Positions 1 to 64,000 of a stretch of 64,000 nt of DNA are shown piece by piece. Below the pieces are notes generated by a model. That model did not search any database. It was not told where the DNA came from and saw only the letters and a list, made by a program, of their open reading frames with translations. A program made the position numbers and the translations under genes. The stretch lies in the NCBI GenBank assembly GCA_026985075.1, contig JALSQX010000020.1, forward strand, positions 62,001 to 126,000, read 5' to 3'. Positions within the stretch are counted from its first letter, which is position 1. Each line of letters begins with the position of its first letter. This stretch comes from Blastocatellia bacterium. GTDB taxonomy: Bacteria; Acidobacteriota; Blastocatellia; HR10; J050.

Positions 1-53
1 GCGCGCCCATGAGGAGAGCTCAAGCCAGTCGATTGGGGGACAACGGCCAGCGC

Positions 54-851
54 CTACCGACTCATCCCTCGTCCGATGACACCTTCCAGCGGACTGCTGG
101 CGGTAGCGTACAACTTCTTCGGAATGCGTCCGGCCAGATACGCTTTTCGACCGGCTTCGATGGCATGTCGCATGGCCTCAGCCATCAACGGCGGATTCTC
201 GGCCTGAGCGATGGCCGTATTCATCAACACTCCATCATAGCCCAATTCCATGGCAATGACGGCATCAGACGCCGTTCCCACGCCGGCATCCACGATGAGG
301 GGCACGTCGGTGATCTGTTCGCGCAGGATGCGCAGATTGGCGTAGTTCTGTATGCCCAACCCCGACCCGATGGGCGCCGCCAGAGGCATGACGGCGGCCA
401 CGCCGACATCGACGAGCTTCTTGGCCACGATGAGATCGTCCGTCACGTAGGGCATGACGATGAAGCCCTCCTTCACCAATCGCGCCGCCGCCTCAATGGT
501 CGCTTGATTATCGGGGAAGAGCGTCTTTTCATCGCCGATCACTTCCAACTTGATGAACGGCGTCCCCAACGCTTCACGGGCCAGATGAGCCGTGCGAATG
601 GCCTCCTCGACCGTGTAGCAACCGGCCGTGTTGGGGAGCAGCTTGTACCGGCTGGGATCAATGTAGTTGAGGAGCGATTCCTCATCGCGATTGAGATTGA
701 CCCGCCGCACGGCAACGGTGACCCACTCCGTCCCACTGCGCTCCAGAGCCTCGACCATGACCTGATAGGAACGATACTTCCCCGTTCCCACGATCAGACG
801 CGATCGGAACGCGTGTCCGGCTACGGTTAACACATCATTGGCTGTGCTCAT
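54..851 (-). CDS. thiG: Thiazole synthase ThiG
   Basis: ThiG makes the thiazole phosphate half of thiamine from 1-deoxy-D-xylulose 5-phosphate, dehydroglycine and the thiocarboxylate of ThiS, in the cytoplasm. The 265-residue product has the family length and shows the Schiff-base lysine in the FIKLEVIGD stretch (K101), the VMPYVTDD segment and the phosphate-binding [10 protein letters not shown] loop of the TIM barrel. It starts at an ATG 10 nt after a GAGAG ribosome site. It lies 88 bp after thiS on the same strand, so the carrier and the synthase are probably co-transcribed. Identification is firm; only the downstream neighbour is lost at the window edge. Confidence 0.97.
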
Positions 852-939
852 AAGACTCTCATCCGTTTGGCGATGTTCTAAGTCTCTATTTTACTGCACG
901 GCGGTGCGTTTGGCAAAAAGCGAGACCCCGATCGACGCG

Positions 940-1140
940 TCAGCCGCCCCCGACAAAATGGACGATCTCCAGCTCATCTCCTTCCTCAATGAGCGTCGTC
1001 GTCCAGTCGGCGCGACGGACGATTTCCCGATTGCGCTCGACGGCGATGCGCTCCCCTCTGAGACCGAGATACTCAATGAGCTCCTCCACATTCACTCGGT
1101 CGGGAACCTCGCGGGGCTCGCCATTGATGATGACCCTCAT
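940..1140 (-). CDS. thiS: Sulfur carrier protein ThiS
   Basis: ThiS is the ubiquitin-fold sulfur carrier that is adenylated and thiocarboxylated at its C-terminal glycine and then donates sulfur to ThiG. The 66-residue product has the typical INGEPREV start, the beta-grasp length and the FVGGG C-terminus. An in-frame ATG three codons upstream (1149) overlaps a good -10 box (TAGAAT, 1148-1153, with TAGACG 17 bp before it), so translation from the ATG at 1140 is more likely; transcription would then begin almost exactly at the start codon. No TPP-riboswitch sequence was recognised upstream. Confidence 0.93.
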   Translation of the reverse strand: MRVIINGEPREVPDRVNVEELIEYLGLRGERIAVERNREIVRRADWTTTLIEEGDELEIVHFVGGG

Positions 1141-1147
1141 AGAACTC

Positions 1148-1176
1148 ATTCTAGCAACAGCGGAAGGCAGCGTCTA
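1148..1176 (-). promoter_or_regulatory. Probable promoter of thiSG
   Basis: On the minus strand a TAGACG box (1171-1176) is followed after 17 bp by TAGAAT (1148-1153). The expected start point is about 1141, one base before the thiS ATG, which would give a leaderless thiS message. Based on sequence only. Confidence 0.45.
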
Positions 1177-1515
1177 TGGGCGAAAAGAACGGCGGCGGGC
1201 CAGCGAGACGCGTCGGTACGGCCAAAGAGCGACATCAGGACTCCCGGCTCCCGATGGGCGCTCCGCCAGAGGAACAAGGGTGCGAAGGCCCGGAGAGGCG
1301 AAGGGCGTACCGTCCTCCCGGCTTCCGATGGACGGAAGTCGAGTCCTCATTCCGATTGTGCCATACCCCTGGCGTACCGTCCTCTCGGCTTCCGATGAGC
1401 GTCCCGCCAGAGGTATTGAGCATGGTGGCAAGTGTGGAACCGACTCCGCTTCCAGTCGCACCGGAGTTCCACACGGCGGTTGGGCCGGTGGGTGATCATG
1501 AGGTAAAATCGACTG
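1150..1515. repeat. Intergenic region with three degenerate repeats
   Basis: No gene is supported here between divergent thiS and lipB. Three related units start at about 1241, 1315 and 1382; they share the core CCGGCTTCCGATGGACG and, in the first and third, a following CCGCCAGAGG. The second and third also share GGCGTACCGTCCTC ahead of the core. They belong with the short GC-rich intergenic repeats seen elsewhere in the window. No terminator or riboswitch was recognised. Confidence 0.6.
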
Positions 1516-2205
1516 GTGCTGGAAGTCTATCGACTGGGCCGACAACCATACGCGCTCACCCTTGAACTCCAACGTCGATTTTTGCGGGCGCGCCAGCAGG
1601 GTCGATGTCCCGACCGCCTCATTCTGGTGGAGCATGAACCGGTCATCACCCTCGGTCGGCGAGCTACTCTCGATCACGTTCTGGTCGATGTTCACACGCT
1701 GGCCGCTCGAGGCATCGAACTCTACTCGGTCGAGCGCGGCGGCGATGTCACTTTCCATGGTCCGGGGCAACTGGTCGGCTATCCCATCATTCACCTGCGG
1801 CAACGTCGTATTGCCGGACCACGCCGATATGTGTGGATGCTCGAGGAAGTGCTCATCAGCACGCTGGCCGAGTACGGTGTCCGGGCGTTCCGCCGCTCCG
1901 GACTCATCGGCGTCTGGACCGACCGAGGCAAGATCGCCGCCATCGGCGTCTCCATTTCCCGAGGTGTGACCATGCATGGATTTGCGCTCAACGTGCATCC
2001 CGATCTGGATGCCTTCCGACTCATCATTCCCTGTGGACTGGACGATCGGCGCGTCACCGCTCTCGCTCAATGGAGAGGCGAACCGATCGCGTGGTCACAG
2101 CTCGAACAACGCCTGATCGCTCATTTTGTGCGCCTGTTCGGTTACCAGACGGTGAAACTCCCCTCGGTGACGTCCCGACAAGCGAGGATGGAGGGATCGG
2201 CATGA
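1516..2205 (+). CDS. lipB: Octanoyltransferase LipB
   Basis: LipB moves the octanoyl group from octanoyl-ACP to the lipoyl domains of 2-oxoacid dehydrogenases and GcvH, the first step of endogenous lipoate synthesis. The 229-residue product has the signature RGGDVTFHGPGQLVGYP (73-90), the catalytic lysine in GKIAAIG (K139) and the acyl-thioester cysteine in IIPCGL (C173). It starts with GTG behind a GAGG ribosome site. Its stop overlaps the start of the next gene (ATGA), so the two are translated as a pair. No lipA lies in this window. Confidence 0.96.
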   Translation: MLEVYRLGRQPYALTLELQRRFLRARQQGRCPDRLILVEHEPVITLGRRATLDHVLVDVHTLAARGIELYSVERGGDVTFHGPGQLVGYPIIHLRQRRIAGPRRYVWMLEEVLISTLAEYGVRAFRRSGLIGVWTDRGKIAAIGVSISRGVTMHGFALNVHPDLDAFRLIIPCGLDDRRVTALAQWRGEPIAWSQLEQRLIAHFVRLFGYQTVKLPSVTSRQARMEGSA

Positions 2206-2750
2206 AGATCGCCATCATTGGATCGCACGGATGTGGGAAAACAGCATTGGCGTTCTCTCTCTGCACCGAATTACAGAAACGCGGGCACGCCGTGGAGCTC
2301 GTCGTCGAGATGGCGCGTCGCAGCCCTTTCCCGATCAACGAAGCCACTTCCGAGCCCGGCCAGCTCTGGATCTTGCATCGACATATCACCGCCGAGCTGG
2401 AAGCTTCGCTCCGGGCTGACGTCGTCGTCTGCGATCGGTCGGTTCTGGATAACTACGCCTATTATTGCCACAAGTTTGGCCGACGATCGTACCTGGATGA
2501 ACTGGTCACAGAGTGGATCAAAACGTACACTCTGCTCGTCAAGGTGCCCATCGTCAACGAATGGCTCATCGATGATGGCGTGCGCTCGATCGACCGTCGT
2601 TTTCAGGCCGAGATCGATCACCTGGTGGAACGCCTCATTGAGGAGTTGGCCGAACGGCACACGCGCATCCTCCACTTGACGTATCCATTCGACATCAACG
2701 AGATTCTGGCCGCACTGCCCGACAGCGCGAGTGCGCCGGGCACAGAGTGA
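2202..2750 (+). CDS. Small P-loop ATP/GTP-binding protein (AAA_28-like)
   Basis: The 182-residue product begins with a Walker A motif GSHGCGKT (residues 7-14) and has a Walker B-like VVVCDRSVLDNYAYY segment, the pattern of small NadR/AAA_28-type nucleotide-binding proteins and nucleoside-kinase-like folds. The substrate is unknown. The start is the ATG at 2202 behind GGAGGG; the reading frame stays open far upstream but that part overlaps lipB out of frame. The four-base overlap with lipB suggests co-expression, but nothing in the sequence ties it to lipoylation. It could be a small-molecule kinase or a regulatory NTPase. Confidence 0.85.
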   Translation: MKIAIIGSHGCGKTALAFSLCTELQKRGHAVELVVEMARRSPFPINEATSEPGQLWILHRHITAELEASLRADVVVCDRSVLDNYAYYCHKFGRRSYLDELVTEWIKTYTLLVKVPIVNEWLIDDGVRSIDRRFQAEIDHLVERLIEELAERHTRILHLTYPFDINEILAALPDSASAPGTE

Positions 2751-2962
2751 CCGAGCGACGGGGCGCGGCCATCGCGAGGTGGTGGACGCACCTCTCCTCC
2801 CCAGGGCTTTCTGGAGTGTCCGCCTCGGCCTCTTCTATGGCGCCTCCAGGAGGGGCGGCCAATGTCTCGTCGATGCACCGCCTGTGGTGTATCGTTGACA
2901 GCCGGAGGAGACGTCGCTACCATACCCCCTTTTCACATTCTCGATGGTAAGGAGTGAGCGTG

Positions 2963-3163
2963 ATGGCCAGAAAAGTCATTCATCATGCGACCAGACCTCT
3001 CAAAGTTGGAGACAAGTGGATCTGCCGATGTGGTCTCTCCAAGAACTGGCAAGGAGCTGATCCCGAACCCTGGTGTGATGGCTCGCACAAGCTCACTGAT
3101 GGTGAGGAGCCGGACAAGGTCTACGAGTACGATGAGAACGGCACTCGCATCGAGGTGAGTTGA
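2963..3163 (+). CDS. CDGSH iron-sulfur domain protein
   Basis: This 66-residue protein carries a single CDGSH-type [2Fe-2S] site: C21, C23, C38 and H42 in the order CxC...CDGSH. CDGSH proteins bind a labile 3Cys-1His cluster and act in redox sensing or cluster transfer in the cytoplasm. The segment between the CxC and the CDGSH is longer than the textbook spacing (nine residues rather than three between the conserved Ser and Pro). I chose the ATG at 2963 because AAGGAG sits 8 nt before it; a GTG at 2954 overlaps that site. It stands alone between non-coding stretches. Confidence 0.9.
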   Translation: MARKVIHHATRPLKVGDKWICRCGLSKNWQGADPEPWCDGSHKLTDGEEPDKVYEYDENGTRIEVS

Positions 3164-3533
3164 ACTCGCTCTCCGGACGACGAGGTGCGCCGTGAGCCCG
3201 GCTCTCTCGGCCAATCCCGCCTCATTGATCGCTCTTCTTCGCTTATGGAACCGGGATCGATTCGAATGCGATCCGGTGAGAGCGAACGTTATACGCTGAG
3301 AGCGATTCTCCATCCGGTTCTCCGCAATAGAGTATGGTGAGCGGCGCGCTATCGGAGAATGGGCTGGTTGAGGGGAGAGTCGACATGTATCTGATTGGTG
3401 GCGGTCAGCGATCGGTTCATCCGCTGGTGGATCGGCGCGAACGTGGGGTTTACGGGCATGTATCTGACCGGCGTCCGTCAGCGATCAGCCCTCCCAGGTT
3501 GCGTGTTCCCCGGGGCTGACCGCTGAACGCCAT
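3164..3533. repeat. Non-coding stretch with a 30-bp imperfect direct repeat
   Basis: No gene is supported between the CDGSH gene and the convergent korB. Two 30-bp units at 3384-3413 and 3457-3486 agree at 25 positions; both begin CATGTATCTGA and end GTCAGCGATC. No inverted repeat with a T-tract was seen after korB. Confidence 0.55.
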
Positions 3534-4583
3534 TCATTCCACGGTCCAGGTGTACCCACTGTGCAGGAGTTTCTCCAAATCCCCTTCACCCTGTCGACGG
3601 ATGGCCGTTTGAATCTGCTCTTCCAGGAGTTCCTCGTAGGTGGGTTTTTCGACCGCGCGGAAGACGCCGACGGGCACGGGATACTCGGGATAGTCCAGGT
3701 GAGCGAGCATGAATGCCAGATTGGGCTCATCGGCGCGCTCATCATGGATCACCAGATCGGATTCCGTGATCTCCTCTCCGAGTTGGACGACTTCCAGGCG
3801 GCACCCATTCAAGCGGATTCCTTTGTTGCGCTCTTTGCCGAAGACGAGCGGTTGGCCATGCTCCAGGTAGAGCAAGCGATCATCGCGGACCGTGCGTCCG
3901 GCGAAGGGCTCAAACGCTCCATCGTTGAAGATATTGCAATTCTGCAGCACCTCGACGAACGAAGATCCCTTATGCCTGGCGGCCCGTTCGAGCACAGAGG
4001 CCAGATGCTTGGTATCTCGATCGACAGATCGGGCCACGAACGTGGCTCCCGCGCCGAGGGCGACGCTCAGCGGGTTCAGTGGCCAATCGATCGATCCGAA
4101 GGGCGTCGATTTGGTCCTCTTGCCGAATTCAGACGTGGGCGAATATTGCCCTTTGGTCAAGCCATAGATGCGATTATTGAACAAGATGATGTTCACATCC
4201 ACATTGCGCCGCAGCGTGTGGAGCAGGTGATTGCCGCCGATGCTGAGCCCATCGCCATCGCCGGTGATCACCCAGACGGAGAGGTCCGGATTCGTAGCCT
4301 TGATGCCGGTGGCCACTGCCGGCGCCCGGCCGTGAATGGTATGAAATCCGTAGGTGTTCATGTAATAGGGAAACCGACTGGAGCAGCCAATACCGGAGAC
4401 GAAGACGAATTTTTCCCGAGGAATGCCCAGATCGGGGAGCACTTTCTGCACCTGAGCCAGAATGGAGTAGTCCCCGCAGCCCGGGCACCATCGCACTTCC
4501 TGATCAGAAGCGAAATCCTTGCGCGTCAGCTTGACGGCTCCTTGGTGTCCATTGCCTTTATGTCCATTGCCTTGTCTACTCAT
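3534..4583 (-). CDS. korB: 2-oxoacid:ferredoxin oxidoreductase, beta subunit
   Basis: The beta subunit binds thiamine pyrophosphate and performs ferredoxin-linked oxidative decarboxylation of a 2-oxoacid, most likely 2-oxoglutarate, to its acyl-CoA. The 349-residue protein shows the cluster-linked WCPGCGDY (C33, C36) and GIGCSSR (C67) segments and the TPP/Mg motif GDGDG at 108-112 ending in FNN (135-137). No separate ferredoxin-type delta subunit is encoded nearby, as expected for the two-subunit KorAB type. It lies 61 bp after korA on the same strand. Substrate (2-oxoglutarate versus pyruvate) cannot be settled from sequence by eye. Confidence 0.94.
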   Translation of the reverse strand: MSRQGNGHKGNGHQGAVKLTRKDFASDQEVRWCPGCGDYSILAQVQKVLPDLGIPREKFVFVSGIGCSSRFPYYMNTYGFHTIHGRAPAVATGIKATNPDLSVWVITGDGDGLSIGGNHLLHTLRRNVDVNIILFNNRIYGLTKGQYSPTSEFGKRTKSTPFGSIDWPLNPLSVALGAGATFVARSVDRDTKHLASVLERAARHKGSSFVEVLQNCNIFNDGAFEPFAGRTVRDDRLLYLEHGQPLVFGKERNKGIRLNGCRLEVVQLGEEITESDLVIHDERADEPNLAFMLAHLDYPEYPVPVGVFRAVEKPTYEELLEEQIQTAIRRQGEGDLEKLLHSGYTWTVE

Positions 4584-4644
4584 GGCATCACGCTCCTTGT
4601 TGGACTCGGAGTCGGAGACTCGCCTCCGCTCCGGTGCTCGAAGC

Positions 4645-6507
4645 TCACTGTTCCAGCACCTCTTGAATCTTGTGGACGATCTCAGCGATCTTGAACGGCT
4701 TGCCCTTCACCTTGGGGAACGATATCGTCTCCACCAGGTACCGGGCACGAAGCACCAGCGCCAACTGCCCATAGTTCAACTCGGGAACGAGAACCTTCTC
4801 GAATCGAGAGAGGATCGCCCCCAGGTTGCGCGGGAAGGGATTCAGATAACGCAGGTGAACGCTGGAGACGGAAGCGCCGCGCGCCCGCAGATGCTCCACC
4901 GCCGAGGTGATCGCTCCATAGGTACTTCCCCAACCGACGACCAGGAGCTCCCCTTCGGGATCGCCGAACACCTCCACATCGGGAATATCCTCGGCGATGC
5001 GCGCCACCTTCTCGGCCCGGAGTTGCGTCATGAGCATATGATTATCCGGGTCGTAACTGACGTTCCCGGTGATGTGCTCCTTCTCCAGTCCGCCGATGCG
5101 ATGCTCCAATCCCGGCGTGCCGGGCACGGCCCAGGGCCGGGCCAACGTCCGTTCATCTCTCAGGTAGGGATAAAATCCTTCCGGATCGGTTCGGAATTTC
5201 AATTCGATACGGGGCAATTCGTCCAGAGAAGGTATCCGCCAAGGCTCCGACCCGTTGCCCAGGTATCCATCCGAAAGATAGATGACCGGAACCATGTACT
5301 TGGTGGCGATGCGAAAGGCTTCGATGGCCATGATGAAGCAATCGGCGGGCGTGGCCGGTGCGACGACGGCGACCGGGCTGTCACTGTTGCGCCCGAACAG
5401 GGCCTGAAGGAGATCGGCCTGCTCGGTCTTGGTTGGCATGCCCGTGCTGGGGCCGGCGCGTTGTACGTCCACGACGACGACCGGCAATTCCGCCATCACC
5501 GCCAGGTTGATGGCTTCCGATTTCAGTGCCAGACCCGGCCCACTCGTCCCCGTCAATCCCAGATCGCCAGCGAAGGCCGCGCCAATGGCGGCGCAGATGG
5601 CAGCGATTTCATCCTCAGCCTGAAACGTCTTCACGCCGAAATTCTTATACTGGGCCAGCGCATGGAGGATATCGCTGGCTGGCGTGATCGGATAGCTGGC
5701 ATAAAACAGCGGGCGCCCAGCCAGTTGAGCGGCGGCCACAAAGCCCAGCGCCGTGGCCTCGTTGCCGGTGACATTACGGTAGACGCCGGGTTCAATCGCC
5801 GCCCGCCGCACGCGGTAATGGGTGGTGAACATCTCCGTCGCTTCGCCATAGGCGTATCCCGCTCGGAGCGCCGTCTGATTGGCCTGAATCAATTCCGGCT
5901 GGTCGGCGAAACGCCGCTCGATCCACTTCAACGTGGCGTCAATGGGACGATCGTAGAGCCAGTACATCAATCCCAAAGCGAAGAAATTCTTGCACCGTTC
6001 GGCCTGCTTGTGAGGGATATTCACATCTTTGAGCGCCTTCAAGGTCAGCGAGGTGATGGGAATCTTGTAGACGCGATAGCGGGCCAACGTGCCGTCTTCG
6101 AGCGGATTGGAATCGTACTTGGCTTTTTTGAGGTTCACCTCATTGAACCCATCGGTGTTGATGATGATCAGACCTCCTTCGACCAGATCGGGGAGGTTCA
6201 CTTTCAGCGCCGCTGGATTCATGGCGACGAGCACATCGGGCTGATCGCCAGGAGTGCGAATATCGTGGCTGCTGAAGCAAACCTGAAAGCTGCTCACCCC
6301 AGGCAGGGAGCCGGCCGGAGCGCGGATCTCGGCGGGGAAATCGGGCAAAGTGGCCAGATCGTTGCCGGCCAACGCCGTGGTATTGGTGAACTGCGTCCCG
6401 GTCAGTTGCATGCCATCGCCGGAGTCGCCGGAGAAGCGGATGGTGACCGTCTCCAGTTCCTGAATGCGCGGCTGCGGTCTTTCCTCAACAACAGTTGTTG
6501 TCTCCAT
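4645..6507 (-). CDS. korA: 2-oxoacid:ferredoxin oxidoreductase, fused gamma-alpha subunit
   Basis: The 620-residue chain joins the gamma domain (about residues 20-210, starting [15 protein letters not shown]) to the alpha domain (from about 250), which contains the [10 protein letters not shown] motif (272-281) and the GTSGPG turn. With korB it forms the CoA-acylating 2-oxoacid oxidoreductase that reduces ferredoxin and may feed a reductive or oxidative TCA cycle. The ATG follows a strong GAGGAGG site. A hairpin-plus-T-tract terminator lies about 37 nt upstream inside the leader, so expression is probably controlled by read-through. Confidence 0.94.
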
Positions 6508-6525
6508 AGGCTCTTTGTATCCTCC

Positions 6526-6630
6526 TCAGCAATGGGCGGCGATGAAAAAAAGGCGCCTCAACGAGTGCGCCTTCTCGGATCTCGCCGCCACTTCAGGTTG
6601 AGCTTCCCGCTGCAACGGTTCAATAGTCAT
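6526..6630 (-). other. Short leader reading frame before korA
   Basis: A 34-codon frame begins at an ATG (6630) about 12 nt past the -10 box and ends 18 nt before korA. Its codons run through the terminator hairpin at 6544-6573, so translating ribosomes would disrupt that hairpin. The predicted peptide starts MTIEPLQREAQ and has no run of one amino acid that would point to classical amino-acid attenuation. The promoter, frame and terminator are visible; a regulatory role is inference. Confidence 0.4.
6544..6573 (-). terminator. Intrinsic terminator/attenuator in the korA leader
   Basis: Read on the minus strand, AAGGCGC (6573-6567) pairs with GCGCCTT (6556-6550), extended by an inner GAG/CTC pairing with one bulge, and is followed by seven or more T residues (6550-6544). 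It lies downstream of the promoter at 6643-6672 and upstream of korA, the arrangement of a transcription attenuator. Confidence 0.7.
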
Positions 6631-6642
6631 GATGAAACACCC

Positions 6643-6672
6643 ATTATACTCTGAAAAACCAAAAAACGTAAA
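6643..6672 (-). promoter_or_regulatory. Promoter of the korAB leader
   Basis: On the minus strand TTTACG (6667-6672) and a perfect TATAAT (6643-6648) are 18 bp apart, with a T-rich spacer. The message would carry about 130 nt of leader before korA, including the short frame and the terminator. Confidence 0.7.
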
Positions 6673-7117
6673 GCTCAACGGGTGCACGTCACAGTTACAG
6701 TTGCAGGACGACCCGGTCGCTTGCTGGAAACGGCGCTGAGGGAACTGATCAAATAGTGATCGAAGGTTCCACTGGTAATGACCACCCGGACGCGTGACAC
6801 CGCCTCTAAGGGGCATAGCGCCCTCCAATGGTGACAAAGAGATCCACGTCCTGTGGCGCGAACCCCTCCCTGCTGGTCAGCGGGGTGTCTTTGGAAATGA
6901 GGAACGCCCTCTGAGCGAGCCGTCAACCCGACCTACCCCACCGCCGGGCTTCTCAGGCCCCGGAGCTGGTCCCCGAGGTCCCTGATGTTCAGGACGCTCC
7001 TCTCCCCCCAAGGCCCCGGAATTCGCCTCCGGGGAGGGTCCCGCTCCTGGCGACGAGGGGCGCCAGTATCTCGAAGCACAGGCTCTCTCCGGCTGGCGCA
7101 CCCCATTGCTTGCCGCA
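6673..7117. repeat. Non-coding stretch with GC-rich palindromes
   Basis: No gene is supported between the kor promoter and the radical SAM gene. A clean palindrome lies at 7014-7034 (CCCCGGA, seven-base loop, TCCGGGG) and a degenerate relative at 6956-6978. They match the palindrome family found near 18.6 kb and 32.1 kb. Confidence 0.6.
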
Positions 7118-7146
7118 TTGCTCTCACTCTGACAACCGATTAAACT
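7118..7146 (+). promoter_or_regulatory. Promoter of the radical SAM gene
   Basis: TTGCTC (7118-7123) and TAAACT (7141-7146) are 17 bp apart. The expected start point falls on the ATGATG at 7151-7156, and there is no purine-rich ribosome site, so the transcript is probably leaderless. Confidence 0.5.
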
Positions 7147-7150
7147 AGAG

Positions 7151-8152
7151 ATGATGCTGGACCGAATCCGGAGAGTGGGCCTCGATGCTCAGACAGCGCC
7201 GGAGATGGCATTCGAACCCGCCTATCTTCGTCTCTACGAGACGGGCGAGCTTCAGGCGCGCGTCGAGCGCGCGCTCGAGCTGCTTCGATCCTGCGAGGCG
7301 TGTCCGCGCTTGTGCCGGGTGAATCGCCTGGAAGATGAGACGGCCGTCTGCCACACGGGCCGTTACGCGATCGTCTCCAGCTACTTCCCTCACTTCGGCG
7401 AAGAAGACTGCCTGCGAGGCTGGAATGGCTCGGGAACGATTTTCTTCTCGATGTGCAATCTGCGCTGCGTGTTCTGCCAGAACTACGATATCAGTCACCG
7501 CAAACGAGGGCGCGAAGTCCGTCCCGATGAGCTGGCCGCCATGATGATCGAGTTGCAACGGCGAGGCTGCCATAACATCAATCTGGTCACGCCCGAGCAC
7601 GTGGTGCCGCAAATCCTCGAAGCGCTGCCCCTGGCCATCGAGCGCGGTCTGCGATTGCCGATCGTATACAACACCAGCGCCTATGATTCGATGGAGAGCC
7701 TTCGACTGATGGACGGCGTGGTAGATATCTACATGCCCGATTTCAAATTCTGGGATTCGCGGCTCTCGCTCCGCTATCTCAAGGCCAAGGATTATCCCGA
7801 GGTCGCCCGACGCACGATCAAAGAAATGCATCGTCAGGTGGGCGATCTCGTCCTGGATGAGCGAGGGCTGGCCCGCCGGGGCCTGATGGTGCGACATCTC
7901 ATCATGCCGGGCGGCATCGCCGGGACGCGCGAGATCCTGCGGTTCATCGCCCAGGAGATCTCGCCCCATACCTACGTCAACATCATGGCTCAGTACTACC
8001 CGGCCGGGAAAGTGAGTTCGGAGAAATACTCTGAGATCAACCGGCGCATCACCGAGGAGGAATACGAAGACGCCATACGGGCGGCTCGTCAGGTTGGCCT
8101 TGACCGTCTCGACCCCCGAGAGCTGGACCGTCACCGTTGGCAGGTGATATGA
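7151..8152 (+). CDS. Radical SAM protein of the PflA-like group
   Basis: The 333-residue protein holds the radical SAM cluster motif CxxxCxxC at C102, C106 and C109 (MCNLRCVFCQN), preceded by an N-terminal cysteine group (C48, C51, C55, C67) that is usual in this branch annotated as pyruvate-formate-lyase-activating-enzyme-like. It uses a [4Fe-4S] cluster and S-adenosylmethionine to generate a radical; the substrate is not known. No glycyl-radical partner lies beside it. The gene leads a probable plus-strand unit with the phosphatase and EEP-fold genes after it. The ATG doublet leaves the exact start open by one codon. Confidence 0.88.
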   Translation: MMLDRIRRVGLDAQTAPEMAFEPAYLRLYETGELQARVERALELLRSCEACPRLCRVNRLEDETAVCHTGRYAIVSSYFPHFGEEDCLRGWNGSGTIFFSMCNLRCVFCQNYDISHRKRGREVRPDELAAMMIELQRRGCHNINLVTPEHVVPQILEALPLAIERGLRLPIVYNTSAYDSMESLRLMDGVVDIYMPDFKFWDSRLSLRYLKAKDYPEVARRTIKEMHRQVGDLVLDERGLARRGLMVRHLIMPGGIAGTREILRFIAQEISPHTYVNIMAQYYPAGKVSSEKYSEINRRITEEEYEDAIRAARQVGLDRLDPRELDRHRWQVI

Positions 8153-8216
8153 ACCGTGAAGAGTAGCGAAGGATGCTCAGTGAACCGACCGATCGCGAGA
8201 TCAATGAGCGAAGGCT

Positions 8217-8759
8217 ATGATTGACTACGATCAGATCTTTCCCGAACTCATGATCGGAAGTTATCCTCAGAGCGAGGAGGATGTGAGACAGCTCCACGAG
8301 AGTGGCGTCACCGCCGTGCTCAACTTGCAAACCGATGCAGACCTTGACTACCTGGGCGTCGATTGGCCGGCGTTGGAGGCGGCGTACTGGAAGTATGGAA
8401 TCCAGCTTCGACGAGTCCCGATCATCGACCATGATCCCATCGATCTGCGAGAGAAGCTGCCCCAGGCCGTGCGCACGTTGAGCCAATTGCTGGCCGCCGA
8501 GCACACGGTCTACGTCCACTGCACGGCGGGAGTGGGGCGTTCGCCCGCCGTCGTCATCGCCTATTTGCACTGGTGCCGGGGGTGGGATCTGGACAGGGCG
8601 GTGACCTACGTCAAGCAACACCGACCGTGCTCGCCGAGCCTGGAGGCCATTCGGGGAGCGACAGGAGATCTCCTGCGGGAGACGGGATCGAAGATCATAT
8701 CCCCGCCCGCGTCTTCGTCGACGCCCAACGTCCGGCCGACCGAGGAGTCGACGCCCTGA
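8217..8759 (+). CDS. Dual-specificity phosphatase, SEX4/laforin-like catalytic domain
   Basis: The 180-residue protein has the cysteine phosphatase loop HCTAGVGRSP (C102, R108) and a candidate general acid in PIIDHDP (D71 or D73). The stretch after the loop, ending RPCSPSLEAIRGAT (136-149), resembles the plant glucan phosphatase SEX4, in which a C-terminal motif with LDAIRNAT follows the catalytic core, more than it does ordinary protein-tyrosine phosphatases. No carbohydrate-binding module is attached. It could remove phosphate from glycogen-like glucan, but a protein or phosphoinositide substrate is equally open. It starts 64 bp after the radical SAM gene. Confidence 0.85.
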   Translation: MIDYDQIFPELMIGSYPQSEEDVRQLHESGVTAVLNLQTDADLDYLGVDWPALEAAYWKYGIQLRRVPIIDHDPIDLREKLPQAVRTLSQLLAAEHTVYVHCTAGVGRSPAVVIAYLHWCRGWDLDRAVTYVKQHRPCSPSLEAIRGATGDLLRETGSKIISPPASSSTPNVRPTEESTP

Positions 8760-8799
8760 CCGAGAGCGCAGGCGCCCGCGGCCCAGCGACCCGAACGTC

Positions 8800-9996
8800 A
8801 TGAACAGGCATGGAGATCGCTTCGAGTCCCCTTCCCTCTCTCAACTCATCGAACACCTTCGCCGCTTCCCCACCCGCGAAGCCCTTCGACGGTCGGCGTG
8901 GTATCAGGAGCATCGACGGGCGCTCGCTCGCCTGTTGAACACGCCGGAGCTGTATCCCTCGCCTGGCGCCAAGCCTCGCCTGCAGGCGTTCACCCGCGTC
9001 GTCCAGTGGAACATCGAGAAGGGCAAGGCGTTTGACGGACTGGTGGAGATCCTCTCTCAGCATCCGGTATTGAAGTATGCCGATCTCATCTTTCTCAACG
9101 AAGTCGATGACGGCATGGCCCGATCGGGAAACCGGCACGTGGCGCGGGAGCTGGGCGCGCGCCTCCACATGCACGTGGCGTTCGCGCCCGCTCATCTGGA
9201 ACTGACCAAAGGGTGGGGCGATGATGTGAACGTGCCTGGCGAGAATCGAGGGGGACGGCAGGGCAACGCCGTACTCTCCCGGTATCCGTTCGGAGAGGTT
9301 CGCATCGTCGAGCTGCCCGCCGAATTCGAACTGTTCGAATTCGCCGAGAAGCGCTTCGGGCGACGCATCGCGCTGGTGGCCGAGGTGTTGATCGATGGGA
9401 AACCGCTCATCGCGATCAGCGTTCATCTGGAGGTGCGGACGACGCCTCAAGGTCGCGCGCGGCAGATGGCCGCGCTCATGAGGACACTGGACCGCTGGTC
9501 GATGAGCGGACCGGCGCTGCTGGCCGGCGACCTCAACACCCACACCTTCCGGCGTGGAACCCGCTGGCGCACCATTCGCAGCACGGCCCGACTGCTCCTG
9601 GCCTCGCCACCCCGGCTCAACCAACGCCTCCTTCGCCCCCATCGATCGGGCGATGAGCCTTTGTTCACTATCCTCGAGCAGTATGGATTCGAGATCGACG
9701 CGTTCAACAGTTCCCAACCGACGCACCGCTCATACTTGACCACGCTGGAGGACGCCGATCATCTCCCCGCGCCCATTCGCTCGTGGGTGCTCCAAAGGCT
9801 CGCCCGCTATGATCATCGTCTGGATATGAAACTGGATTGGATGGCCGGACGCCGTGTGAGCGCGCTCCGGTCCGGCGAGGTCATCGATGCAGCGACGGGC
9901 ATCGCCAGCCTCTGTCCCCAGGCCATTTCGTCGCTCGTCGCCCGAGGCCGACCATTGTCCGATCACGCTCCCATCGTCGCCGATATTCGGTTATGA
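8800..9996 (+). CDS. Endonuclease/exonuclease/phosphatase (EEP) family protein
   Basis: The 398-residue protein shows the EEP metal and catalytic segments in order: QWNIEKG (near residue 69), the catalytic glutamate in IFLNEVDDG, a GGRQGNAVLSR turn, AGDLNTHTF and the terminal LSDHAPI histidine. EEP enzymes are Mg-dependent phosphodiesterases or phosphatases acting on nucleic acids, phospholipids or phosphosugars; no signal peptide is evident and the substrate is unknown. It follows the phosphatase gene by 40 bp, suggesting one transcript with two phosphate-ester hydrolases. Confidence 0.9.
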   Translation: MNRHGDRFESPSLSQLIEHLRRFPTREALRRSAWYQEHRRALARLLNTPELYPSPGAKPRLQAFTRVVQWNIEKGKAFDGLVEILSQHPVLKYADLIFLNEVDDGMARSGNRHVARELGARLHMHVAFAPAHLELTKGWGDDVNVPGENRGGRQGNAVLSRYPFGEVRIVELPAEFELFEFAEKRFGRRIALVAEVLIDGKPLIAISVHLEVRTTPQGRARQMAALMRTLDRWSMSGPALLAGDLNTHTFRRGTRWRTIRSTARLLLASPPRLNQRLLRPHRSGDEPLFTILEQYGFEIDAFNSSQPTHRSYLTTLEDADHLPAPIRSWVLQRLARYDHRLDMKLDWMAGRRVSALRSGEVIDAATGIASLCPQAISSLVARGRPLSDHAPIVADIRL

Positions 9997-10030
9997 GGAA
10001 GGGAGCGCGCCGATTCGTCCATGAAAGAAA

Positions 10031-10064
10031 CCCGGACCACCGGGCTCGTCTCAGGCGGTCCGGG
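10031..10064 (-). terminator. Terminator between the EEP gene and HU
   Basis: CCCGGACC (10031-10038) pairs with GGTCCGGG (10057-10064). On the minus strand the hairpin is followed by TTTCTTTC, so it serves mainly the HU gene; on the plus strand there is no T-tract. Confidence 0.6.
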
Positions 10065-10098
10065 CTACGCGATGCTCAGATAGGGATGATGCCGCCCC

Positions 10099-10404
10099 TC
10101 ACTTTCTCCTCTTGGGAAGGACGGCGTCTTTCATCGCTTTGGCGATGCGGAATTTGAGGACTGTCTTGGCTGGAATTCTGATGGGCTCGCCCGTCTGGGG
10201 ATGTCGTCCCATGCGGGCTTTCCGCTTGGCCAGCACCAGTTTCCCGATGCCGGGAAAGGTGAACTGACCCGATCGCTTGACCTCCTTGGCTGCTAGGGCA
10301 GCCAGATCGTCAAGAAACGCCCGGGCGTCGGCTTTCTTGATGCCCAGGCTGTCCGCTACATGACTCACTAGCTGCGCTTTCGTCATTGGCTTCTTCTCAG
10401 CCAT
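10099..10404 (-). CDS. hup: HU-family DNA-binding protein
   Basis: HU is a small dimeric histone-like protein that bends and compacts DNA. The 101-residue product has the usual N-terminal helices (KAQLVSHVADSLGI), the FPGIGKL turn and the DNA-inserting arm with GRHPQTGEPI, followed by a basic tail KRRK. It is slightly longer than the typical 90 residues owing to the N-terminal MAEKKPM and the tail. An AT-rich promoter precedes it and a hairpin terminator follows. Confidence 0.95.
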   Translation of the reverse strand: MAEKKPMTKAQLVSHVADSLGIKKADARAFLDDLAALAAKEVKRSGQFTFPGIGKLVLAKRKARMGRHPQTGEPIRIPAKTVLKFRIAKAMKDAVLPKRRK

Positions 10405-10456
10405 ACTCCCTCCATCAATCTATGGATTTAGACTTCATCAAGCCGATTGCCTTTTT

Positions 10457-10462
10457 ATTATA
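10457..10462 (-). promoter_or_regulatory. -10 box upstream of HU
   Basis: A perfect TATAAT on the minus strand (10457-10462) lies about 55 bp before the HU start in an AT-rich patch of T-runs unlike the surrounding GC-rich DNA. No convincing -35 box stands 16-18 bp upstream. Confidence 0.5.
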
Positions 10463-10566
10463 CAACAAAAAACGCCGTCGTTGGGGGATTTTTTGCACCC
10501 GAGGTCAATTGTGAGGGCCAAACATGCGCCTTTCGAGCCATGTCCTCCGAGCGGGAACGTCCCCGG

Positions 10567-11043
10567 TCAACGATGCTTCCTTGTTTCCGCGCTCTCCGGC
10601 CCTCCTTCGAGCGAGGCGATCACCCGTTCCACGCCGCTCCAGATGCGCTCGGCACACTCTCGGTACACGGCGAGCGATTCGCCGTAAGGATCGGCGATAT
10701 CGCCCCGCTCACCGACGTATCCGAGCAGCGTGAACGTCTTGCCCTGCGCTTCCGGAAAGAGCTTCTCGACCCAACGTCGTTGCTCTCCGGTCATGGTGAG
10801 AATGAGATCGGCCCGAGCCACGCTGGCGCGATCGAGTGGCTGCGAACGATGCCCGTGGAGATCGACGCCATACTCGCCGGCGACGCGCGCGGCAATCTCC
10901 GTCGCCCGATCCAGGACCGGGGAGAGACCGGCCGAACGCGCCCGCGCCGGCAAGCCCCTTCGCGCGGCCAGGGCATTGAAGAATGCCTCGGCCATCGGAC
11001 TCCGGCAGATATTGCCGGTACAGACGAACAGCACGTCCTTCAT
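10567..11043 (-). CDS. Low-molecular-weight protein tyrosine/arginine phosphatase
   Basis: The 158-residue protein opens with the catalytic loop VCTGNICRS (C8, C13, R14) and carries the ADPYGES general-acid segment, as in LMW-PTP and the protein-arginine phosphatase YwlE. In bacteria these enzymes dephosphorylate tyrosine kinases of polysaccharide export or arginine-phosphorylated proteins. The Thr at position 9 and Ile at 12 after the catalytic Cys fit YwlE-type arginine phosphatases, but substrate is not settled. The start is one of two adjacent ATGs (11046 or 11043) behind AAGGA; the upstream in-frame stretch is repeat DNA and not coding. Confidence 0.92.
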   Translation of the reverse strand: MKDVLFVCTGNICRSPMAEAFFNALAARRGLPARARSAGLSPVLDRATEIAARVAGEYGVDLHGHRSQPLDRASVARADLILTMTGEQRRWVEKLFPEAQGKTFTLLGYVGERGDIADPYGESLAVYRECAERIWSGVERVIASLEGGPESAETRKHR

Positions 11044-11403
11044 CATATTTCCTTCATAGACGCCGGACGACCGATGACGGACGACCGACGTTCTCTTTTC
11101 ATTCCCTCGGTGTGGCCCCCAAGGCCATGGAGGACTCCTTCGAAAATAGACGGTGGCGCAAGTTGCCAACGTGCACTCCTTCCCCCAGCGAGTCCCTTTT
11201 CATCCCGACGGTGTGGCCTGGGCGCCATGGGAGACTCCTGTGAACATGTCGCGCAAGAGGCCATCTCCCGCGACGCCCCTCGACGAGTTCATTTTCACCC
11301 TTCCTGGTGGGCCCGTGGCCCACGAGCGATCCCCTCTCCATTCTTCATGGGCGAAGACGCCGCATCTCCGTCGCCGGCACGAGTTCTTTCGCCTGGCTGC
11401 TGG
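11044..11403. repeat. Intergenic repeats containing GGTGTGGCC
   Basis: No gene is supported here. Two 47-bp units at 11094-11140 and 11193-11239 share TTTTCAT, CGGTGTGGCC, GCCATGG and GACTCCT in the same order; a worn third unit lies at 11287-11335 with the palindrome GTGGGCCCGTGGCCCAC. Related DNA occurs at 13777-13829. They have no open frame of their own and look like mobile or amplified intergenic elements. Confidence 0.6.
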
Positions 11404-12798
11404 TCAGAGGCGTCCGGGCGGCCGGCCATGGCGCCGGATGTTCTCTTTCATGCGTTCGGCCAATCTCTCCAATCGCCTGACGATATCGGGATGATCGGGA
11501 GCGACGTTCCTCGTCTCGCCCACATCGGCCTCCAGATCGTAGAGTCGCGGGGGAAGCCGATCGATGAGCCTGCCGTTCTCGATGAGCTTCTGTTCCAGAT
11601 GGAGCTTCCACTTCCCGGCCCGCACGGCCTCCAGGCGCTCACCGCGAAAGTAGAAGAAGGCGCGATGAGGCGTCCGGGCGCCGCGTCGGCCAGCCATCAA
11701 CGGCCAGATGTTCTTTCCGTCGATCACCCGATCGGCGGGCACGCGGGCGCCGGCCAGTCGCGCCAGGGTGGGATAGAGATCGAACATCACCGCCAACTCG
11801 GTGCACGTTCTTCCTGCCGGAATACGTCCCGGCCAGCGCATGAGACAGGGGACGCGCATCCCTCCCTCCCACACCAGTGGCTTGCCGCCGCGCAACGGAT
11901 AAGCAGAACCGCCTTCCCTGCCCTTGAAGACGGCCGGCCCATTATCGGAAGTGAACACGACCAACGTGCGCTCATCCAGATGGAGTGTTCTCAATCGGTC
12001 GAGGATCTCCCCCGTGCTCCAGTCCAGGCTCATCACCACATCACCATAGAGGCCGTATCCGGACGCGCCGCGAAATCGCTCTGAGACGCGCAACGGGACG
12101 TGAGGAGCGGTGTGCGGCAGATAGAGGAAGAAGGGCCGGTCTCGATGCCTGGCGATGAACGCCAGGGCTTCGGTCGTGTAGCGCTCGGTGAGCGTCTCCT
12201 GTCGAGCCGGTTGTTCGATGACGCGATCGCCGCGCATCAAGGGGAACGGCGTCATATCGTTGCTGTAGGGGACGCCGAAGAAATAGTCGAACCCGTGCCG
12301 GAGGGGCAGAAACGGAGGATAATGGCCGAGATGCCACTTGCCGATACAGGCTGTAGCATAGCCTCGCCTTCTGAGCAATTCGGCGAGCGTGATCTCCTCA
12401 GGATTGAGGCCGATGCGATCCTCGGGGAAGAGGACTTCGGGCAAGCCCACCCGCTGGCCATAGCATCCGGTGAGCAACGCCGCTCGCGAGGGCGTGCAGA
12501 CGGGCGCCGCCGAGTAGAAGTCGGTGAACTTCATCCCTTCGGCAGCCATGCGATCCAACCGAGGCGTCTTCATCGGCGAGCCGTAGCACCCGAGATCGTG
12601 GTAGCCCAAATCGTCGGCCAGGATGATGATGAAATTGGGACGAGCGCGCCCGGCCGACGCCGTGACGTGAAACCCAAACCATCCCATGGCGGCAGCACTG
12701 CTGGCCAGCGCGCCAAGAAACGCTCGTCGCGTCGGGCGCGCTCGACGAAAGTTTGATGGTAGTGAGCGCTGTCCTGATGGTGCAGTCTGCGTTGGCAT
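11404..12798 (-). CDS. Tat-exported type I sulfatase (arylsulfatase A-like)
   Basis: Sulfatases hydrolyse sulfate esters with a formylglycine made from cysteine. This 464-residue protein has the metal site ILADDLGYHD (59-68), the modification motif CTPSRAALLTG starting at C101, GKWHLG, and the C-terminal FYLPHTAPH and FTSDNGP calcium segments. The N-terminus RPTRRAFLGALASSAAA is a twin-arginine signal, so the enzyme acts outside the cytoplasm after folding and modification inside. The substrate, probably a sulfated polysaccharide or aryl sulfate, is unknown. It follows the transporter gene by one base. Confidence 0.94.
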   Translation of the reverse strand: MPTQTAPSGQRSLPSNFRRARPTRRAFLGALASSAAAMGWFGFHVTASAGRARPNFIIILADDLGYHDLGCYGSPMKTPRLDRMAAEGMKFTDFYSAAPVCTPSRAALLTGCYGQRVGLPEVLFPEDRIGLNPEEITLAELLRRRGYATACIGKWHLGHYPPFLPLRHGFDYFFGVPYSNDMTPFPLMRGDRVIEQPARQETLTERYTTEALAFIARHRDRPFFLYLPHTAPHVPLRVSERFRGASGYGLYGDVVMSLDWSTGEILDRLRTLHLDERTLVVFTSDNGPAVFKGREGGSAYPLRGGKPLVWEGGMRVPCLMRWPGRIPAGRTCTELAVMFDLYPTLARLAGARVPADRVIDGKNIWPLMAGRRGARTPHRAFFYFRGERLEAVRAGKWKLHLEQKLIENGRLIDRLPPRLYDLEADVGETRNVAPDHPDIVRRLERLAERMKENIRRHGRPPGRL

Positions 12799-12799
12799 G

Positions 12800-13504
12800 T
12801 CACTCCCTCAGCAACAGAGGATTGAATGATGTTTCATAATCGTAGACGTCGAGGCCCTCGCGCCGCTTGAGGAAACCGACGGCGGCATAGGTCAACGGCG
12901 TGGCCACGGCCTCGTAGCCGGTCTTCACTCCCCACTGAGCGACCATCGCCGAAACGAGCTCGGTCGGTGGGATCGTCCCGATGAACGCTACCGTCATGAA
13001 GATCAACGAATCGAGCCCCTCCCCGACGATGGTCGAACCGATGGTTCGCATCCAGAGCCAGCGGCCCCGGGTGGCGATCTTCATCTTGGCCATCACGAAG
13101 GCGTTGGCGAACTCTCCCATCAGATAAGCCAGGAACGAGGCCAGGAGCAGCCGGGGCGTATAGCCGAGGATGCGCTCGTAGGCGGCCTGACCATTCCAGA
13201 ACGACGCTGCGGGCAGAATTTGCCCCAGGCGGATGGCGGCGACGGCGATGAGATTGCAGAAGAAGCCGAGCCAGATGACGCGCCGTGCCTGCCGATAGCC
13301 ATAGACCTCGGTCAACACGTCGCCGGCGATGTAGCTGATGGGGAAGACGACGATACCCGCCGGGAGGACGAGGCCCATGAGAGTGATGAGCTTGACGGCG
13401 ATGATATTGGCCGTGATGAGGCAGGTGACGAAAATGGCGACCAGGAGCACGAACCAGATCGAATAGCTCGCGCGCGCGGGCGTTATGGTTTGCTGCTCGA
13501 TCAT
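12800..13504 (-). CDS. yhhQ: Queuosine-precursor transporter, YhhQ/VUT family
   Basis: This 234-residue membrane protein belongs to the VUT_1 family that imports 7-cyano-7-deazaguanine or 7-aminomethyl-7-deazaguanine for tRNA queuosine. Family signatures visible are NIIAVKL near the N-terminus, FPISYIAGDVLTEVYGYRQARRVIW, the GEFANAFVMAKMK helix and GEGLDSLIF. About six hydrophobic segments are evident. The start is the ATG at 13504; the longer upstream frame is arginine-rich and lacks the family pattern. Its end nearly touches the sulfatase start, suggesting a shared transcript without an obvious functional tie. Confidence 0.92.
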   Translation of the reverse strand: MIEQQTITPARASYSIWFVLLVAIFVTCLITANIIAVKLITLMGLVLPAGIVVFPISYIAGDVLTEVYGYRQARRVIWLGFFCNLIAVAAIRLGQILPAASFWNGQAAYERILGYTPRLLLASFLAYLMGEFANAFVMAKMKIATRGRWLWMRTIGSTIVGEGLDSLIFMTVAFIGTIPPTELVSAMVAQWGVKTGYEAVATPLTYAAVGFLKRREGLDVYDYETSFNPLLLRE

Positions 13505-13905
13505 CGCTCGATTGACGCCTCGGTCGGCGCGATGGCCCGGGAGTGCGCGTCGAGCGCCACCGGGAACGTCGATGGCCGAGGACGAATTTCGCCTGCGCCT
13601 CACCGACCCCGTTTGGAGACTCAATCCTACTCGTGCACCGTCACGAATGCAAGCGGATGGCTCTTGAGTTCGGCGAGGGGATGGAAAGACCGATACCGGC
13701 TATTGAGTTCCGCCAAGAGAATGGATCCTCACATCAACCTGACATGAGCCGACAGACGGCGCTACTGATGTACTCATGTTTATGGGGCCCACGGGCGCTA
13801 CCGTCTCATCGCCCCATGGAGGTGTCCTAACATTCCATGCAGACGTTCGACTCTTGGAGTTCGAGGGGTCCATGGACGGGAGACTATGGCCGCCGGGAGA
13901 TGCTC
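13505..13905. other. Non-coding stretch
   Basis: Nothing recognisable is encoded between the transporter and vapC. At 13777-13829 the DNA resembles the GGTGTGGCC/CCATGGAGG units of 11.1 kb. No tRNA cloverleaf was found on inspection. Confidence 0.5.
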
Positions 13906-14301
13906 TCAGGGCCTCAGGAGACGCACAAAGCCTTCCTGCTCAAAATGGCGGTCCGTCGTGAGGGCTTCCGTGATGCCACGCTGGCGCATGAGAACGAAGC
14001 TCACAGCGTCACAGAGCGAATAGGTCTTGTCCGGCCGCCGCTGGAACAGCGACAGCGCCGAGCGGCGCAGCGCTTCGTCTACCCAGACGATCTCGACACC
14101 CTCATTATTAAGCAAGCCCGCTACGAACGCTAACACGTGAACGCGGTTCAAGCCCCGCGTCTGGCATAAGGGCACGAACTCAGCTAAGATGTAATTGTAC
14201 GTAAGGAGCATTGGAGCGGCCTGAAAGAGCGCCACAGCGTCTGCGCGACGGGCGTCATCCACGTCGAAATAGCAGAGTAGCCCTGATGTGTCAAGGAGCA
14301 T
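13906..14301 (-). CDS. vapC: PIN-domain ribonuclease toxin (VapC-like)
   Basis: VapC toxins cleave RNA, often initiator tRNA or rRNA, with a Mg-binding acidic centre. The 131-residue protein has the PIN acidic residues D4 (LLDTSGLL), E41 (ILAEFV), D98 (SLCDAVSF) and D117 (LTTDRHF). It overlaps the end of the upstream antitoxin frame, the usual arrangement for translational coupling. The target RNA cannot be told from sequence. Confidence 0.92.
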   Translation of the reverse strand: MLLDTSGLLCYFDVDDARRADAVALFQAAPMLLTYNYILAEFVPLCQTRGLNRVHVLAFVAGLLNNEGVEIVWVDEALRRSALSLFQRRPDKTYSLCDAVSFVLMRQRGITEALTTDRHFEQEGFVRLLRP

Positions 14302-14585
14302 GAGCCTTCTTCCTCATGAGGGCTACCGTATTCATACGCCGAGTCGGCATCGATGCGCTCATTGTCCGCTGAATGAGGATCACCACTATTCACCGCGCCT
14401 GCCCACTGCAACAGACGTTTCCGTGCAGCCTGCCGCTCCTCTCCCGTCGACTGTGAACGCAGCTTGGGCTCATATTTCACGAGGAATTCCGGTACGCCCT
14501 CTTCGACTGTGGGCCCATACTTGACGGCCATTTGCTGGCACGCTTCGTACACTTCGTCAGGTACTTCAATAGTGATCGCCTTCAT
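14184..14585 (-). CDS. vapB: Antitoxin of the PIN-toxin pair (VapB-like)
   Basis: The first 65 or so residues (starting MKAITIEVPDEVYEACQQMA) are a short DNA-binding type antitoxin sequence as found before PIN toxins, and the following ADNERIDAD segment is a typical toxin-binding tail. Such antitoxins usually end at about 85-95 residues, near the toxin start. Here the frame continues to 133 residues and overlaps vapC by 118 nt, with a tail that is just vapC in another frame. A frameshift near 14300-14330 or a lost stop codon is likely; the active antitoxin is probably the N-terminal part. Confidence 0.78.
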   Translation of the reverse strand: MKAITIEVPDEVYEACQQMAVKYGPTVEEGVPEFLVKYEPKLRSQSTGEERQAARKRLLQWAGAVNSGDPHSADNERIDADSAYEYGSPHEEEGSCSLTHQGYSAISTWMTPVAQTLWRSFRPLQCSLRTITS

Positions 14586-14781
14586 CCCCGCTCACTTCCA
14601 CCCACCATTGTATCGCACCTTCCCGCGACCAGTGCCCGTTCGGCTCGTGGCTCTCTTCGACTTTTACCGCCTGGTTCTTAACATCCAGTGGCCTGAGGCT
14701 CGCTCATCTCACCGCCACCAAATGCCTCAGCTTTCCAGGAACACTAAACCAAAACCGCGAACCACACCTCACCATCCACCA

Positions 14782-15792
14782 TCATGAATTGTTCGAATCC
14801 AACCACGCCGGGTGGCGCTCGAACGAGGCTTTCAATTGCTGCTTGCGCTCCTCCGGAAGCCATGACGCCACGATGCCGTTCAGGATCACCCGCCGAATCT
14901 CATCTCGCGTGAATCCAAACCGCCGCTCCAACATCTCATACTCCTCGGCCAACGAATTGCCGAACATCTTGGGATCGTCCGTGTTGATGGTCACCAGCAC
15001 CCCGCGATCGAAATATCGACGCACCGGGTGCTCATCCATCGAACGCACCACGCCCGTGCGCACGTTGGACATCGGGCACATCTCCAGCGGAATCTGCCGC
15101 TCGACCAAGAACTCGACCAGCGTCTCGTCTTCCTCGGCGCGCGTGCCGTGACCGATGCGTTCCACCCTGAGCTGACGAATGGCCCCCCATATGCTCTCAG
15201 CACCCGCCGCCTCGCCGGCGTGAGCCGTGGTATGAAACCCGCGCCGCCGCGCTTCTTCGTAGACCTCGGTGAACAATTCCGGCGGGAACGTCTGTTCTGA
15301 TCCGCCGATCCCGATGCCGATGATGCCCAGCTCGCGCACTTCGGTGATCTCATCCAGCGTCAGCGCCGCCCGATAAGGACCATAATTGCGCACCAGATCG
15401 GCGATGAGCGCCACCTCGATCTCCGGAACCCGCGCCAATCCGGCGCGGATGGCCTCGGCCAGCCGCTGCGTCTTCAGGCCGTGATGGGCGAAATCTACCG
15501 GAGAGAAGAAGGCTTCTACATAGCGAATATTCTGCGCCGCCAGATCGCGCGCCACCGCCTCGGCCACGAACGTGAAATCTTCGTACTCGCGCAGAAACCG
15601 ATTCTTCCACAGCCAGGTTTTGATGAACTCTGTGAAGTTCCGATATCGAAACCGCTGCCGGAGAGCCTCCACATCGGGCACCGATGGATCTCCACCGTAT
15701 TTCTGAACGAGCTGCCAGAGGGCCTCGTGCGGAATGGCTCCCTCCAGATGCAGGTGAAGCTCGACTTTGGGAAGACGTTGGAACCAGTTCAT
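14782..15792 (-). CDS. add: Adenosine deaminase family protein
   Basis: Adenosine deaminase converts adenosine to inosine with one zinc. The 336-residue protein contains the zinc motif HLHLEG (H13, H15), HAGE with the catalytic glutamate, RIGHGT and the NTDDP aspartates, all in family order and spacing. It carries no signal peptide. I placed the start at the ATG 15792 behind AGGA rather than the GTG six codons upstream. Family members also include adenine deaminase and aminofutalosine deaminase, so the purine substrate is not proved. The next genes on the strand are two more amidohydrolase-superfamily enzymes. Confidence 0.92.
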   Translation of the reverse strand: MNWFQRLPKVELHLHLEGAIPHEALWQLVQKYGGDPSVPDVEALRQRFRYRNFTEFIKTWLWKNRFLREYEDFTFVAEAVARDLAAQNIRYVEAFFSPVDFAHHGLKTQRLAEAIRAGLARVPEIEVALIADLVRNYGPYRAALTLDEITEVRELGIIGIGIGGSEQTFPPELFTEVYEEARRRGFHTTAHAGEAAGAESIWGAIRQLRVERIGHGTRAEEDETLVEFLVERQIPLEMCPMSNVRTGVVRSMDEHPVRRYFDRGVLVTINTDDPKMFGNSLAEEYEMLERRFGFTRDEIRRVILNGIVASWLPEERKQQLKASFERHPAWLDSNNS

Positions 15793-15840
15793 CGTTCCTC
15801 GCTCAACCACCGACGAGCGACGACTTCGCCTCTGACCAGC

Positions 15841-17106
15841 TCACCTCGCCTCTCGACTGACTATGTCGCCTTCGATGATCACGCCGATGCAGTGCGTCGT
15901 ATACTCGAAGGGATCGCCATCAAACAGGGCCAGATCACCATCCTTGCCCGGCTCGAGCGATCCCACACGATCAGCGATGCCCAGGATTCTGGCCGCGTCG
16001 ATCGTGATACTGGCCAGCGCTTCCTCGAACGACAATCCATTGGCGGCGGCGATGGCCGCTTCGAACAACACAACGCGCGTCTTGGGCACATACGTCTCAT
16101 AGCCGCTCTGCAAAGCGATGGGGATGCCGGCATGACGCAAGGTGGCCGCCGTCTCCATGCTCAGATTCTCCCGCTCGCCAAACGCCCGCGCCATTGTGGG
16201 ATGAACGATGACCGGTACGCCGGCCTGGCGAATCTCGTCGATGACGAGGTAAGCTTCGGCGGCGCCATCGAGCACGAGGCGAATGTCGAATTCCTCAGCC
16301 AGTCGCAGCGCCGAGAGGATGTCGCGCGCGCGATGTGCCGTGATGAGGAGAGGAAGCTCTTTGTTGAGAACGCGCACGAGCACATCTTTGTGGAGATCGC
16401 GAGGCGGTTGCTTCCCTGCCTCGGCCCGAGCACGCTTCTCGGCATACTCTCGCGCTTTCACGAATTCTGCGCGCAGCATGGCCATCATCTTGGCGCGCGT
16501 GCCCGGCGACTTGCCCTGTTGCCCTCGAGCGGCATCGCCGAGCGTGGCCGCGACCATGGCCGTGGGCACGATCACCGCTTCGTCCACCGTCTGACCGCGC
16601 GTCTTGACGATCATCGTTTGACCGGAGATCAAGTTGCCGGGAGCGTGACCGGTATGAATGGTGGTGACGCCAAATCCCCGGACCCATTCGATGAGGCGTT
16701 CGCGCGCATTATAGGCGTCGATGGCCCGCAACTCCGGCTGAATGGGCGAGGAGCGCTCCAATTGATCCTGATCCTGCGGTTGATTCAGATAGCCGGAGAG
16801 ACCCACGACCGTGTGCGCGTCGATGAGGCCCGGCGTGACGACCTTGGCCGTCAACACCTGCCAGCCGCGCGGAATGCGCACCTCGCTGGCCGGGCCGACG
16901 CGCTCGATCCGGCCGTCTTTGATGAGCACCACGCCATCGGCGATCGGGGGACCGGCCATGGTATAGACCGTCTCGCCGCGCACGGCCAGTTGCGCCCATA
17001 TGGGCGAAGCCCAGGCGAGCAGGATCAGAGAAGCCAGCACCAGGCGTCCACGCGGCGATGACCACTTCCCGGCACACGGCGAAGTCATCAATCGTTCTCC
17101 GTTCAT
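15841..17106 (-). CDS. Exported amidohydrolase-superfamily protein lacking the HxH motif
   Basis: This is the downstream member of a tandem pair of amidohydrolase-fold proteins. A signal peptide is visible (hydrophobic LVLASLILLAWASPIWA), followed by the urease-type beta-sandwich (GVVLIKDGRIERVG) and the barrel. Where metal-dependent members have HxH, this protein has PGLIDAHTVVG, with only one histidine; later histidines are in ITAHRARD and IVHPTMA. The C-terminal SLEPGKDGDLALFDGDP is standard. It may bind metal differently or be a non-catalytic partner of the upstream protein. Its ATG overlaps the upstream stop as TGATG, so the two are coupled. Confidence 0.87.
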   Translation of the reverse strand: MNGERLMTSPCAGKWSSPRGRLVLASLILLAWASPIWAQLAVRGETVYTMAGPPIADGVVLIKDGRIERVGPASEVRIPRGWQVLTAKVVTPGLIDAHTVVGLSGYLNQPQDQDQLERSSPIQPELRAIDAYNARERLIEWVRGFGVTTIHTGHAPGNLISGQTMIVKTRGQTVDEAVIVPTAMVAATLGDAARGQQGKSPGTRAKMMAMLRAEFVKAREYAEKRARAEAGKQPPRDLHKDVLVRVLNKELPLLITAHRARDILSALRLAEEFDIRLVLDGAAEAYLVIDEIRQAGVPVIVHPTMARAFGERENLSMETAATLRHAGIPIALQSGYETYVPKTRVVLFEAAIAAANGLSFEEALASITIDAARILGIADRVGSLEPGKDGDLALFDGDPFEYTTHCIGVIIEGDIVSREAR

Positions 17107-18419
17107 CACTCCCACTCCTCCTCAGCGATGTATTCGGCGCTGTTGGTGCGATCGCGACTCGCCCCATAGCCGCCGACGGCGTAGAGGCGATCTCGCGGAT
17201 CGCTCCGATCGAAGACCTTGACGCCTTCCACCCACGTCTCCAGCACTTTGGTGTAGACGCTCAACGGATCGCCCGAGAGAATGATGAAATCGGCGTCTTT
17301 GCCCACCTCCAGCGATCCGATGCGATCCTGTAAATCGAGCATGCGGGCGCCGGCCATAGTCAATCCATAGAGCGCCTTCTCTCGGGACATGCCCGCCCTC
17401 ACGGCCAACCCCGCCTGACGAAAGAAGAGGCGAGAATCAGTGATGGCATCGTCGGTGTGAAATCCCACCAGCACGCCGGCGCGTTCCAGAACGGCTCCCG
17501 TCTTGAAGGAGACATCCTTGGCTTCCAGTTTTCCGCCGGGACTATCCACCACAATGATCGAGCAAGGGACGCCGGCGGCGGCGATGCGATCGGCGACTTT
17601 CCAGGCATCGGAGGCGTGATGCAGCACCACGCGAAACCCGAATTCCTCGGCCAGGCGCAGAACGGTCAGGATGTCATCGTGACGATGCGTGTGATGGTGT
17701 ACAATGCGCTTCCCTTCCAGAACTTCCACCAGGGCCTCCATTCTCAGATCGCGAGGGGGCATCTTCTCGGGATTCCCTGCGGCGCGGCGAATTTTCTCCC
17801 GGTACTCTTGCGCTTTGACGAACTCGGCGCGGACCAGCGCCGCCGACTTGGCGCGCGTTCCCGGGAAGGGCGGCTTGCGTCGGGAATTCGTCCCATTGGC
17901 CATCTTCATGCCCCCGGCGATGCGCCCATCGTCGTACCTGATGAGGAGATCGTCGATCGTGCGACCATCGCGCAACTTGAGATAGAGCGTCTGCCCACTC
18001 ATCAAGTGTCCCGAACCGGGCATCACATTGGCGGTGGTGATGCCACCGGCTTGAGCCTTCTGAATGCGGTCATCCAGAGCGTTGATGGCATCAAGGACGC
18101 GAATGTCGGGCTGGATGGGCGCGCTGGCATCAGCGCCTTCCACTTCACCAATGTGGCTGTGCGTATCAACCAGACCGGGCATGATGATCCGTCCGCGCAC
18201 ATCATGGCGTTGCGCGTCAGCCGGGATGGTCACCGAGTCGGCTGGACCAATGGCCACGATCTTGCCTCGATGAACGACGAGAACTCCGTCGGCGATATCC
18301 GGGCTGGTGATGGGAATGAGGCGCGCGCCGATGAAGGCCTGGGGCGTCTCCTGCGCTCGAACCAATCCGCTCCATAACATCAATCCCATAAGAGTCGCGA
18401 GCGATACGCTCATCTTCAT
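17106..18419 (-). CDS. Exported amidohydrolase with complete metal site
   Basis: The 437-residue protein starts with a signal peptide (SLATLMGLMLWSGLVRAQ), then the amidohydrolase sandwich and the metal motif PGLVDTHSHIG (H87, H89), further histidines in HHHTHRHDD and LHHASDAW, and the terminal HTDDA aspartate. The family includes imidazolonepropionase- and dipeptidase-like hydrolases of cyclic amides; the substrate is unknown. The end of the sandwich is marked by GSLEVGKDADFIILSGDP. It is the first gene of the overlapping pair and probably forms a periplasmic unit with the next protein. Confidence 0.9.
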   Translation of the reverse strand: MKMSVSLATLMGLMLWSGLVRAQETPQAFIGARLIPITSPDIADGVLVVHRGKIVAIGPADSVTIPADAQRHDVRGRIIMPGLVDTHSHIGEVEGADASAPIQPDIRVLDAINALDDRIQKAQAGGITTANVMPGSGHLMSGQTLYLKLRDGRTIDDLLIRYDDGRIAGGMKMANGTNSRRKPPFPGTRAKSAALVRAEFVKAQEYREKIRRAAGNPEKMPPRDLRMEALVEVLEGKRIVHHHTHRHDDILTVLRLAEEFGFRVVLHHASDAWKVADRIAAAGVPCSIIVVDSPGGKLEAKDVSFKTGAVLERAGVLVGFHTDDAITDSRLFFRQAGLAVRAGMSREKALYGLTMAGARMLDLQDRIGSLEVGKDADFIILSGDPLSVYTKVLETWVEGVKVFDRSDPRDRLYAVGGYGASRDRTNSAEYIAEEEWE

Positions 18420-19138
18420 AAGATTGACCTCCAGGATTGGAAAAGGTGAATGGGGAACATAATTCCTTCCACGGAGGATTGCAAGCGATTTCCGGACATG
18501 CAGGACATCAATGGCGGGTTAAGGACTGTCATAATCTGAGCGCGCCCTATCATAGCGAGAAACATAACGATCCCCGGAGACTAGCTCCGGGGCATTCGGA
18601 GAACGAAAAGAGCGCTCAAAGCAGCAACGAATGTGACCATCCCCGGAGATCGGCTCCGGGGCCTGGGGAGGTTCTGGCTTCTTCGAGGAAGCGCCACGGC
18701 AGGCCCGCGGGGATCGAGCGAGTAGCGAGTGTGTGGAGTCACTTTTCCATGGGGATGCCCCACCGCTTGACGGCGGGGAGGGATCAGGATTCCGCTCATC
18801 GCCGAGGTTCCACTCCACCCCGGATGCCCCACCGCTTGACGGCGGGGAGGGATCGGATGAGCAGCTCGTTTGGAAGAGCCTTCCCCCTTCAGGAGGCCCC
18901 ACGGCTCGCCCACGGGGAGCCTCACATTGCCAGCTATTTCAGCGACCTGCTCTTACCCTCCAGGAGCCCCGCCACTTGATCGACGAGAAAACTCACACCT
19001 CAGCCTGTTCGTGGAGAACGCTCTCACCCGACACTGAGCATCAGAGCATTGGAGAGCGAGTCGAGCGGGCAGCGAGGCTTCAAGAACACCAAGAGGCGAT
19101 GTCGCATCGCCTCGTCCGGGCCGATCCACGAACGCAGT
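18420..19138. repeat. Intergenic region with palindromic repeats
   Basis: No gene is supported in these 719 bp between two minus-strand genes. Palindromes of the type CCCCGGAG-N-GCTCCGGGG lie at 18571-18592 and 18641-18661. A different unit of 32 bp, containing GCCCCACCGCTTGACGGCGG, occurs twice without change at 18754-18785 and 18823-18854. Further GC-rich hairpins follow to about 18.97 kb. The frames that stay open here are repeat-derived and carry no domain. Confidence 0.75.
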
Positions 19139-20491
19139 TCATCGCATCAACCGCGCCGCCGCCTTTCGATGAGCTTCGACGACGGGCTGGAGATCAAGGG
19201 TGGTGAGGTGTCCCTGTTGGACGACGATCCGGCCATGAATGATGAGCGTATCCACGCGCAACGGATGACAGAGGACCAATGCGGCCAACGGATCGCCGGC
19301 ACCCGAATAGCCCAGATCCTGGAGCGCGAAGATGGCGATATCGGCGGCCTTCCCAGGCGCGATCGTGCCGATATCATCCCGGCCCAAGCAGGCCGCGCCC
19401 CCCCGAGTGGCCAGATGGAACGCATCCATGACGGTCATCGCCTGCGGCCCGTAGCCCAGCCGGGTGAGCAACAGTGCCTGCCGCACTTCGGCCAGCGCGT
19501 GCGAGGAATCGTTCGATGCACTGCCATCCACGCCGAGACCCACCGGACATCCGGCGCGCCGGAGATCGTTCACGCGACATAACCCCGATCCCAATCGCAT
19601 ATTGGACGTGGGGCAATGCGCCACGCCAACTCGGGCGCGCCCGAGCTGCTGGATCTCGTCATCGGTGAAATGAATGCCATGCGCGAGCCAGACGTCGTCG
19701 CCCATCCACTCGGCTCGTTCCAGGTAGGCGAGTGGCCGGAGGCCATACTTCTCCAGGCAGTAGACCTCTTCATCTTTGGTCTCGGCCAGATGCGTATGCA
19801 ATCGCACGCCTTTGTCCCGAGCCAATCGCGCCGTCTCGCGCATCAAGGCGGGCGTGACCGAAAACGGTGAGCAGGGAGCCAATGCCATGCGCACCATCGC
19901 TCCCGGTCGAGGATCATGATACAGATCGATGACCCGCTCGGAATCCTTGAGAATCTCATCCTCATCCTGAACCACGGAATCCGGCGGCAGGCCGCCATCC
20001 TTCTCGCTCAAACTCATGCTCCCGCGAGTGGGATGAAATCGAATGCCGATCTCCTCGGCGGCTTGAATTTCCACATCGATGAGGCGCGTTTGACCGCGCG
20101 GGAACAGATAATGGTGATCGGTCGTGGTCGTACATCCGGAGAGCATCAACTCGGCCATGCCCACCAGTGCGGCCAATCGCACCGTCTCCTCATCCAACTT
20201 GGCCCACACCGGATAGAGGCTCACCAGCCAATCGAACAGTCCCGCATTCAGTGCGGGTGGATAAGCGCGGGTGAGCGTTTGGAACAGGTGATGATGCGCG
20301 TTGATCAATCCCGGCAGGACAACTTTATCGGAGGCGTCGATGATCTGATCGGCACTCAGATGCTCTGTCGAACCGTGACCGACCTCCCTGATGAAACCGT
20401 CTTCGATGAGCACATATCCACCGGATAACGGCGGGCGACCGTCTTCCATGGTCGCCAGGACGAGCGCATTCTTGATCAGCATCTTCGCCAT
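19139..20491 (-). CDS. 8-oxoguanine deaminase-like amidohydrolase (TRZ/ATZ family)
   Basis: The 450-residue cytoplasmic enzyme has the metal motif NAHHHLFQTLTRAYP (H66, H68), HTHLAET, AHGIHF and GVDGSASND. The HHHLFQTLTRA form is typical of the 8-oxoguanine deaminase branch, which turns 8-oxoguanine into urate, although related enzymes act on isoxanthopterin, hydroxyatrazine-like or cytosine-like rings. I chose the ATG at 20491 because a promoter (20529-20557) excludes the earlier in-frame ATG at 20557. It is divergent from lutABC and lies in the same area as adenosine deaminase. Confidence 0.9.
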   Translation of the reverse strand: MAKMLIKNALVLATMEDGRPPLSGGYVLIEDGFIREVGHGSTEHLSADQIIDASDKVVLPGLINAHHHLFQTLTRAYPPALNAGLFDWLVSLYPVWAKLDEETVRLAALVGMAELMLSGCTTTTDHHYLFPRGQTRLIDVEIQAAEEIGIRFHPTRGSMSLSEKDGGLPPDSVVQDEDEILKDSERVIDLYHDPRPGAMVRMALAPCSPFSVTPALMRETARLARDKGVRLHTHLAETKDEEVYCLEKYGLRPLAYLERAEWMGDDVWLAHGIHFTDDEIQQLGRARVGVAHCPTSNMRLGSGLCRVNDLRRAGCPVGLGVDGSASNDSSHALAEVRQALLLTRLGYGPQAMTVMDAFHLATRGGAACLGRDDIGTIAPGKAADIAIFALQDLGYSGAGDPLAALVLCHPLRVDTLIIHGRIVVQQGHLTTLDLQPVVEAHRKAAARLMR

Positions 20492-20528
20492 CGGACTCAC
20501 GCTCTCGCGGGATGGAATGGCAATCGCT

Positions 20529-20557
20529 ATTATTGAACGTTCGGGGAGGAAACTCAA
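20529..20557 (-). promoter_or_regulatory. Promoter of the deaminase gene
   Basis: On the minus strand TTGAGT (20552-20557) and AATAAT (20529-20534) are 17 bp apart; the start point would be near 20522, about 31 nt before the chosen ATG. Confidence 0.55.
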
Positions 20558-20596
20558 GCGGCGAAATCACCGCCGCATTTTTCCGGCAGAAGACCG

Positions 20597-20626
20597 TTGT
20601 CACAACATCGACATTTGGAGCATAAT
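20597..20626 (+). promoter_or_regulatory. Promoter of lutABC
   Basis: TTGTCA (20597-20602) and CATAAT (20621-20626) are 18 bp apart; the start point would be near 20633, some 30 nt before lutA. It faces away from the deaminase promoter. Confidence 0.55.
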
Positions 20627-20663
20627 CTTGGAGCATGGAATCAGGGAGGGAGCCATAACGGAG

Positions 20664-21386
20664 ATGCGCGTTTCGTTGTTCATCACCTGTCTGGTGGACG
20701 AGTTCTTCCCCCGCGTGGGCGAGAGCATGGTCAAGGTTCTTCGGCGGCTCGGCGCGTCGGTGGAATTCGACGGGCGCCAGACCTGCTGCGGTCAACCGGC
20801 GTTCAACACGGGATATCGACAGTACGCCCGACAGCTTGGCGAACGATGGCTACATATCTTCGCCGATGCCGAGTATGTGGTGGCGCCCTCGGGCTCCTGC
20901 GTGAGTATGGTCAAGCATTACTATCCGGAATTGTTCGAAGATGATCCAGTCCTTCGGCATCGAGCGGAGGAAGTCAGCGGGCGCGTCTATGAATTCTCGG
21001 ATTTCCTGGTCAACGTGCTCGGCGTGGAAGATGTCGGCGCTCGTTTCCACGGGCGGGTGACCTATCATGACGCCTGTCACACCCTGCGCGAACTTCGCAT
21101 CGCCGAACCGCCGCGCCGCCTCATCCGCGCCGTTCGCGGCGTGGAATTCGTGGAGATGGAACGCGCCGATCAATGTTGCGGCTTCGGCGGCACGTTCTCC
21201 GTCAAACTGGCCGACCTCTCCTATGCCATGCTGCGTGACAAAATGGCATGCATTCGCCAGTCGGGCGCTGATGTCGTCGTCTCCACCGATAGCAGTTGCC
21301 TCATGCACATCGCCGGAGCACTGCAGCGACAGGGCATTCGCGTTCGAACCATGCATCTGGCCGAGTTGCTGGCCATGGAGGAATGA
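20664..21386 (+). CDS. lutA: Lactate-oxidation Fe-S protein LutA
   Basis: LutA is the cysteine-rich-domain subunit of the LutABC complex that oxidises L-lactate to pyruvate. The 240-residue protein has two CCG domains, with TCCGQPAFN in the first and CCGFGGTF in the second, the heterodisulfide-reductase-like cysteine pattern. The ATG follows AACGGAG. It ends five bases before lutB, giving an operon lutA-lutB-lutC behind its own promoter. Confidence 0.96.
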   Translation: MRVSLFITCLVDEFFPRVGESMVKVLRRLGASVEFDGRQTCCGQPAFNTGYRQYARQLGERWLHIFADAEYVVAPSGSCVSMVKHYYPELFEDDPVLRHRAEEVSGRVYEFSDFLVNVLGVEDVGARFHGRVTYHDACHTLRELRIAEPPRRLIRAVRGVEFVEMERADQCCGFGGTFSVKLADLSYAMLRDKMACIRQSGADVVVSTDSSCLMHIAGALQRQGIRVRTMHLAELLAMEE

Positions 21387-21391
21387 CGGTC

Positions 21392-22822
21392 ATGGAGATC
21401 ACCACCGATCGATTCGCCGAGAATATCCGCCGCGCGCTCGTCGATGAATCCCTGCAACAGGCGCTTCGCACGGCGACGACGAAATTCACCTTCGTTCGTC
21501 ACCTGGCCGTCACCCAGATGCCCGACTGGGAAGCGCTCCGAGAGCAGGCCGAGCGCATCAAGAGGCACGCCATCGGGCATCTGGACACTCTGCTCGAGCA
21601 GTTCGCCGATCGGATCACGGCGCTTGGCGGCCACGTCCATTGGGCGCCGGACGCCGAAACGGCCTGTCAGATCGTGATCGATCTGGCGCGACGACATGGG
21701 GTGACATCCGCCGTCAAGGCCAAGTCGATGATGGCCGAAGAGATCGGATTGAACGAAGCGCTGGAGCGCGCCGGAATCACGCCTGTGGAGACGGACCTGG
21801 GCGAGTACATCATTCAACTGGCCCATGAGCCCCCTTCGCATATCATCGCTCCAGCCATTCACAAAAGTAAGCGACAGATTGCCGAACTCTTCGCCGAGAA
21901 ACTCGGCATTCCGCCGACCGACGACATCCAGGAATTGACTGCTGCGGCGCGGCGGACGCTGCGGGAGAAATTCTTTGGCGCCGGCATGGGAATCACCGGC
22001 GTGAACTTCGCCGTGGCCGAGACGGGCACGATCGTGCTGGTCGAAAATGAGGGCAACATTCGATTCAGCACCTCGTTGCCCCCCATCCACGTGGCCATCA
22101 TGGGCATTGAGAAGGTCATCCCGCGATTCGCCGATCTGGCCGTGTTCATGCGACTCTTACCGCGCAGCGCCACCGGACAGAAGATGTCCGCCTACGTCTC
22201 GTTCATCACCGGACCGCGAAAGCGCAACGAGCCCGATGGCCCCGATGAGCTCCACGTCGTCATCGTTGATAATGGGCGTTCGGCGATGCTTGGCGATCCC
22301 GAGCTTCGTCGTGCCCTCTATTGCATTCATTGCGGCGCCTGTCTCAACGTCTGCCCCGTCTATCGTAAGATTGGCGGCCACGCCTATGGATGGGTGTACT
22401 CGGGTCCCATCGGCGCGATCGTCACGCCGCAACTGCTGGGATTGGATCGTGCCGGTCAGCTCCCCTTCGCCTCCACCCTTTGCGGCGCTTGTCGAGATGC
22501 GTGCCCGGTGCGCATCGACTTTCCCAAGCTGCTCCTGGCGCTCCGACATCGTGCGCATCGGCACCACCCTCATCGCCGGAACGGTCATTCCTGGCGAGAA
22601 CGCCTGGCCATGGCCCTGTGGGCATTCACCATGAAGAGCGAGAGGCGATATCGTCTGGCGGCGGCGCTGGCTCGTCGGCTGCAGAGGCGTTTCGTCTCCA
22701 ATGGCCTGATCAGGGAAGTGCCCTTCTATCCCTTCTCCGAATGGACGAAATATCGCGATCTTCCTGCGCTCGCTCCTCGCCCGTTCAGAGCGCAGTGGGA
22801 AGCATCGCTCAAAGAGCAATGA
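21392..22822 (+). CDS. lutB: Lactate-oxidation Fe-S protein LutB
   Basis: LutB carries the two 4Fe-4S clusters of the complex. In the 476-residue protein they appear as CIHCGACLNVCPVY (about residues 311-324) and CGACRDACPV (about 363-372), after the DUF162-type nucleotide-fold domain with GITGVNFAVAETGT. The ATG at 21392 is better placed for the GGAGGA site than the ATG at 21383 that overlaps the lutA stop. The C-terminal tail ends in basic helices. Electrons would pass from lactate through LutA/LutB to a quinone or carrier not seen here. Confidence 0.96.
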   Translation: MEITTDRFAENIRRALVDESLQQALRTATTKFTFVRHLAVTQMPDWEALREQAERIKRHAIGHLDTLLEQFADRITALGGHVHWAPDAETACQIVIDLARRHGVTSAVKAKSMMAEEIGLNEALERAGITPVETDLGEYIIQLAHEPPSHIIAPAIHKSKRQIAELFAEKLGIPPTDDIQELTAAARRTLREKFFGAGMGITGVNFAVAETGTIVLVENEGNIRFSTSLPPIHVAIMGIEKVIPRFADLAVFMRLLPRSATGQKMSAYVSFITGPRKRNEPDGPDELHVVIVDNGRSAMLGDPELRRALYCIHCGACLNVCPVYRKIGGHAYGWVYSGPIGAIVTPQLLGLDRAGQLPFASTLCGACRDACPVRIDFPKLLLALRHRAHRHHPHRRNGHSWRERLAMALWAFTMKSERRYRLAAALARRLQRRFVSNGLIREVPFYPFSEWTKYRDLPALAPRPFRAQWEASLKEQ

Positions 22823-22880
22823 TCAATTCAACGGAGCGATCGGCCGTTCGCCTCCAGGCTGCCCGATCAATGACGGTGAT

Positions 22881-23594
22881 ATGACAATGGTCGATGAACG
22901 GAAACGCGCCATTCTCACATCCATCGGCGAGAATCTGAGAATTCAACGGACCGGCTCCGAGAGCGATCGGGAGGGACCAGGGGCCGCGACCATGCCCGTC
23001 TCATCGAGGGATGCGGATCAGGAGGCGCGGGTGCAAAAATTCGCCGAGGAACTCACCGCCGTCGGCGCTCGGGTTTTCCTGGCTCGCACCAGAGAAGGCG
23101 CGCACCATTATGTCAAAGAGGTCATTGACCACCATCGTGCCCGACGCGTGGCCCTCAGCGCGGCTCCCGTATTGGCCGAGTTGGAGATCGAAGCGCTCAT
23201 CCGCGCTGCTCACGGCGACATCATTCGGCTTCCGCGCACGCCTTCCTTTGACGAACTCAAGGAGTATAAACGGCGACTGATGGAAGCCGACTTGGGCATC
23301 ACCGGCGCGGCATGTGGTCTGGCCGAGAGCGGTACTCTGGTCCTGCTCACCAGCGAGACGGAGGGTCGGCTGGCCTCGCTTCTGCCACCGGTCCATCTCG
23401 CCGTGCTCAACGCCTCGTATATCCTACCCGGCGTGGCCGAGTTCATTGCCGAAACGCGTTCGTCACTCCGAAGCAGCGACATCATTTTCATCACTGGACC
23501 GAGTCGGACGGCGGACATCGAGTTGACGCTCACCGTCGGCGTGCACGGACCGAAGGAACTGCATGTCGTCGTGTTGGCAATGAACTCAGAATGA
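22881..23594 (+). CDS. lutC: Lactate utilization protein LutC
   Basis: LutC is the third subunit, a DUF162/LUD-fold protein. The 237-residue product has ITGAACGLAESGTLVL and the FITGPSRTADIE motif near its end, followed by GVHGPKELHVV. A linker of about 40 residues rich in E, S and G precedes the domain. It lies 58 bp after lutB and runs convergent with the coiled-coil gene, leaving only 11 bp between the two stops. Confidence 0.95.
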   Translation: MTMVDERKRAILTSIGENLRIQRTGSESDREGPGAATMPVSSRDADQEARVQKFAEELTAVGARVFLARTREGAHHYVKEVIDHHRARRVALSAAPVLAELEIEALIRAAHGDIIRLPRTPSFDELKEYKRRLMEADLGITGAACGLAESGTLVLLTSETEGRLASLLPPVHLAVLNASYILPGVAEFIAETRSSLRSSDIIFITGPSRTADIELTLTVGVHGPKELHVVVLAMNSE

Positions 23595-23605
23595 GGATGC
23601 ACCGA

Positions 23606-24712
23606 TCAATTCGGCGTTGATTCTCGCTTCGGTCCCCACGTCTGAAGCGCTTCGTCCCAGAAGGCGAGGTGCCCATCCTCCACCATGATGACCTTATGAG
23701 CGCGCGCCTCATGTTCGGCTCCCTGCGTCGCTCGCTCACCGGCCACCACCGGGATGGCCCGATATCCGGCTCGGTTGAGCAACGTTGCCCGACGGCGAGC
23801 GCGTTCGACATCAACTCGATCGACCACAGCAGAGACCTCGATGGCTAACCAGATCTCAGGAGCTTCGGGATGCTCGCGCAGTTGACCGCATACGAGCAGG
23901 TCCAACAGTAACACATCCTTGAATTCTTCGCGCGAGAGACGAGCCTGTAACGCGTCAGCCAGCGTATAGGGAGCGACGATGCGAAGTTTCTGCAAGAGTG
24001 GCCCAAAGTAAGCACCCGCTTTGTTGCCGAAACTGAATTCCAACACTCGGCCCTTCAGTCCGCTGACCGTATCAGTGAGGCCTTTCACCGTCTCCGCCAA
24101 CGCCGCTAATTGCCCCTCCGTCCGCGCCTGCGCCTCGGCCAACCGCTCCACCGCCTCCTCCAATCGCCCTACCCGCTCCTCCGTCCGCCGCTGCGCCTCG
24201 ACTAACGCCTCCACCCGCTCCTCGGTCCGCCGCTGCGCCTCGGCCAACCGCTCCACCGCCTCCTCCAATCGCCCTACCCGCTCCTCCGTCCGCCGCTGCG
24301 CCTCGGCCAACGCCTCCACCCGCTCCTCGGTCCGCGCCTGCGCCTCGGCCAACCGCTCCACCGCCTCCTCCAATCGCCCTACCCGCTCCTCCGTCCGCCG
24401 CTGCGCCTCGACTAACCGCTCCACCGCCTCCTCCAACCGCCCCACTCGCTCCTCGGTCCGCGCCTGCGCCTCGGCCAACCGCTCCATCGCCTCCTCCAAC
24501 CGCCCCACTCGCTCCTCGGTCCGCGCCTGCGCCTCGACTAACCGCTCCACCCGCTCCTCGGTCCGCTGCTGGGCTTTGGTCAAACTGTGAATGGCTTCCC
24601 GCAGTTCGACCAACTCATCCATGAGGAGCAACTGGCGCAATTCCGATCGCCACTCCGGATGCTCAGTCAGGAAGCGAATGAACTCCTTGTAGTTTTGTAC
24701 GTCAAAAGCCAT
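23606..24712 (-). CDS. Coiled-coil repeat protein with a nuclease-like C-terminal domain (DUF3782-like)
   Basis: The 368-residue protein has an N-terminal helix, then about 12 consecutive turns of a repeat built on [20 protein letters not shown] (about residues 45-200), a long parallel coiled coil. After it comes a compact domain with [12 protein letters not shown] and [19 protein letters not shown], a pattern of acidic and E-x-S residues like the PD-(D/E)XK nuclease fold found in DUF3782 proteins. Function is unknown. The repeats are nearly identical at DNA level, so their number may vary between strains. It is monocistronic with its own promoter and faces lutC. Confidence 0.82.
24115..24563. 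repeat. Coding tandem repeats of the coiled-coil gene
   Basis: About twelve units of 33 or 42 bp with the plus-strand core CGCTCCTCGGTCCGC follow one another inside the gene above. They translate as TEERV-type heptads. Several neighbouring units are identical or nearly so, which suggests recent unequal exchange. Confidence 0.85.
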
Positions 24713-24764
24713 CGTGTCATCCTCAGCTCATGAGTCAAGCTCAGGGAGCAGAGGCTCAATAAAC

Positions 24765-24793
24765 AATATACACCGTCGCTCTGCTTCTCTCAA
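24765..24793 (-). promoter_or_regulatory. Promoter of the coiled-coil gene
   Basis: On the minus strand TTGAGA (24788-24793) and TATATT (24765-24770) are 17 bp apart; the message would start near 24758, about 46 nt before the ATG at 24712. Confidence 0.6.
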
Positions 24794-24906
24794 GCAGCAC
24801 TTCTGAACCGGAGGGTCACCATCGCCTTTCAGGGATGGCTGACGACGGGTGGGCATCGAGCACGAACACCTTCCAGGGACGTCTCGGCATTGACGATGGT
24901 GTGGGC

Positions 24907-24935
24907 TTGCCAATTTTCATGTGGTGAGACACAAT
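24907..24935 (+). promoter_or_regulatory. Candidate promoter of the metallo-beta-lactamase gene
   Basis: TTGCCA (24907-24912) and CACAAT (24930-24935) are 17 bp apart, only 10 bp before the ATG at 24946, so the message would be leaderless or nearly so. A CCTCCGAG stretch precedes the ATG instead of a ribosome site. Confidence 0.4.
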
Positions 24936-24945
24936 CCTCCGAGTT

Positions 24946-25707
24946 ATGAAGATTGTCGTCCTGGGTTCCGGCACGAGCGTTCCCCATAAGGCGCGAAATT
25001 CAGCCGGATTCTGGGTGGCCACCGACGAACTCAGACTCCTCCTCGACTGTGGACCGGGAACGCTGCACACTTTTCCGCGATATCGACTCGACTGGACGGA
25101 CATCACGCACATCTATTTGAGTCATTTTCATCTGGATCATATCGGTGAGCTCCCGCCCCTTCTGTTCGCGCTCAAGCATGGCCCGGGCGTCGAGAGGCGA
25201 ACGACGCCTCTGGAACTCATCGGACCGGTAGGAACGCGCCGTTTACTCACGGATTGGGAGGCTGCGCTGGGCTATGAGCTCCTCGCGCTGGCCTTCCCAC
25301 TCAACATCGTTGAAGTCGAACCGGGGCGGCGGTACGCTCTCGCCGATGGTCACTGGTTACGCGTGTATCCCACGCCCCATACTGAGGAGAGCTTGGCTCT
25401 TCGCCTGGAGTGGCGCGGCCTGAGCGTATGCTACACTGGGGATACGGCATATGCGGAGGATCTGGCTCGCTTCTTCTACCGCGCCGATCTGCTCATCGCC
25501 GAGTGTTCGTTCCGACGACCGCGCACGGATGTGAAACATCTCTCCATTCCCGAGGTCGCCGAGTTGGCCAGACGAGCTCAGGTCTCGCGCCTGTTGATCA
25601 CGCATCTCTATCCGGAACTCGACGGCGTTGATGTGAAAGCTGAGGTTCAACAGCTTTTCCCCGGCGATATCATCATCGCTTATGATGGGCTCAGTCTGGA
25701 GATGTAG
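24946..25707 (+). CDS. Metallo-beta-lactamase fold hydrolase, RNase Z-like
   Basis: The 253-residue protein has the beta-CASP-free RNase Z layout: LGSGTSVP at the start, LLLDCGPG, the zinc motif SHFHLDHIGELPPLL, then PTPHTEES, YTGDTAY, AECSF and the terminal THLYPELD histidine. RNase Z trims tRNA 3-prime ends, but close relatives are hydrolases of other substrates such as cyclic nucleotides or arylsulfates, and the exosite arm of true RNase Z is not obvious. It is a cytoplasmic protein without signal peptide. A GCGAGCC/GGCTCGC hairpin (25709-25726) follows the stop. Confidence 0.88.
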   Translation: MKIVVLGSGTSVPHKARNSAGFWVATDELRLLLDCGPGTLHTFPRYRLDWTDITHIYLSHFHLDHIGELPPLLFALKHGPGVERRTTPLELIGPVGTRRLLTDWEAALGYELLALAFPLNIVEVEPGRRYALADGHWLRVYPTPHTEESLALRLEWRGLSVCYTGDTAYAEDLARFFYRADLLIAECSFRRPRTDVKHLSIPEVAELARRAQVSRLLITHLYPELDGVDVKAEVQQLFPGDIIIAYDGLSLEM

Positions 25708-25783
25708 CGCGAGCCATAAGGCTCGCCCACGAGCGCGCAGGCATCGTGGAGGTCACTCCTTCCCCACTGGGAGAATGAATGGA

Positions 25784-27169
25784 ATGATGAGAACGGATCG
25801 ATCATCTGAGAACATCCGTCCGATCGCCCGATGGCTCATCATCGCTGGCTTCATCGCCTCATGCGGGCTGATGCCCATGACGCTTCATCCCACCCCGGCA
25901 TCAGTTCGCGCCCAGGAGGATGTCGATCCGGCGGAGATATGGGATGTGACCGAGATTCAAGATCCAACGACGCTAGACGCCGAGATCGTGGCCGGACCGG
26001 TGCGTAAACGCTCGCTGGGCGTGGCCCTGGATGTGTCTGAGGTCACGTTCAATTCCATCGATCTCGGCGACGGTCCCATTCGCATTCACGGATTCGTGGC
26101 CGTTCCCGTCGGTCATTCCGCGGGTTCGTTGCCGGGCCTCGTCTATGGTCACGGCGCCGGCGACGAGGCTGACGAGGAGATCGCCAGAGACCTGGCCGCC
26201 ATGATCAACGCCGTCACCATCTCGTTCAGTGGTCCGGGGCAGGGACAATCTACGGGCCCCTCTTCGACGCCGGAGAACTGGTTGAATACGATTCCCGATA
26301 TTCGCCGAAGCTGGCTCTATCAGTACGTCTACTCGGCCATGCGCGCCGTGACCTACCTGATGACGCGACCGGAGGTCGACCCTCGGCGAATCGGGATGAC
26401 GGGCATCTCCGCCGGCGGATTGATGACGCTCATCGCCAATGGTGTGGATGATCGACTGGCTGCCGCTTATCCCATCATGGCCACCGGCAACTTTCGTCAA
26501 TCGCTGGAATCGGGCTCTTGGCTCAACGCCTTTCCCATCGGCGACGAAGGATTGACGGCTGATTCGCCGGAAGTGCTCGCCTTCGAACGATATCTCGATC
26601 CCATTCAGTACGCTGATCGTCAACACGCGCCGGTGCTGCTCATCAATGGGGCGCAGGATGAATTCTTTCCCATCAACACCACGCGTTCGACCTACCTGGC
26701 TTTGCGCGCTCCCGCGACGCGACTGGAAGTCATCTTCGATTGGGATCACGGGTATTACGCCAGTTCCTCGGGCCTGTTCGATACGTACAACAATACGCCG
26801 AACGCCGCCAAACGTATTTTCGGAGATGCCCGAGCGTGGTTCCACTGGCATCTGGCCGACGGCCCTTCATTGCCGCCCATTCCCGACGTCTCGGTCACTG
26901 AACGTGACGGTGAATCCGTCTTCACCGTGGCGCGAGCCTCCGCTCGGGGCGCACGGGCGGTACGATTACTCTACTCCGATGATGGGGCCTATACTTTCCA
27001 TCGCCTGCGCATGCACCGTCAATTGGATGGATCATATCAGGTGCGTCTTCCCGGCGATGCGTCTGAACTGGTCTACTTTGTAGAAGTTCAATGGCCGGGT
27101 CCTCTCTTTCTCACGTCCGTCCCCCACCTGCCGGAGGGATTCACGCCGCGAATTCGCCCACCCCTTTAA
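25784..27169 (+). CDS. Exported alpha/beta hydrolase (acyl esterase/peptidase-like)
   Basis: The roughly 461-residue protein starts with a signal segment (WLIIAGFIASCGLMPM) and folds as an alpha/beta hydrolase: YGHGAGDE oxyanion area, nucleophile GISAGG (S209), acid NGAQDEFF (D292) and histidine FDWDHGYY (H322). A C-terminal all-beta domain of about 100 residues follows (VARASARGARAVRLLYSDDG). It resembles acetyl-xylan-esterase or dienelactone-hydrolase type enzymes acting outside the cytoplasm. Of several clustered ATGs, 25784 has the best distance to GGGAG. The small secreted protein gene follows 20 bp later. Confidence 0.87.
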   Translation: MMRTDRSSENIRPIARWLIIAGFIASCGLMPMTLHPTPASVRAQEDVDPAEIWDVTEIQDPTTLDAEIVAGPVRKRSLGVALDVSEVTFNSIDLGDGPIRIHGFVAVPVGHSAGSLPGLVYGHGAGDEADEEIARDLAAMINAVTISFSGPGQGQSTGPSSTPENWLNTIPDIRRSWLYQYVYSAMRAVTYLMTRPEVDPRRIGMTGISAGGLMTLIANGVDDRLAAAYPIMATGNFRQSLESGSWLNAFPIGDEGLTADSPEVLAFERYLDPIQYADRQHAPVLLINGAQDEFFPINTTRSTYLALRAPATRLEVIFDWDHGYYASSSGLFDTYNNTPNAAKRIFGDARAWFHWHLADGPSLPPIPDVSVTERDGESVFTVARASARGARAVRLLYSDDGAYTFHRLRMHRQLDGSYQVRLPGDASELVYFVEVQWPGPLFLTSVPHLPEGFTPRIRPPL

Positions 27170-27189
27170 TCATCACATCAGGAGGCGTT

Positions 27190-27558
27190 ATGACCCGTCA
27201 TCGCCTGAAACCACTCACCATCATGGGAATGGGGGTCCTCCTCGCTCTCATTCTCCCTCAGGCGGCCAGCTCCCCACAAGGAGCGCCCCCTCGCATCGAG
27301 CTCCGCGCCGTGTCATCTTCCTGCTACGAGTTCTCGGTGAGGGATGCCCGCATACCTGCTGACGGCTGGCACGTGGGCTTCCGCTTCGGTGGCAGCGATT
27401 GTCTCGCGTTGCGCTCGTTCTCCGAAGCCGAAGGTGAAGTGATCGGGATCGTCTGCTGCCAGGGCGTGGTCCTTCTCTGTCAGGATCAAGTGATGATCAC
27501 TGGTTCTCAGGCGGGACGCCCTGTCTTCACGGTAAGTCGCACGATACATTGTCCGTGA
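27190..27558 (+). CDS. Small secreted cysteine-containing protein, unknown
   Basis: The 122-residue product has a clear signal peptide (LTIMGMGVLLALILPQAASS) and a mature part of about 90 residues with six cysteines (in SSSCYEF, GSDCLAL, IVCCQG, LLCQD and the terminal HCP), suited to disulfides after export. I do not recognise a family. It begins behind a strong AGGAGG site and follows the exported hydrolase by 20 bp, so the two are probably co-expressed and act in the same compartment. Confidence 0.75.
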   Translation: MTRHRLKPLTIMGMGVLLALILPQAASSPQGAPPRIELRAVSSSCYEFSVRDARIPADGWHVGFRFGGSDCLALRSFSEAEGEVIGIVCCQGVVLLCQDQVMITGSQAGRPVFTVSRTIHCP

Positions 27559-27678
27559 GCGCTGGCGGTCCCGGGAGAGGTTGGCCAGAACACATTCCCG
27601 AAATGCCGTCCACCGCGACTCCTCGGGCCTGTGAAGAGGCCGCTGCCCATTCGGTCTCACCAGCGTTTCGTCAGACGC

Positions 27679-28068
27679 TCATTGAGCGGCTTCACAATAT
27701 ACCTCGATGAGGTGGCCATCGGGATCATGGACGTAAATCGAGCGCTCGCGCGGATGGCGAGGATTGACCACCTGTCGAAGGATCGGGACGCCGCGACGGC
27801 GTAGTGCGGCTTCGACGGCGATGACGTCTTCGGCCGAACCGACGAGGAATCCGAGATGATGAAGCCCTCCCCGCGTTGCCTCCCACCCGGGCGTTCTGGA
27901 TTCGATGAGCGCTAGCCGGAGAGCGCCGCGTTCCAACAGAACCAATGGTCCCTCATCGCTCGAGCCTCGGCCGCGAACGCGTAGACCGAATAGCGAAGTG
28001 TAAAAATTCACCGCTCGCGCCAGATCGCGGACGCGCAGCGCGATGTGTACGCCGATGGGATCGAGCAT
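27679..28068 (-). CDS. VOC/glyoxalase-fold metalloprotein
   Basis: The 129-residue single-module VOC protein begins IGVHIALRVRDLARAVNFYTSLFGL and ends YVHDPDGHLIEVYCE, with the metal-type residues H at the start (VHIAL), H in GLHHLGF and E in IEVY. Enzymes of this fold include glyoxalase I, dioxygenases and fosfomycin-resistance proteins; nothing fixes the substrate. The ATG at 28068 is preceded by GGAGGA; an upstream in-frame extension is not part of the fold. It is divergent from the next gene. Confidence 0.9.
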   Translation of the reverse strand: MLDPIGVHIALRVRDLARAVNFYTSLFGLRVRGRGSSDEGPLVLLERGALRLALIESRTPGWEATRGGLHHLGFLVGSAEDVIAVEAALRRRGVPILRQVVNPRHPRERSIYVHDPDGHLIEVYCEAAQ

Positions 28069-28262
28069 AAAATATTCCTCCGAGACATCGTTCCCGACGA
28101 AAGCCCAATGAACAGGATATCGGTTGGTTCCTTCGGCGACAAGCAAACCCGCGATGACGACGACCTTCCTGACGGCCAAGGTTATCTGCTACACTTGAGC
28201 AGGGTCGTTCCTTGATCTGGAGGATCAGGCGGTAGATGAAGACCTCCCGTCCTGGAGAGGGG

Positions 28263-28676
28263 ATGATGGATTTTTCTGGAACGTGGATCGTCGTATCCAG
28301 CCACGAGCTGGACGAATCCTATTTGCAGGCGGACGCCGAACCTCTGGTGACGCTTCGTCAAGAGGGCGATCGCATCCATGGCGAATACCGGTTTGGTCGT
28401 CAGCGCGGCACCATCGAAGGTCGGCGGCACGGCGAGCATCGCGTCCTCTTTCATTTCCGCGAATCGGACGCTCTCGGTCAGATCGGCGGAACCGGTATGG
28501 CCACGCGGGAAGGTCGGCGTCTCATCATCACTCTGATGCATCCTAAAGGCGATGACATCACCCTGGAGTGCGAGCGACGCGGCGACGGCGGTGAATCAGC
28601 GGCTCACAAGGAGGCGGAGACACGCGCCAATGAGGGAGGAGCTTCGTCACCTTGCGACCCCGCTTGCCAGCGGTGA
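28263..28676 (+). CDS. Small hypothetical protein
   Basis: The roughly 137-residue protein begins MMDFSGTWIVVSSHELDESYL and reads as a short beta-rich domain (TLRQEGDRIHGEYRFG, RRLIITLMHP) followed by a low-complexity hydrophilic tail. The alternating pattern is lipocalin-like but I do not recognise the family. Two further in-frame ATGs exist (28236, 28266); I favour 28263 behind GGAGAGG. It is transcribed toward the NrdD-like gene, 39 bp away. Confidence 0.65.
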   Translation: MMDFSGTWIVVSSHELDESYLQADAEPLVTLRQEGDRIHGEYRFGRQRGTIEGRRHGEHRVLFHFRESDALGQIGGTGMATREGRRLIITLMHPKGDDITLECERRGDGGESAAHKEAETRANEGGASSPCDPACQR

Positions 28677-28715
28677 ACCGTTTGAGTTAGGGTATCCCCG
28701 AGGTGATGGGAGATC

Positions 28716-30836
28716 ATGGTCGAGGAGATGGAATCAAAGCCCGAAGAACACCAGTCGGCTGAAAGCCAACCGACATCAGAAGCGGCTGCCGGACCGGACG
28801 TCGATCTTCTGGTCCGAAGCTCGGATGAGCATGTCGCCCGATTCGACCCTCAACGCATCATCGACGCCCTCGTTCGCGAGGCGCGACTGGACGTCGATGT
28901 GGCGGCCAAGATCAGTCTGGAGATCAAACAACTCATCGCTCGATCGGGCATTCGCGCACTCAGCTCCTCCCTCATCCGCGAACTGGTGAGCGCGAAGCTG
29001 GTCGAGTATGGATTAGAGAGCGCCTATCGGGCCCATACGCGATTGGGCGTGCCGCTCTACGATGCCGAACGGATCATCTGCCAAGGCGCTCGCCACGCCA
29101 CCCTTCATCCGCACGGTCCCGAGGGAACCAGTCTCACCCTGGCCGAAGCGATCAAACGCGAGTACGCCATCCTCTCGGTGTTCTCTGAGAAAGTCGCCAA
29201 TGCTCACTTGACCGGTGACATTCACATCCAAGGGATCGGGACCATCGATCGCCCGCATAACCTGGTGAGTTCCATCGACTATCTCAAGCAACACGGCATT
29301 ACGCTGCCTCATCACTTTGCTTCGTCAAAGCCCGCGCGGTATCCCGATGTGCTCATCGCTCATCTGACGAAGTTCACCGCTGCTCTGCAGGGCTATGTGG
29401 TCGGCCCGATCGCTTGGGATAGCCTCAATTTCGCTCTGGCGCCCTTCCTGGAGGGGATGGACGAACGCGCGCTTCAACAACTGGCCCAATCGCTCATCTT
29501 CGAACTCTCGGCGCCGGCCATCGCGCGAGGCGGTCAATTCGTGGCCTGTCAGTTGCATTTGGATTGGGACGCGCCCGACTATCTGGCGACACGACCGGCT
29601 CTCGGACCCGGCGGCCAGGAGACGGGCAAGACTTATGGCGAATACACGGAGACCGCCCGGCGCTTCCTGCAGGCCATGTTTGAAGTCTTTCTTCACGGCG
29701 ATGCTGCCGGTCGCCCGTTTCTCTCTCCGCGCCCCATCTTACACATCACCGACCGATTCGCGACCACTCCCGGATTCCGAGCGTTTCTTGAGCTGGTGAG
29801 CCAGGTGGCCGTAGAAAAAGGGGGCGTGCGCATAGCCCTGGACCGCGAAGAATCCCGCAGCTTCCTCGCCCGGTTCGGCATCCCGTTCGATGCCGGATAT
29901 GCGGATGTCGCCACCTGGCGCTGGCGAAGTTCCGCTCTCCAATCGGTGGCGCTCAATCTTCCCCGCATTGGCTTTCAAGCCGAAGGAGAGCTGGTCCGCG
30001 TTCTTCAAGGAATAACCGAAGTGATGGAAGTGGCGGCTCAAGCTCATCTGGAGAAGCGCGTTTTCCTGGAGCGGCTGATGGCCATGGGTGAGAATGGACC
30101 GCTCTCGCTCCTGGTCATGCGTCGCTCCGAAGCTCAATTTCTCCGACTGGCCTGGACGACTTTCTTGATGTGTCCGGTGGGAATGGATGAACTCGTCTTT
30201 CACCTGACCGGAGAACACTTGCATGAGTCAGACCATGCTGTAGAGACCGCTTTGAAGCTCTTGGACCATCTGAGGCGTGAGATTCGACGTCTCAGCTCCA
30301 AGCACAAGGTGCGATTCGTCCTGGCCGAATCGCATGATGAAGTGACCCCTCATCGGCTGGCCCGCCAGGACCTGCGCTCGTCGTTTTCCGAACAGGCGGC
30401 GCGCTGCGTCTCCGGCGATCCCTCGACCACCGAGGCCTACTATACGAGCGGGCTCAAAGTGTTGCCGCGGGCGCCGGTCAGCGCCCTGGAGCGCACGCGC
30501 GTCGAAGGTCTGCTCCATGACTATGGGGTGTTCGATGCCCTGACGCCCATCTGGTTGAATAAGGAAGCACACGCCGTCGACCGGATGGCCGTGTTCATCT
30601 CTCAGGCCTTTTATCAAACTCACGGCGCGGCTTTACTCCCCGCCCCGGAATTCACGCTCTGTCTCAGTTGCGGGCGACCGTCGCGAGGCTTTCATTCGGC
30701 CTGCCCCCATTGCCAGTCTCAACGGCTCGACGGACTCGCCCTCAGCACCGACCACTTCAGCCGAACGTCAACCTGGAGCCAGGGATTATTGGCCCAACTG
30801 CGCGACCGCTATCGCGTCAATCAAGAGCTGGAATGA
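28716..30836 (+). CDS. NrdD-like anaerobic ribonucleotide reductase homologue without the radical glycine
   Basis: The 706-residue protein has an N-terminal ATP-cone (about 28-120) and a reductase body related to class III NrdD: RGGQFVACQLHLDWDAPDYL, GPGGQETGKTYGEY and RPILHITDRF match the branch with RGGQxxF...DW and GKTYGxY. At the C-terminus the zinc cysteines are kept (C649, C652, C663, C666). The short segment where the glycyl radical Gly-Tyr should stand reads LSTDHFSRTSTW, with Asp679 at the expected glycine. No nrdG lies nearby. It may be inactive, regulatory, or depend on a different radical; a sequence error is less likely because the frame is open to the end. Confidence 0.82.
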   Translation: MVEEMESKPEEHQSAESQPTSEAAAGPDVDLLVRSSDEHVARFDPQRIIDALVREARLDVDVAAKISLEIKQLIARSGIRALSSSLIRELVSAKLVEYGLESAYRAHTRLGVPLYDAERIICQGARHATLHPHGPEGTSLTLAEAIKREYAILSVFSEKVANAHLTGDIHIQGIGTIDRPHNLVSSIDYLKQHGITLPHHFASSKPARYPDVLIAHLTKFTAALQGYVVGPIAWDSLNFALAPFLEGMDERALQQLAQSLIFELSAPAIARGGQFVACQLHLDWDAPDYLATRPALGPGGQETGKTYGEYTETARRFLQAMFEVFLHGDAAGRPFLSPRPILHITDRFATTPGFRAFLELVSQVAVEKGGVRIALDREESRSFLARFGIPFDAGYADVATWRWRSSALQSVALNLPRIGFQAEGELVRVLQGITEVMEVAAQAHLEKRVFLERLMAMGENGPLSLLVMRRSEAQFLRLAWTTFLMCPVGMDELVFHLTGEHLHESDHAVETALKLLDHLRREIRRLSSKHKVRFVLAESHDEVTPHRLARQDLRSSFSEQAARCVSGDPSTTEAYYTSGLKVLPRAPVSALERTRVEGLLHDYGVFDALTPIWLNKEAHAVDRMAVFISQAFYQTHGAALLPAPEFTLCLSCGRPSRGFHSACPHCQSQRLDGLALSTDHFSRTSTWSQGLLAQLRDRYRVNQELE

Positions 30837-30963
30837 GCGTGAGAAAGAAAACAGGAGGGAAGAGGCGGGATCACCTGTCTCCGGGAACGGCCCGTCGTCC
30901 GCGAACCGCGGTCGCCATCCATCGAACGAACGGCGACGAACAATGAGCCGCCTCCCAACGGGA

Positions 30964-31521
30964 TCAGAGACGACTCACTTCCGTCTCGGTCGGATTCCAT
31001 CCATAGCGGATGATTTCAACCTTCACTCTCCGCACGCCGAACTCGATGGCTTCCTCATACGTGGGCAACCAGATATCCAATCGACGTCCCTTAATCTTGG
31101 CGCCCGTATCGAGCACTGTATAAATGCCAGAATATTTTCCGGCATGCAAGCGAATGATGGACCCGATGGGCAACACCTTAGGGTCTGCGGCGACCACTCC
31201 CCGATTGACGCGAACCCCAGAGAACGTGATGCCCCGCAAGCAGTATGCCGTCGCCAGGAAGTCGTAAAGAACGACGTCAGGCTCCGGCTCATCCACAGAA
31301 GCGTCTTCGTTCACTTCGTCAGCATCTGCCGTATCCACGCGCGCTGGACCGATCTCGACCCGCACCGGCCGTTGATCGGATGATGGTTGAACCAGGACGG
31401 CCGACTCGACCGGTATTCCCGCCCGGTCGGCCTTGACCGAGATCAACGAAAATGATGAGCCCCCCGCCACCGCCAATACGGCGGCGGATAGCACGCTGAT
31501 CATACTTCGCCATATCTTCAT
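30964..31521 (-). CDS. 3D-domain cell-wall protein
   Basis: The 185-residue protein carries a signal peptide (ISVLSAAVLAVAGGSSFS), a linker rich in acidic residues, and a C-terminal 3D domain: TAYC, the GVVAADPKVLPIGS segment, VLDTGAKIKGRRLDIWL. The domain is named for three conserved aspartates, found in lytic transglycosylase-type proteins (YabE/MltA-like, double-psi barrel). It may cut or bind peptidoglycan in the periplasm. The ATG at 31521 follows GGAGGTGTC; a long in-frame upstream extension has no domain and crosses the promoter at 31646-31674. Confidence 0.88.
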   Translation of the reverse strand: MKIWRSMISVLSAAVLAVAGGSSFSLISVKADRAGIPVESAVLVQPSSDQRPVRVEIGPARVDTADADEVNEDASVDEPEPDVVLYDFLATAYCLRGITFSGVRVNRGVVAADPKVLPIGSIIRLHAGKYSGIYTVLDTGAKIKGRRLDIWLPTYEEAIEFGVRRVKVEIIRYGWNPTETEVSRL

Positions 31522-31645
31522 CTCTGACACCTCCTTCGGACGCCATCCCAAACCCACAGCCCAAACCATCAGAACGAAGATGATGGAATCATTCGATGAA
31601 GACTGGGGCGATGGCGTCCTCGGGTGGTCTTTTCTAAAAACAATT

Positions 31646-31674
31646 ATTTTACTTTCAAAGACAGAAGTGGTCAA
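31646..31674 (-). promoter_or_regulatory. Promoter of the 3D-domain gene
   Basis: On the minus strand TTGACC (31669-31674) and TAAAAT (31646-31651) are 17 bp apart within an AT-rich patch. The start point near 31639 gives a leader of about 118 nt. Confidence 0.65.
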
Positions 31675-32601
31675 TGCCAGCGACGATGATACCCCAGGCC
31701 CGCCCATCGACGCCCGTTGAGGAAATGAGAGAGCGCTCTGAGGGGTTGGCCTCGAGCGACGCCGCCCAGGGACCACATCACCCAAACATCCATCGTCATC
31801 ATTCATCGTCATATCCTCTCTCAAAAGCACCTGGAGAGGCCCATGAACGCTCACACCCGGCCCTCTCCTCCGTGCACCGGGGAGCAAATGCCATACCATG
31901 CCGCTCCCGATTTTGCGCCCGGCAAGGAGCAAAAGACTATCAAATTGAAAAACAATACGTTACAAGGCTGGCCCGGAACATCCTCCCTGTTTCCTGCCCG
32001 GGTTCGTGGTGTCGCATTAGTGAAACAATGTTTTCAGAGAACCGCTACATGCATTTCTCCACAGGCTTCCGGGACGGCCCGGCCGGTGCGATGAGCGGGG
32101 AAGTAACGATCCCCGGAGGCAGCTCCAGGGCCTTCGTGGGCTGGTGATTCGGCGGTGACTCGCTGACCATGTCAAGGACCCCGGAGGCCAGCTCCAGGGC
32201 CTGTACAAAGGGGCTCCGCGGCCGGACGGCGGGGAGGGTCATCCTATCCCTATCCTCGGGGAAAGGCCATCCCTCACCACAGAACACCTCGCCGCTCGTC
32301 GGCGAGGAGCCGTCTGTTGCCAGCTAATGGAGAGGGAGCAAAATCTTCTCAGACACCCCGCCGCTGGGGAGCACTCCGTTGGGAGCTCGTTCGCCGTGCC
32401 CTTCCTCTCTGAGGAAATCCCGCGGCTCGGCCGCAGGTTCGGGGGGACTCCCAGCCCCTCTCCGATCTCCCTGGCGCATGTCGGGGAATGTGGCGCCCAT
32501 TGGGGGTGAGCGGCGGCCCAGGGTTGCCGCTACGCTTTGCTCTTGACTCTCCCGCGACACTCCCCACTTCTGATTGGCGCACCCAAGAGAGGCCCTTTGT
32601 G
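31675..32601. repeat. Long intergenic region with palindromes
   Basis: About 0.9 kb without a supported gene. Palindromes of the CCCCGGAG family lie at 32109-32132 and 32178-32202, and 32210-32243 is a variant of the GGCGGGGAGGG unit seen twice near 18.8 kb. A perfect eight-base hairpin, CCTCGCCG/CGGCGAGG, lies at 32287-32307. The open frames here (for example around 31.7-32.1 kb and 32.3-32.6 kb on either strand) are repeat-derived. Confidence 0.7.
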
Positions 32602-33315
32602 TCACTCCTGAAGGGACTCTACGCTCAGTTGGTCGAGATGAAATTCACGAGGACCGCGATAGGTGATGATCCACTGGATGCCCGCCCGCCGCAACCGGTT
32701 CACATCGACATCAGCCCGAGTCACCTTCGCTCGCTCCGGCCGTCGTCGATACACATAAACTTTCCGTGGATAGAGGGCGGCATTGAAATACGCGGCGTAA
32801 CTGCTCGTCCCCCCTTGTTCCAGGATGAGGAGCAGGGAGGCCTCTTCCGGGATGCGCTGGCGAAGGCGAGTGACGGCGTCGGAGAGATCCCGATGCCAGG
32901 GAACGACGCGAATCTCTCGCTTCCATTGAGCCTCAGAGGCGGTCCACCAGTAGACGCTGTAAAAGAACCAATAAGCCACCGTGGGGATGATTACCAAGAG
33001 GTGCAGGCGGAAAAGCAGGGCCAGGATGCGTGGTCGCATATCGAACCACATTCGGAACTCCGGCGCCACCCTCTTCATTCCCCACCAGAGGATCGCCGAG
33101 GCGAGGGCCATCATGGGCATGAAGAGTCGAACCTGTTCGAGCAGGGCGTGAAGCCGCGTCGATTCCATCGACGGACCAACGGCGGCCAGTACGGAGAGAT
33201 ACACCGTATCGGGCAGGAATTCCAGGACGAGACAGAAGACGGTCAGTCCCAACAGGGCATCATACCAGCGAAACGTCCATCTCCACCTATGGCGAGAGGT
33301 ATCCATAAGGCGCAT
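32602..33315 (-). CDS. Membrane protein with three to four predicted segments
   Basis: The 237-residue protein has hydrophobic segments at about residues 22-42, 65-83 and 104-124, then a soluble C-terminal half (about 130-237) that is not obviously a known domain; it resembles the tail of GT39-type mannosyltransferase-like proteins (…AGIQWIITYRG). Its frame overlaps the glycosyltransferase stop, with a TTG or an ATG start. It is the last gene of the minus-strand glycan block, so a role in envelope assembly is inferred from context only. Confidence 0.7.
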   Translation of the reverse strand: MRLMDTSRHRWRWTFRWYDALLGLTVFCLVLEFLPDTVYLSVLAAVGPSMESTRLHALLEQVRLFMPMMALASAILWWGMKRVAPEFRMWFDMRPRILALLFRLHLLVIIPTVAYWFFYSVYWWTASEAQWKREIRVVPWHRDLSDAVTRLRQRIPEEASLLLILEQGGTSSYAAYFNAALYPRKVYVYRRRPERAKVTRADVDVNRLRRAGIQWIITYRGPREFHLDQLSVESLQE

Positions 33316-33320
33316 GCTGA

Positions 33321-34439
33321 TCAATGCTCCAGCACGTGCTCGTACACGGCGATGGTTTGCTCAGCGCATCGTTCCCCGGTGAACTGCCGGGCGCGGGCCA
33401 ATCCTCTTTGGATGAGCATCTCTCGCAATCGATCGTTCGTCAATACCTCTATCATCTTCGCGCCAATGTCCGCCACGTCATGGGGATTGCAATAGAGGGC
33501 GGCATCGCCGGCCACTTCGGGCAACGCATACACCCGGGACGTGACCACCGGGCACCCGGAAGCGAACGCCTCCACGACCGGCAATCCAAAACCCTCGTGA
33601 AGCGAAGGAAAGACCAACAGGTCGGCGCCCGCGTAAAAATGGGGCACCGACTCGGCGGGGACGAATCCCGTTTGGATCACGTCATGACCGAGCCCCAACT
33701 GCTCGATCGCCTCATCTACGGCCGTATAGCCGGGCGCTTTGTAGCCGACGAGGACGAGCTTGTGGGGCAAACCGCGTCGTTTCACTTCGGCATAAGCTTT
33801 GACCGTAGCCAGCACATTCTTTTTGGGTTTGATCGTCGACACGCTGAGAATATAGGGCCCGGATATGCCATACCGAGCCAATGTGGGTCGCCAGTTCAAG
33901 TCGGGGTTGAACGCCTCGCTCACGCCATTATACACGACGTGAATCTTCTCTGGCGGCACCCGATAATGAGCGATGAGATCCTGTTTCGAGGCCTGAGAGA
34001 CGGTGATGATGGCATCGAAAGTGGGCAATGCCCGGCGATAGCGCTCGAGTTTGAGCGGATGAAATCGCTCGACGAGGCCCCGGGGCAGCGCCGCGCGCGC
34101 CGCGCCGTGAACCGTCACCACTCGCTTGATGCCCGTCGCCCACCAGGTGTAGGGCGCATACAGAAAGGGATAGTGAATGAGATCCACATCTCGCCGTTTC
34201 AGAAACAATGCCACGAAGGTGGCATACGCATAGTGATTCTCCAACCAGGAGGGCAAGATGAGTTCGGGCGCTCGAGCCGCGACCAGATCGGCGCGCGTGC
34301 GCCGGCGAAGCAGCATGAAATTCTCTAACCGCGCGGTCAATCGCTCGACGAGCGTGGTCAACAGAAGACCAAACGTGTGCCGTCGACCATCGAGGCGATC
34401 CACCGCCAGTACGATTCTCTCATTCAATCGACTACTCAA
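33321..34439 (-). CDS. Glycosyltransferase family 4
   Basis: The 372-residue GT-B fold protein has the family-4 C-terminal nucleotide-sugar motif EGFGLPVVEAFASGCPVV and the middle ILSVSTIKPKKN segment that follows the domain linker. The N-terminal domain includes TVHGAARAALP. GT4 enzymes retain the anomeric configuration of GDP-, UDP- or ADP-activated sugars. No ATG fits the start; TTG codons at 34439 or 34427 are the candidates, and the frame overlaps the upstream phosphodiesterase stop by eight bases. Sits in the envelope-glycan block. Confidence 0.93.
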   Translation of the reverse strand: MSSRLNERIVLAVDRLDGRRHTFGLLLTTLVERLTARLENFMLLRRRTRADLVAARAPELILPSWLENHYAYATFVALFLKRRDVDLIHYPFLYAPYTWWATGIKRVVTVHGAARAALPRGLVERFHPLKLERYRRALPTFDAIITVSQASKQDLIAHYRVPPEKIHVVYNGVSEAFNPDLNWRPTLARYGISGPYILSVSTIKPKKNVLATVKAYAEVKRRGLPHKLVLVGYKAPGYTAVDEAIEQLGLGHDVIQTGFVPAESVPHFYAGADLLVFPSLHEGFGLPVVEAFASGCPVVTSRVYALPEVAGDAALYCNPHDVADIGAKMIEVLTNDRLREMLIQRGLARARQFTGERCAEQTIAVYEHVLEH

Positions 34440-36105
34440 GATACCCCAGTTCCCTCAGCCGCGCGCGAATCTCCGCTTCCTCCTCGGCCGACTCCCAGAC
34501 CGCTGATGCGACGTCCGGTGAGGGGCGGCGACCGGGACGGCGGCGGATGGGATGTCGTCCAAGGAAGTCCTCGTCGAGCGCCTCTTCGATCACCCGGCCA
34601 TCCAGGTCGTCAGGCAATGGAATGCCGGCCAGATAGAGCATCGTAGCCGTGACATCCTCGAGTCCGAGCGCCGTCGAGCTGGCCTGCGTCATTTGGGCGT
34701 TCGGCTGGATCGTGCGCCCTGACATGACGAGAATGCCCTCGCGGCGATGCGTGCCTTGGTTCTTCTGTGGAATGCGAAGAACGAGTTCCGGTGAGCGCCC
34801 TTCCGTCTCGATGCCGTATTCATCATCGAGGACGAAAATGATATCGGGCGCCGCCGTCGTGTACGGGCCGTGATAAACATCCTCTCGACGCCGAACGTCG
34901 ATGATGATCGGCTTCCCCGTTGCCGGATCGCGCACCTCGTCGAGTTGCGCCATGAGTTGAGTCCGAAGCGCTTCATACGGTGGACCCGGTTCGATGAACC
35001 CTCCGGGGTGGTCCGCGGTATTGATCCACACGCCGCCGATATAATCGTGGAGTTTAATGAGCTTGGCCTTGACGCCGCGTCGGACCAGGTCTTTCAAGCC
35101 CGCTTCCGCGCGCTGGAGAAAGCGCTCGGGCACGAGCGGACTGAGATATTTATAGATCCGCCGTTTGCTCGCCGAGATCCGGTTGAGCGCCCGCCGAACG
35201 TTACGCTCCCACCCACCGGCCGAGACGAACAACTGGAGTCGTTCAGCTAAGGCGGAGAAGTTCAGCCGCTTGACGGCAGCCGGACCAAACCCATGATCGG
35301 AGAGCACGAAAATGTCATATTCGTCGCCAGCCAGGCGCACCAATTCGGCCAACGCGCGATCCAGTTGACGATACACATCCACGACGTCCGCTTCGATGTG
35401 AGCCGATTCCGAGGCGTCACACCGGGGATCAACGATGTGCCAATAGCGGTGTTGGAGGCGATCCGTTTCGGTGAAGATGACGACGAAACAATCCCAGCGT
35501 TCCCGACGAAACAGCTCCAGCGCGACGCGGGTTCGCTTGGCGAGGACTTCGCGGATTCGCCGCAGAAACTCAGCATCGGGAGAAGAGAAGTCTTTCTCTC
35601 GCGGATTGAGATCGATCTCGTATGGGGGCAACGCATCGGCCAACTCCGGTGGGTAGGTGAACCGGCGAGCGCCCGGCGGCGTGAGCATGCCGGTGATCAT
35701 GAGGCCGTTGATGGGCGTCGGCGGATAAGTCATGGGCAGATTGATCAACGCGAGACGCAAACCGGCGGCGCTCATCAATTCCCAGAACTTGGCTTCGCCG
35801 ATCGACCGCGAGTTGACCACCACGCCGGGCACGGCCAGGTGGGTGCGTTGCCCTCGCCCCAGGGCTTTCGGCGACCAGGGATTCACTTCGTAGAACTGGA
35901 AGATACCATGCTTGCCGGGATTCTTGCCCGTGATGAACGATGTCCACGCGGGAGCAGAAACGGGCGGCAGCGTGGAGTTGAGCGGTGCCGAAAATCCGCC
36001 GGCTCTCAGTCGCGCCAGCGTCGGCAGGCAACCTCGCTCGATCAATCCATCCAGCGCGATGAAAGAAGCGCCGTCCCACCCAATGATCAACAACTTTCGC
36101 CTCAT
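34432..36105 (-). CDS. Alkaline-phosphatase-superfamily protein (type I phosphodiesterase), paralogue 1
   Basis: The 557-residue cytoplasmic protein has the metal aspartate at D11 (IIGWDGASF), nucleophile Ser50 in PPVSAPAW, then ITGKNPGKHGIF, the paired metal residues in FTETDRLQHRYW and VLSDHGFG, a third histidine in QGTHRREG, and ends RARLRELGYLE. These are the zinc-ligand positions of nucleotide pyrophosphatase/phosphodiesterases (PF01663). No signal peptide is seen after the chosen ATG (36105), which follows GGTGAGGTG. The N-terminal extension of the same frame (to 36156) is not family-like. Substrate unknown; one of six paralogues in the block. Confidence 0.88.
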   Translation of the reverse strand: MRRKLLIIGWDGASFIALDGLIERGCLPTLARLRAGGFSAPLNSTLPPVSAPAWTSFITGKNPGKHGIFQFYEVNPWSPKALGRGQRTHLAVPGVVVNSRSIGEAKFWELMSAAGLRLALINLPMTYPPTPINGLMITGMLTPPGARRFTYPPELADALPPYEIDLNPREKDFSSPDAEFLRRIREVLAKRTRVALELFRRERWDCFVVIFTETDRLQHRYWHIVDPRCDASESAHIEADVVDVYRQLDRALAELVRLAGDEYDIFVLSDHGFGPAAVKRLNFSALAERLQLFVSAGGWERNVRRALNRISASKRRIYKYLSPLVPERFLQRAEAGLKDLVRRGVKAKLIKLHDYIGGVWINTADHPGGFIEPGPPYEALRTQLMAQLDEVRDPATGKPIIIDVRRREDVYHGPYTTAAPDIIFVLDDEYGIETEGRSPELVLRIPQKNQGTHRREGILVMSGRTIQPNAQMTQASSTALGLEDVTATMLYLAGIPLPDDLDGRVIEEALDEDFLGRHPIRRRPGRRPSPDVASAVWESAEEEAEIRARLRELGYLE

Positions 36106-36326
36106 CACCTCACCATCTGGGAGCGACCGGGTCTCCATCGACGATTCACCAGCCACGACCCGCTATCGATGACCTGGAATGCGCGCTACGCCGTGAGTCG
36201 CCGCTCATCGGCGGGCATCTGTGATGAGAGGCGAACAACGCGGCCCGCCAGTCGCTCGAACCCGAATCGCAGGCCGTCACCCGATGTCGCAGGCGCGATC
36301 CCTCATTCCCTCTTCCCGAGAGGGCC

Positions 36327-36779
36327 TCATCGCACAATGCCGACGATGCGCCATTGGTCGCCGATTTTTCGGACCCGAAGGGCGCGCTCTCGATTCCGCC
36401 GCTTGTTCTTGAGTTTCACGATGGCCTCGGTCTCGCTGATCTTCTCCACTCCGGGAACGGGCTCGATGGCCCCCTGCCTGACGCGCTGGACGAGCACGGC
36501 GAAGCGGCGCTTGCTGATCAACTCTGGCGGCACGCTCTCGGCGAAGGCGCTGCGATAGAGCCGGAGATCTTTTTCCCGCGCCGCCTTCATGATGACGTAG
36601 AGCGGCCCTTCCGGAGTCGAGAGATCGGCCGCTTGAACGGATGTTGGGGAGACCGCTCCCCGGCCCGACTCCACCTCATCGGATTGTTGTGACTCCGACC
36701 CACAGGCCAGCGTCATGGTGATGAGGAAGACAAGGCCCCAGAATGGAATCCGATTTCCACGCCACAGCGTTTTCATCAT
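36327..36779 (-). CDS. Predicted lipoprotein with an NTF2/DUF4878-like domain
   Basis: The 150-residue protein has an N-terminal signal peptide ending in a lipobox (TMTLACG; Cys after LA), so it is likely lipidated and tethered to a membrane. The mature part, about 115 residues, has TPEGPLYVIMKAAREKDLRLYRSAF followed by a beta-rich end, like DUF4878/NTF2-type lipoproteins. It starts behind AAGGAGG and is 14 bp after the upstream phosphodiesterase. The function is unknown; the surrounding genes point to the envelope. Confidence 0.78.
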   Translation of the reverse strand: MMKTLWRGNRIPFWGLVFLITMTLACGSESQQSDEVESGRGAVSPTSVQAADLSTPEGPLYVIMKAAREKDLRLYRSAFAESVPPELISKRRFAVLVQRVRQGAIEPVPGVEKISETEAIVKLKNKRRNRERALRVRKIGDQWRIVGIVR

Positions 36780-36793
36780 ATTTGGCACCTCCT

Positions 36794-38479
36794 TCACATG
36801 TAACCGAGATCCTTCAGCCGCTCCTCGAGGCTCACCCGTTCCTCCTCCGTATATTCAAACCCACTGGTTGCCGAGGCCTCGAACCGAGCAGTGGTATAGG
36901 TGACGGGAACGCGCTCAATGTAGTCCGGCATGAGCGCCGCTGTCAATACGCGCCCATCCATGTAGTCCGGGACGGGTAATCCCAGGAGATAGAGAATCGT
37001 CGGCGTCACATCGATGATCCGCGCCCCGTGGATTTCGATGCCCGACCGAATAGAAGGACCATAGAGCATCACCACACCGTCCATGTGATGATTGCCGGAC
37101 CGCTCCACCTTCCCCCTGCCCGCCGGACTGATGATCTCGTCGCCCAGACCCTCGTTCAGGAAATACCCCGAGGCGGGCAAGAGCATGATGTCGGGCGCGT
37201 GATCGAGGTATTCTCCCCAGAAGACGTCCTCGCGTTTGTGAATGGCGCTGATGACCGGTCGTCCCGTCTCAGGATCTTTCAATTCTCCGAGCCGTTCCAT
37301 GATCTCGTCGCGTAGCGCCGCATACTCCCCGTCCGGATGAACGATGCCCAACGGTTCCCGTCCCCGCACGTTCAAATAGATGGCCGAGCCGCCGGCGGAT
37401 GGGAAATACGCCCGCGTGCGCGTCCAGTCGATATGATCCTCGATATTCTGGAACGAAGGGCGACTCCGGGGCACTTGATTTTTGATGCTCTCGGGAAAGA
37501 GCTTGGCCACCCAGGCGAGCCGCCAGACCTCCAGATGTTTGACCAGCCGCTCGCGCTGAATGCCGGCCTTGAACAGCGCGCGTTTGAACGCCAGGCGCCT
37601 CGATCGCCGAAGGACCAGATAACCGGCATGGACCAGCCAGTTGGTGATGAAGACGTTCTTGCGAGTCATCTCGAAGCCGTGATCCGAGAGGATGAGTAAA
37701 TGTGCCGACTCGTCCAGGCGCTCGAGGATCTCGCCGAGGAGCACATCGACCCGCTGATAGCACTGCAGAATCGCGTCCTGAAACTCATTGGGACCGGGAT
37801 AAAATGGATGTCTCGGTTCCATGAACTTCCAGAACATGTGCATGACCAGATCGGGCGTGTGGAGCATGACGAAGAACAGATCCCAGGGCTTGCGCTCCAT
37901 AAGGTAGAGTGTCTCTCGACACTGGATGTCGGTCACCGCCAAACACTCTTTGAGCAGGGTGTTCAAGCGCCCGGCTCGAGCGTAGGTCGTATCCACGTTG
38001 AGCCGATAGTCGGCGATCACTCTCCGAAGCTCCTCGGCGAGTTCATGAGGATAGGTGTAGTGCGCGGCCCCCATCGGCGTCATCATGCCGGCGACCATGA
38101 GACCGTTCAACGGATCGACCGGATAGGTGAGTGGAAGGTGAAGGATGATCGAGCGCTTGCCGCTGGCGCCCAGAATCTCCCAGAGCTTCGGGGCTTTGAT
38201 ATCCCGGGCGCTGTATACTTGTCGCCGATACGCCCGTCGCATGGGTTTGAAGAAGCTGTAAATGTTATGCTTGCCGGGATTGACGCCGGTGATCGCCGAC
38301 GTCCAGCCCGGTGGCGTCAGCGGTGGCAGCGTGCTCTTCAAGATTCCATGGGCGCCTTCAGTCAGGACCTTCCTCATGTGGGGCAGTTTCCCGGCGTCGG
38401 CCCATGGCTTGAGAAGCGCCAACGTAGCGCCATCCAATCCCAGAACGAACACGCGATGTCGCGGTGGAGCGTCTCTCAT
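36794..38479 (-). CDS. Alkaline-phosphatase-superfamily protein, paralogue 2
   Basis: This 561-residue protein shows D16 (VLGLDGATL), nucleophile Thr55 in PPLTPPGW, ITGVNPGKHNIYSFFKPM, metal residues in HTPDLVMHMFW and ILSDHGFEM, the third histidine in SGNHHMDG, and the C-terminal end EERLKDLGYM. Compared with paralogue 1 the nucleophile is Thr rather than Ser and the stretch after it reads HNIYxFFKPM, a version shared only with paralogue 5. The ATG at 38479 fits GAGAGG; the longer frame to 38701 runs into the upstream gene's end and is not coding. Confidence 0.88.
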   Translation of the reverse strand: MRDAPPRHRVFVLGLDGATLALLKPWADAGKLPHMRKVLTEGAHGILKSTLPPLTPPGWTSAITGVNPGKHNIYSFFKPMRRAYRRQVYSARDIKAPKLWEILGASGKRSIILHLPLTYPVDPLNGLMVAGMMTPMGAAHYTYPHELAEELRRVIADYRLNVDTTYARAGRLNTLLKECLAVTDIQCRETLYLMERKPWDLFFVMLHTPDLVMHMFWKFMEPRHPFYPGPNEFQDAILQCYQRVDVLLGEILERLDESAHLLILSDHGFEMTRKNVFITNWLVHAGYLVLRRSRRLAFKRALFKAGIQRERLVKHLEVWRLAWVAKLFPESIKNQVPRSRPSFQNIEDHIDWTRTRAYFPSAGGSAIYLNVRGREPLGIVHPDGEYAALRDEIMERLGELKDPETGRPVISAIHKREDVFWGEYLDHAPDIMLLPASGYFLNEGLGDEIISPAGRGKVERSGNHHMDGVVMLYGPSIRSGIEIHGARIIDVTPTILYLLGLPVPDYMDGRVLTAALMPDYIERVPVTYTTARFEASATSGFEYTEEERVSLEERLKDLGYM

Positions 38480-38678
38480 CGACGGTTCACCTCTCGGGTT
38501 GAATGGGCGGTTGTTGACCGACCGGTCCGCGCTGCGAATGCCTCTCTCCATGGTGAAGTGAAGGCGTTGATCTTCAGGAAGAGTGACCCTCTCCTGCGAC
38601 TCGCGCAGGCCACGATGCGGATGGTCTCTCTCGCTTGTTTCACGAGCCAACCCCTCATGGCGAGCAAGTGTAACACGG

Positions 38679-40340
38679 TCAAGACAGATAGCCCAGGTCA
38701 CGCAGCCGCTCCCGAATCACCGCCTCCTCGCTCTGATCGTACTGCCACTCCGATGACCACGAGGCGTCCTCGCTCGGGCAGAACTGGGGAGGGTGGCGTT
38801 CGGCGAATTCGGAAATGAACATCTCGGTCAACACCCGCCCATCCATATCCACGGGGATGGGCAATCCCAAACCGTAGAGCACGGTGGGAGCAATATCGGC
38901 GATGGTCGCCCCATGAAGTCGATACCCGCTCTTGAGGAGGCGTCCCACCCCCAACAAAATCCCCTCCGAGGCGTGATCCCCCGTTGGGCCATCAGTGACG
39001 AAGACGTCTTCCGTACCCCGTCGGCGCAATCGTCGACCCAGGGAAAAATTTCGCTTCGCTTCGTCGTGATCCTGCATAGGATCAAGGATGATGTCCGGCG
39101 CGCGATCCAGGTGAGGGCCGGCATAAATCTCCTCTTTTCGATAGACGCCCTTGAAAACGGGTTCGCCAGTGAGCGGCTCGCGGAGACCCGAGAGCGCGAC
39201 GATCAACTCCTCGCGCGCCGATTCGAATTCGCCCGCTTCCACCGCGCCGCAGGGCTCCCGCCCTTTCAGATTCAACCGAATACCCGGCGGGAAATAGTAG
39301 GCGCGCGTGCGCGACCAATCGACTTTGTCAAAAAACGACCGCGCCACGAGGCGTTGGCGCAGCGGCACATGCTTGGCTCCCGGCAGGCGGCGCTTCATCC
39401 AGCGCGCCGATTCGTAGAGGCGCGGATGTCGCTTGACGGTGCGAAGAAGCCGGGCCCACGCCGAATCACGAGGCGCATCTTTGAGGTGAAGCCATCCCAT
39501 CTGAGAGAGCCAGCGATTGACCAGGAACCGTCGGGCGACGCCGCCGAATCCATGATCGGAGATGATGAGCAGCGTCGTCTGATCATCCATGCGCTCCAGG
39601 AAGCCGCCGAGCGCTTCATCGAGGCGTTCATATATGGTGGAGAGGATTCCGGCTCCTTCCGGTTCATCATCCTCATGACGCGGGTGCGTGGGATCGAGAA
39701 CGTGCCAGAAGTGATGCTGCAGGCGATCGGGGGTCGTGAAGACGCCGACGAACAGGTCGGGATCTATTTTCTCCAGGAGATAGAACATCGCCCGTCGGCG
39801 CACGTCGATGAGGTCGACGGCGCGCCGCTCCACGACAGCCTGGAAAGAGGCATGCCGGACGAAGGGCAAGTCGATCGCATAGTCGGGGAAAAGCCGGAGG
39901 AGTTCGCTTCCCAACGTCGCCGGGAACGTGAATTCCTTCAAAAAAGAGGCGTCCATTCCACTGACCAGAGCGCCGTTGACCCGGCGAGGTGGATAAGTGA
40001 GCGGCACATTGATGACGGCTACGCGACGATGGGCGCAACTGGCTATCTCCCAGATCGTCTTCGATTTCACATGTCCGCCATTGGTCAGCATCAATCGCTG
40101 ACCATCGGGGGCCAGGGCCAGAAATCCAAAAACACCATGCTTGCCCGGATTTTTCCCGGTCATGAACGTGGACCAGGCGACGGCGCTATTGGCCGGCACG
40201 GTCGACCGGAGAACGCCGCGTACGCCCCGCTCCATGATAGAGGCGAAGGTGGGGAGCCTCCCTCGAGCGATGAGTCGATCCAGAATGCGAAATGTCGCGC
40301 CGTCGATGCCGACGATGTACACCTTCCGCCGTTTATTCAT
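38679..40340 (-). CDS. Alkaline-phosphatase-superfamily protein, paralogue 3
   Basis: The roughly 553-residue protein has D13 (IVGIDGATF), nucleophile Ser52 in PANSAVAW, MTGKNPGKHGVFGF, FTTPDRLQHHFWH, IISDHGFGG, a histidine in TGDHASEG and the terminal RERLRDLGYLS. The metal set is complete. A conserved SFFDKVDWSRTRAYYFPPG segment replaces the corresponding part of the other subgroup. Its closest relative in the block appears to be paralogue 6. The ATG at 40340 gives the family N-terminus; an earlier in-frame ATG (40403) adds 21 unrelated residues. Confidence 0.86.
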   Translation of the reverse strand: MNKRRKVYIVGIDGATFRILDRLIARGRLPTFASIMERGVRGVLRSTVPANSAVAWSTFMTGKNPGKHGVFGFLALAPDGQRLMLTNGGHVKSKTIWEIASCAHRRVAVINVPLTYPPRRVNGALVSGMDASFLKEFTFPATLGSELLRLFPDYAIDLPFVRHASFQAVVERRAVDLIDVRRRAMFYLLEKIDPDLFVGVFTTPDRLQHHFWHVLDPTHPRHEDDEPEGAGILSTIYERLDEALGGFLERMDDQTTLLIISDHGFGGVARRFLVNRWLSQMGWLHLKDAPRDSAWARLLRTVKRHPRLYESARWMKRRLPGAKHVPLRQRLVARSFFDKVDWSRTRAYYFPPGIRLNLKGREPCGAVEAGEFESAREELIVALSGLREPLTGEPVFKGVYRKEEIYAGPHLDRAPDIILDPMQDHDEAKRNFSLGRRLRRRGTEDVFVTDGPTGDHASEGILLGVGRLLKSGYRLHGATIADIAPTVLYGLGLPIPVDMDGRVLTEMFISEFAERHPPQFCPSEDASWSSEWQYDQSEEAVIRERLRDLGYLS

Positions 40341-40403
40341 AGTCCATGATGAGCCAAGACGACCGAGCGATGAACCGCGCCTCACCAGCTCGTCATCATG
40401 CAT

Positions 40404-41666
40404 CTATTCAATGTATCCCAACGCCCGCAACCGCTCCAGGATATGCTCATCCATCGGTGATTCGATGGGAACATCATCAGCCTGGACGTGAGTATCATAC
40501 GTCGAGACGTAGCGAACGGGATGTTGTCGAAGGAACTCCCGCCTGAGCGCCTTTTTCACCACTCGACCATCCATATCCGCTCCCACGGGCAATCCCATGA
40601 GGGCCAATAACGTGGGCGTGATATCGAGGATGGAGACGCGCCCGAGAGAGGTATGAGACGGAATCGGTCGACCAGCCATGATGAGGATGCCGTCCTCATC
40701 CAGGTGCTTCGCCGAACGGGCGCCGGCGGTGAGGCGCGCCGCTTCTGGACTGGCCGACATGCCATGATCGGAAACGACGATGACGCACGTCTCGTCGTCG
40801 GCCAGGTTCACGTATTCTCCCACCAGCTCGTCGATGAACATGTAGTAATGGCGTATGATGTCCCTGTACTGAACGATCTTTTCCCGGTCGATGTCCATAT
40901 CAAACCGTTCCGGCTCCATGTAGAGCCAGAATCGATGACCCACGACATCAATGCCGGCAAAATAGACGGCCAGGAAGTCCGGGCGAAGCTTCTGCCAGAG
41001 GAATTTCCCGATCTCGGCATAGGTCCGATCGTCGTTGTGAATGTGCACCAGCAACCCCAGTGAGAGTCGCTCGGCTTGGCCGAGAGGATGTCGCGTCACC
41101 CAGGCGCGGCGGATGAAGGCCGGGGCATCATCAATGCGCGTGTGCGGTCGAATGAGAGGCCGGATCTCATCAAACAGCGCCTCGGGATACGTCTGTCGAT
41201 TGGCCGCTTCTGGCTGCAGAGATGATTTTCGTGGAGCTTCCCACGTCGCCATCGATGGCGTGGAAGGGAGTTCCGGGAAATCCTTCAGCTTGTAGCCCAT
41301 CACGCCGCACACCATGGCTCCGTTGACGGGTCTGGCCGGCCACGTATTCCACCAGCCGACGACGCCGACGCGCCGATGGCAATCGGAGAGGATATCCCAG
41401 ATCGCCTTGCACTTGCGCATATTGGAGGTGTAGGGGAGCCGTTTTCCCGTCTCCGGATGACGAACGACGAACCCGAGAATGCCGTGTTTCCTGGGACGCT
41501 TTCCCGTGGCCAGGCTGTTCCACAGTCGCGGCGACTGCGCGGGGATGAGCGTCTTCAATCGTCCGTAGCTCCCCCGGCGAATGAGGGCATAGAGATGCGG
41601 AAGCTTCCCTTCCCTGAGCAATGGCGTCATGATCCGCCAGTCGGCGGCGTCTAAACCGATCACCAT
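40404..41666 (-). CDS. Alkaline-phosphatase-superfamily protein, paralogue 4 (divergent)
   Basis: This is the shortest and most divergent of the six (about 420 residues from the ATG at 41666). Catalytic residues are still visible: aspartate in IGLDAADW, nucleophile Ser in PAQSPRLW, ATGKRPRKHGI, the metal pair in FAGIDVVGHRFW and VVSDHGMS, and a histidine in SAKHLDEDG; it ends LERLRALGYIE. The frame is open to 41792, where an ATGA overlaps the acyltransferase, but those first 40 codons are basic, Trp-rich and not family-like; GGGAGTGAAG precedes the ATG at 41666. Confidence 0.83.
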   Translation of the reverse strand: MVIGLDAADWRIMTPLLREGKLPHLYALIRRGSYGRLKTLIPAQSPRLWNSLATGKRPRKHGILGFVVRHPETGKRLPYTSNMRKCKAIWDILSDCHRRVGVVGWWNTWPARPVNGAMVCGVMGYKLKDFPELPSTPSMATWEAPRKSSLQPEAANRQTYPEALFDEIRPLIRPHTRIDDAPAFIRRAWVTRHPLGQAERLSLGLLVHIHNDDRTYAEIGKFLWQKLRPDFLAVYFAGIDVVGHRFWLYMEPERFDMDIDREKIVQYRDIIRHYYMFIDELVGEYVNLADDETCVIVVSDHGMSASPEAARLTAGARSAKHLDEDGILIMAGRPIPSHTSLGRVSILDITPTLLALMGLPVGADMDGRVVKKALRREFLRQHPVRYVSTYDTHVQADDVPIESPMDEHILERLRALGYIE

Positions 41667-41788
41667 GAGCTTCACTCCCGTCGACCGGCACTGGGGAGTT
41701 GTCGTCACCCTCTGCCACGGCCACACGGGCCAGCGGCGGATTTGCGACTGGTTATGAACGAGTTTTCGGAGACGCCATATGGTCTTTT

Positions 41789-42628
41789 TCATAGGCCCAG
41801 CATCCGTCGTGCGCTATACCACTGGCTCGGATCGCTCCGAACATACGTGGCCAGCGGGCGGAGTAATATTTCCATCTGGCGGCCGAACGAGTCGTCTCCC
41901 CGATAGGCCGGGGCTTCCTGGAAATGGAGCGCGATGCAGTCGGGCCGACGGGAGACGCCAATCCACCAGGCCAGGGCGGCACCCGTCTCCTGAGCGAATT
42001 TGATGAACGAGGGCGACAGGCGGACCGTCCGCCCGAGGAATCGCGTTTCCACCGGTCGCCGGGCGACGCCGCCGTCGGCCATGGTGAGGATGATCTCGTT
42101 CCGTCGCAGGCGCTCATAGACGCGCTCCTTGGAGAAGTCCTCAGCGTCGATGAGAACGCCCGTCAAGCAGGACTCCAAGTTGCGCGCCGCGCCGAGTCCC
42201 CTGAGCCGCACGATGGTGCTCAACCGATAGCCTCTCTTACAGATGTAAATGATCCCCGTCCAGATGCGGCCATAGTGAATCCCATAGAGGATCAATCCTC
42301 GACCGCGATCGAGCGCTCGATCGATCACCTCCCATCCGCTCACCCGGCAGATGTCGTCGATGATGTCCATCGGCAACCGGGGAAGGATCAGGCTGTCCAG
42401 GTACGACCACCGATGATGATGCCGCAATCTCTGGACGACGTCATCGAGCCACATTTCGCCGCGATGGGGAAAGAACTGCTGAAGGCCCCGCTTATGGAAA
42501 CTGGCGATGAATTGCTCATCGCGAGCCGGCACCACGTGGGCGAGCAGCCGATAGGTCGCGCCCAGTCCGAGAGAGCCGACCATCAGCGGAATACAAGGAG
42601 AGAGAAATTTTCGCATCACGCGCTCCAT
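41789..42628 (-). CDS. LpxL/HtrB-like lysophospholipid acyltransferase
   Basis: The roughly 279-residue protein has the LPLAT-type layout of the Lip_A_acyltrans family: GLILYGIHYGRIW in the active-site stretch, a later FLGRTVRLSPSFIKFAQETGA segment and a hydrophobic N-terminal region (MVGSLGLGATYRLLAHV). The canonical HX4(D/E) is changed: the His is followed by YGRIW, so the acidic residue is missing. It may have another acid, or be inactive. It would acylate a lipid or sugar carrier at the membrane. Start candidates are ATGs at 42628 and 42616. Confidence 0.78.
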   Translation of the reverse strand: MERVMRKFLSPCIPLMVGSLGLGATYRLLAHVVPARDEQFIASFHKRGLQQFFPHRGEMWLDDVVQRLRHHHRWSYLDSLILPRLPMDIIDDICRVSGWEVIDRALDRGRGLILYGIHYGRIWTGIIYICKRGYRLSTIVRLRGLGAARNLESCLTGVLIDAEDFSKERVYERLRRNEIILTMADGGVARRPVETRFLGRTVRLSPSFIKFAQETGAALAWWIGVSRRPDCIALHFQEAPAYRGDDSFGRQMEILLRPLATYVRSDPSQWYSARRMLGL

Positions 42629-42732
42629 CGTTCCTCGATGTTGCATTCGGCGATGCGCCCGAAGATCGGGCGCGGAGATGGTTCATTGAACGACGATTCC
42701 CCGCCGTCCACGACGGCCACGCCCTCCGGCCA

Positions 42733-44421
42733 TTACATGTACCCCATATCTTTCAACCGCTCGATGACCAATTGTTCTTCTTCCGGCGAATACGCCATCG
42801 TTTCGGGAGGCGGCTCTCCGGCCACGATATCGTCGGTCTCCACAGGATGTCGAGCCACATAGGTGGGCTCGAACGCTTCGGTCAGCACGCGCCCATCCAT
42901 GTAGGATTGAACCGGGAGTCCCATCATGTACAGAATGGTCGGCGTCACGTCGATGATGCGAGCGCCCTGAAGCTCAACGCCCTGACGAATGTATTGGCCG
43001 TAGAGGAGCAGGATGCCCTGCATGTGATGGTGTCCCGATCGCTCGTTGGCTCGCCGACCAGCATAGACGAGCGTGCGCGGACCGAATCCCTCGTGAATGT
43101 AGTAACCGGGTCGGGTGAGCAGCAGAAGATCCGGAGCCTCCCCAGCATAATCGCCGACGTACACCTCCTCCGGCGTGTATATGGCTTCCAGGATGGGCTC
43201 TCCAGTTTCGTCATCGCGAAAGGCCCGGAGTTGCGCGATCAATTCTTCTCGCAACGCCCGATATTGTTGACCGGGCTCGACCACCCCGTGTGGCTCGCGC
43301 CCCTTCACGTTCAGCCAGATGGCCATGGCGCTGGCCGAGGGCATGAAGGCTCGGGTGCGCGTCCAGTCGATTCTCCGCTCGATGTTCTTGAACGTCACCA
43401 CGCCGCGGGGCACTTGATTTTTCAGCGCTTCGGGAAACAGCTTGGGCAGCCACCCCAGATGCCACCGTTCGAGGCGCTTGATGAGTCGTTCGCGTTGCAA
43501 GCCCATTCGCCGAAAGACCCTCTCTAACGGTGATGCCCGACGCTCATTGACGGCCAACCAACCACGATCGCGCAGCCAATTGAGCAAGAAGACGTGCTTG
43601 CGAATCATCTCATGGCCGTGATCGGAGAGAATGACCAGATCAGTGTTTTCATCCAGCCGCCGCAAAATCTCGCCCAGGAGATCGTCCAGTTGACGATAGT
43701 AGTCGAGAATGGCGTTCTTGAACCGGGTCTCCCCAGGATAATAAGGATGGCGCTCTTCCATGAACTTCCAGTACACGTGCATCACGCCATCGACGTGATG
43801 GAACATCACCCAGAAGAGATCCCACGGCTTATGATCCATCAAGTAGAGCGTCTCCTCCCGCTGGATGTGGAGAATGCGAACCGACTCCTCATAGAATTCG
43901 TCCAATAATCCCGCCTTCCAAGAATTGAGACTGATATTGAGCCTGTAGTCGGGGATCACCCGCCGCAACTCGTCCAGCAATTCCGGCGGATGTGTGAAAT
44001 CGGTCGCTTCGTCTGGCGTCATGATGCCGGCCACCATGAACCCATTGAATCGATCCACCGGATAGGTCAGAGGGAGATGAAGGATGCCCGAGCGCTTTCC
44101 ATAAGCGTCCAGAATCTGCCAGATTTTCTTCGCCTTCACGTCGCTGGCATTATAGGGCGTACGGCTATAGCGATGGCGCATCGGTTTGAAGAAGCCGTAG
44201 ATGTTATGTTTCCCGGGGTTGACGCCGGTCGCCGAAGAGATCCAGGCTGGCGGCGTCACCGGCGGAACCGTGCTCTGCAGGGTTCCGTGGGCGCCTTGAC
44301 GAAGCACGCGGCCGAGATGAGGGAGTTTCCCTCCTTCTGCCCACGGCTTGATCAGAGCGAACGTCGCCCCATCCAATCCGACGACGACGACTTTCCGATC
44401 GTTTCCTCGTCGTCTCACCAT
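42733..44421 (-). CDS. Alkaline-phosphatase-superfamily protein, paralogue 5
   Basis: The 562-residue protein closely follows paralogue 2: D17 (VVGLDGATF), nucleophile Thr56 in PPVTPPAW, ATGVNPGKHNIYGFFKPM, FHHVDGVMHVYW, ILSDHGHEM, SGHHHMQG and the end IERLKDMGYM. The shared HNIYxFFKPM block and the Thr nucleophile mark the pair as one duplication. It is a full-length protein without signal peptide; the zinc ligands appear complete. It lies between the acyltransferase and the flippase genes. Confidence 0.88.
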   Translation of the reverse strand: MVRRRGNDRKVVVVGLDGATFALIKPWAEGGKLPHLGRVLRQGAHGTLQSTVPPVTPPAWISSATGVNPGKHNIYGFFKPMRHRYSRTPYNASDVKAKKIWQILDAYGKRSGILHLPLTYPVDRFNGFMVAGIMTPDEATDFTHPPELLDELRRVIPDYRLNISLNSWKAGLLDEFYEESVRILHIQREETLYLMDHKPWDLFWVMFHHVDGVMHVYWKFMEERHPYYPGETRFKNAILDYYRQLDDLLGEILRRLDENTDLVILSDHGHEMIRKHVFLLNWLRDRGWLAVNERRASPLERVFRRMGLQRERLIKRLERWHLGWLPKLFPEALKNQVPRGVVTFKNIERRIDWTRTRAFMPSASAMAIWLNVKGREPHGVVEPGQQYRALREELIAQLRAFRDDETGEPILEAIYTPEEVYVGDYAGEAPDLLLLTRPGYYIHEGFGPRTLVYAGRRANERSGHHHMQGILLLYGQYIRQGVELQGARIIDVTPTILYMMGLPVQSYMDGRVLTEAFEPTYVARHPVETDDIVAGEPPPETMAYSPEEEQLVIERLKDMGYM

Positions 44422-44516
44422 ACGGTCCTCAGAACGATCTCCTCATCCCCAACACCCATCAGAGGGCACTTGGTTGTTGATGGATGGAAAATGTCCTCCC
44501 GGATCGACCGGTCATC

Positions 44517-46079
44517 TCAATGTCCCCCGCGGATCTCGGCATCGGCGACCGGAGAGAACCGGCCTCGCCCGAGAGCGCGCCCGAGGCGCGCGCGAAGCCG
44601 CTGAAACGCGTACCGATCTTCCCGATCGACGCCCATCAGGAACAAGCTCGCGCCATATGTTGACACCATGATCAATCCCAGAGCGAGGAAAGCGACGTAT
44701 TTCTGGCCCGGCAAGAACGTATGCGACAGCGCACCGATGCCGGTGGCGATAGCACCCGCAATGAGAACCTTAATGTAACTCATATGTAGCGGATGCAACT
44801 TCATGTCCCGATAGGCGATGCCCGCGGCCAGGGCATTGGCCAACACCACAGAACCGGCAAAAGCCAGCGCCGCTCCCACGATCCCGTGAGACGGCACGAG
44901 CCCGATGTTCAACCCCAGAGCGACCACGCCACTAATGACGCGGATGGCCAGCGACGTTTTGGATCGTCCCGACATGATGATGGCCGTCTCGGACGGCCCC
45001 ACAGCATAACTGAAGAAAACGGCCAGCGTCACGATACTGACGGCTTGTGCCGCCGATTCGAACTGCTCTCCCAGAACGGGAATCACGGCTCGCGGAAAGA
45101 AGATGAGCATGGCGAATGCCGGCACGGTCAGTAGCATCATCCAGCGGGTGACCGTCTGAAACCCACGCCGGAGCTCATCGAACCGGGCTTCGGCGTGCAA
45201 GGGGGCGATGTGCGGCGTATAGGCCTTCTGGAAGGCGCTGGTGATCAACGTATTGAGGCTGGCCAATCGAAGTGCGAACGTGTACAGCGTGATCTCCGCC
45301 GGTCCGCGAAACGCTCCCAGTAACAGGATATCGGCGCGTCGAGACGCCCGGCTCACCAGATTCCGCAGCAACAGCGGCCAGGAGAAACTCAACAGCTCGC
45401 GGAACTGAAAGACGGGACGCACGCCTTTGAAACGATGATGAAAGGCGCGGAAGAAATACCCATAAGCCACCATCACCGACGCGGCCACGGCCATCAAGTA
45501 AGCGATGATGAGCCCATCCAATCGGTATCCCATGAGAAACAACACCAGCGCCACGCCCACTCTGACCGCTGGCTCGATCACGCTGTTGACATAGATCTGC
45601 GGTTTGAACCGCTTGAGGCCGACCAGCGAGCGCAACCAGATGCCGGTCAGCGCCAACCAGGGCAAGGCTACGGCGAGCGATTCGAGGACCAGCGTCAATC
45701 GCTGCCGATTGCCGAACATGTGTCTCACGATGGGATCGGCGGCGACGAACAGAATCACTCCAACGAACAGAGCGAACGGAACGCTCAGCCCGAGGGCGCT
45801 CCAGATGATCCCTTTGAGTCGAGCTTCATCGCCCCGGTCGGCATACAGAGAGACGAAGCGAATGAGCCCCTTGCCGAATCCCAAATTGATGACGACCGAA
45901 ACCAGCCGAACGAGGGTGAATCCCAGTACGAACAAGCCGAAGACTTTCAACCCATAGAGTTTGGCGATACCGACGGCGAAGGCGAATCCGAAAAGTTTGT
46001 CCAACACATTCCCGACTAAAACCACGCCACTATCCACGCCCAGCTTGTGCACCTGTTGATACGACTGACTATCGGTCAT
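44517..46079 (-). CDS. wzx: Wzx-type polysaccharide flippase (MOP superfamily)
   Basis: The 520-residue protein is polytopic with about 12-14 hydrophobic segments, the pattern of Wzx/MATE-type flippases that move lipid-linked glycan repeat units across the inner membrane. Recognisable features are the N-terminal GVVLVGNVLDKLFGF helix, VINLGFGKGLIRFV and the SFSWPLLLRNLVSRASRRADILLLG segment. The ATG at 46079 follows GGTGGAG. It opens the minus-strand block behind a consensus promoter. The presence of a flippase indicates that a glycan made inside is exported. Confidence 0.9.
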   Translation of the reverse strand: MTDSQSYQQVHKLGVDSGVVLVGNVLDKLFGFAFAVGIAKLYGLKVFGLFVLGFTLVRLVSVVINLGFGKGLIRFVSLYADRGDEARLKGIIWSALGLSVPFALFVGVILFVAADPIVRHMFGNRQRLTLVLESLAVALPWLALTGIWLRSLVGLKRFKPQIYVNSVIEPAVRVGVALVLFLMGYRLDGLIIAYLMAVAASVMVAYGYFFRAFHHRFKGVRPVFQFRELLSFSWPLLLRNLVSRASRRADILLLGAFRGPAEITLYTFALRLASLNTLITSAFQKAYTPHIAPLHAEARFDELRRGFQTVTRWMMLLTVPAFAMLIFFPRAVIPVLGEQFESAAQAVSIVTLAVFFSYAVGPSETAIIMSGRSKTSLAIRVISGVVALGLNIGLVPSHGIVGAALAFAGSVVLANALAAGIAYRDMKLHPLHMSYIKVLIAGAIATGIGALSHTFLPGQKYVAFLALGLIMVSTYGASLFLMGVDREDRYAFQRLRARLGRALGRGRFSPVADAEIRGGH

Positions 46080-46182
46080 CTCCACCTTCGCCTCTCCGTC
46101 GCCTTCGAGTCGATGGCTGCATGAAGGCACGCTGCATGGAAGTCTCCCTATCGCTATGTCATCGCCCTGTCAATCGCGGGGT

Positions 46183-46212
46183 ATTATAGCTGGAGACTAT
46201 TCATTGTGTCTA
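46183..46212 (-). promoter_or_regulatory. Promoter of the flippase-led block
   Basis: On the minus strand TAGACA (46207-46212) and a perfect TATAAT (46183-46188) are 18 bp apart. The leader would be about 97 nt. All genes down to 32.6 kb follow on the same strand with short gaps or overlaps. Confidence 0.7.
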
Positions 46213-46348
46213 TCGATGAAATTGGTTCACTGCTCGGGCGCTGCGGACATTGAGGAGATGTTCCCTCTCGTTCATTGAACCGTATGATTCCGGGATCATC
46301 TCAGCCCGATCGTCATGGGACGAGGGAGAGTCGCCCGAGTGCCGTCGG

Positions 46349-48037
46349 TCATCCCAGATATCCGAGATCCCGTAATCGTTCCTCGATCGCCGTCTGCTCG
46401 GCTTCATCGTAGCCCGGGGATATCGGCTCCCCGATGGATTCGGCGTCGCAATATTGAGGTGGATGAGCCGCCAGGAAATCCTCGGTGAACATCTCCGTCA
46501 GCACGCGCCCATCCATGTCCCGGGGAATGGGTACGCCCGAGAGATACAACACGGTGGGCGCCAGATCGATGAGGCGCGCCTCCTGGAGACACACCCCTGG
46601 TTTGATGCCGCGTCCCATGGCCAGGAGGATACCGCGATCATCGTGGTGGCCGGGAATATTCTTGACGCGGAAGAATTGATCCCGCGCGCGCCGCCGAATG
46701 CGTCCGCTGGTGGTGAAATTTTTTCTCGGATCGTCGTGGCCGGTGTTCTCCAGCAGAATGATGTCCGCCGCTCGGTCCACCCAGTCTCCAGCATAAACCT
46801 CTGTACGCCGGGCGACGCGAGCGAACACGGGAGCGCCCGTTTCGGGATCTCGAATCTCCCGCAACTCGTCCATGAGAGCGGTCACCGTTCGATCATATGC
46901 CTCGGGCTCAACAATGCCCATGGGTTCGCGTCCTCTCACATTCAATCGAACTCCTTGACCATTGATGTAATAAGCGCGCGTCTGCGACCAGTCGATGACT
47001 CGCAGTTGAGCCCGCACGCCGAGAGCTCGTCGATTCATCCTCCGCTGGCGAAGGGCCGGCAGGGGGAGCGCATTTTTGGCCGCCCGGGCCCAGCGATAGA
47101 GTGTCGGGCGTTGACGCAAGAAGCGCATCATGAGGGAGCTCACATCGATCGTGGGGCGATCGGCCAGAGCCAGCCAGCCCCGTTGCCATAACCAGTGATT
47201 GACGAAGAACGTCTTGTACGTGCCGCAAAATCCATGATCGGAGAGGACGAGGAGCGTAGACGTCTCATCCAGACGTTCGATGAACTCTCCGATCACTCCA
47301 TCCAGAAACTCGTATAATTCGATCACCACCGATCGATAACGGGCGGCTCGGCGGGCGTCGTAGGTGGGATGCCGTTCATCCAGATCGTCCCAGAGGAAAT
47401 GATGGACGCGATCGGTCTCGGTGAACACGCCGGCGAACACATCCGGATTGACGACGTCCAGAATGTAACGCATAGCCCGAGCTCGGATGTCCAGCCGCTC
47501 GCGCAGATGCCGACGCAACCACGCTTTTCGTCCCAGACGATCCCGACGCCCGATGTTCAACTCGATCGTATATTCGGGAACGGCCGCCAAAAGATCCCGA
47601 GCAAATTCGGGCGGATAGGTGGCCTGACGCCACTCGGGAGCATCCATGCCGCCGACGATCGCGCCATTGATCGGACGCGGTGGATAGGTATAGGGCATAT
47701 TGATGACCGCCACTCGCCGTCCCGCTTCGCTGAGCAATTCCCACACCGTGGGCGATCGAATATCGGCGCCACTGGCCAGAGCGAGGTCGTATTGACCGGG
47801 CCGAAGAGCAAAAAACCCGAACAGGCCGTGCTTGCCCGCATTCTTGCCGGTCATGAAGCTGGACCATCCCACCGGGCTGTTCGGCGGGATGGTGGAGCGG
47901 AGGATGCCGCTCGCTCCGCGCTCCCGGAGAGAGGCCAGCGCCGGCAGGCGACCCGAAGCGATGAGCGGATCGAGAACGCGAAACGTGGCTCCATCTAACC
48001 CCAGGATGAAAACTTTACTCCGCGTCGAGTCGATCAT
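46349..48037 (-). CDS. Alkaline-phosphatase-superfamily protein, paralogue 6
   Basis: The 562-residue protein has D14 (ILGLDGATF), nucleophile Ser54 in PPNSPVGW, MTGKNAGKHGLFGF, FTETDRVHHFLW, VLSDHGFCG, a histidine in PGHHDDRG and the end EERLRDLGYLG. It matches paralogue 3 best (same WSRTRAYY-type and NFxxGRxxRRR stretches). The ATG at 48037 is supported by a promoter directly upstream (48092-48121), which rules out the earlier in-frame start at 48121. It is transcribed separately from the flippase-led block. Confidence 0.89.
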   Translation of the reverse strand: MIDSTRSKVFILGLDGATFRVLDPLIASGRLPALASLRERGASGILRSTIPPNSPVGWSSFMTGKNAGKHGLFGFFALRPGQYDLALASGADIRSPTVWELLSEAGRRVAVINMPYTYPPRPINGAIVGGMDAPEWRQATYPPEFARDLLAAVPEYTIELNIGRRDRLGRKAWLRRHLRERLDIRARAMRYILDVVNPDVFAGVFTETDRVHHFLWDDLDERHPTYDARRAARYRSVVIELYEFLDGVIGEFIERLDETSTLLVLSDHGFCGTYKTFFVNHWLWQRGWLALADRPTIDVSSLMMRFLRQRPTLYRWARAAKNALPLPALRQRRMNRRALGVRAQLRVIDWSQTRAYYINGQGVRLNVRGREPMGIVEPEAYDRTVTALMDELREIRDPETGAPVFARVARRTEVYAGDWVDRAADIILLENTGHDDPRKNFTTSGRIRRRARDQFFRVKNIPGHHDDRGILLAMGRGIKPGVCLQEARLIDLAPTVLYLSGVPIPRDMDGRVLTEMFTEDFLAAHPPQYCDAESIGEPISPGYDEAEQTAIEERLRDLGYLG

Positions 48038-48091
48038 GAGGGCTTCAGCGTCCCCGTCTGGCCGATGATGGTCATTCCTTTCACGGCGGCT

Positions 48092-48121
48092 ATTATACTC
48101 AGGGGAAACCGATGAGTTCAA
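48092..48121 (-). promoter_or_regulatory. Promoter of paralogue 6
   Basis: On the minus strand TTGAAC (48116-48121) and a perfect TATAAT (48092-48097) are 18 bp apart; the start point near 48085 is about 48 nt before the ATG at 48037. Confidence 0.7.
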
Positions 48122-48174
48122 TCACCACATTGTTTCGCTCCCGCGAGCCGCTCCCCTCTGCCTCATGCGCGAAG

Positions 48175-50526
48175 TTATCGGCGGGAAGAAGATGGTGGAG
48201 AAGTTGGCGAAAGTTGGAGAATGCACTCGGCATTCTCCTCGATGATGATCTTACGATCGGCGGGGACGTTTTCGCACACCTGAACGATGCCGCTCGGCCA
48301 GCGCACTTCTACACGCTCAGCCCGCTCATGTTCTCCCAAACCGAACACCTGCTCCAGACTGTTAGTGGCCAGATGCATATCCGCTCCGGAGAGTTCGCGC
48401 ATTTGCGTCGTTTCCCCGGACGTGACCAGGATCTTGGCTCCAAAGGCATCGCGGTTACTGATTGTGCCTCTCAACCGGATATTCAACCAATGATGCCCGG
48501 TGTTCAGATCGTTCCGAAGCAACACGCCTTCCTCGCTCACGTTGGCCAAATAGATGTCCAGATCTCCATCATTATCGATGTCACCGAAGGTCGCTCCTCG
48601 GGTGAATCCAGGATAATCCACTCCGTAAAGGCGACCGACTTCGGTGAACGTGCCATTGCGATTGTTGCGAAAGAGCAAGTTGGGTTGGGCGAGCGCGATG
48701 GGATAATTCCCCATCATCCCCACCCAACCGGCACTGAGGTAATAATCGACCCATCCATCGAGATCGAAGTCCCAGGGATTCACTCCCCAGGTGCAAATCA
48801 TCCACGTCGTTCCGGCAAACGGCCCCGTCGTCGGAACGGCTACGTCCAGGCCCCATTCATGAGCCGCCTCGGCGAAGGTGCCATCTCCGTTGTTCCGGTG
48901 GAACGCGGCGGCCCCACAATTCGAAATGAGGTAATCGAGATCTCCGTCATTATCGACATCGCCCGCGCCGATACCCATTCCCCAGAGTCGAGAATCGAAT
49001 CCCACCAGGGGACCCACTTCGGTGAATACCCATCCGCCGCGACCATCAGGGCCGTCGTTGCGGTACAGCGTATTGGGATAATCGGTGAATGCCCCAAAAT
49101 CGTTGACTACGGCCAGATCGACGTCCCCATCATTATCGTAATCCGTCCACAGCGCAGCTAAGGTGCGTCCACGATTATCGACGCCATACTCGGCGCCCAC
49201 TTCAGTGAACGTGCCATCACCATTATTGCGATAGAGATAGTTCGGTCGTCCCGGCGCTCCCACGAACTCCGGTGGCGGCGATTGCGGCGAAATATTGCCT
49301 ACATACAAGTCAAGATAGCCGTCACTATTATAATCGCCCCAGGCGATGCTCACGCTGAAATCATGAGGGTCGCCACCCACACCGGCCTCTGCCGTGACGT
49401 CGGTGAACGTGCCGTCACCATTGTTATGATAGAGAATATTCGTGCCCTGGCGCGTCGTGATGAACAGGTCTCGAAATCCGTCATTATCATAATCGCCCCA
49501 GGCCACGCCACGGCTCAACGCTCCCGCGGCCATGACGCCGGCGCGCTCGGCGACTTCGGTGAACGTCCCATCGCCATTATTGCGATAAAGGAAGCTCCGG
49601 CCTTGATCGGTGACGTACAAATCGAGCCACCCATCGTTATCGTAATCACCGAAGGCGGCACCACCCCGCAATCCACGACCGGGTTGAGGCAACCGATTCA
49701 CGCCCGCCGACCGGGAAATGTCGACGAAGGGGAACTCGCCTTGATGATAGAGGGAGACGTAGAATTCATCGGCATCGAGGGTCTCGCCGTCATCGCTCAT
49801 GACGCGTCCCACAATCCGAGCATACCCCGTCCTCGTGGTGTAGCGAGACAACCGTTCCACGCTCGTCAGGATCAGTTCCTGTTTAGGAGACAGCGTCAAG
49901 GGCCTCTCATCGAGGATGAATGTCTCCCCCGTGGGCACAGTGAGAGACACCCGGTAGGTTCCCACGACGGGTTGAGTCGTCGTGTTGGTCAATCGCTGAA
50001 CGAACGTCACGGGTTCATCCATCCGCTCGCGCCGCTTGGTCGGCCACAATCGAATCCGAATGGGGGGAGGATGATAGAGCGCCGGATCGAGGACGGCCTC
50101 TACCTCCACTTCATGCCAACGCCCACCGGCGTCCCGCGCCGTCAGGCGAATGGTATTTCGACCTTGCGCCAGGCAGCACACTGTAGCCGTGAATCGACCG
50201 TCGATGACGGGAACGGGAACGCCGGGTAATTCATCGTGGCGTCGACCGAGAATGACCACCGGCGCTCCCAGGCGAATGGCATACACTGTTTCAATCGTCG
50301 GATCGCTGACCACCCCAACGAGCGTGAGCGGATTCCGCCCAATCCGCAACTGGTCCGGTGGCGTCAGAACCCGGATGACCGAATCTTGCGAAGGAGCGAT
50401 ATCCCCGGACAATCCCACACTCATGAGGAGAAGCCCGATCAGGAGTCCACCGCGCAGGAGGCGGCCTCCCCTGAGGAGATGTTCTCTCCTTATTGAGCGG
50501 ACGTATTGCCGTCTTCCGTCTCTCAT
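48175..50526 (-). CDS. Exported FG-GAP/ASPIC-UnbV (CRTAC1-type) protein A
   Basis: The 783-residue protein has a signal segment (LLRGGLLIGLLLMSVGLSG), two Ig-like beta domains (about 50-260), then about seven FG-GAP/VCBS repeats with calcium loops of the form DYDNDGxxDLY, and a C-terminal ASPIC/UnbV domain (LNIRLRGTISNRDAFGAKI to RVEVRWPSGI). Such proteins are exported beta-propellers of unknown chemistry. The ATG at 50526 has GGAGG six bases before it. It is divergent from the ACP operon in the ancestral arrangement and now separated from it by the hicBA block. Confidence 0.88.
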   Translation of the reverse strand: MRDGRRQYVRSIRREHLLRGGRLLRGGLLIGLLLMSVGLSGDIAPSQDSVIRVLTPPDQLRIGRNPLTLVGVVSDPTIETVYAIRLGAPVVILGRRHDELPGVPVPVIDGRFTATVCCLAQGRNTIRLTARDAGGRWHEVEVEAVLDPALYHPPPIRIRLWPTKRRERMDEPVTFVQRLTNTTTQPVVGTYRVSLTVPTGETFILDERPLTLSPKQELILTSVERLSRYTTRTGYARIVGRVMSDDGETLDADEFYVSLYHQGEFPFVDISRSAGVNRLPQPGRGLRGGAAFGDYDNDGWLDLYVTDQGRSFLYRNNGDGTFTEVAERAGVMAAGALSRGVAWGDYDNDGFRDLFITTRQGTNILYHNNGDGTFTDVTAEAGVGGDPHDFSVSIAWGDYNSDGYLDLYVGNISPQSPPPEFVGAPGRPNYLYRNNGDGTFTEVGAEYGVDNRGRTLAALWTDYDNDGDVDLAVVNDFGAFTDYPNTLYRNDGPDGRGGWVFTEVGPLVGFDSRLWGMGIGAGDVDNDGDLDYLISNCGAAAFHRNNGDGTFAEAAHEWGLDVAVPTTGPFAGTTWMICTWGVNPWDFDLDGWVDYYLSAGWVGMMGNYPIALAQPNLLFRNNRNGTFTEVGRLYGVDYPGFTRGATFGDIDNDGDLDIYLANVSEEGVLLRNDLNTGHHWLNIRLRGTISNRDAFGAKILVTSGETTQMRELSGADMHLATNSLEQVFGLGEHERAERVEVRWPSGIVQVCENVPADRKIIIEENAECILQLSPTSPPSSSRR

Positions 50527-50548
50527 CAAGACCCTCCCAGTCGGGATT

Positions 50549-50578
50549 ATTAGACACGCTTTCCCGGACTCTTGTCAA
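50549..50578 (-). promoter_or_regulatory. Promoter of protein A, partly inside the 45-bp repeat
   Basis: On the minus strand a perfect TTGACA (50573-50578) and TCTAAT (50549-50554) are 18 bp apart, with a start point near 50542. The -35 box and spacer lie inside repeat copy 1; the second copy at 52142-52186 keeps the -35 box but has TCTCAT in place of the -10. Confidence 0.7.
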
Positions 50579-50596
50579 GCCGATGTGAGGACGATG
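50552..50596. repeat. 45-bp direct repeat, copy 1
   Basis: The sequence from AGACACGCTTTCCCGG to GAGGACGATG occurs again, base for base, at 52142-52186, a distance of 1590 bp. This copy forms the upstream end of protein A's promoter. Confidence 0.95.
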
Positions 50597-50599
50597 ATC

Positions 50600-50660
50600 G
50601 GCGCCATGATGGGACGCCGTGGAGTACGTCCCGATACGTCATCGCAGGCGGGCAGCTCAC
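50600..50660 (-). pseudogene. hicA remnant truncated at the 45-bp repeat
   Basis: Read from GTG at 50660, overlapping the hicB remnant stop, the frame gives a HicA-like start ending in TYRDVLH and then leaves the family pattern near 50618, close to repeat copy 1. Only about 14 codons of the toxin remain. Low resolution because the piece is short. Confidence 0.45.
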
Positions 50661-50929
50661 GTTTCCACCGCTCCCACTTCTATCCCAACCGGAATCTTCA
50701 TTGTCGTCTTCCGTCGCCGCCGTTCCAACAACGCGTTCGCTTTCGGTGGTAGGGGATCACCGTGCTCTCAGGTATGACGCGATCGGTTTACGAGCGGCGT
50801 CTTGAGCAATCTCCATCGTCTCGACGACCGTTCGCCCCTGTGCCACTAATCCTTGTAGCTCATCGCTGGTCGCCAGGCATCCCCCTCTTCCAGCGGTTCA
50901 ATCTGAATGATGATGAGCACTTCAGCCAT
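50657..50929 (-). pseudogene. Decayed hicB-like antitoxin gene
   Basis: The ATG at 50929 follows AGGTAAG and starts MAEVLIIIQIEPLEEG, like HicB-family antitoxins. A one-base loss in a G-run near 50886 shifts the frame; in the new frame the family pattern continues as CLATSDELQG and LVAQGRTVVETMEIAQD. A one-base gain near 50767 returns to the first frame, which reads GDPLPPKANALLERRRRKT and ends at 50657. The two opposite shifts leave the total length a multiple of three (about 90 codons). Clearly homologous but broken, unless both shifts are sequencing errors. Confidence 0.75.
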
Positions 50930-51315
50930 TTCACTTACCTCGCACGATCGGATTCGCCTGGGGCTTTCCCTCTGGGCGATGGCGCAACGTGCTCCAGACA
51001 CACTTCCAATCCAGATGATCAATACTCCCCGTCCAACCCCTCGCCTCTTCAACCTCGCGTTCCCCGCCCACAAGCCTCGTCGCTAACCGGTCAGTTCTTC
51101 AAGCGTTACGTCCAAGGTGCAGAGGAAACCTCTTCATCCTTCAATCATTCCTGGTTGCTGGGAAGCAATGATGAGCGACAATCCAGGCCATCCACCGTGC
51201 AAGACTTCTCGCTGTCCTACTTGCTATATGCCAGTGCGGCGCGAGGACATGAGTCGCCCGGATAAATCCGTTGGCTGCGATCGCTCGCTTGAGGAAGGTC
51301 ATGAGACTTCTTTCA
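50930..51315. other. Non-coding stretch inside the toxin-antitoxin block
   Basis: No gene is supported between the hicB remnant and the intact hicA. Frames that remain open on the plus strand have no domain. No transposase or recombinase was seen. Confidence 0.5.
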
Positions 51316-51537
51316 TCACAATGCTTCGAACTCGTCAGGAGTCAACCCCGCCTGTCGCAAGATGCTGCGCAGGGTGCCAACAGCTATCTCACGGTGGCGC
51401 GAAACAACAGCCGTGCGCACACCTTCGTTCGTTTGCTTGGCGAACTTTACATGACTGCCTTTCTGGCTTACTTCAGTGAAGCCCGCCGCTTCCAATGTGC
51501 GCTTAACTTCACGGTAAGGCAGCGGGCTAAGCGGCAT
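51316..51537 (-). CDS. hicA: HicA mRNA-interferase toxin
   Basis: HicA is a small double-stranded-RNA-binding-fold RNase that cleaves mRNA. The 73-residue product has the family start PLPYREVKRTLEAAGF and the catalytic histidine in GSHVKF, then the VSRHREIAVGTLRSILRQAG end. Its ATG (51537) overlaps the stop of hicB, so the pair is translationally coupled with antitoxin first. It is the intact counterpart of the remnant 0.7 kb away. Confidence 0.93.
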   Translation of the reverse strand: MPLSPLPYREVKRTLEAAGFTEVSQKGSHVKFAKQTNEGVRTAVVSRHREIAVGTLRSILRQAGLTPDEFEAL

Positions 51538-51733
51538 GCACTTCAACCTCTATTTGGTGCATCCGGGGAGCCACGGTCGCCCGCGGTTCCTCAAAATGCA
51601 ACGCCAACGCTTCGCGCAGATTCGCCAACGCCTCCTCCTCGCTCTCCCCTTGACTGGCCACGTCCACCTCCAAACACTGCGCCACAAACCAACGGCCTTC
51701 CCGCCACACACTGGCTGTAAACGTCTTCTTCAT
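51527..51733 (-). CDS. hicB: HicB antitoxin
   Basis: The 68-residue antitoxin has the HicB partial RNase H-like fold: TASVWREGRWFVAQCLEVDVASQGES and EEALANLREALALHFEE. It lacks a separate C-terminal DNA-binding domain, as in short HicB forms. The ATG at 51733 follows GGAGG. It neutralises the HicA encoded just after it and may repress the operon. Confidence 0.92.
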   Translation of the reverse strand: MKKTFTASVWREGRWFVAQCLEVDVASQGESEEEALANLREALALHFEEPRATVAPRMHQIEVEVHAA

Positions 51734-52141
51734 CACTCATGCCTCCGCTATTTCAATACACACTCCTGTTCGCATCGCCTATTCGCCAACGGCTCGACGT
51801 TGTCCTTATTTCGCCCTCTCCGCATTCATAGGGACTGCTCGACGCTCATCGCCTTCATCAACGTTCGACGCCCATCCACGATTATATGTGCCCACCTGAG
51901 CGCTGTCGGGTTTCACCATCAGCCTTTCCCGCAACGAGAATTTCTACCATTGCCTATGGCCCCCTCCTTGTCCCCATCAGGACTTCTACCGGATCGACCG
52001 TCAAATGGTGCCGAATCGTATCCGACGGAAGATGACCCCCCCAATGACAGAAGGCGATCAACGGCCCCATTGACGGCGATCACTCATTCACAACCCACTA
52101 TAACCTCTGTGACGGCGCGCAACCTCGGCCACTACATCATG
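51734..52141. other. Non-coding stretch before repeat copy 2
   Basis: No gene is supported in these 408 bp. It is part of the block bounded by the 45-bp repeats and holds the presumed hicBA promoter, although no strong -35/-10 pair was identified. Confidence 0.5.
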
Positions 52142-52186
52142 AGACACGCTTTCCCGGACTCTTGTCAAGCCGATGTGAGGACGATG
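52142..52186. repeat. 45-bp direct repeat, copy 2
   Basis: Identical to 50552-50596. This copy lies just before the promoter of the ACP operon. Confidence 0.95.
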
Positions 52187-52197
52187 CTTCCACTCGG

Positions 52198-52226
52198 TTG
52201 ACAGAACCGAGGAAGGTGACAATAAT
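52198..52226 (+). promoter_or_regulatory. Promoter of the ACP-KASIII operon
   Basis: A perfect TTGACA (52198-52203) and AATAAT (52221-52226) are 17 bp apart; the start point near 52233 gives about 59 nt of leader before the ACP gene. Confidence 0.7.
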
Positions 52227-52291
52227 AACACCGCCAGAATAGCCCGGAGGGAAGGACACATCCGGCAAACACGGCGACAGAGGGGAATGAC

Positions 52292-52546
52292 ATGAGCGAT
52301 GTATTTGTTCGGTTCCGCCAGATGGTGGCCGCCGTTCGAGGCATCGATGAGGACCGCATCACGCCCGAATCGCGGCTCGTCGAAGATCTGGAGGCGGATT
52401 CCATCGATATTGTCGAACTGATGCTGGATGCCGAGCGCGAATTCGGCATCAGTATCGAGAAACAGGAAGCGCAATCGTTGCGCACGGTCGGCGAGATCGT
52501 CAGCTTCATCGAGGCGCGCCTGGCCGAACAGTCAACGTCGAGTTGA
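52292..52546 (+). CDS. Acyl carrier protein
   Basis: The 84-residue protein is a stand-alone ACP. The phosphopantetheine attachment serine is S37 in DLEADSIDIVEL, where the usual DSL is DSI. The acidic helices around it (IDEDRITPESRLVEDLEAD) match the ACP fold. It sits directly before two KASIII genes, outside any fatty-acid (fab) cluster, so it is probably a dedicated carrier for the pathway encoded here. The ATG has GAGGGG seven bases before it. Confidence 0.94.
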   Translation: MSDVFVRFRQMVAAVRGIDEDRITPESRLVEDLEADSIDIVELMLDAEREFGISIEKQEAQSLRTVGEIVSFIEARLAEQSTSS

Positions 52547-52566
52547 AGGGACGGAGAGGTGATGTC

Positions 52567-53643
52567 ATGACAGGACGTGCGGTGGGCATCACGGGCATTG
52601 GTGCCTGCGTCCCCGAGCGCGTGCTCACCAATGCCGAGCTGGAGAGGATGGTGGAGACCTCGGACGAGTGGATTCGGACGCGCACCGGTATTCGGGAGCG
52701 ACGTATCGCCGCTCCCACTGAAGCGACCTCCGATCTGGCCGTGCCCGCCGCCCGGCAGGCATTGACCGCGGCAGGCATCGAACCGGAAGCGCTGGATGTG
52801 GTGATCACGGCCACCATGACGCCGGACCGCTTATGGCCGTCGGCCGCTTCCACTATCCAGGGCCGATTGGGAGCGACCCGCGCCGCGGCCTTCGATGTCA
52901 ACGCTGCCTGTTCCGGATTTGTGTATGCTCTGGCCCTGGGGACGCAGATGGTGGGTACGGGATTCGCTCATAAGGTGCTCATCATCGGGGCGGACGTGGT
53001 CTCCAAATTCCTCGATTGGACGGATCGAAATATATGCGTCCTGTTCGGCGATGGAGCGGGTGCTGTGGTGCTGGAGCCGGTCGATGAAGAGGAGGAAGGG
53101 ATGGTGAGCTTCTTCCTGGGCAGCGACGGGGCGCGAGGAGAGACGATGTACCTGCCTGCCGGCGGCAGTCGGCGACCGCCGAGCCACCAGACATTGGACG
53201 AAGGTCTGCACGCGCCACTCATGGATGGCTATCAAACGTTCGAATTCGCCACCTTCGCCATCATGGATGCCATCGAGCGAGTGCTGAAAGGAACGCCCTA
53301 TCAGATCGAAGATGTCGACCTGATCGTTCCTCATCAGGCCAACATCCGGATCATCAAGACGGCGGCGCGGTGGTTGAACGTGCCGACCGAGAGATTCTCC
53401 ATCACCATCGATCGGTATGGGAATACTGTCGCCGCGTCTATTCCCCTGTGTCTCTATGAAGAAGTGCGAGCCGGTCGATTGAAGAAAGGCGACCTCGTTC
53501 TCCTCACCTCCTTCGGAGCGGGATTGACTTGGGCGGGCGCGCTATTGCGCTGGACGTATGAGCCGGCATCGTCGTTCCACCTCAGGGATGAGGTGGAGCG
53601 GAAAGGCGAAGATCCCCTCGATCGTCAGAAAGGAGGAGTATGA
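52567..53643 (+). CDS. 3-oxoacyl-ACP synthase III-like (KASIII), first copy
   Basis: KASIII enzymes condense an acyl-CoA with malonyl-ACP. The 358-residue protein keeps the full catalytic triad: C115 (NAACSGFVYAL), H256 (PHQANIRI) and N286 (YGNTVAAS), and the FGDGAGAVVL turn. The ATG at 52567 follows GGAGAGG; an earlier in-frame TTG at 52543 overlaps the ACP end and is less likely. The C-terminal end runs 25-30 residues past the usual length with a hydrophilic tail, and its stop overlaps the next gene by four bases. Confidence 0.94.
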   Translation: MTGRAVGITGIGACVPERVLTNAELERMVETSDEWIRTRTGIRERRIAAPTEATSDLAVPAARQALTAAGIEPEALDVVITATMTPDRLWPSAASTIQGRLGATRAAAFDVNAACSGFVYALALGTQMVGTGFAHKVLIIGADVVSKFLDWTDRNICVLFGDGAGAVVLEPVDEEEEGMVSFFLGSDGARGETMYLPAGGSRRPPSHQTLDEGLHAPLMDGYQTFEFATFAIMDAIERVLKGTPYQIEDVDLIVPHQANIRIIKTAARWLNVPTERFSITIDRYGNTVAASIPLCLYEEVRAGRLKKGDLVLLTSFGAGLTWAGALLRWTYEPASSFHLRDEVERKGEDPLDRQKGGV

Positions 53644-54665
53644 AACGACGAACCGTCGGCATCACGGGAATCGGCGCCTGCATTCCCCAGCAGATCCTCA
53701 GCAATGCCGATCTGGAACAGCGCCACCGGGTCTCCGACCAATGGATTCGCCGACGCACCGGCGTCGTGGAACGCCACGTGTGCACGCGGGAGCAAGCCAC
53801 CTCCGATCTGGCCGTGCCCGCTGCCCGGCAGGCGTTGGCGGCGGCGGGACTTCAACCGGAAGAGCTCCAGTTCATCATCACGGCGACGATGACGCCGGAT
53901 CATTTGTGGCCCTCGGCCGGCTCGACGATCCAGGGCCGGCTCGGCGCCGCCAATGCGGGCGCCTGCGATCTGAACGCGGCCTGTTCGGGCTTCGTCTATG
54001 CGCTGGCGGTGGGAACGCAGTTGGTGCGCTCGGGACTCTACGACAACGTCCTGGTCATCGGCGCGGACGTCATCTCCAAATTCGTCGATTGGACAGATCC
54101 TAATGCTTATCTCTTCGGTGATGGGGCCGGAGCCGTGGTGCTGCAACCCATCGCCGATCAGGAAGAAGGGCTCATCGATTTCATGCTGGGGAGCGACGGC
54201 TCCCGTGGTGACATTCTCCAGTTGCCCGCCGGCGGCAGTCGGCGACCGTCCAGTCACGAGACGTTGGATCAGGGTTTGCACAAGCCGGTGATGGATGGAT
54301 ATGACACGTTTGAGTTTGCCGCCACCGCCGTCATGGATTCCATCGAAAAGGTCCTCGCCAAGACGCCTTACTCCATTGAGGATGTCGATTTGATCGTGCC
54401 TCATCAGGCCAATCAACGGTTGTTTCGTCCCGTCGCCAAGTGGCTCGGCATCCCCGTGGACAAATTCTTCGTCAACATCGAACGCTACGGGAACACGGTG
54501 GCAGCGTCCGTGCCCATCGGATTATACGAAGCCGTACACCAGGGACGGTTGAAGAAGGGGCATCTGGTCGTGTTGACGGCGTTCGGCGCCGGATTGACCT
54601 GGGCGGGCGCCATCCTCAGATGGACATATTCACCGAACGAGCATCATGAAATACTTCATTCATGA
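53640..54665 (+). CDS. 3-oxoacyl-ACP synthase III-like (KASIII), second copy
   Basis: This 341-residue enzyme is a close paralogue of the upstream one, with the triad C115, H255 and N285 in the same motifs. The main differences are a cysteine at VERHVCTR, one residue less before FGDGAGA, and no C-terminal extension. The two probably work in sequence or as a heterodimer, possibly with different starter units. The gene overlaps both the copy before it and the acyltransferase after it, so all are co-translated. Confidence 0.94.
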   Translation: MKRRTVGITGIGACIPQQILSNADLEQRHRVSDQWIRRRTGVVERHVCTREQATSDLAVPAARQALAAAGLQPEELQFIITATMTPDHLWPSAGSTIQGRLGAANAGACDLNAACSGFVYALAVGTQLVRSGLYDNVLVIGADVISKFVDWTDPNAYLFGDGAGAVVLQPIADQEEGLIDFMLGSDGSRGDILQLPAGGSRRPSSHETLDQGLHKPVMDGYDTFEFAATAVMDSIEKVLAKTPYSIEDVDLIVPHQANQRLFRPVAKWLGIPVDKFFVNIERYGNTVAASVPIGLYEAVHQGRLKKGHLVVLTAFGAGLTWAGAILRWTYSPNEHHEILHS

Positions 54666-55386
54666 ATCGGCGCGACTGGGCGCCGGATGTCACATCGGCT
54701 ACGGCGTGGTGATCGAAGAAGGCGTGGAGATTGGCGATGCCGTGTCACTCGGGCATCATGTCGTCATTTTGGCCGGAACGCGCATCGGATCGGGCACGAT
54801 CATCGAGAGTGGCGCGGTGATCGGTCGTCAGCCCCGGCCGAGCGCCGTGACCAGCCGTCCCGTCTCGCCGCAACCGGGAACGCTCATCGGCGAGAACTGC
54901 CGTATCGGGGCCAATGCCGTCATCTATGCGGGCGTGGAGATGGACGAAGGCGTGCTCATCGGCGATTTGGCTTACGTGCGCGAGAAGACACGCCTCGGCC
55001 GGTATGTGACGGTTGGTTCCGGGGCGCTCATCGGCTATGTGACGATTGGTCCATATAGTAAGATTCAAAGTGGTGCTGGGTTGCTGGGCACCTATGAAGA
55101 TCACGTTTTCATCGGTCCCGGAGTCATCGCCATGGATGATCCCAAGATGGATCGAGTTCGGGATCTGGCGTTTGCCGGGCCTCATGTCAAGCGAGGCGCT
55201 CGCATCGGCGGGGGAGCGATCCTCTTCCCGGAGATCACCATTGGCTTCGATGCCGTCGTCGCCGCCGGCTCGGTGGTCATGCGGGATGTTCCCGACCAGA
55301 AGATCGTGGCCGGAAACCCGGCTAAGGTCATCATGGACGTGCCCGAGGATCAACGTTTTCGCGATCCTTCGCAGCCACCATCATGA
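54646..55386 (+). CDS. Left-handed beta-helix acyltransferase
   Basis: The 246-residue protein is built of isoleucine-patch hexapeptide repeats (IGYGVVIEEGVEIGDAV, IGSGTIIESGAVIG, IGENCRIGANAVIYAG), forming a left-handed beta-helix like WbpD and LpxA-type N/O-acyltransferases. Near the end the GNPAKVI signature of the family is present. It would transfer an acyl or acetyl group to an amino- or deoxysugar. It follows the two KASIII genes by overlap and precedes a GT2 gene, which fits acylation of a nucleotide sugar or lipid-linked sugar. Confidence 0.9.
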   Translation: MKYFIHESARLGAGCHIGYGVVIEEGVEIGDAVSLGHHVVILAGTRIGSGTIIESGAVIGRQPRPSAVTSRPVSPQPGTLIGENCRIGANAVIYAGVEMDEGVLIGDLAYVREKTRLGRYVTVGSGALIGYVTIGPYSKIQSGAGLLGTYEDHVFIGPGVIAMDDPKMDRVRDLAFAGPHVKRGARIGGGAILFPEITIGFDAVVAAGSVVMRDVPDQKIVAGNPAKVIMDVPEDQRFRDPSQPPS

Positions 55387-56114
55387 AGGCCGATTGCCAA
55401 CAGCACCATATCCTGGTTATTTCGGCCGTCTATAACGAAGAGCAGGCCATTGGGCGGGTCATCGAACGGCTCAAGCGGATGGGACTCAACGACATCGCCA
55501 TCGTCGATGATGGTTCCACCGATGGGAGCCTCCGCGTCATGGAGCGTCATGGGGTGACCATCTTCCGCAACGACGCCCAACAAGGCATCGGTCGCGCGGC
55601 GCGAAAGCTCTTCCAATATGCTCGCCAGCACCGCTATGAGATTGTGGTGACGCTGGCGGGGAACGGCAAAGACGCTCCCGAGGAGATCCCTCGATTGCTC
55701 AAACCCATCATCGAAGAGGGATACGATCTGGTACAAGGCTCGCGCTATCTGAAAGGAGGGCGGCATGTGAACATGCCCTTCTATCGATGGCTGGGTACCC
55801 GTCTGATTTATCCGCTCTTGTTCTTTCTGTTCACCGGTCGATGGATGACCGATGCCACCAACGGATTTCGGGCGTTTCGGATGTCGCTGTTTGAGGATCA
55901 GCGCATCGATCTCATGCAGGATTGGTTGGGGCAATATGAACTGGAGCCGTATATTCTGTTCAAAGCCGTCACGCTGGGCTACAAGGTGAAAGAAGTTCCC
56001 GTTTCCAAAATATATCCTGAGCGCGGTCAGAACTACACCAAAATGAAGCCCCTCACCGGATGGTGGAGCATCATTCGCCCTCTCGTGTTGCTGGGTCTCG
56101 GCATCAAACACTGA
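55383..56114 (+). CDS. Glycosyltransferase family 2
   Basis: The 243-residue GT-A enzyme has the nucleotide motif DDGSTD (42-47) and a later ATNGFRAF. Where GT2 enzymes usually keep a DxD-type metal motif, this branch has AGNGKD (92-97). It resembles the dolichyl-phosphate-mannose synthase-like group, with a hydrophobic stretch near residues 145-155 (LIYPLLFFLFTG). It probably transfers a sugar to a lipid carrier or to the acylated unit made upstream. The final gene of the plus-strand ACP operon. Confidence 0.92.
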   Translation: MKADCQQHHILVISAVYNEEQAIGRVIERLKRMGLNDIAIVDDGSTDGSLRVMERHGVTIFRNDAQQGIGRAARKLFQYARQHRYEIVVTLAGNGKDAPEEIPRLLKPIIEEGYDLVQGSRYLKGGRHVNMPFYRWLGTRLIYPLLFFLFTGRWMTDATNGFRAFRMSLFEDQRIDLMQDWLGQYELEPYILFKAVTLGYKVKEVPVSKIYPERGQNYTKMKPLTGWWSIIRPLVLLGLGIKH

Positions 56115-56134
56115 ACGACCGTTGTCAGTTCGAC

Positions 56135-56165
56135 TTGACAATGCTCAACGAAATCGGTTAGTAAT
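56135..56165 (+). promoter_or_regulatory. Candidate promoter of protein B
   Basis: A perfect TTGACA (56135-56140) is followed 19 bp later by AGTAAT (56160-56165). The -10 is imperfect and the spacer long, so this is weaker than the other promoters listed. Confidence 0.35.
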
Positions 56166-56199
56166 TCCCTGAAACGAAATCTGGAGGGGAGAGGCCATC

Positions 56200-58455
56200 A
56201 TGCGATACATCTCTCGAGTCATATACTCTCTCATTGCTCTCGTGATTCTTCTCATGAGTTCCATTGGACATCAGTGGCTGAGCCAAGCCCAATCGGACGT
56301 CATCGTGGTCGATGAACCCCCTGGAGGCTACGTCGTCGCCCGGAGTCCGGTGATCATCACTGGCACGGTTCACGATCCATCGATCGACACCGTCTACATC
56401 AACAAGGTGAACATGCTGGTCGTCTACCTGGGGCGCCTTCGCCCGGATCTGCCCGGCGTTCCCTTTCCCGTGGTTGATGGTCGATTCACCGGGCGCGCGT
56501 ACTTCCTCACCGAAGGCGACAACCTCGTGCGAGTGATAGGCATTGATGGGCAAGGGCACCTCCATCAGGTGGACGTGCCCGTCCGACTCGATCCGGCGTT
56601 GGGACGTCCTGATGTGCGGCTCATTGTGAAACCCAAGAGCCAGCGAGAGGCGCACGGCGCTCCGGTCGAGTACACCATCGAATTGCGCAACCGGACGTCG
56701 CGCCCGCAATCGGGCACCTACGAGATCATGCTCACCCTGCCCGATGGATCGTCAAGGATGATTGCCGAGGGGGTTCCATTCCAGTTGGCGGAGAAGGAGC
56801 GCATGACGCTCGATGCCCGCATCAATCCCTCTGATTATACGTCGCTCACCGGCGATTGTGCGCTCACCGTGACCCTGTTCGACGATCAAGGGAAACAAGT
56901 GGGGCGCGAGTCGTTCGCCTTCGAAACCTATGATCCCGGCGCCTATCCTTTCGTCGACGTCACCCGGCGGGCCGGTCTGCGCTTTCTCCATCGTAACGCT
57001 GGCGAGGGTGGAGGCCTGGCCTGGGCTGATTATGACAATGATGGGTATCCCGATCTCTTCGTGACCAATTTGCGCGGGCCATCGGCGCTGTTTCACAACA
57101 ACGGGGATGGCACGTTCACCAACGTCATCCGGGAGGCGGGACTCTCGGCGTTTGCGGCCAGCGATTCTTCCACGCGATCGGCGGCTTGGGCCGATTATGA
57201 CAACGATGGCTATAAGGATTTGTTCATCGCCGGTCAGCGACAGCCGAGCCGGCTGTATCATAACAACGGGGATGGTACGTTCACCGATGTCACCATCCGA
57301 GCCATCGGTCGGATCGTTCAACCCACCGGCTCGGTGGCCTGGGGCGACTATGACAACGATGGCTGGCTGGACCTGTACGTCGCCGGCTTCTTGACGGCGC
57401 CACCGTCGCTGGACTTCTCCGGGTTGACGAGCGCGCCTCATTATCTGTTTCATAACAATGGCGACGGAACGTTCACCGATATCGCCCCTCAGGTGGGCCT
57501 CAACCGAGAAGGTCCCACCTGGGCCGCCTTGTGGCTGGACTACGATGGGGATGGTGATCTGGATTTGTACATCGTCAACGATTTTGGTGGATTCACCGGG
57601 TATCCCAATACGCTCTACCGAAACGATGGCCCGGGCGGCGTGGGCGGCTGGATCTTCACCAACATCGGACGCGACACACATCTCAGCGACGTCCCCGTAT
57701 TCGGGATGGGACTGGCTGCGGGCGACTACGATCATGATGACGATGTGGATTTGTTCGTCTCGAACATCGGTCTTCCCGTTCTCTATCAACGCCAGGGGGA
57801 CGTCTACCGGGATGCGACCATGGAATCAGGCGTGGGAATTCCGCATCCCACCAATGGACCTTATGCCAGCGAGGACTGGCTGGTCAACTCCTGGGGCAGC
57901 GTGTGGTGGGATTACGATCTGGATGGCTGGATCGACCTCTACGTGGCCAGCAGTGGTATGGGGACGCCCAATTTCTCCATCGCGCCATTCAATCCCAACT
58001 TCCTCTTCCGGAACAATCGAGATGGGACGTTCACCAACGTCGCCCCACAGCTCGGGATCAACCATCCGGGGCGAACGCGCGGCGTCGCTCTGGCCGACTA
58101 TGATCGGGATGGCGATCTGGATCTGGCGCTTCTCAACAATGATGAGTATCTGGTGCTCTATCGGAATGATCTTCCCAGAACGAATCATTGGCTCCAACTG
58201 GCGCTTCGCGGAACGGTGAGCAATCGGGATGCCATCGGCGCCCTCATCATCGTCGAAGCTGGAGACATGCGGCAAGTGCGACCCTATCCCGATGCCAATC
58301 CCATGTGTTCGCAAAACACATTGGAGACGGTCTTCGGCGTGGGTCAGGCTGAAGTCATCGATCGGCTCGAAGTTCGATGGCCGAGCGGTAAGGTCACCGT
58401 CAAGACCAACGTGGCTGTGGACCAACGGCTCATCCTCATCGAGCCGGAGGAGTGA
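56200..58455 (+). CDS. Exported FG-GAP/ASPIC-UnbV (CRTAC1-type) protein B
   Basis: The 751-residue protein has an N-terminal signal anchor (YSLIALVILLMSSIG), two Ig-like domains (about 35-240), about seven FG-GAP/VCBS calcium repeats (DYDNDGYxDLF and variants), and an ASPIC/UnbV end (LQLALRGTVSNRDAIGALI to LEVRWPSGK). The domain order matches protein A, and the Ig-like part starts with the same VxxPSIDTVY-type pattern, so the two are paralogues. It starts behind GGAGGGG. The next FG-GAP gene follows six bases later. Confidence 0.88.
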   Translation: MRYISRVIYSLIALVILLMSSIGHQWLSQAQSDVIVVDEPPGGYVVARSPVIITGTVHDPSIDTVYINKVNMLVVYLGRLRPDLPGVPFPVVDGRFTGRAYFLTEGDNLVRVIGIDGQGHLHQVDVPVRLDPALGRPDVRLIVKPKSQREAHGAPVEYTIELRNRTSRPQSGTYEIMLTLPDGSSRMIAEGVPFQLAEKERMTLDARINPSDYTSLTGDCALTVTLFDDQGKQVGRESFAFETYDPGAYPFVDVTRRAGLRFLHRNAGEGGGLAWADYDNDGYPDLFVTNLRGPSALFHNNGDGTFTNVIREAGLSAFAASDSSTRSAAWADYDNDGYKDLFIAGQRQPSRLYHNNGDGTFTDVTIRAIGRIVQPTGSVAWGDYDNDGWLDLYVAGFLTAPPSLDFSGLTSAPHYLFHNNGDGTFTDIAPQVGLNREGPTWAALWLDYDGDGDLDLYIVNDFGGFTGYPNTLYRNDGPGGVGGWIFTNIGRDTHLSDVPVFGMGLAAGDYDHDDDVDLFVSNIGLPVLYQRQGDVYRDATMESGVGIPHPTNGPYASEDWLVNSWGSVWWDYDLDGWIDLYVASSGMGTPNFSIAPFNPNFLFRNNRDGTFTNVAPQLGINHPGRTRGVALADYDRDGDLDLALLNNDEYLVLYRNDLPRTNHWLQLALRGTVSNRDAIGALIIVEAGDMRQVRPYPDANPMCSQNTLETVFGVGQAEVIDRLEVRWPSGKVTVKTNVAVDQRLILIEPEE

Positions 58456-58460
58456 GGCCT

Positions 58461-60056
58461 ATGCGCACCAGCGGGCATCAGTGGAGTCGAGCGGCCGCCA
58501 TCGGATTGCCCGGCCTGTTATTCCTCTCCCTGACGGTGATGCGCCCATCGCCGCTCGCGGACGAGCAGCCGCTATTGAATTTCTCGCTCATCGATATCAC
58601 CGAGTTGGCCGGCGTCGGTGGAGCGCCCACGTACGGGCGCGGCGTCGCCTGGTGCGATTTCGATCAGGATGGACGGCTGGATCTCTTCGTCTGCAATTCC
58701 ATGGGGCGGAATTATCTCTATCGGAATCGCGGCGGATTGACGTTCACCGACGTCCTGACCGACGTCGGACTCCCGCCCCTGGAAGAACTGACCTGGGGAG
58801 CCGCCTGGATCGATTACGACAACGATGGAGATCCCGATCTCTATCTCACCCAGGGCGGATTCGATAATGCTGATGTCAATCGCCTCTATCGGAATGATCT
58901 GAACACCCTCGGGCGGTTCACCGATGTCACCGAGGTGGCGAACGCGGGAGGCGGGAGACGATGGAGCGTGGGCGCCGCCTGGGCCGATTACGACAACGAT
59001 GGGTTCCTCGACGTGTACATCGCCAATCAGCGGCAACCGAACGTGCTCTTGCACAATCGCGGCGATGGAACTTTTGAAGATGTGTCAGCCACGGCGGGAG
59101 TGGATGACGACGGGAACGCTCGGTTCCCTCTCTGGTTCGATTATAACCGCGACGGATGGATGGATATTTTCGTTCCCAACCAGCGAGGCGTCCACCGGCT
59201 CTACCGCAACAATGGGGATGGGACGTTCACCGACGTCGCCGCGCGAGCTGGAATCCGCAGCATCCCCGTCAATGCCTGGGTTCCCATCACGGAGGACTTC
59301 AATCACGATGGCTGGTTCGACCTGTACATCGTCGTCTGGAATACGCCGAAGACGGCCGAACCGAGCGTGCTCTATCTCAATCAGGGCGACGGCACCTTTC
59401 TCAATGTTGGCGGGGCCACGCACACGGGCATCATCGCCAAGACGATGAGCGTGCAGACGGCCGATCTCAATAACGATGGACACATGGATATTCTCATGGG
59501 CAACGGCGAGCCATCCAGCCCGGGCGAGAATTTCCTGCTGCTCAATGCCTATGATGTCGACACGGGAACGCTCACCTTCGTCAACGTCTCTCAGGCATCG
59601 GGATTGACGGCCGTGACGCCCGGTCGCTCGCATGGTATCGGCGTCGCCGATGCGGACGAGGATGGAGATCTCGAAGTGTATATCAGCGATGGGGGGCCGG
59701 CTCCCGCCAGCCAGCGGCGCGAGCGATACCGAGGGACCAATGAACCGAACCACTTCTTCCTCAACGAAGGAGGGAACAGCAATCACTGGATCAAATTGCG
59801 ATTGGTGGGAACGGTCAGCAATCGCGACGGGATTGGCGCCGAAGTGCGCGTGCGCGTTCAGGACGTGACCCAATATCGGCTGGTCAAGGGCGGGAGCGGT
59901 TTCAGTTCGATGAATACGCCCTTGCTGCACATTGGATTAGGCGCGGCGACGGAAGCCGACTGGATTGAAATTCATTGGCCCAGTGGGATCGTCGAGCGAC
60001 GGGAGCATGTGCCGGCCGATACCACCCTCACCATCATCGAACCGGAGGCGCCATAA
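58461..60056 (+). CDS. FG-GAP/ASPIC-UnbV (CRTAC1-type) protein C
   Basis: The 531-residue protein is the shorter member: a probable signal segment (AAAIGLPGLLFLSLTVM), then directly the calcium repeats (DFDQDGRLDLF, DYDNDGDPDLY, DYDNDGFLDVY, DYNRDGWMDIF and others) and an ASPIC/UnbV end. It lacks the two Ig-like domains of A and B. The ATG at 58461 is better spaced to GGAGG than the GTG at 58452. It is convergent with the membrane protein gene. Confidence 0.87.
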   Translation: MRTSGHQWSRAAAIGLPGLLFLSLTVMRPSPLADEQPLLNFSLIDITELAGVGGAPTYGRGVAWCDFDQDGRLDLFVCNSMGRNYLYRNRGGLTFTDVLTDVGLPPLEELTWGAAWIDYDNDGDPDLYLTQGGFDNADVNRLYRNDLNTLGRFTDVTEVANAGGGRRWSVGAAWADYDNDGFLDVYIANQRQPNVLLHNRGDGTFEDVSATAGVDDDGNARFPLWFDYNRDGWMDIFVPNQRGVHRLYRNNGDGTFTDVAARAGIRSIPVNAWVPITEDFNHDGWFDLYIVVWNTPKTAEPSVLYLNQGDGTFLNVGGATHTGIIAKTMSVQTADLNNDGHMDILMGNGEPSSPGENFLLLNAYDVDTGTLTFVNVSQASGLTAVTPGRSHGIGVADADEDGDLEVYISDGGPAPASQRRERYRGTNEPNHFFLNEGGNSNHWIKLRLVGTVSNRDGIGAEVRVRVQDVTQYRLVKGGSGFSSMNTPLLHIGLGAATEADWIEIHWPSGIVERREHVPADTTLTIIEPEAP

Positions 60057-60157
60057 GAGACCGAGATCGCGCGAGCGCACTCCCCTCCTCGGCTCACCCT
60101 CACCAGCGGCTCATCGGCGTTCCCATCGCTAAGGAGAACGTGATGAGCAACGCGTTC

Positions 60158-61597
60158 TCAAACCGAATCGGCGCGCTCGTCGGCAATGATGAGTCGCCCG
60201 ATGAGGAAGATGACCAGCGGCAGGAAGTGAAAGAGGAGCCGGGCCAGCGTGCCACTCTCCACAAACGCGCGCTCCCAGCGGGCGACGGGAGCGAAAGCAA
60301 TGACGATGAGATCCAGGAGCACTCCACCGAGAACGAGAACATAAAAAAACCAGAGCGGCGATGAGAGAATCTGACGCCGTCGAAGCCAGGAGAGGATTGC
60401 CCATATGACCCAGACGAATCCCCAGGCCGTGAACCGCCCCGCCTCCCGCAAAAATGCCAGAGCGACTCCCGGCAGGTTATGTACCGTTCGCATCACCTCG
60501 GCGGCACTCCAGTGAAATCGAGCCATGGCCGGTTCCGGAGGTAATGTTTGCCGGAAGACGAGCCATGGGCCCAGCATGACCACCCAGATGCCCGCGAAGA
60601 TGAACAGCGAGAGCCACGCCCGCCGCTGACCCTGGCGGAGGAGGAAAACGATGAGGGCTCCGGCCAAGAGAGCACTCATCGCCAACCCCTCGTTCTTGGT
60701 GAATCCGGCCGCCGCCCCGAACAAAGCGGCAGCGACTAACCACGCCAGGCGAGGCCGCAGGAGCCAACGATACGCAGAGACGGCGCTGAGGAAGAAGAAA
60801 CAAGCAAGTGGCACGTCGGCCAGGCCTCCCAGCAGAGCGCTCTTTTTCCCACCGACCAGGAGAATGCGCAGAACTGTCTGATAGGAGAGGAAAGGAACGG
60901 TGACGATCAGGGCGCTGCAGAACAGCGCGTGTTTCCGCGAGGCTCCGGGACGACAGGCCGCGTACAGAGAACTCACCAGGAGGACGACAAAGAGGACGTT
61001 CACGAATTTGAGCCGCGACTCATCCCAGGTTCCCATGATGGTGGCCGCCAAACACTCGAGCAACGGGAGGCCCAAGGGATACTGAGGGCGCGGCCGAACG
61101 CGGGTGAGCATTCCCTCATGATCGAGAAAGCTGGATGAATAGATCGTCTGCTCGTGATAGAGGACATGAGCCTTCCATCCCCAGGTGACCACGGCGTCCC
61201 ACACATCGAATGGTTTGGAGAGAGCAAAGAGGGTGACGAAGGCCAGCGCCACGACCATCAACGTGATGAGGACTTTCTCCCCCGGCGAGAGCGCAGGACG
61301 GACAGCTTCACTCATCCATCCGGCTCGGCGAAGGCGACGCCCGACAAAGATCACCGAGATGAGCGCCCATGGACCGAACAGGAACCACAGATTCCTCGGA
61401 CTCAACGGCACGCCGAGGTACGCCAGATCGAACATGACCAGGGGCGTGAGCCCTAATCCCAAGCCCAGCGCCAGCACCATTTCGTCCATCGGCGAAAGCC
61501 GATGTCGCCGGAACAGCGCCCGTTCGACGAGGTAACCGATGAGCACAATAAGGCCGGCGAACGCGACGAGTTGACCCACCGTGTTCACAATCAGCAC
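60158..61597 (-). CDS. Polytopic membrane protein, possible GT39-type glycosyltransferase
   Basis: The roughly 479-residue protein has about 11-12 membrane segments. An early extramembrane loop contains KPFDVWDAVVTWGWKAHVLY, where an acidic W-D pair before a Trp-rich segment is the usual place of the catalytic site in GT-C (GT39-like) lipid-linked sugar transferases, and PQYPLGLPLLE follows. The fold cannot be proved by eye; it could instead be an unrelated transporter. A GTG (61597) is preferred over the TTG at 61639. It belongs to the glycan region by location only. Confidence 0.72.
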   Translation of the reverse strand: MLIVNTVGQLVAFAGLIVLIGYLVERALFRRHRLSPMDEMVLALGLGLGLTPLVMFDLAYLGVPLSPRNLWFLFGPWALISVIFVGRRLRRAGWMSEAVRPALSPGEKVLITLMVVALAFVTLFALSKPFDVWDAVVTWGWKAHVLYHEQTIYSSSFLDHEGMLTRVRPRPQYPLGLPLLECLAATIMGTWDESRLKFVNVLFVVLLVSSLYAACRPGASRKHALFCSALIVTVPFLSYQTVLRILLVGGKKSALLGGLADVPLACFFFLSAVSAYRWLLRPRLAWLVAAALFGAAAGFTKNEGLAMSALLAGALIVFLLRQGQRRAWLSLFIFAGIWVVMLGPWLVFRQTLPPEPAMARFHWSAAEVMRTVHNLPGVALAFLREAGRFTAWGFVWVIWAILSWLRRRQILSSPLWFFYVLVLGGVLLDLIVIAFAPVARWERAFVESGTLARLLFHFLPLVIFLIGRLIIADERADSV

Positions 61598-61702
61598 CTC
61601 GGCTCCATCTGGCTGAGCGACGCGCCATTCCGCCTTCAACGGGAGCGGTCCTGGAAAGCCATCACTCTCCCCTCGCCATTTTGAACGAGCGCGCGCCGCG
61701 AT

Positions 61703-63547
61703 TCAGCGTGTCGGTTGAGCGAGCCGAAGGATGAAGAGGCCACTGGAGCCCGCAGCCAGATAGACGGTGCGGCCCGAAGCGGCCACATCCACCGGCGTCA
61801 CCGGCGGCGTGGTGAGCGAGCCGACCTCAATGGGTTGAGCGGGATTACTCACATCGACAACGCGCAGACCGCGATTATCGGCGATCAAGGCCAGATCGCC
61901 CAGAAGCGTGATGGCTTGCGCCGGCGCGGGCGTGAGAAATTGCCCACGAGCGCGCGGCTGAGCGAGATCGCCGATGTCGACGATCCGCACACCATTGCGC
62001 CCATCGGCGATATAGACCAGATCTCCGGCCACGGCGACGCCTACGGCTTGCGTCGGTCGATCGATTTCCAGCAATGGCCGGGGCGCGCTGGGATCGCTCA
62101 CGTCGACGATCCAGAGCGAGAGCAGATCGACCAGATACGCCCGCGTGCCCTGAATGGCGACATCCTGCGCCGATCCCGGTGTACGAAAGATACCGACCTC
62201 GCGGGGCGCATCGGGATCGCTGACATCGAAAATGCGCAATCCCGCGCGATCGGCGGCGACGTAGGCGAAGGAGCCCGATATGGCGACCGCCCGCGCAAAA
62301 GTGGGCGTCGGCGCCGCACCACGGCGGCGAGGATGACGGGGATCGCTCAGGTCGATGATTTCCAGTCCGGAGACGCCGCCAGCAACGTAAGCCAGATCGC
62401 CGACGATGGTCGCGTCACACGCCCCTCCGAGCGAGGGGATGGTCGCCAGTTCCTGAGGCTGCTGCGGATCGCTGACATCGATGACCGTCACGCCATTGGT
62501 CAAATCAGTGACCACGGCGAGTCCTTCAGTCGAAGCCACACCAGAGGCCAGACCCGACGCCGGAATGGCACCTCGTTCTCGAGGCTGACGCGGCACGCTC
62601 ACATCGATGATGCGGGTGCCGGCACCGGCATTGGCGACATAGAGGCGCTCCTGGTCTAATGCCACTCCCAGCGCGCTGTCCGACAGGGCGAGTTGCGCCT
62701 CTTCCTGCGGATTGCGGGGATCGCTGACGTCGATGACGAATACTCCGGCGAACTCATCGATGGCAAAAACCCGGTTTCCTCCGACCACGAGATCGCGCGG
62801 GCCCAGCGCATCGAGCGTGCCGAGCCACTGCGGTTGTGTGGGATCGCTGATATCGACGATATGCAATCCGCCGAACTCATCGGCAATGTAGGCCAGATGG
62901 CCGACGGGCACGGCGCGCCACGCTTTGACGGCCACATCGATGGTGGCGATCTCAGAGAGGTGCGCTGGATCGCTGGCATCAACGATATGGACGCCGGTAA
63001 AACCGGCGGCTACAAAAGCGAGAGTATCGGCCACCGTCACTCCCAACACCGCATCGGACGTACGGAGCACTCCTAACGATCGGGGATTCTCTGAATCGCT
63101 GACATCCAGCGTCCTCAGACCGGTTCCTTCACCCAGGTAGACCACGTTTCCGGAAAAAGTCACCGCGTTCACCGGGGTGAGCGTGGGAAAGGACCCGCGT
63201 ACGCGTGGGGTCAGCGGATCGCTCACATCGACGATGAACAGCCCCGCCTGACCGGCAGCCACATAAAGGAGCGTTCCCGAAAGGGCGAGATCGACGCTCG
63301 GTCCCGGTAGAGAGAGGCGCGAGAGCACAACCGGATGCGCCGGATCACTCACATCGGCGATGATGAGCCCTCCGCCAGTGGCCACGTAAACGCGATCACC
63401 CTGAACGGCCACATCCTGGGCCGGGCCCGAAAGCGCCCGAGCCAGGAGCTGCACATTTCCCGCCGGAGATTGCCCGGATATACTCCCAATGCTCGCGAGC
63501 ACCAAACAGGCGGCGACGAGGCAAAATAGAATCTTCTTCCCCTTCAT
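61703..63547 (-). CDS. Secreted LVIVD-repeat beta-propeller protein
   Basis: The 614-residue protein begins with a signal peptide (ILFCLVAACLVLASIG) and consists of about 13 consecutive 43-residue repeats of the type YVAxxxxGLxIVDVSDPxxP, an LVIVD-repeat array forming one or two beta-propellers at the cell surface. Such proteins are thought to bind ligands or surfaces. The ATG at 63547 has GGAGGG upstream. A promoter precedes it. No catalytic motif is visible. Confidence 0.88.
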   Translation of the reverse strand: MKGKKILFCLVAACLVLASIGSISGQSPAGNVQLLARALSGPAQDVAVQGDRVYVATGGGLIIADVSDPAHPVVLSRLSLPGPSVDLALSGTLLYVAAGQAGLFIVDVSDPLTPRVRGSFPTLTPVNAVTFSGNVVYLGEGTGLRTLDVSDSENPRSLGVLRTSDAVLGVTVADTLAFVAAGFTGVHIVDASDPAHLSEIATIDVAVKAWRAVPVGHLAYIADEFGGLHIVDISDPTQPQWLGTLDALGPRDLVVGGNRVFAIDEFAGVFVIDVSDPRNPQEEAQLALSDSALGVALDQERLYVANAGAGTRIIDVSVPRQPRERGAIPASGLASGVASTEGLAVVTDLTNGVTVIDVSDPQQPQELATIPSLGGACDATIVGDLAYVAGGVSGLEIIDLSDPRHPRRRGAAPTPTFARAVAISGSFAYVAADRAGLRIFDVSDPDAPREVGIFRTPGSAQDVAIQGTRAYLVDLLSLWIVDVSDPSAPRPLLEIDRPTQAVGVAVAGDLVYIADGRNGVRIVDIGDLAQPRARGQFLTPAPAQAITLLGDLALIADNRGLRVVDVSNPAQPIEVGSLTTPPVTPVDVAASGRTVYLAAGSSGLFILRLAQPTR

Positions 63548-63599
63548 GAATCCTCCCTCCCCAACAGTTTTCATCTCCCACCGTTTCCGGGCCAGGGGA

Positions 63600-63629
63600 A
63601 TTCTACCCGTTGGCGGTTGTATTTTTCAA
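63600..63629 (-). promoter_or_regulatory. Promoter of the LVIVD-repeat gene
   Basis: On the minus strand TTGAAA (63624-63629) and TAGAAT (63600-63605) are 18 bp apart; the leader would be about 46 nt. Confidence 0.6.
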
Positions 63630-63723
63630 CACGTATGTGAAACGAGTCTTCGTTTCCGATCGGGACGAAAAGCTTCTCCGACTCGTGCGCGCGAGGGGAA
63701 GAGATGCTCAGGCGGCGCTGCCC

Positions 63724-64000
63724 TCACTTCCGCAAAATGCGTTTCAATTGCCAATCGCCGGAATGAATGGGGACCATGGATTGGCGGTCGAACCATCGCC
63801 CGAATTTCGCTTTCAACTCCTGCGCCTTGGCCGGGCGAATTTCCACGAGGTTCCTTCGTTCTCCAGGGTCAGAGGCCAGATCATAGAGCTCGAAGGTATG
63901 ACCGATGAGATCGTAAAGGAGCTTCCACCGGCCATCGATCATGGCCCAGGTATAAAAATGAGGCTCGGGGAGATTCCTCGGCGTCTCGCTGAAGATGAGG
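63724..64000 (-). CDS. Sulfatase, C-terminal end (gene continues past the window)
   Basis: Ninety-two codons of a type I sulfatase tail are visible: IFSETPRNLPEPHF, DGRWKLLYDLI and the family ending FELYDLASDPGERRNLV, before the stop at 63724. The catalytic N-terminal part with the formylglycine motif lies beyond base 64000, so activity cannot be judged. It is a second sulfatase besides the Tat-exported one at 11.4-12.8 kb. Confidence 0.85.
   Translation of the reverse strand, partial: LIFSETPRNLPEPHFYTWAMIDGRWKLLYDLIGHTFELYDLASDPGERRNLVEIRPAKAQELKAKFGRWFDRQSMVPIHSGDWQLKRILRK

Follow-up and report, generated by a model that had tools for sequence, protein, structure and literature searches.

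A conserved NrdD-like protein of the Blastocatellia that has lost the catalytic residues of class III ribonucleotide reductase

Introduction

The class III ribonucleotide reductase (RNR), NrdD, is an oxygen-sensitive enzyme that supplies the precursors of DNA. Structures of the NrdD of Prevotella copri assign the radical chemistry to C416, C171 and G711, binding of the substrate to an NxN motif and binding of the triphosphate to an HxHD motif, and in the ATP-cone of the same protein (PcNrdD) Lys7, Arg8 and Arg11, among other residues, contact the ligand, with K7 and R8 placed at the phosphates (PMC11226230). The finger-loop motif that holds the thiyl cysteine reads MGCR, MCCR or QCCR/A, the last being the motif of the NrdD3 type, and the cysteine of the first barrel strand is 92.6% conserved in NrdD (PMC9669993).

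For three Chloracidobacterium species, a species description of January 2026 has the table entry “NrdD-like paralog (Class III), Present (no NrdG)” (PMC12816986). That paralog belongs to the same family as the protein described here, and the source gives its presence without NrdG only, with no account of the altered active site or of how widely the family occurs. Beyond this table we found nothing on NrdD pseudoenzymes in the literature searched, and no report in the open literature searched describes a dead RNR large chain that has been kept as a bacterial family. What is set out below, namely that all catalytic residues are lost, that the protein is conserved across the class and that new residues have become invariant, is new with respect to that literature.

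The member of the family that we describe is encoded in the genome of a Blastocatellia bacterium (Acidobacteriota; assembly GCA_026985075.1), on a stretch of 64,000 nucleotides of contig JALSQX010000020.1 that was analyzed as a whole and that we call the window. An earlier note, made from the letters of this stretch, had described the gene product as an NrdD-like protein with aspartate in place of the radical glycine.

Results

Domain layout and fold of the NrdD-like protein

The gene lies at positions 28716..30836 of the window on the forward strand, as do all features of the protein given below, and its frame is open and full length (706 amino acids), as the earlier note had reported. The protein matches the Pfam NRDD model above its cut-off (219.7 bits, residues 132-698) and scores 181.6 bits with the NCBIfam NrdD equivalog TIGR02487, under the cut-off of 326.35 for that model. 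An ATP-cone (Pfam PF03477; residues 32-106, 28809..29033) scores 27.4 bits against a cut-off of 25.8, and 31.6 bits in a second search; it is followed by an RNR-type alpha/beta barrel (residues ~132-640, 29109..30635), which is defined by the NRDD match, the AlphaFold2 model and the Z scores to NrdD structures, and by a zinc site whose ligands C649, C652, C663 and C666 (30660..30713) are invariant. The protein ends in CLSCGRPSRGFHSACPHCQSQRLDGLALSTDHFSRTSTWSQGLLAQLRDR, so that both the zinc cysteines and the W...LRDR tail noticed earlier were found again. A 146-amino-acid ORF at 28236-28676 (+), 39 bases 5′ of the gene, has no Pfam match and is not conserved in the relatives.

The ATP-cone had also been called intact. 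The domain is indeed present, but “intact” is too strong a word, because its lid reads RSSDE (VRSSDE in place of V-x-K-R-D-G) and not KRDG. Across the family the lid has the form V-R-(R/S/Q/H)-S-D-(E/D), with S36 invariant in 30/30 members, and the altered lid with its fixed serine implies that the ligand preference of the cone may differ.

AlphaFold2, run with a 17-row alignment as input, gave a model with a mean pLDDT of 79.8, in which residues 109-147 (the linker and the former substrate flap) fall below 50, and the zinc domain and loop at the C terminus are predicted with confidence. In structural comparisons NrdDs come first (Foldseek E 3e-27; VIA-align Z 35.2 and 3.4 Å over 515 residues to 4u3e, the Thermotoga maritima NrdD; Z 34.2 to 8p2s and Z 33.2 to 9d3x), and the next best are other glycyl-radical enzymes at Z ~21. 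The NrdDs of P. copri, T. maritima and phage T4 share with this protein the fold, the domain order and a zinc-bound C-terminal domain (Z 30-35), but they are only 13-17% identical to it, and it has no equivalents of C416, C171, G711, Y712, N114/N116 or HxHD. An ATP-cone and a zinc site together also recall NrdR, the repressor that controls transcription of RNR genes; NrdR, however, is small, carries its zinc ribbon at the N terminus and has no barrel, whereas here the barrel stands between the cone and a C-terminal zinc site.

The earlier note had pointed to the RGGQxxF branch of NrdD, and the closest true enzyme that we found is indeed a methanogen NrdD of the NrdD3 type, with RGGQ and a QCCA finger that fits the NrdD3 motif QCCR/A. 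This enzyme, from Methanomethylovorans hollandica (WP_015313916.1), and the 706-amino-acid protein have 24% identity over 98% (E 3e-46). The two have in common RGGQ, an N-x-PR strand, a GLH...CxxC zinc domain, a W-x(n)-L(R/K)DR tail and a first strand with (T/D)RP; the lid of the M. hollandica cone, RTTDGH, departs from KRDG as well. Found in M. hollandica only, and lost here, are the NENAN flap, HIHD, the first-strand cysteine, the QCCA finger and the VTGY glycyl loop.

Loss of the catalytic residues across the family

For the comparison of individual residues we used as references the true NrdDs of the same phylum together with that of M. hollandica. In an alignment anchored on the tryptophan and the zinc cysteines, the former glycyl-radical loop (residues 674-690, 30735..30785) has D679 (30750-30752) at the place of the glycine, where the earlier note had put it, and H680 at the place of the tyrosine, whereas true NrdDs read SR(I/V)(V/T)GY...W. 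Among 17 aligned members position 679 is occupied by N (6), D (5), H (2), Q (2), Y (1) and L (1) and in none by glycine; in a set of 30 genomes it is N, D, Q, H, S, Y or L in 29 and glycine in one. No column of the 17-row alignment holds a conserved glycine elsewhere in the loop, which the earlier note had named as the finding that would overturn its reading, and most rows of the remote relatives described below still have Gly-Tyr there. The sole member with glycine at 679 (locus L125, genome G499) has the loop SSQGRYSRTSTW and no finger cysteine.

The missing glycine is one loss among several, the finger cysteines, the first-strand cysteine, NxN and HxHD being gone as well. The finger-loop region (residues 376-392, 29841..29891) is free of cysteine in this protein, which reads SFLARFGI where true NrdDs have MCCR (QCCA in M. 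hollandica), and none of the 30 members has a cysteine there. The first barrel strand, DRPHN (residues 178-182, 29247..29261), has N182 at the position of the true-NrdD cysteine, and no member tallied has a cysteine at the aligned position. The NxN flap occurs in 0/30 members (PHGPEGTS here), and HxHD, which has become HIQG in this protein (residues 170-173, 29223..29234), is kept in one of 30. In the 17-row alignment the only invariant cysteines are the four zinc ligands, which all members have.

With both the finger and the first-strand cysteines gone, the thiyl radical known from such enzymes cannot form, and the additional loss of the glycine means that the protein cannot work as a glycyl-radical ribonucleotide reductase. 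Two cysteines of the barrel region, C278 (29547-29549) and C486 (30171-30173), are found in 27/30 and 25/30 members, respectively, and might form a disulfide or a metal pair. As a replacement cysteine pair they were rejected: both are missing in the members of group f4, and C486 also in those of f7, so that no family-wide active site can lie there.

New invariant residues at the former active-site mouth

The losses are matched by residues that the family alone has fixed. In the segment GPEGTSLTLAEAIKR (residues 134-148, 29115..29159), which lies at the site of the NxN substrate flap of true NrdDs, P135, T138, K147 and R148 are family-specific invariants. P135, T138, K147 and, on the first strand, D178 are fixed in 30-31 of 31 members and absent from seven true NrdDs, and in five remote relatives P135, K147 and D178 are present in all and T138 in four. 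D178 is the clearest case (31/31 members, 5/5 remote relatives, 0/7 true NrdDs). We had considered the whole DRP as a new motif, but M. hollandica NrdD has TRP, so that only D178 is new in it. In all, there are 24 positions at which the family has fixed, fully or almost so, a polar residue, Gly, Pro or Cys that none of the seven true NrdDs has, and several of these positions lie on or beside barrel strands.

Since P135, T138, K147 and D178 stand at the former flap and on the first strand, it appears that the entrance to the old active site has been remade. That the remote relatives have these family-specific invariants in common with the family indicates, at the level of the alignments, remodelling and not decay.

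Distribution, selection and ancestry

The gene is present in single copy in 34 of 162 Blastocatellia genomes, in six families and 19 of 53 genera, and in nine of the ten genomes of the order to which this bacterium belongs. Because 33 other species carry it, neither sequencing error nor chance can account for the altered residues. Frames are full length in nearly all family copies, and six pairs from three lineages gave dN/dS values of 0.04-0.15, the ATP-cone included (0.042 for this gene against the copy in the same genus). Such values in a gene kept as a single copy across the class are not those of a gene in decay.

In a maximum-likelihood tree the Blastocatellia family and two remote groups, f72 and f21, from the same phylum share one side of a branch with support 100/100, and M. 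hollandica is the nearest sequence on the opposite side; the exact joins are unsure, with long branches. The remote groups lack the cysteines too, and most of their rows still have the Gly-Tyr, which suggests that the cysteines were lost before the glycine. The f21 relatives (L070:9048-10829 and L071:8986-10755; 590-610 amino acids) miss about 100 residues of the barrel and keep the cone and the zinc site, and their genomes also encode a genuine NrdD beside the short relative. At L063:8905-12312 (-), in genome G227, the frame extends about 430 amino acids further upstream than in the relatives, with no Pfam match to the extension, which may be a fusion or a mere open frame. A viral origin was considered and rejected; no relative was found among viral contigs, and the phage matches are ordinary NrdD-like proteins with 22-25% identity.

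Reductases, activase and neighborhood of the gene

The genome also encodes a complete class II reductase, NrdJ (PRK06556, 1470 bits, over the cut-off), which has no ATP-cone and whose gene lies on the same contig but beyond the window, ~62 kb upstream (G000:C20 ~26.2-29.1 kb; L074:2178-5147). No NrdB was found in this genome, and the DNA precursors of the organism come from class II NrdJ. A second, short NrdJ-type frame (~600 amino acids) is found on another contig (G000:C10; L075:1998-3821, -), with similar frames in four other genomes (G004, G005, G006 and G007); the two loci of such short genes that were checked have no NrdR boxes. The only ATP-cones found in this genome are those of NrdR and the NrdD-like protein; in Chloracidobacterium, NrdA carries a cone of its own.

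We scored tandem NrdR box pairs on a scale on which background maxima are 12-19 per 430 bases and most class II nrdJ genes reach 23-25. The 5′ end of nrdJ in this genome has such a pair, CCACAAGATATTGTGA / AGCCATTATGTTGTGA, with a score of 24/32. The NrdD-like gene has none, the best pairs at 21 genes, taken from the family and from its remote relatives, scoring 14-18/32, as background windows do, and we rejected its membership in the NrdR regulon, the boxes being near nrdJ only.

No gene for the activase NrdG, which is usually found next to that of a class III reductase, adjoins the NrdD-like gene. The best match to TIGR02491 (25.5 bits) falls within an unlinked frame of 603 amino acids, on a model whose cut-off is not reached by genuine NrdGs from other parts of the phylum either, and the glycyl-radical domain PF01228 was found in none of 21 genomes. 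At G047:C39:39187-40130, in a genome that has no NRDD gene, there are three NrdG-like matches (up to 73.7 bits), possibly a frame-broken or an unrelated activase. True NrdD can occur in split form, as in Cupriavidus necator pHG1 (L092:578-2951) and Bradyrhizobium pNK6c (L094:599-2813), where the main ORF stops at the zinc domain and the glycyl motif RVMGYHRPV is encoded by a small ORF of its own (66 amino acids in pHG1), which the activase follows. Such a separate glycyl domain was looked for and rejected here: the 66-amino-acid ORF, searched against eight genomes, gave a best E of 0.099, and 0.26 in this genome.

The NrdD-like gene has no neighbors conserved across the class; within the order, only a downstream gene for a 3D-domain protein is conserved. 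In the f72 genus (L068:2842-10989 and L069:1293-10889) the remote NrdD-like gene comes after comEC in the same orientation, and a divergent gene for an RNR large chain of 1,163 amino acids, with NrdR boxes, lies ~2.5 kb away; in L069 a methyltransferase frame is inserted.

Discussion

The description of the protein as a non-radical descendant of NrdD, first offered in the earlier note, is strongly supported, in that the thiyl and first-strand cysteines have been lost along with the glycine, with no linked NrdG and no replacement glycyl domain found. As far as its sequence can tell, the protein would qualify as a pseudoenzyme, the catalytic residues having been lost and the fold and purifying selection having persisted. 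A regulatory role, the other half of that suggestion, is plausible: the cone is kept, but its lid differs, and there is neither an NrdR box nor a conserved neighborhood.

We judge it about an even matter whether the 706-amino-acid protein, as a conserved non-catalytic descendant of an NrdD3-type class III reductase, acts as a nucleotide sensor or regulator. Such a protein would form a dimer, would bind a nucleotide, or another phosphate ligand of that kind, at the ATP-cone and possibly at the rebuilt mouth of the barrel too (K147, D178), and would pass its ligand state on to a partner protein. What counts against a sensor is that no regulatory target was found, that the neighborhood is not conserved, that NrdR boxes are absent, that the lid is without the K7/R8 pair and that one of the 30 members has the loop glycine. 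A broader statement, that an RNR scaffold without its radical machinery gave rise to a new functional family of Acidobacteriota with a rebuilt mouth (P-x-(G)-T...K and D-R-P), serving as a nucleotide sensor in trans or as a non-radical enzyme, we put forward tentatively, as a possibility only.

More doubtful is the idea that the barrel itself now serves as a novel enzyme of a non-radical type, or as a ligand site, that uses D178, K147, H281, H343, W234 and D235. The 24 family-specific positions, several of them at barrel strands, speak for such a site, as does the presence of P135, K147 and D178 in all five remote relatives and of T138 in four; yet H281 and H343 are not found in all of these relatives, the f21 proteins do without ~100 residues of the barrel, and no pathway genes adjoin the gene. 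It is unlikely, to our mind, that the protein acts in trans as an allosteric partner of the class II or class Ia reductase of the cell and confers ATP/dATP control in mixed complexes, which would be a narrower form of the sensor. The NrdJ of the order lacks an ATP-cone that the NrdD-like protein has, and the f72 relative lies ~2.5 kb from, and divergent to, an RNR large-chain gene; within the class, however, there is no such linkage and no shared NrdR box, and the family is missing from many members of the class that also have RNR large chains. Moreover, Chloracidobacterium NrdA has its own cone; this weakens the idea that the NrdD-like protein does nothing but provide a cone in trans, and implies that it is not simply that.

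The two remaining explanations are very improbable. A decaying gene that has survived by chance since anaerobic DNA precursor synthesis was lost might be patchy (34/162 genomes, 19/53 genera) and stand outside any operon, as this one does, but the reading is refuted by the selection data (dN/dS 0.04-0.15), along with the near-universal full-length frames and the family-wide new invariants. Least probable, and largely refuted, is a protein that is still a radical reductase, with its radical on another residue or from a separate glycyl-domain protein like that of Cupriavidus pHG1: split NrdDs with a 66-amino-acid glycyl ORF do exist, and the loop glycine is seen in remote relatives and one family member, but none of 30 members has a finger cysteine or NxN, no first-strand cysteine aligns, HxHD is kept in only one, and neither a glycyl ORF standing apart (best E 0.26 here) nor a Gly_radical domain nor a linked NrdG was found.

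Homology makes it easy to label such genes “anaerobic ribonucleoside-triphosphate reductase,” and metabolic models would then wrongly credit these bacteria with anaerobic DNA precursor synthesis by this route. If it is true that the NrdD-like protein senses nucleotides, it would add a layer of control to cells in which the class II reductase lacks an ATP-cone of its own.
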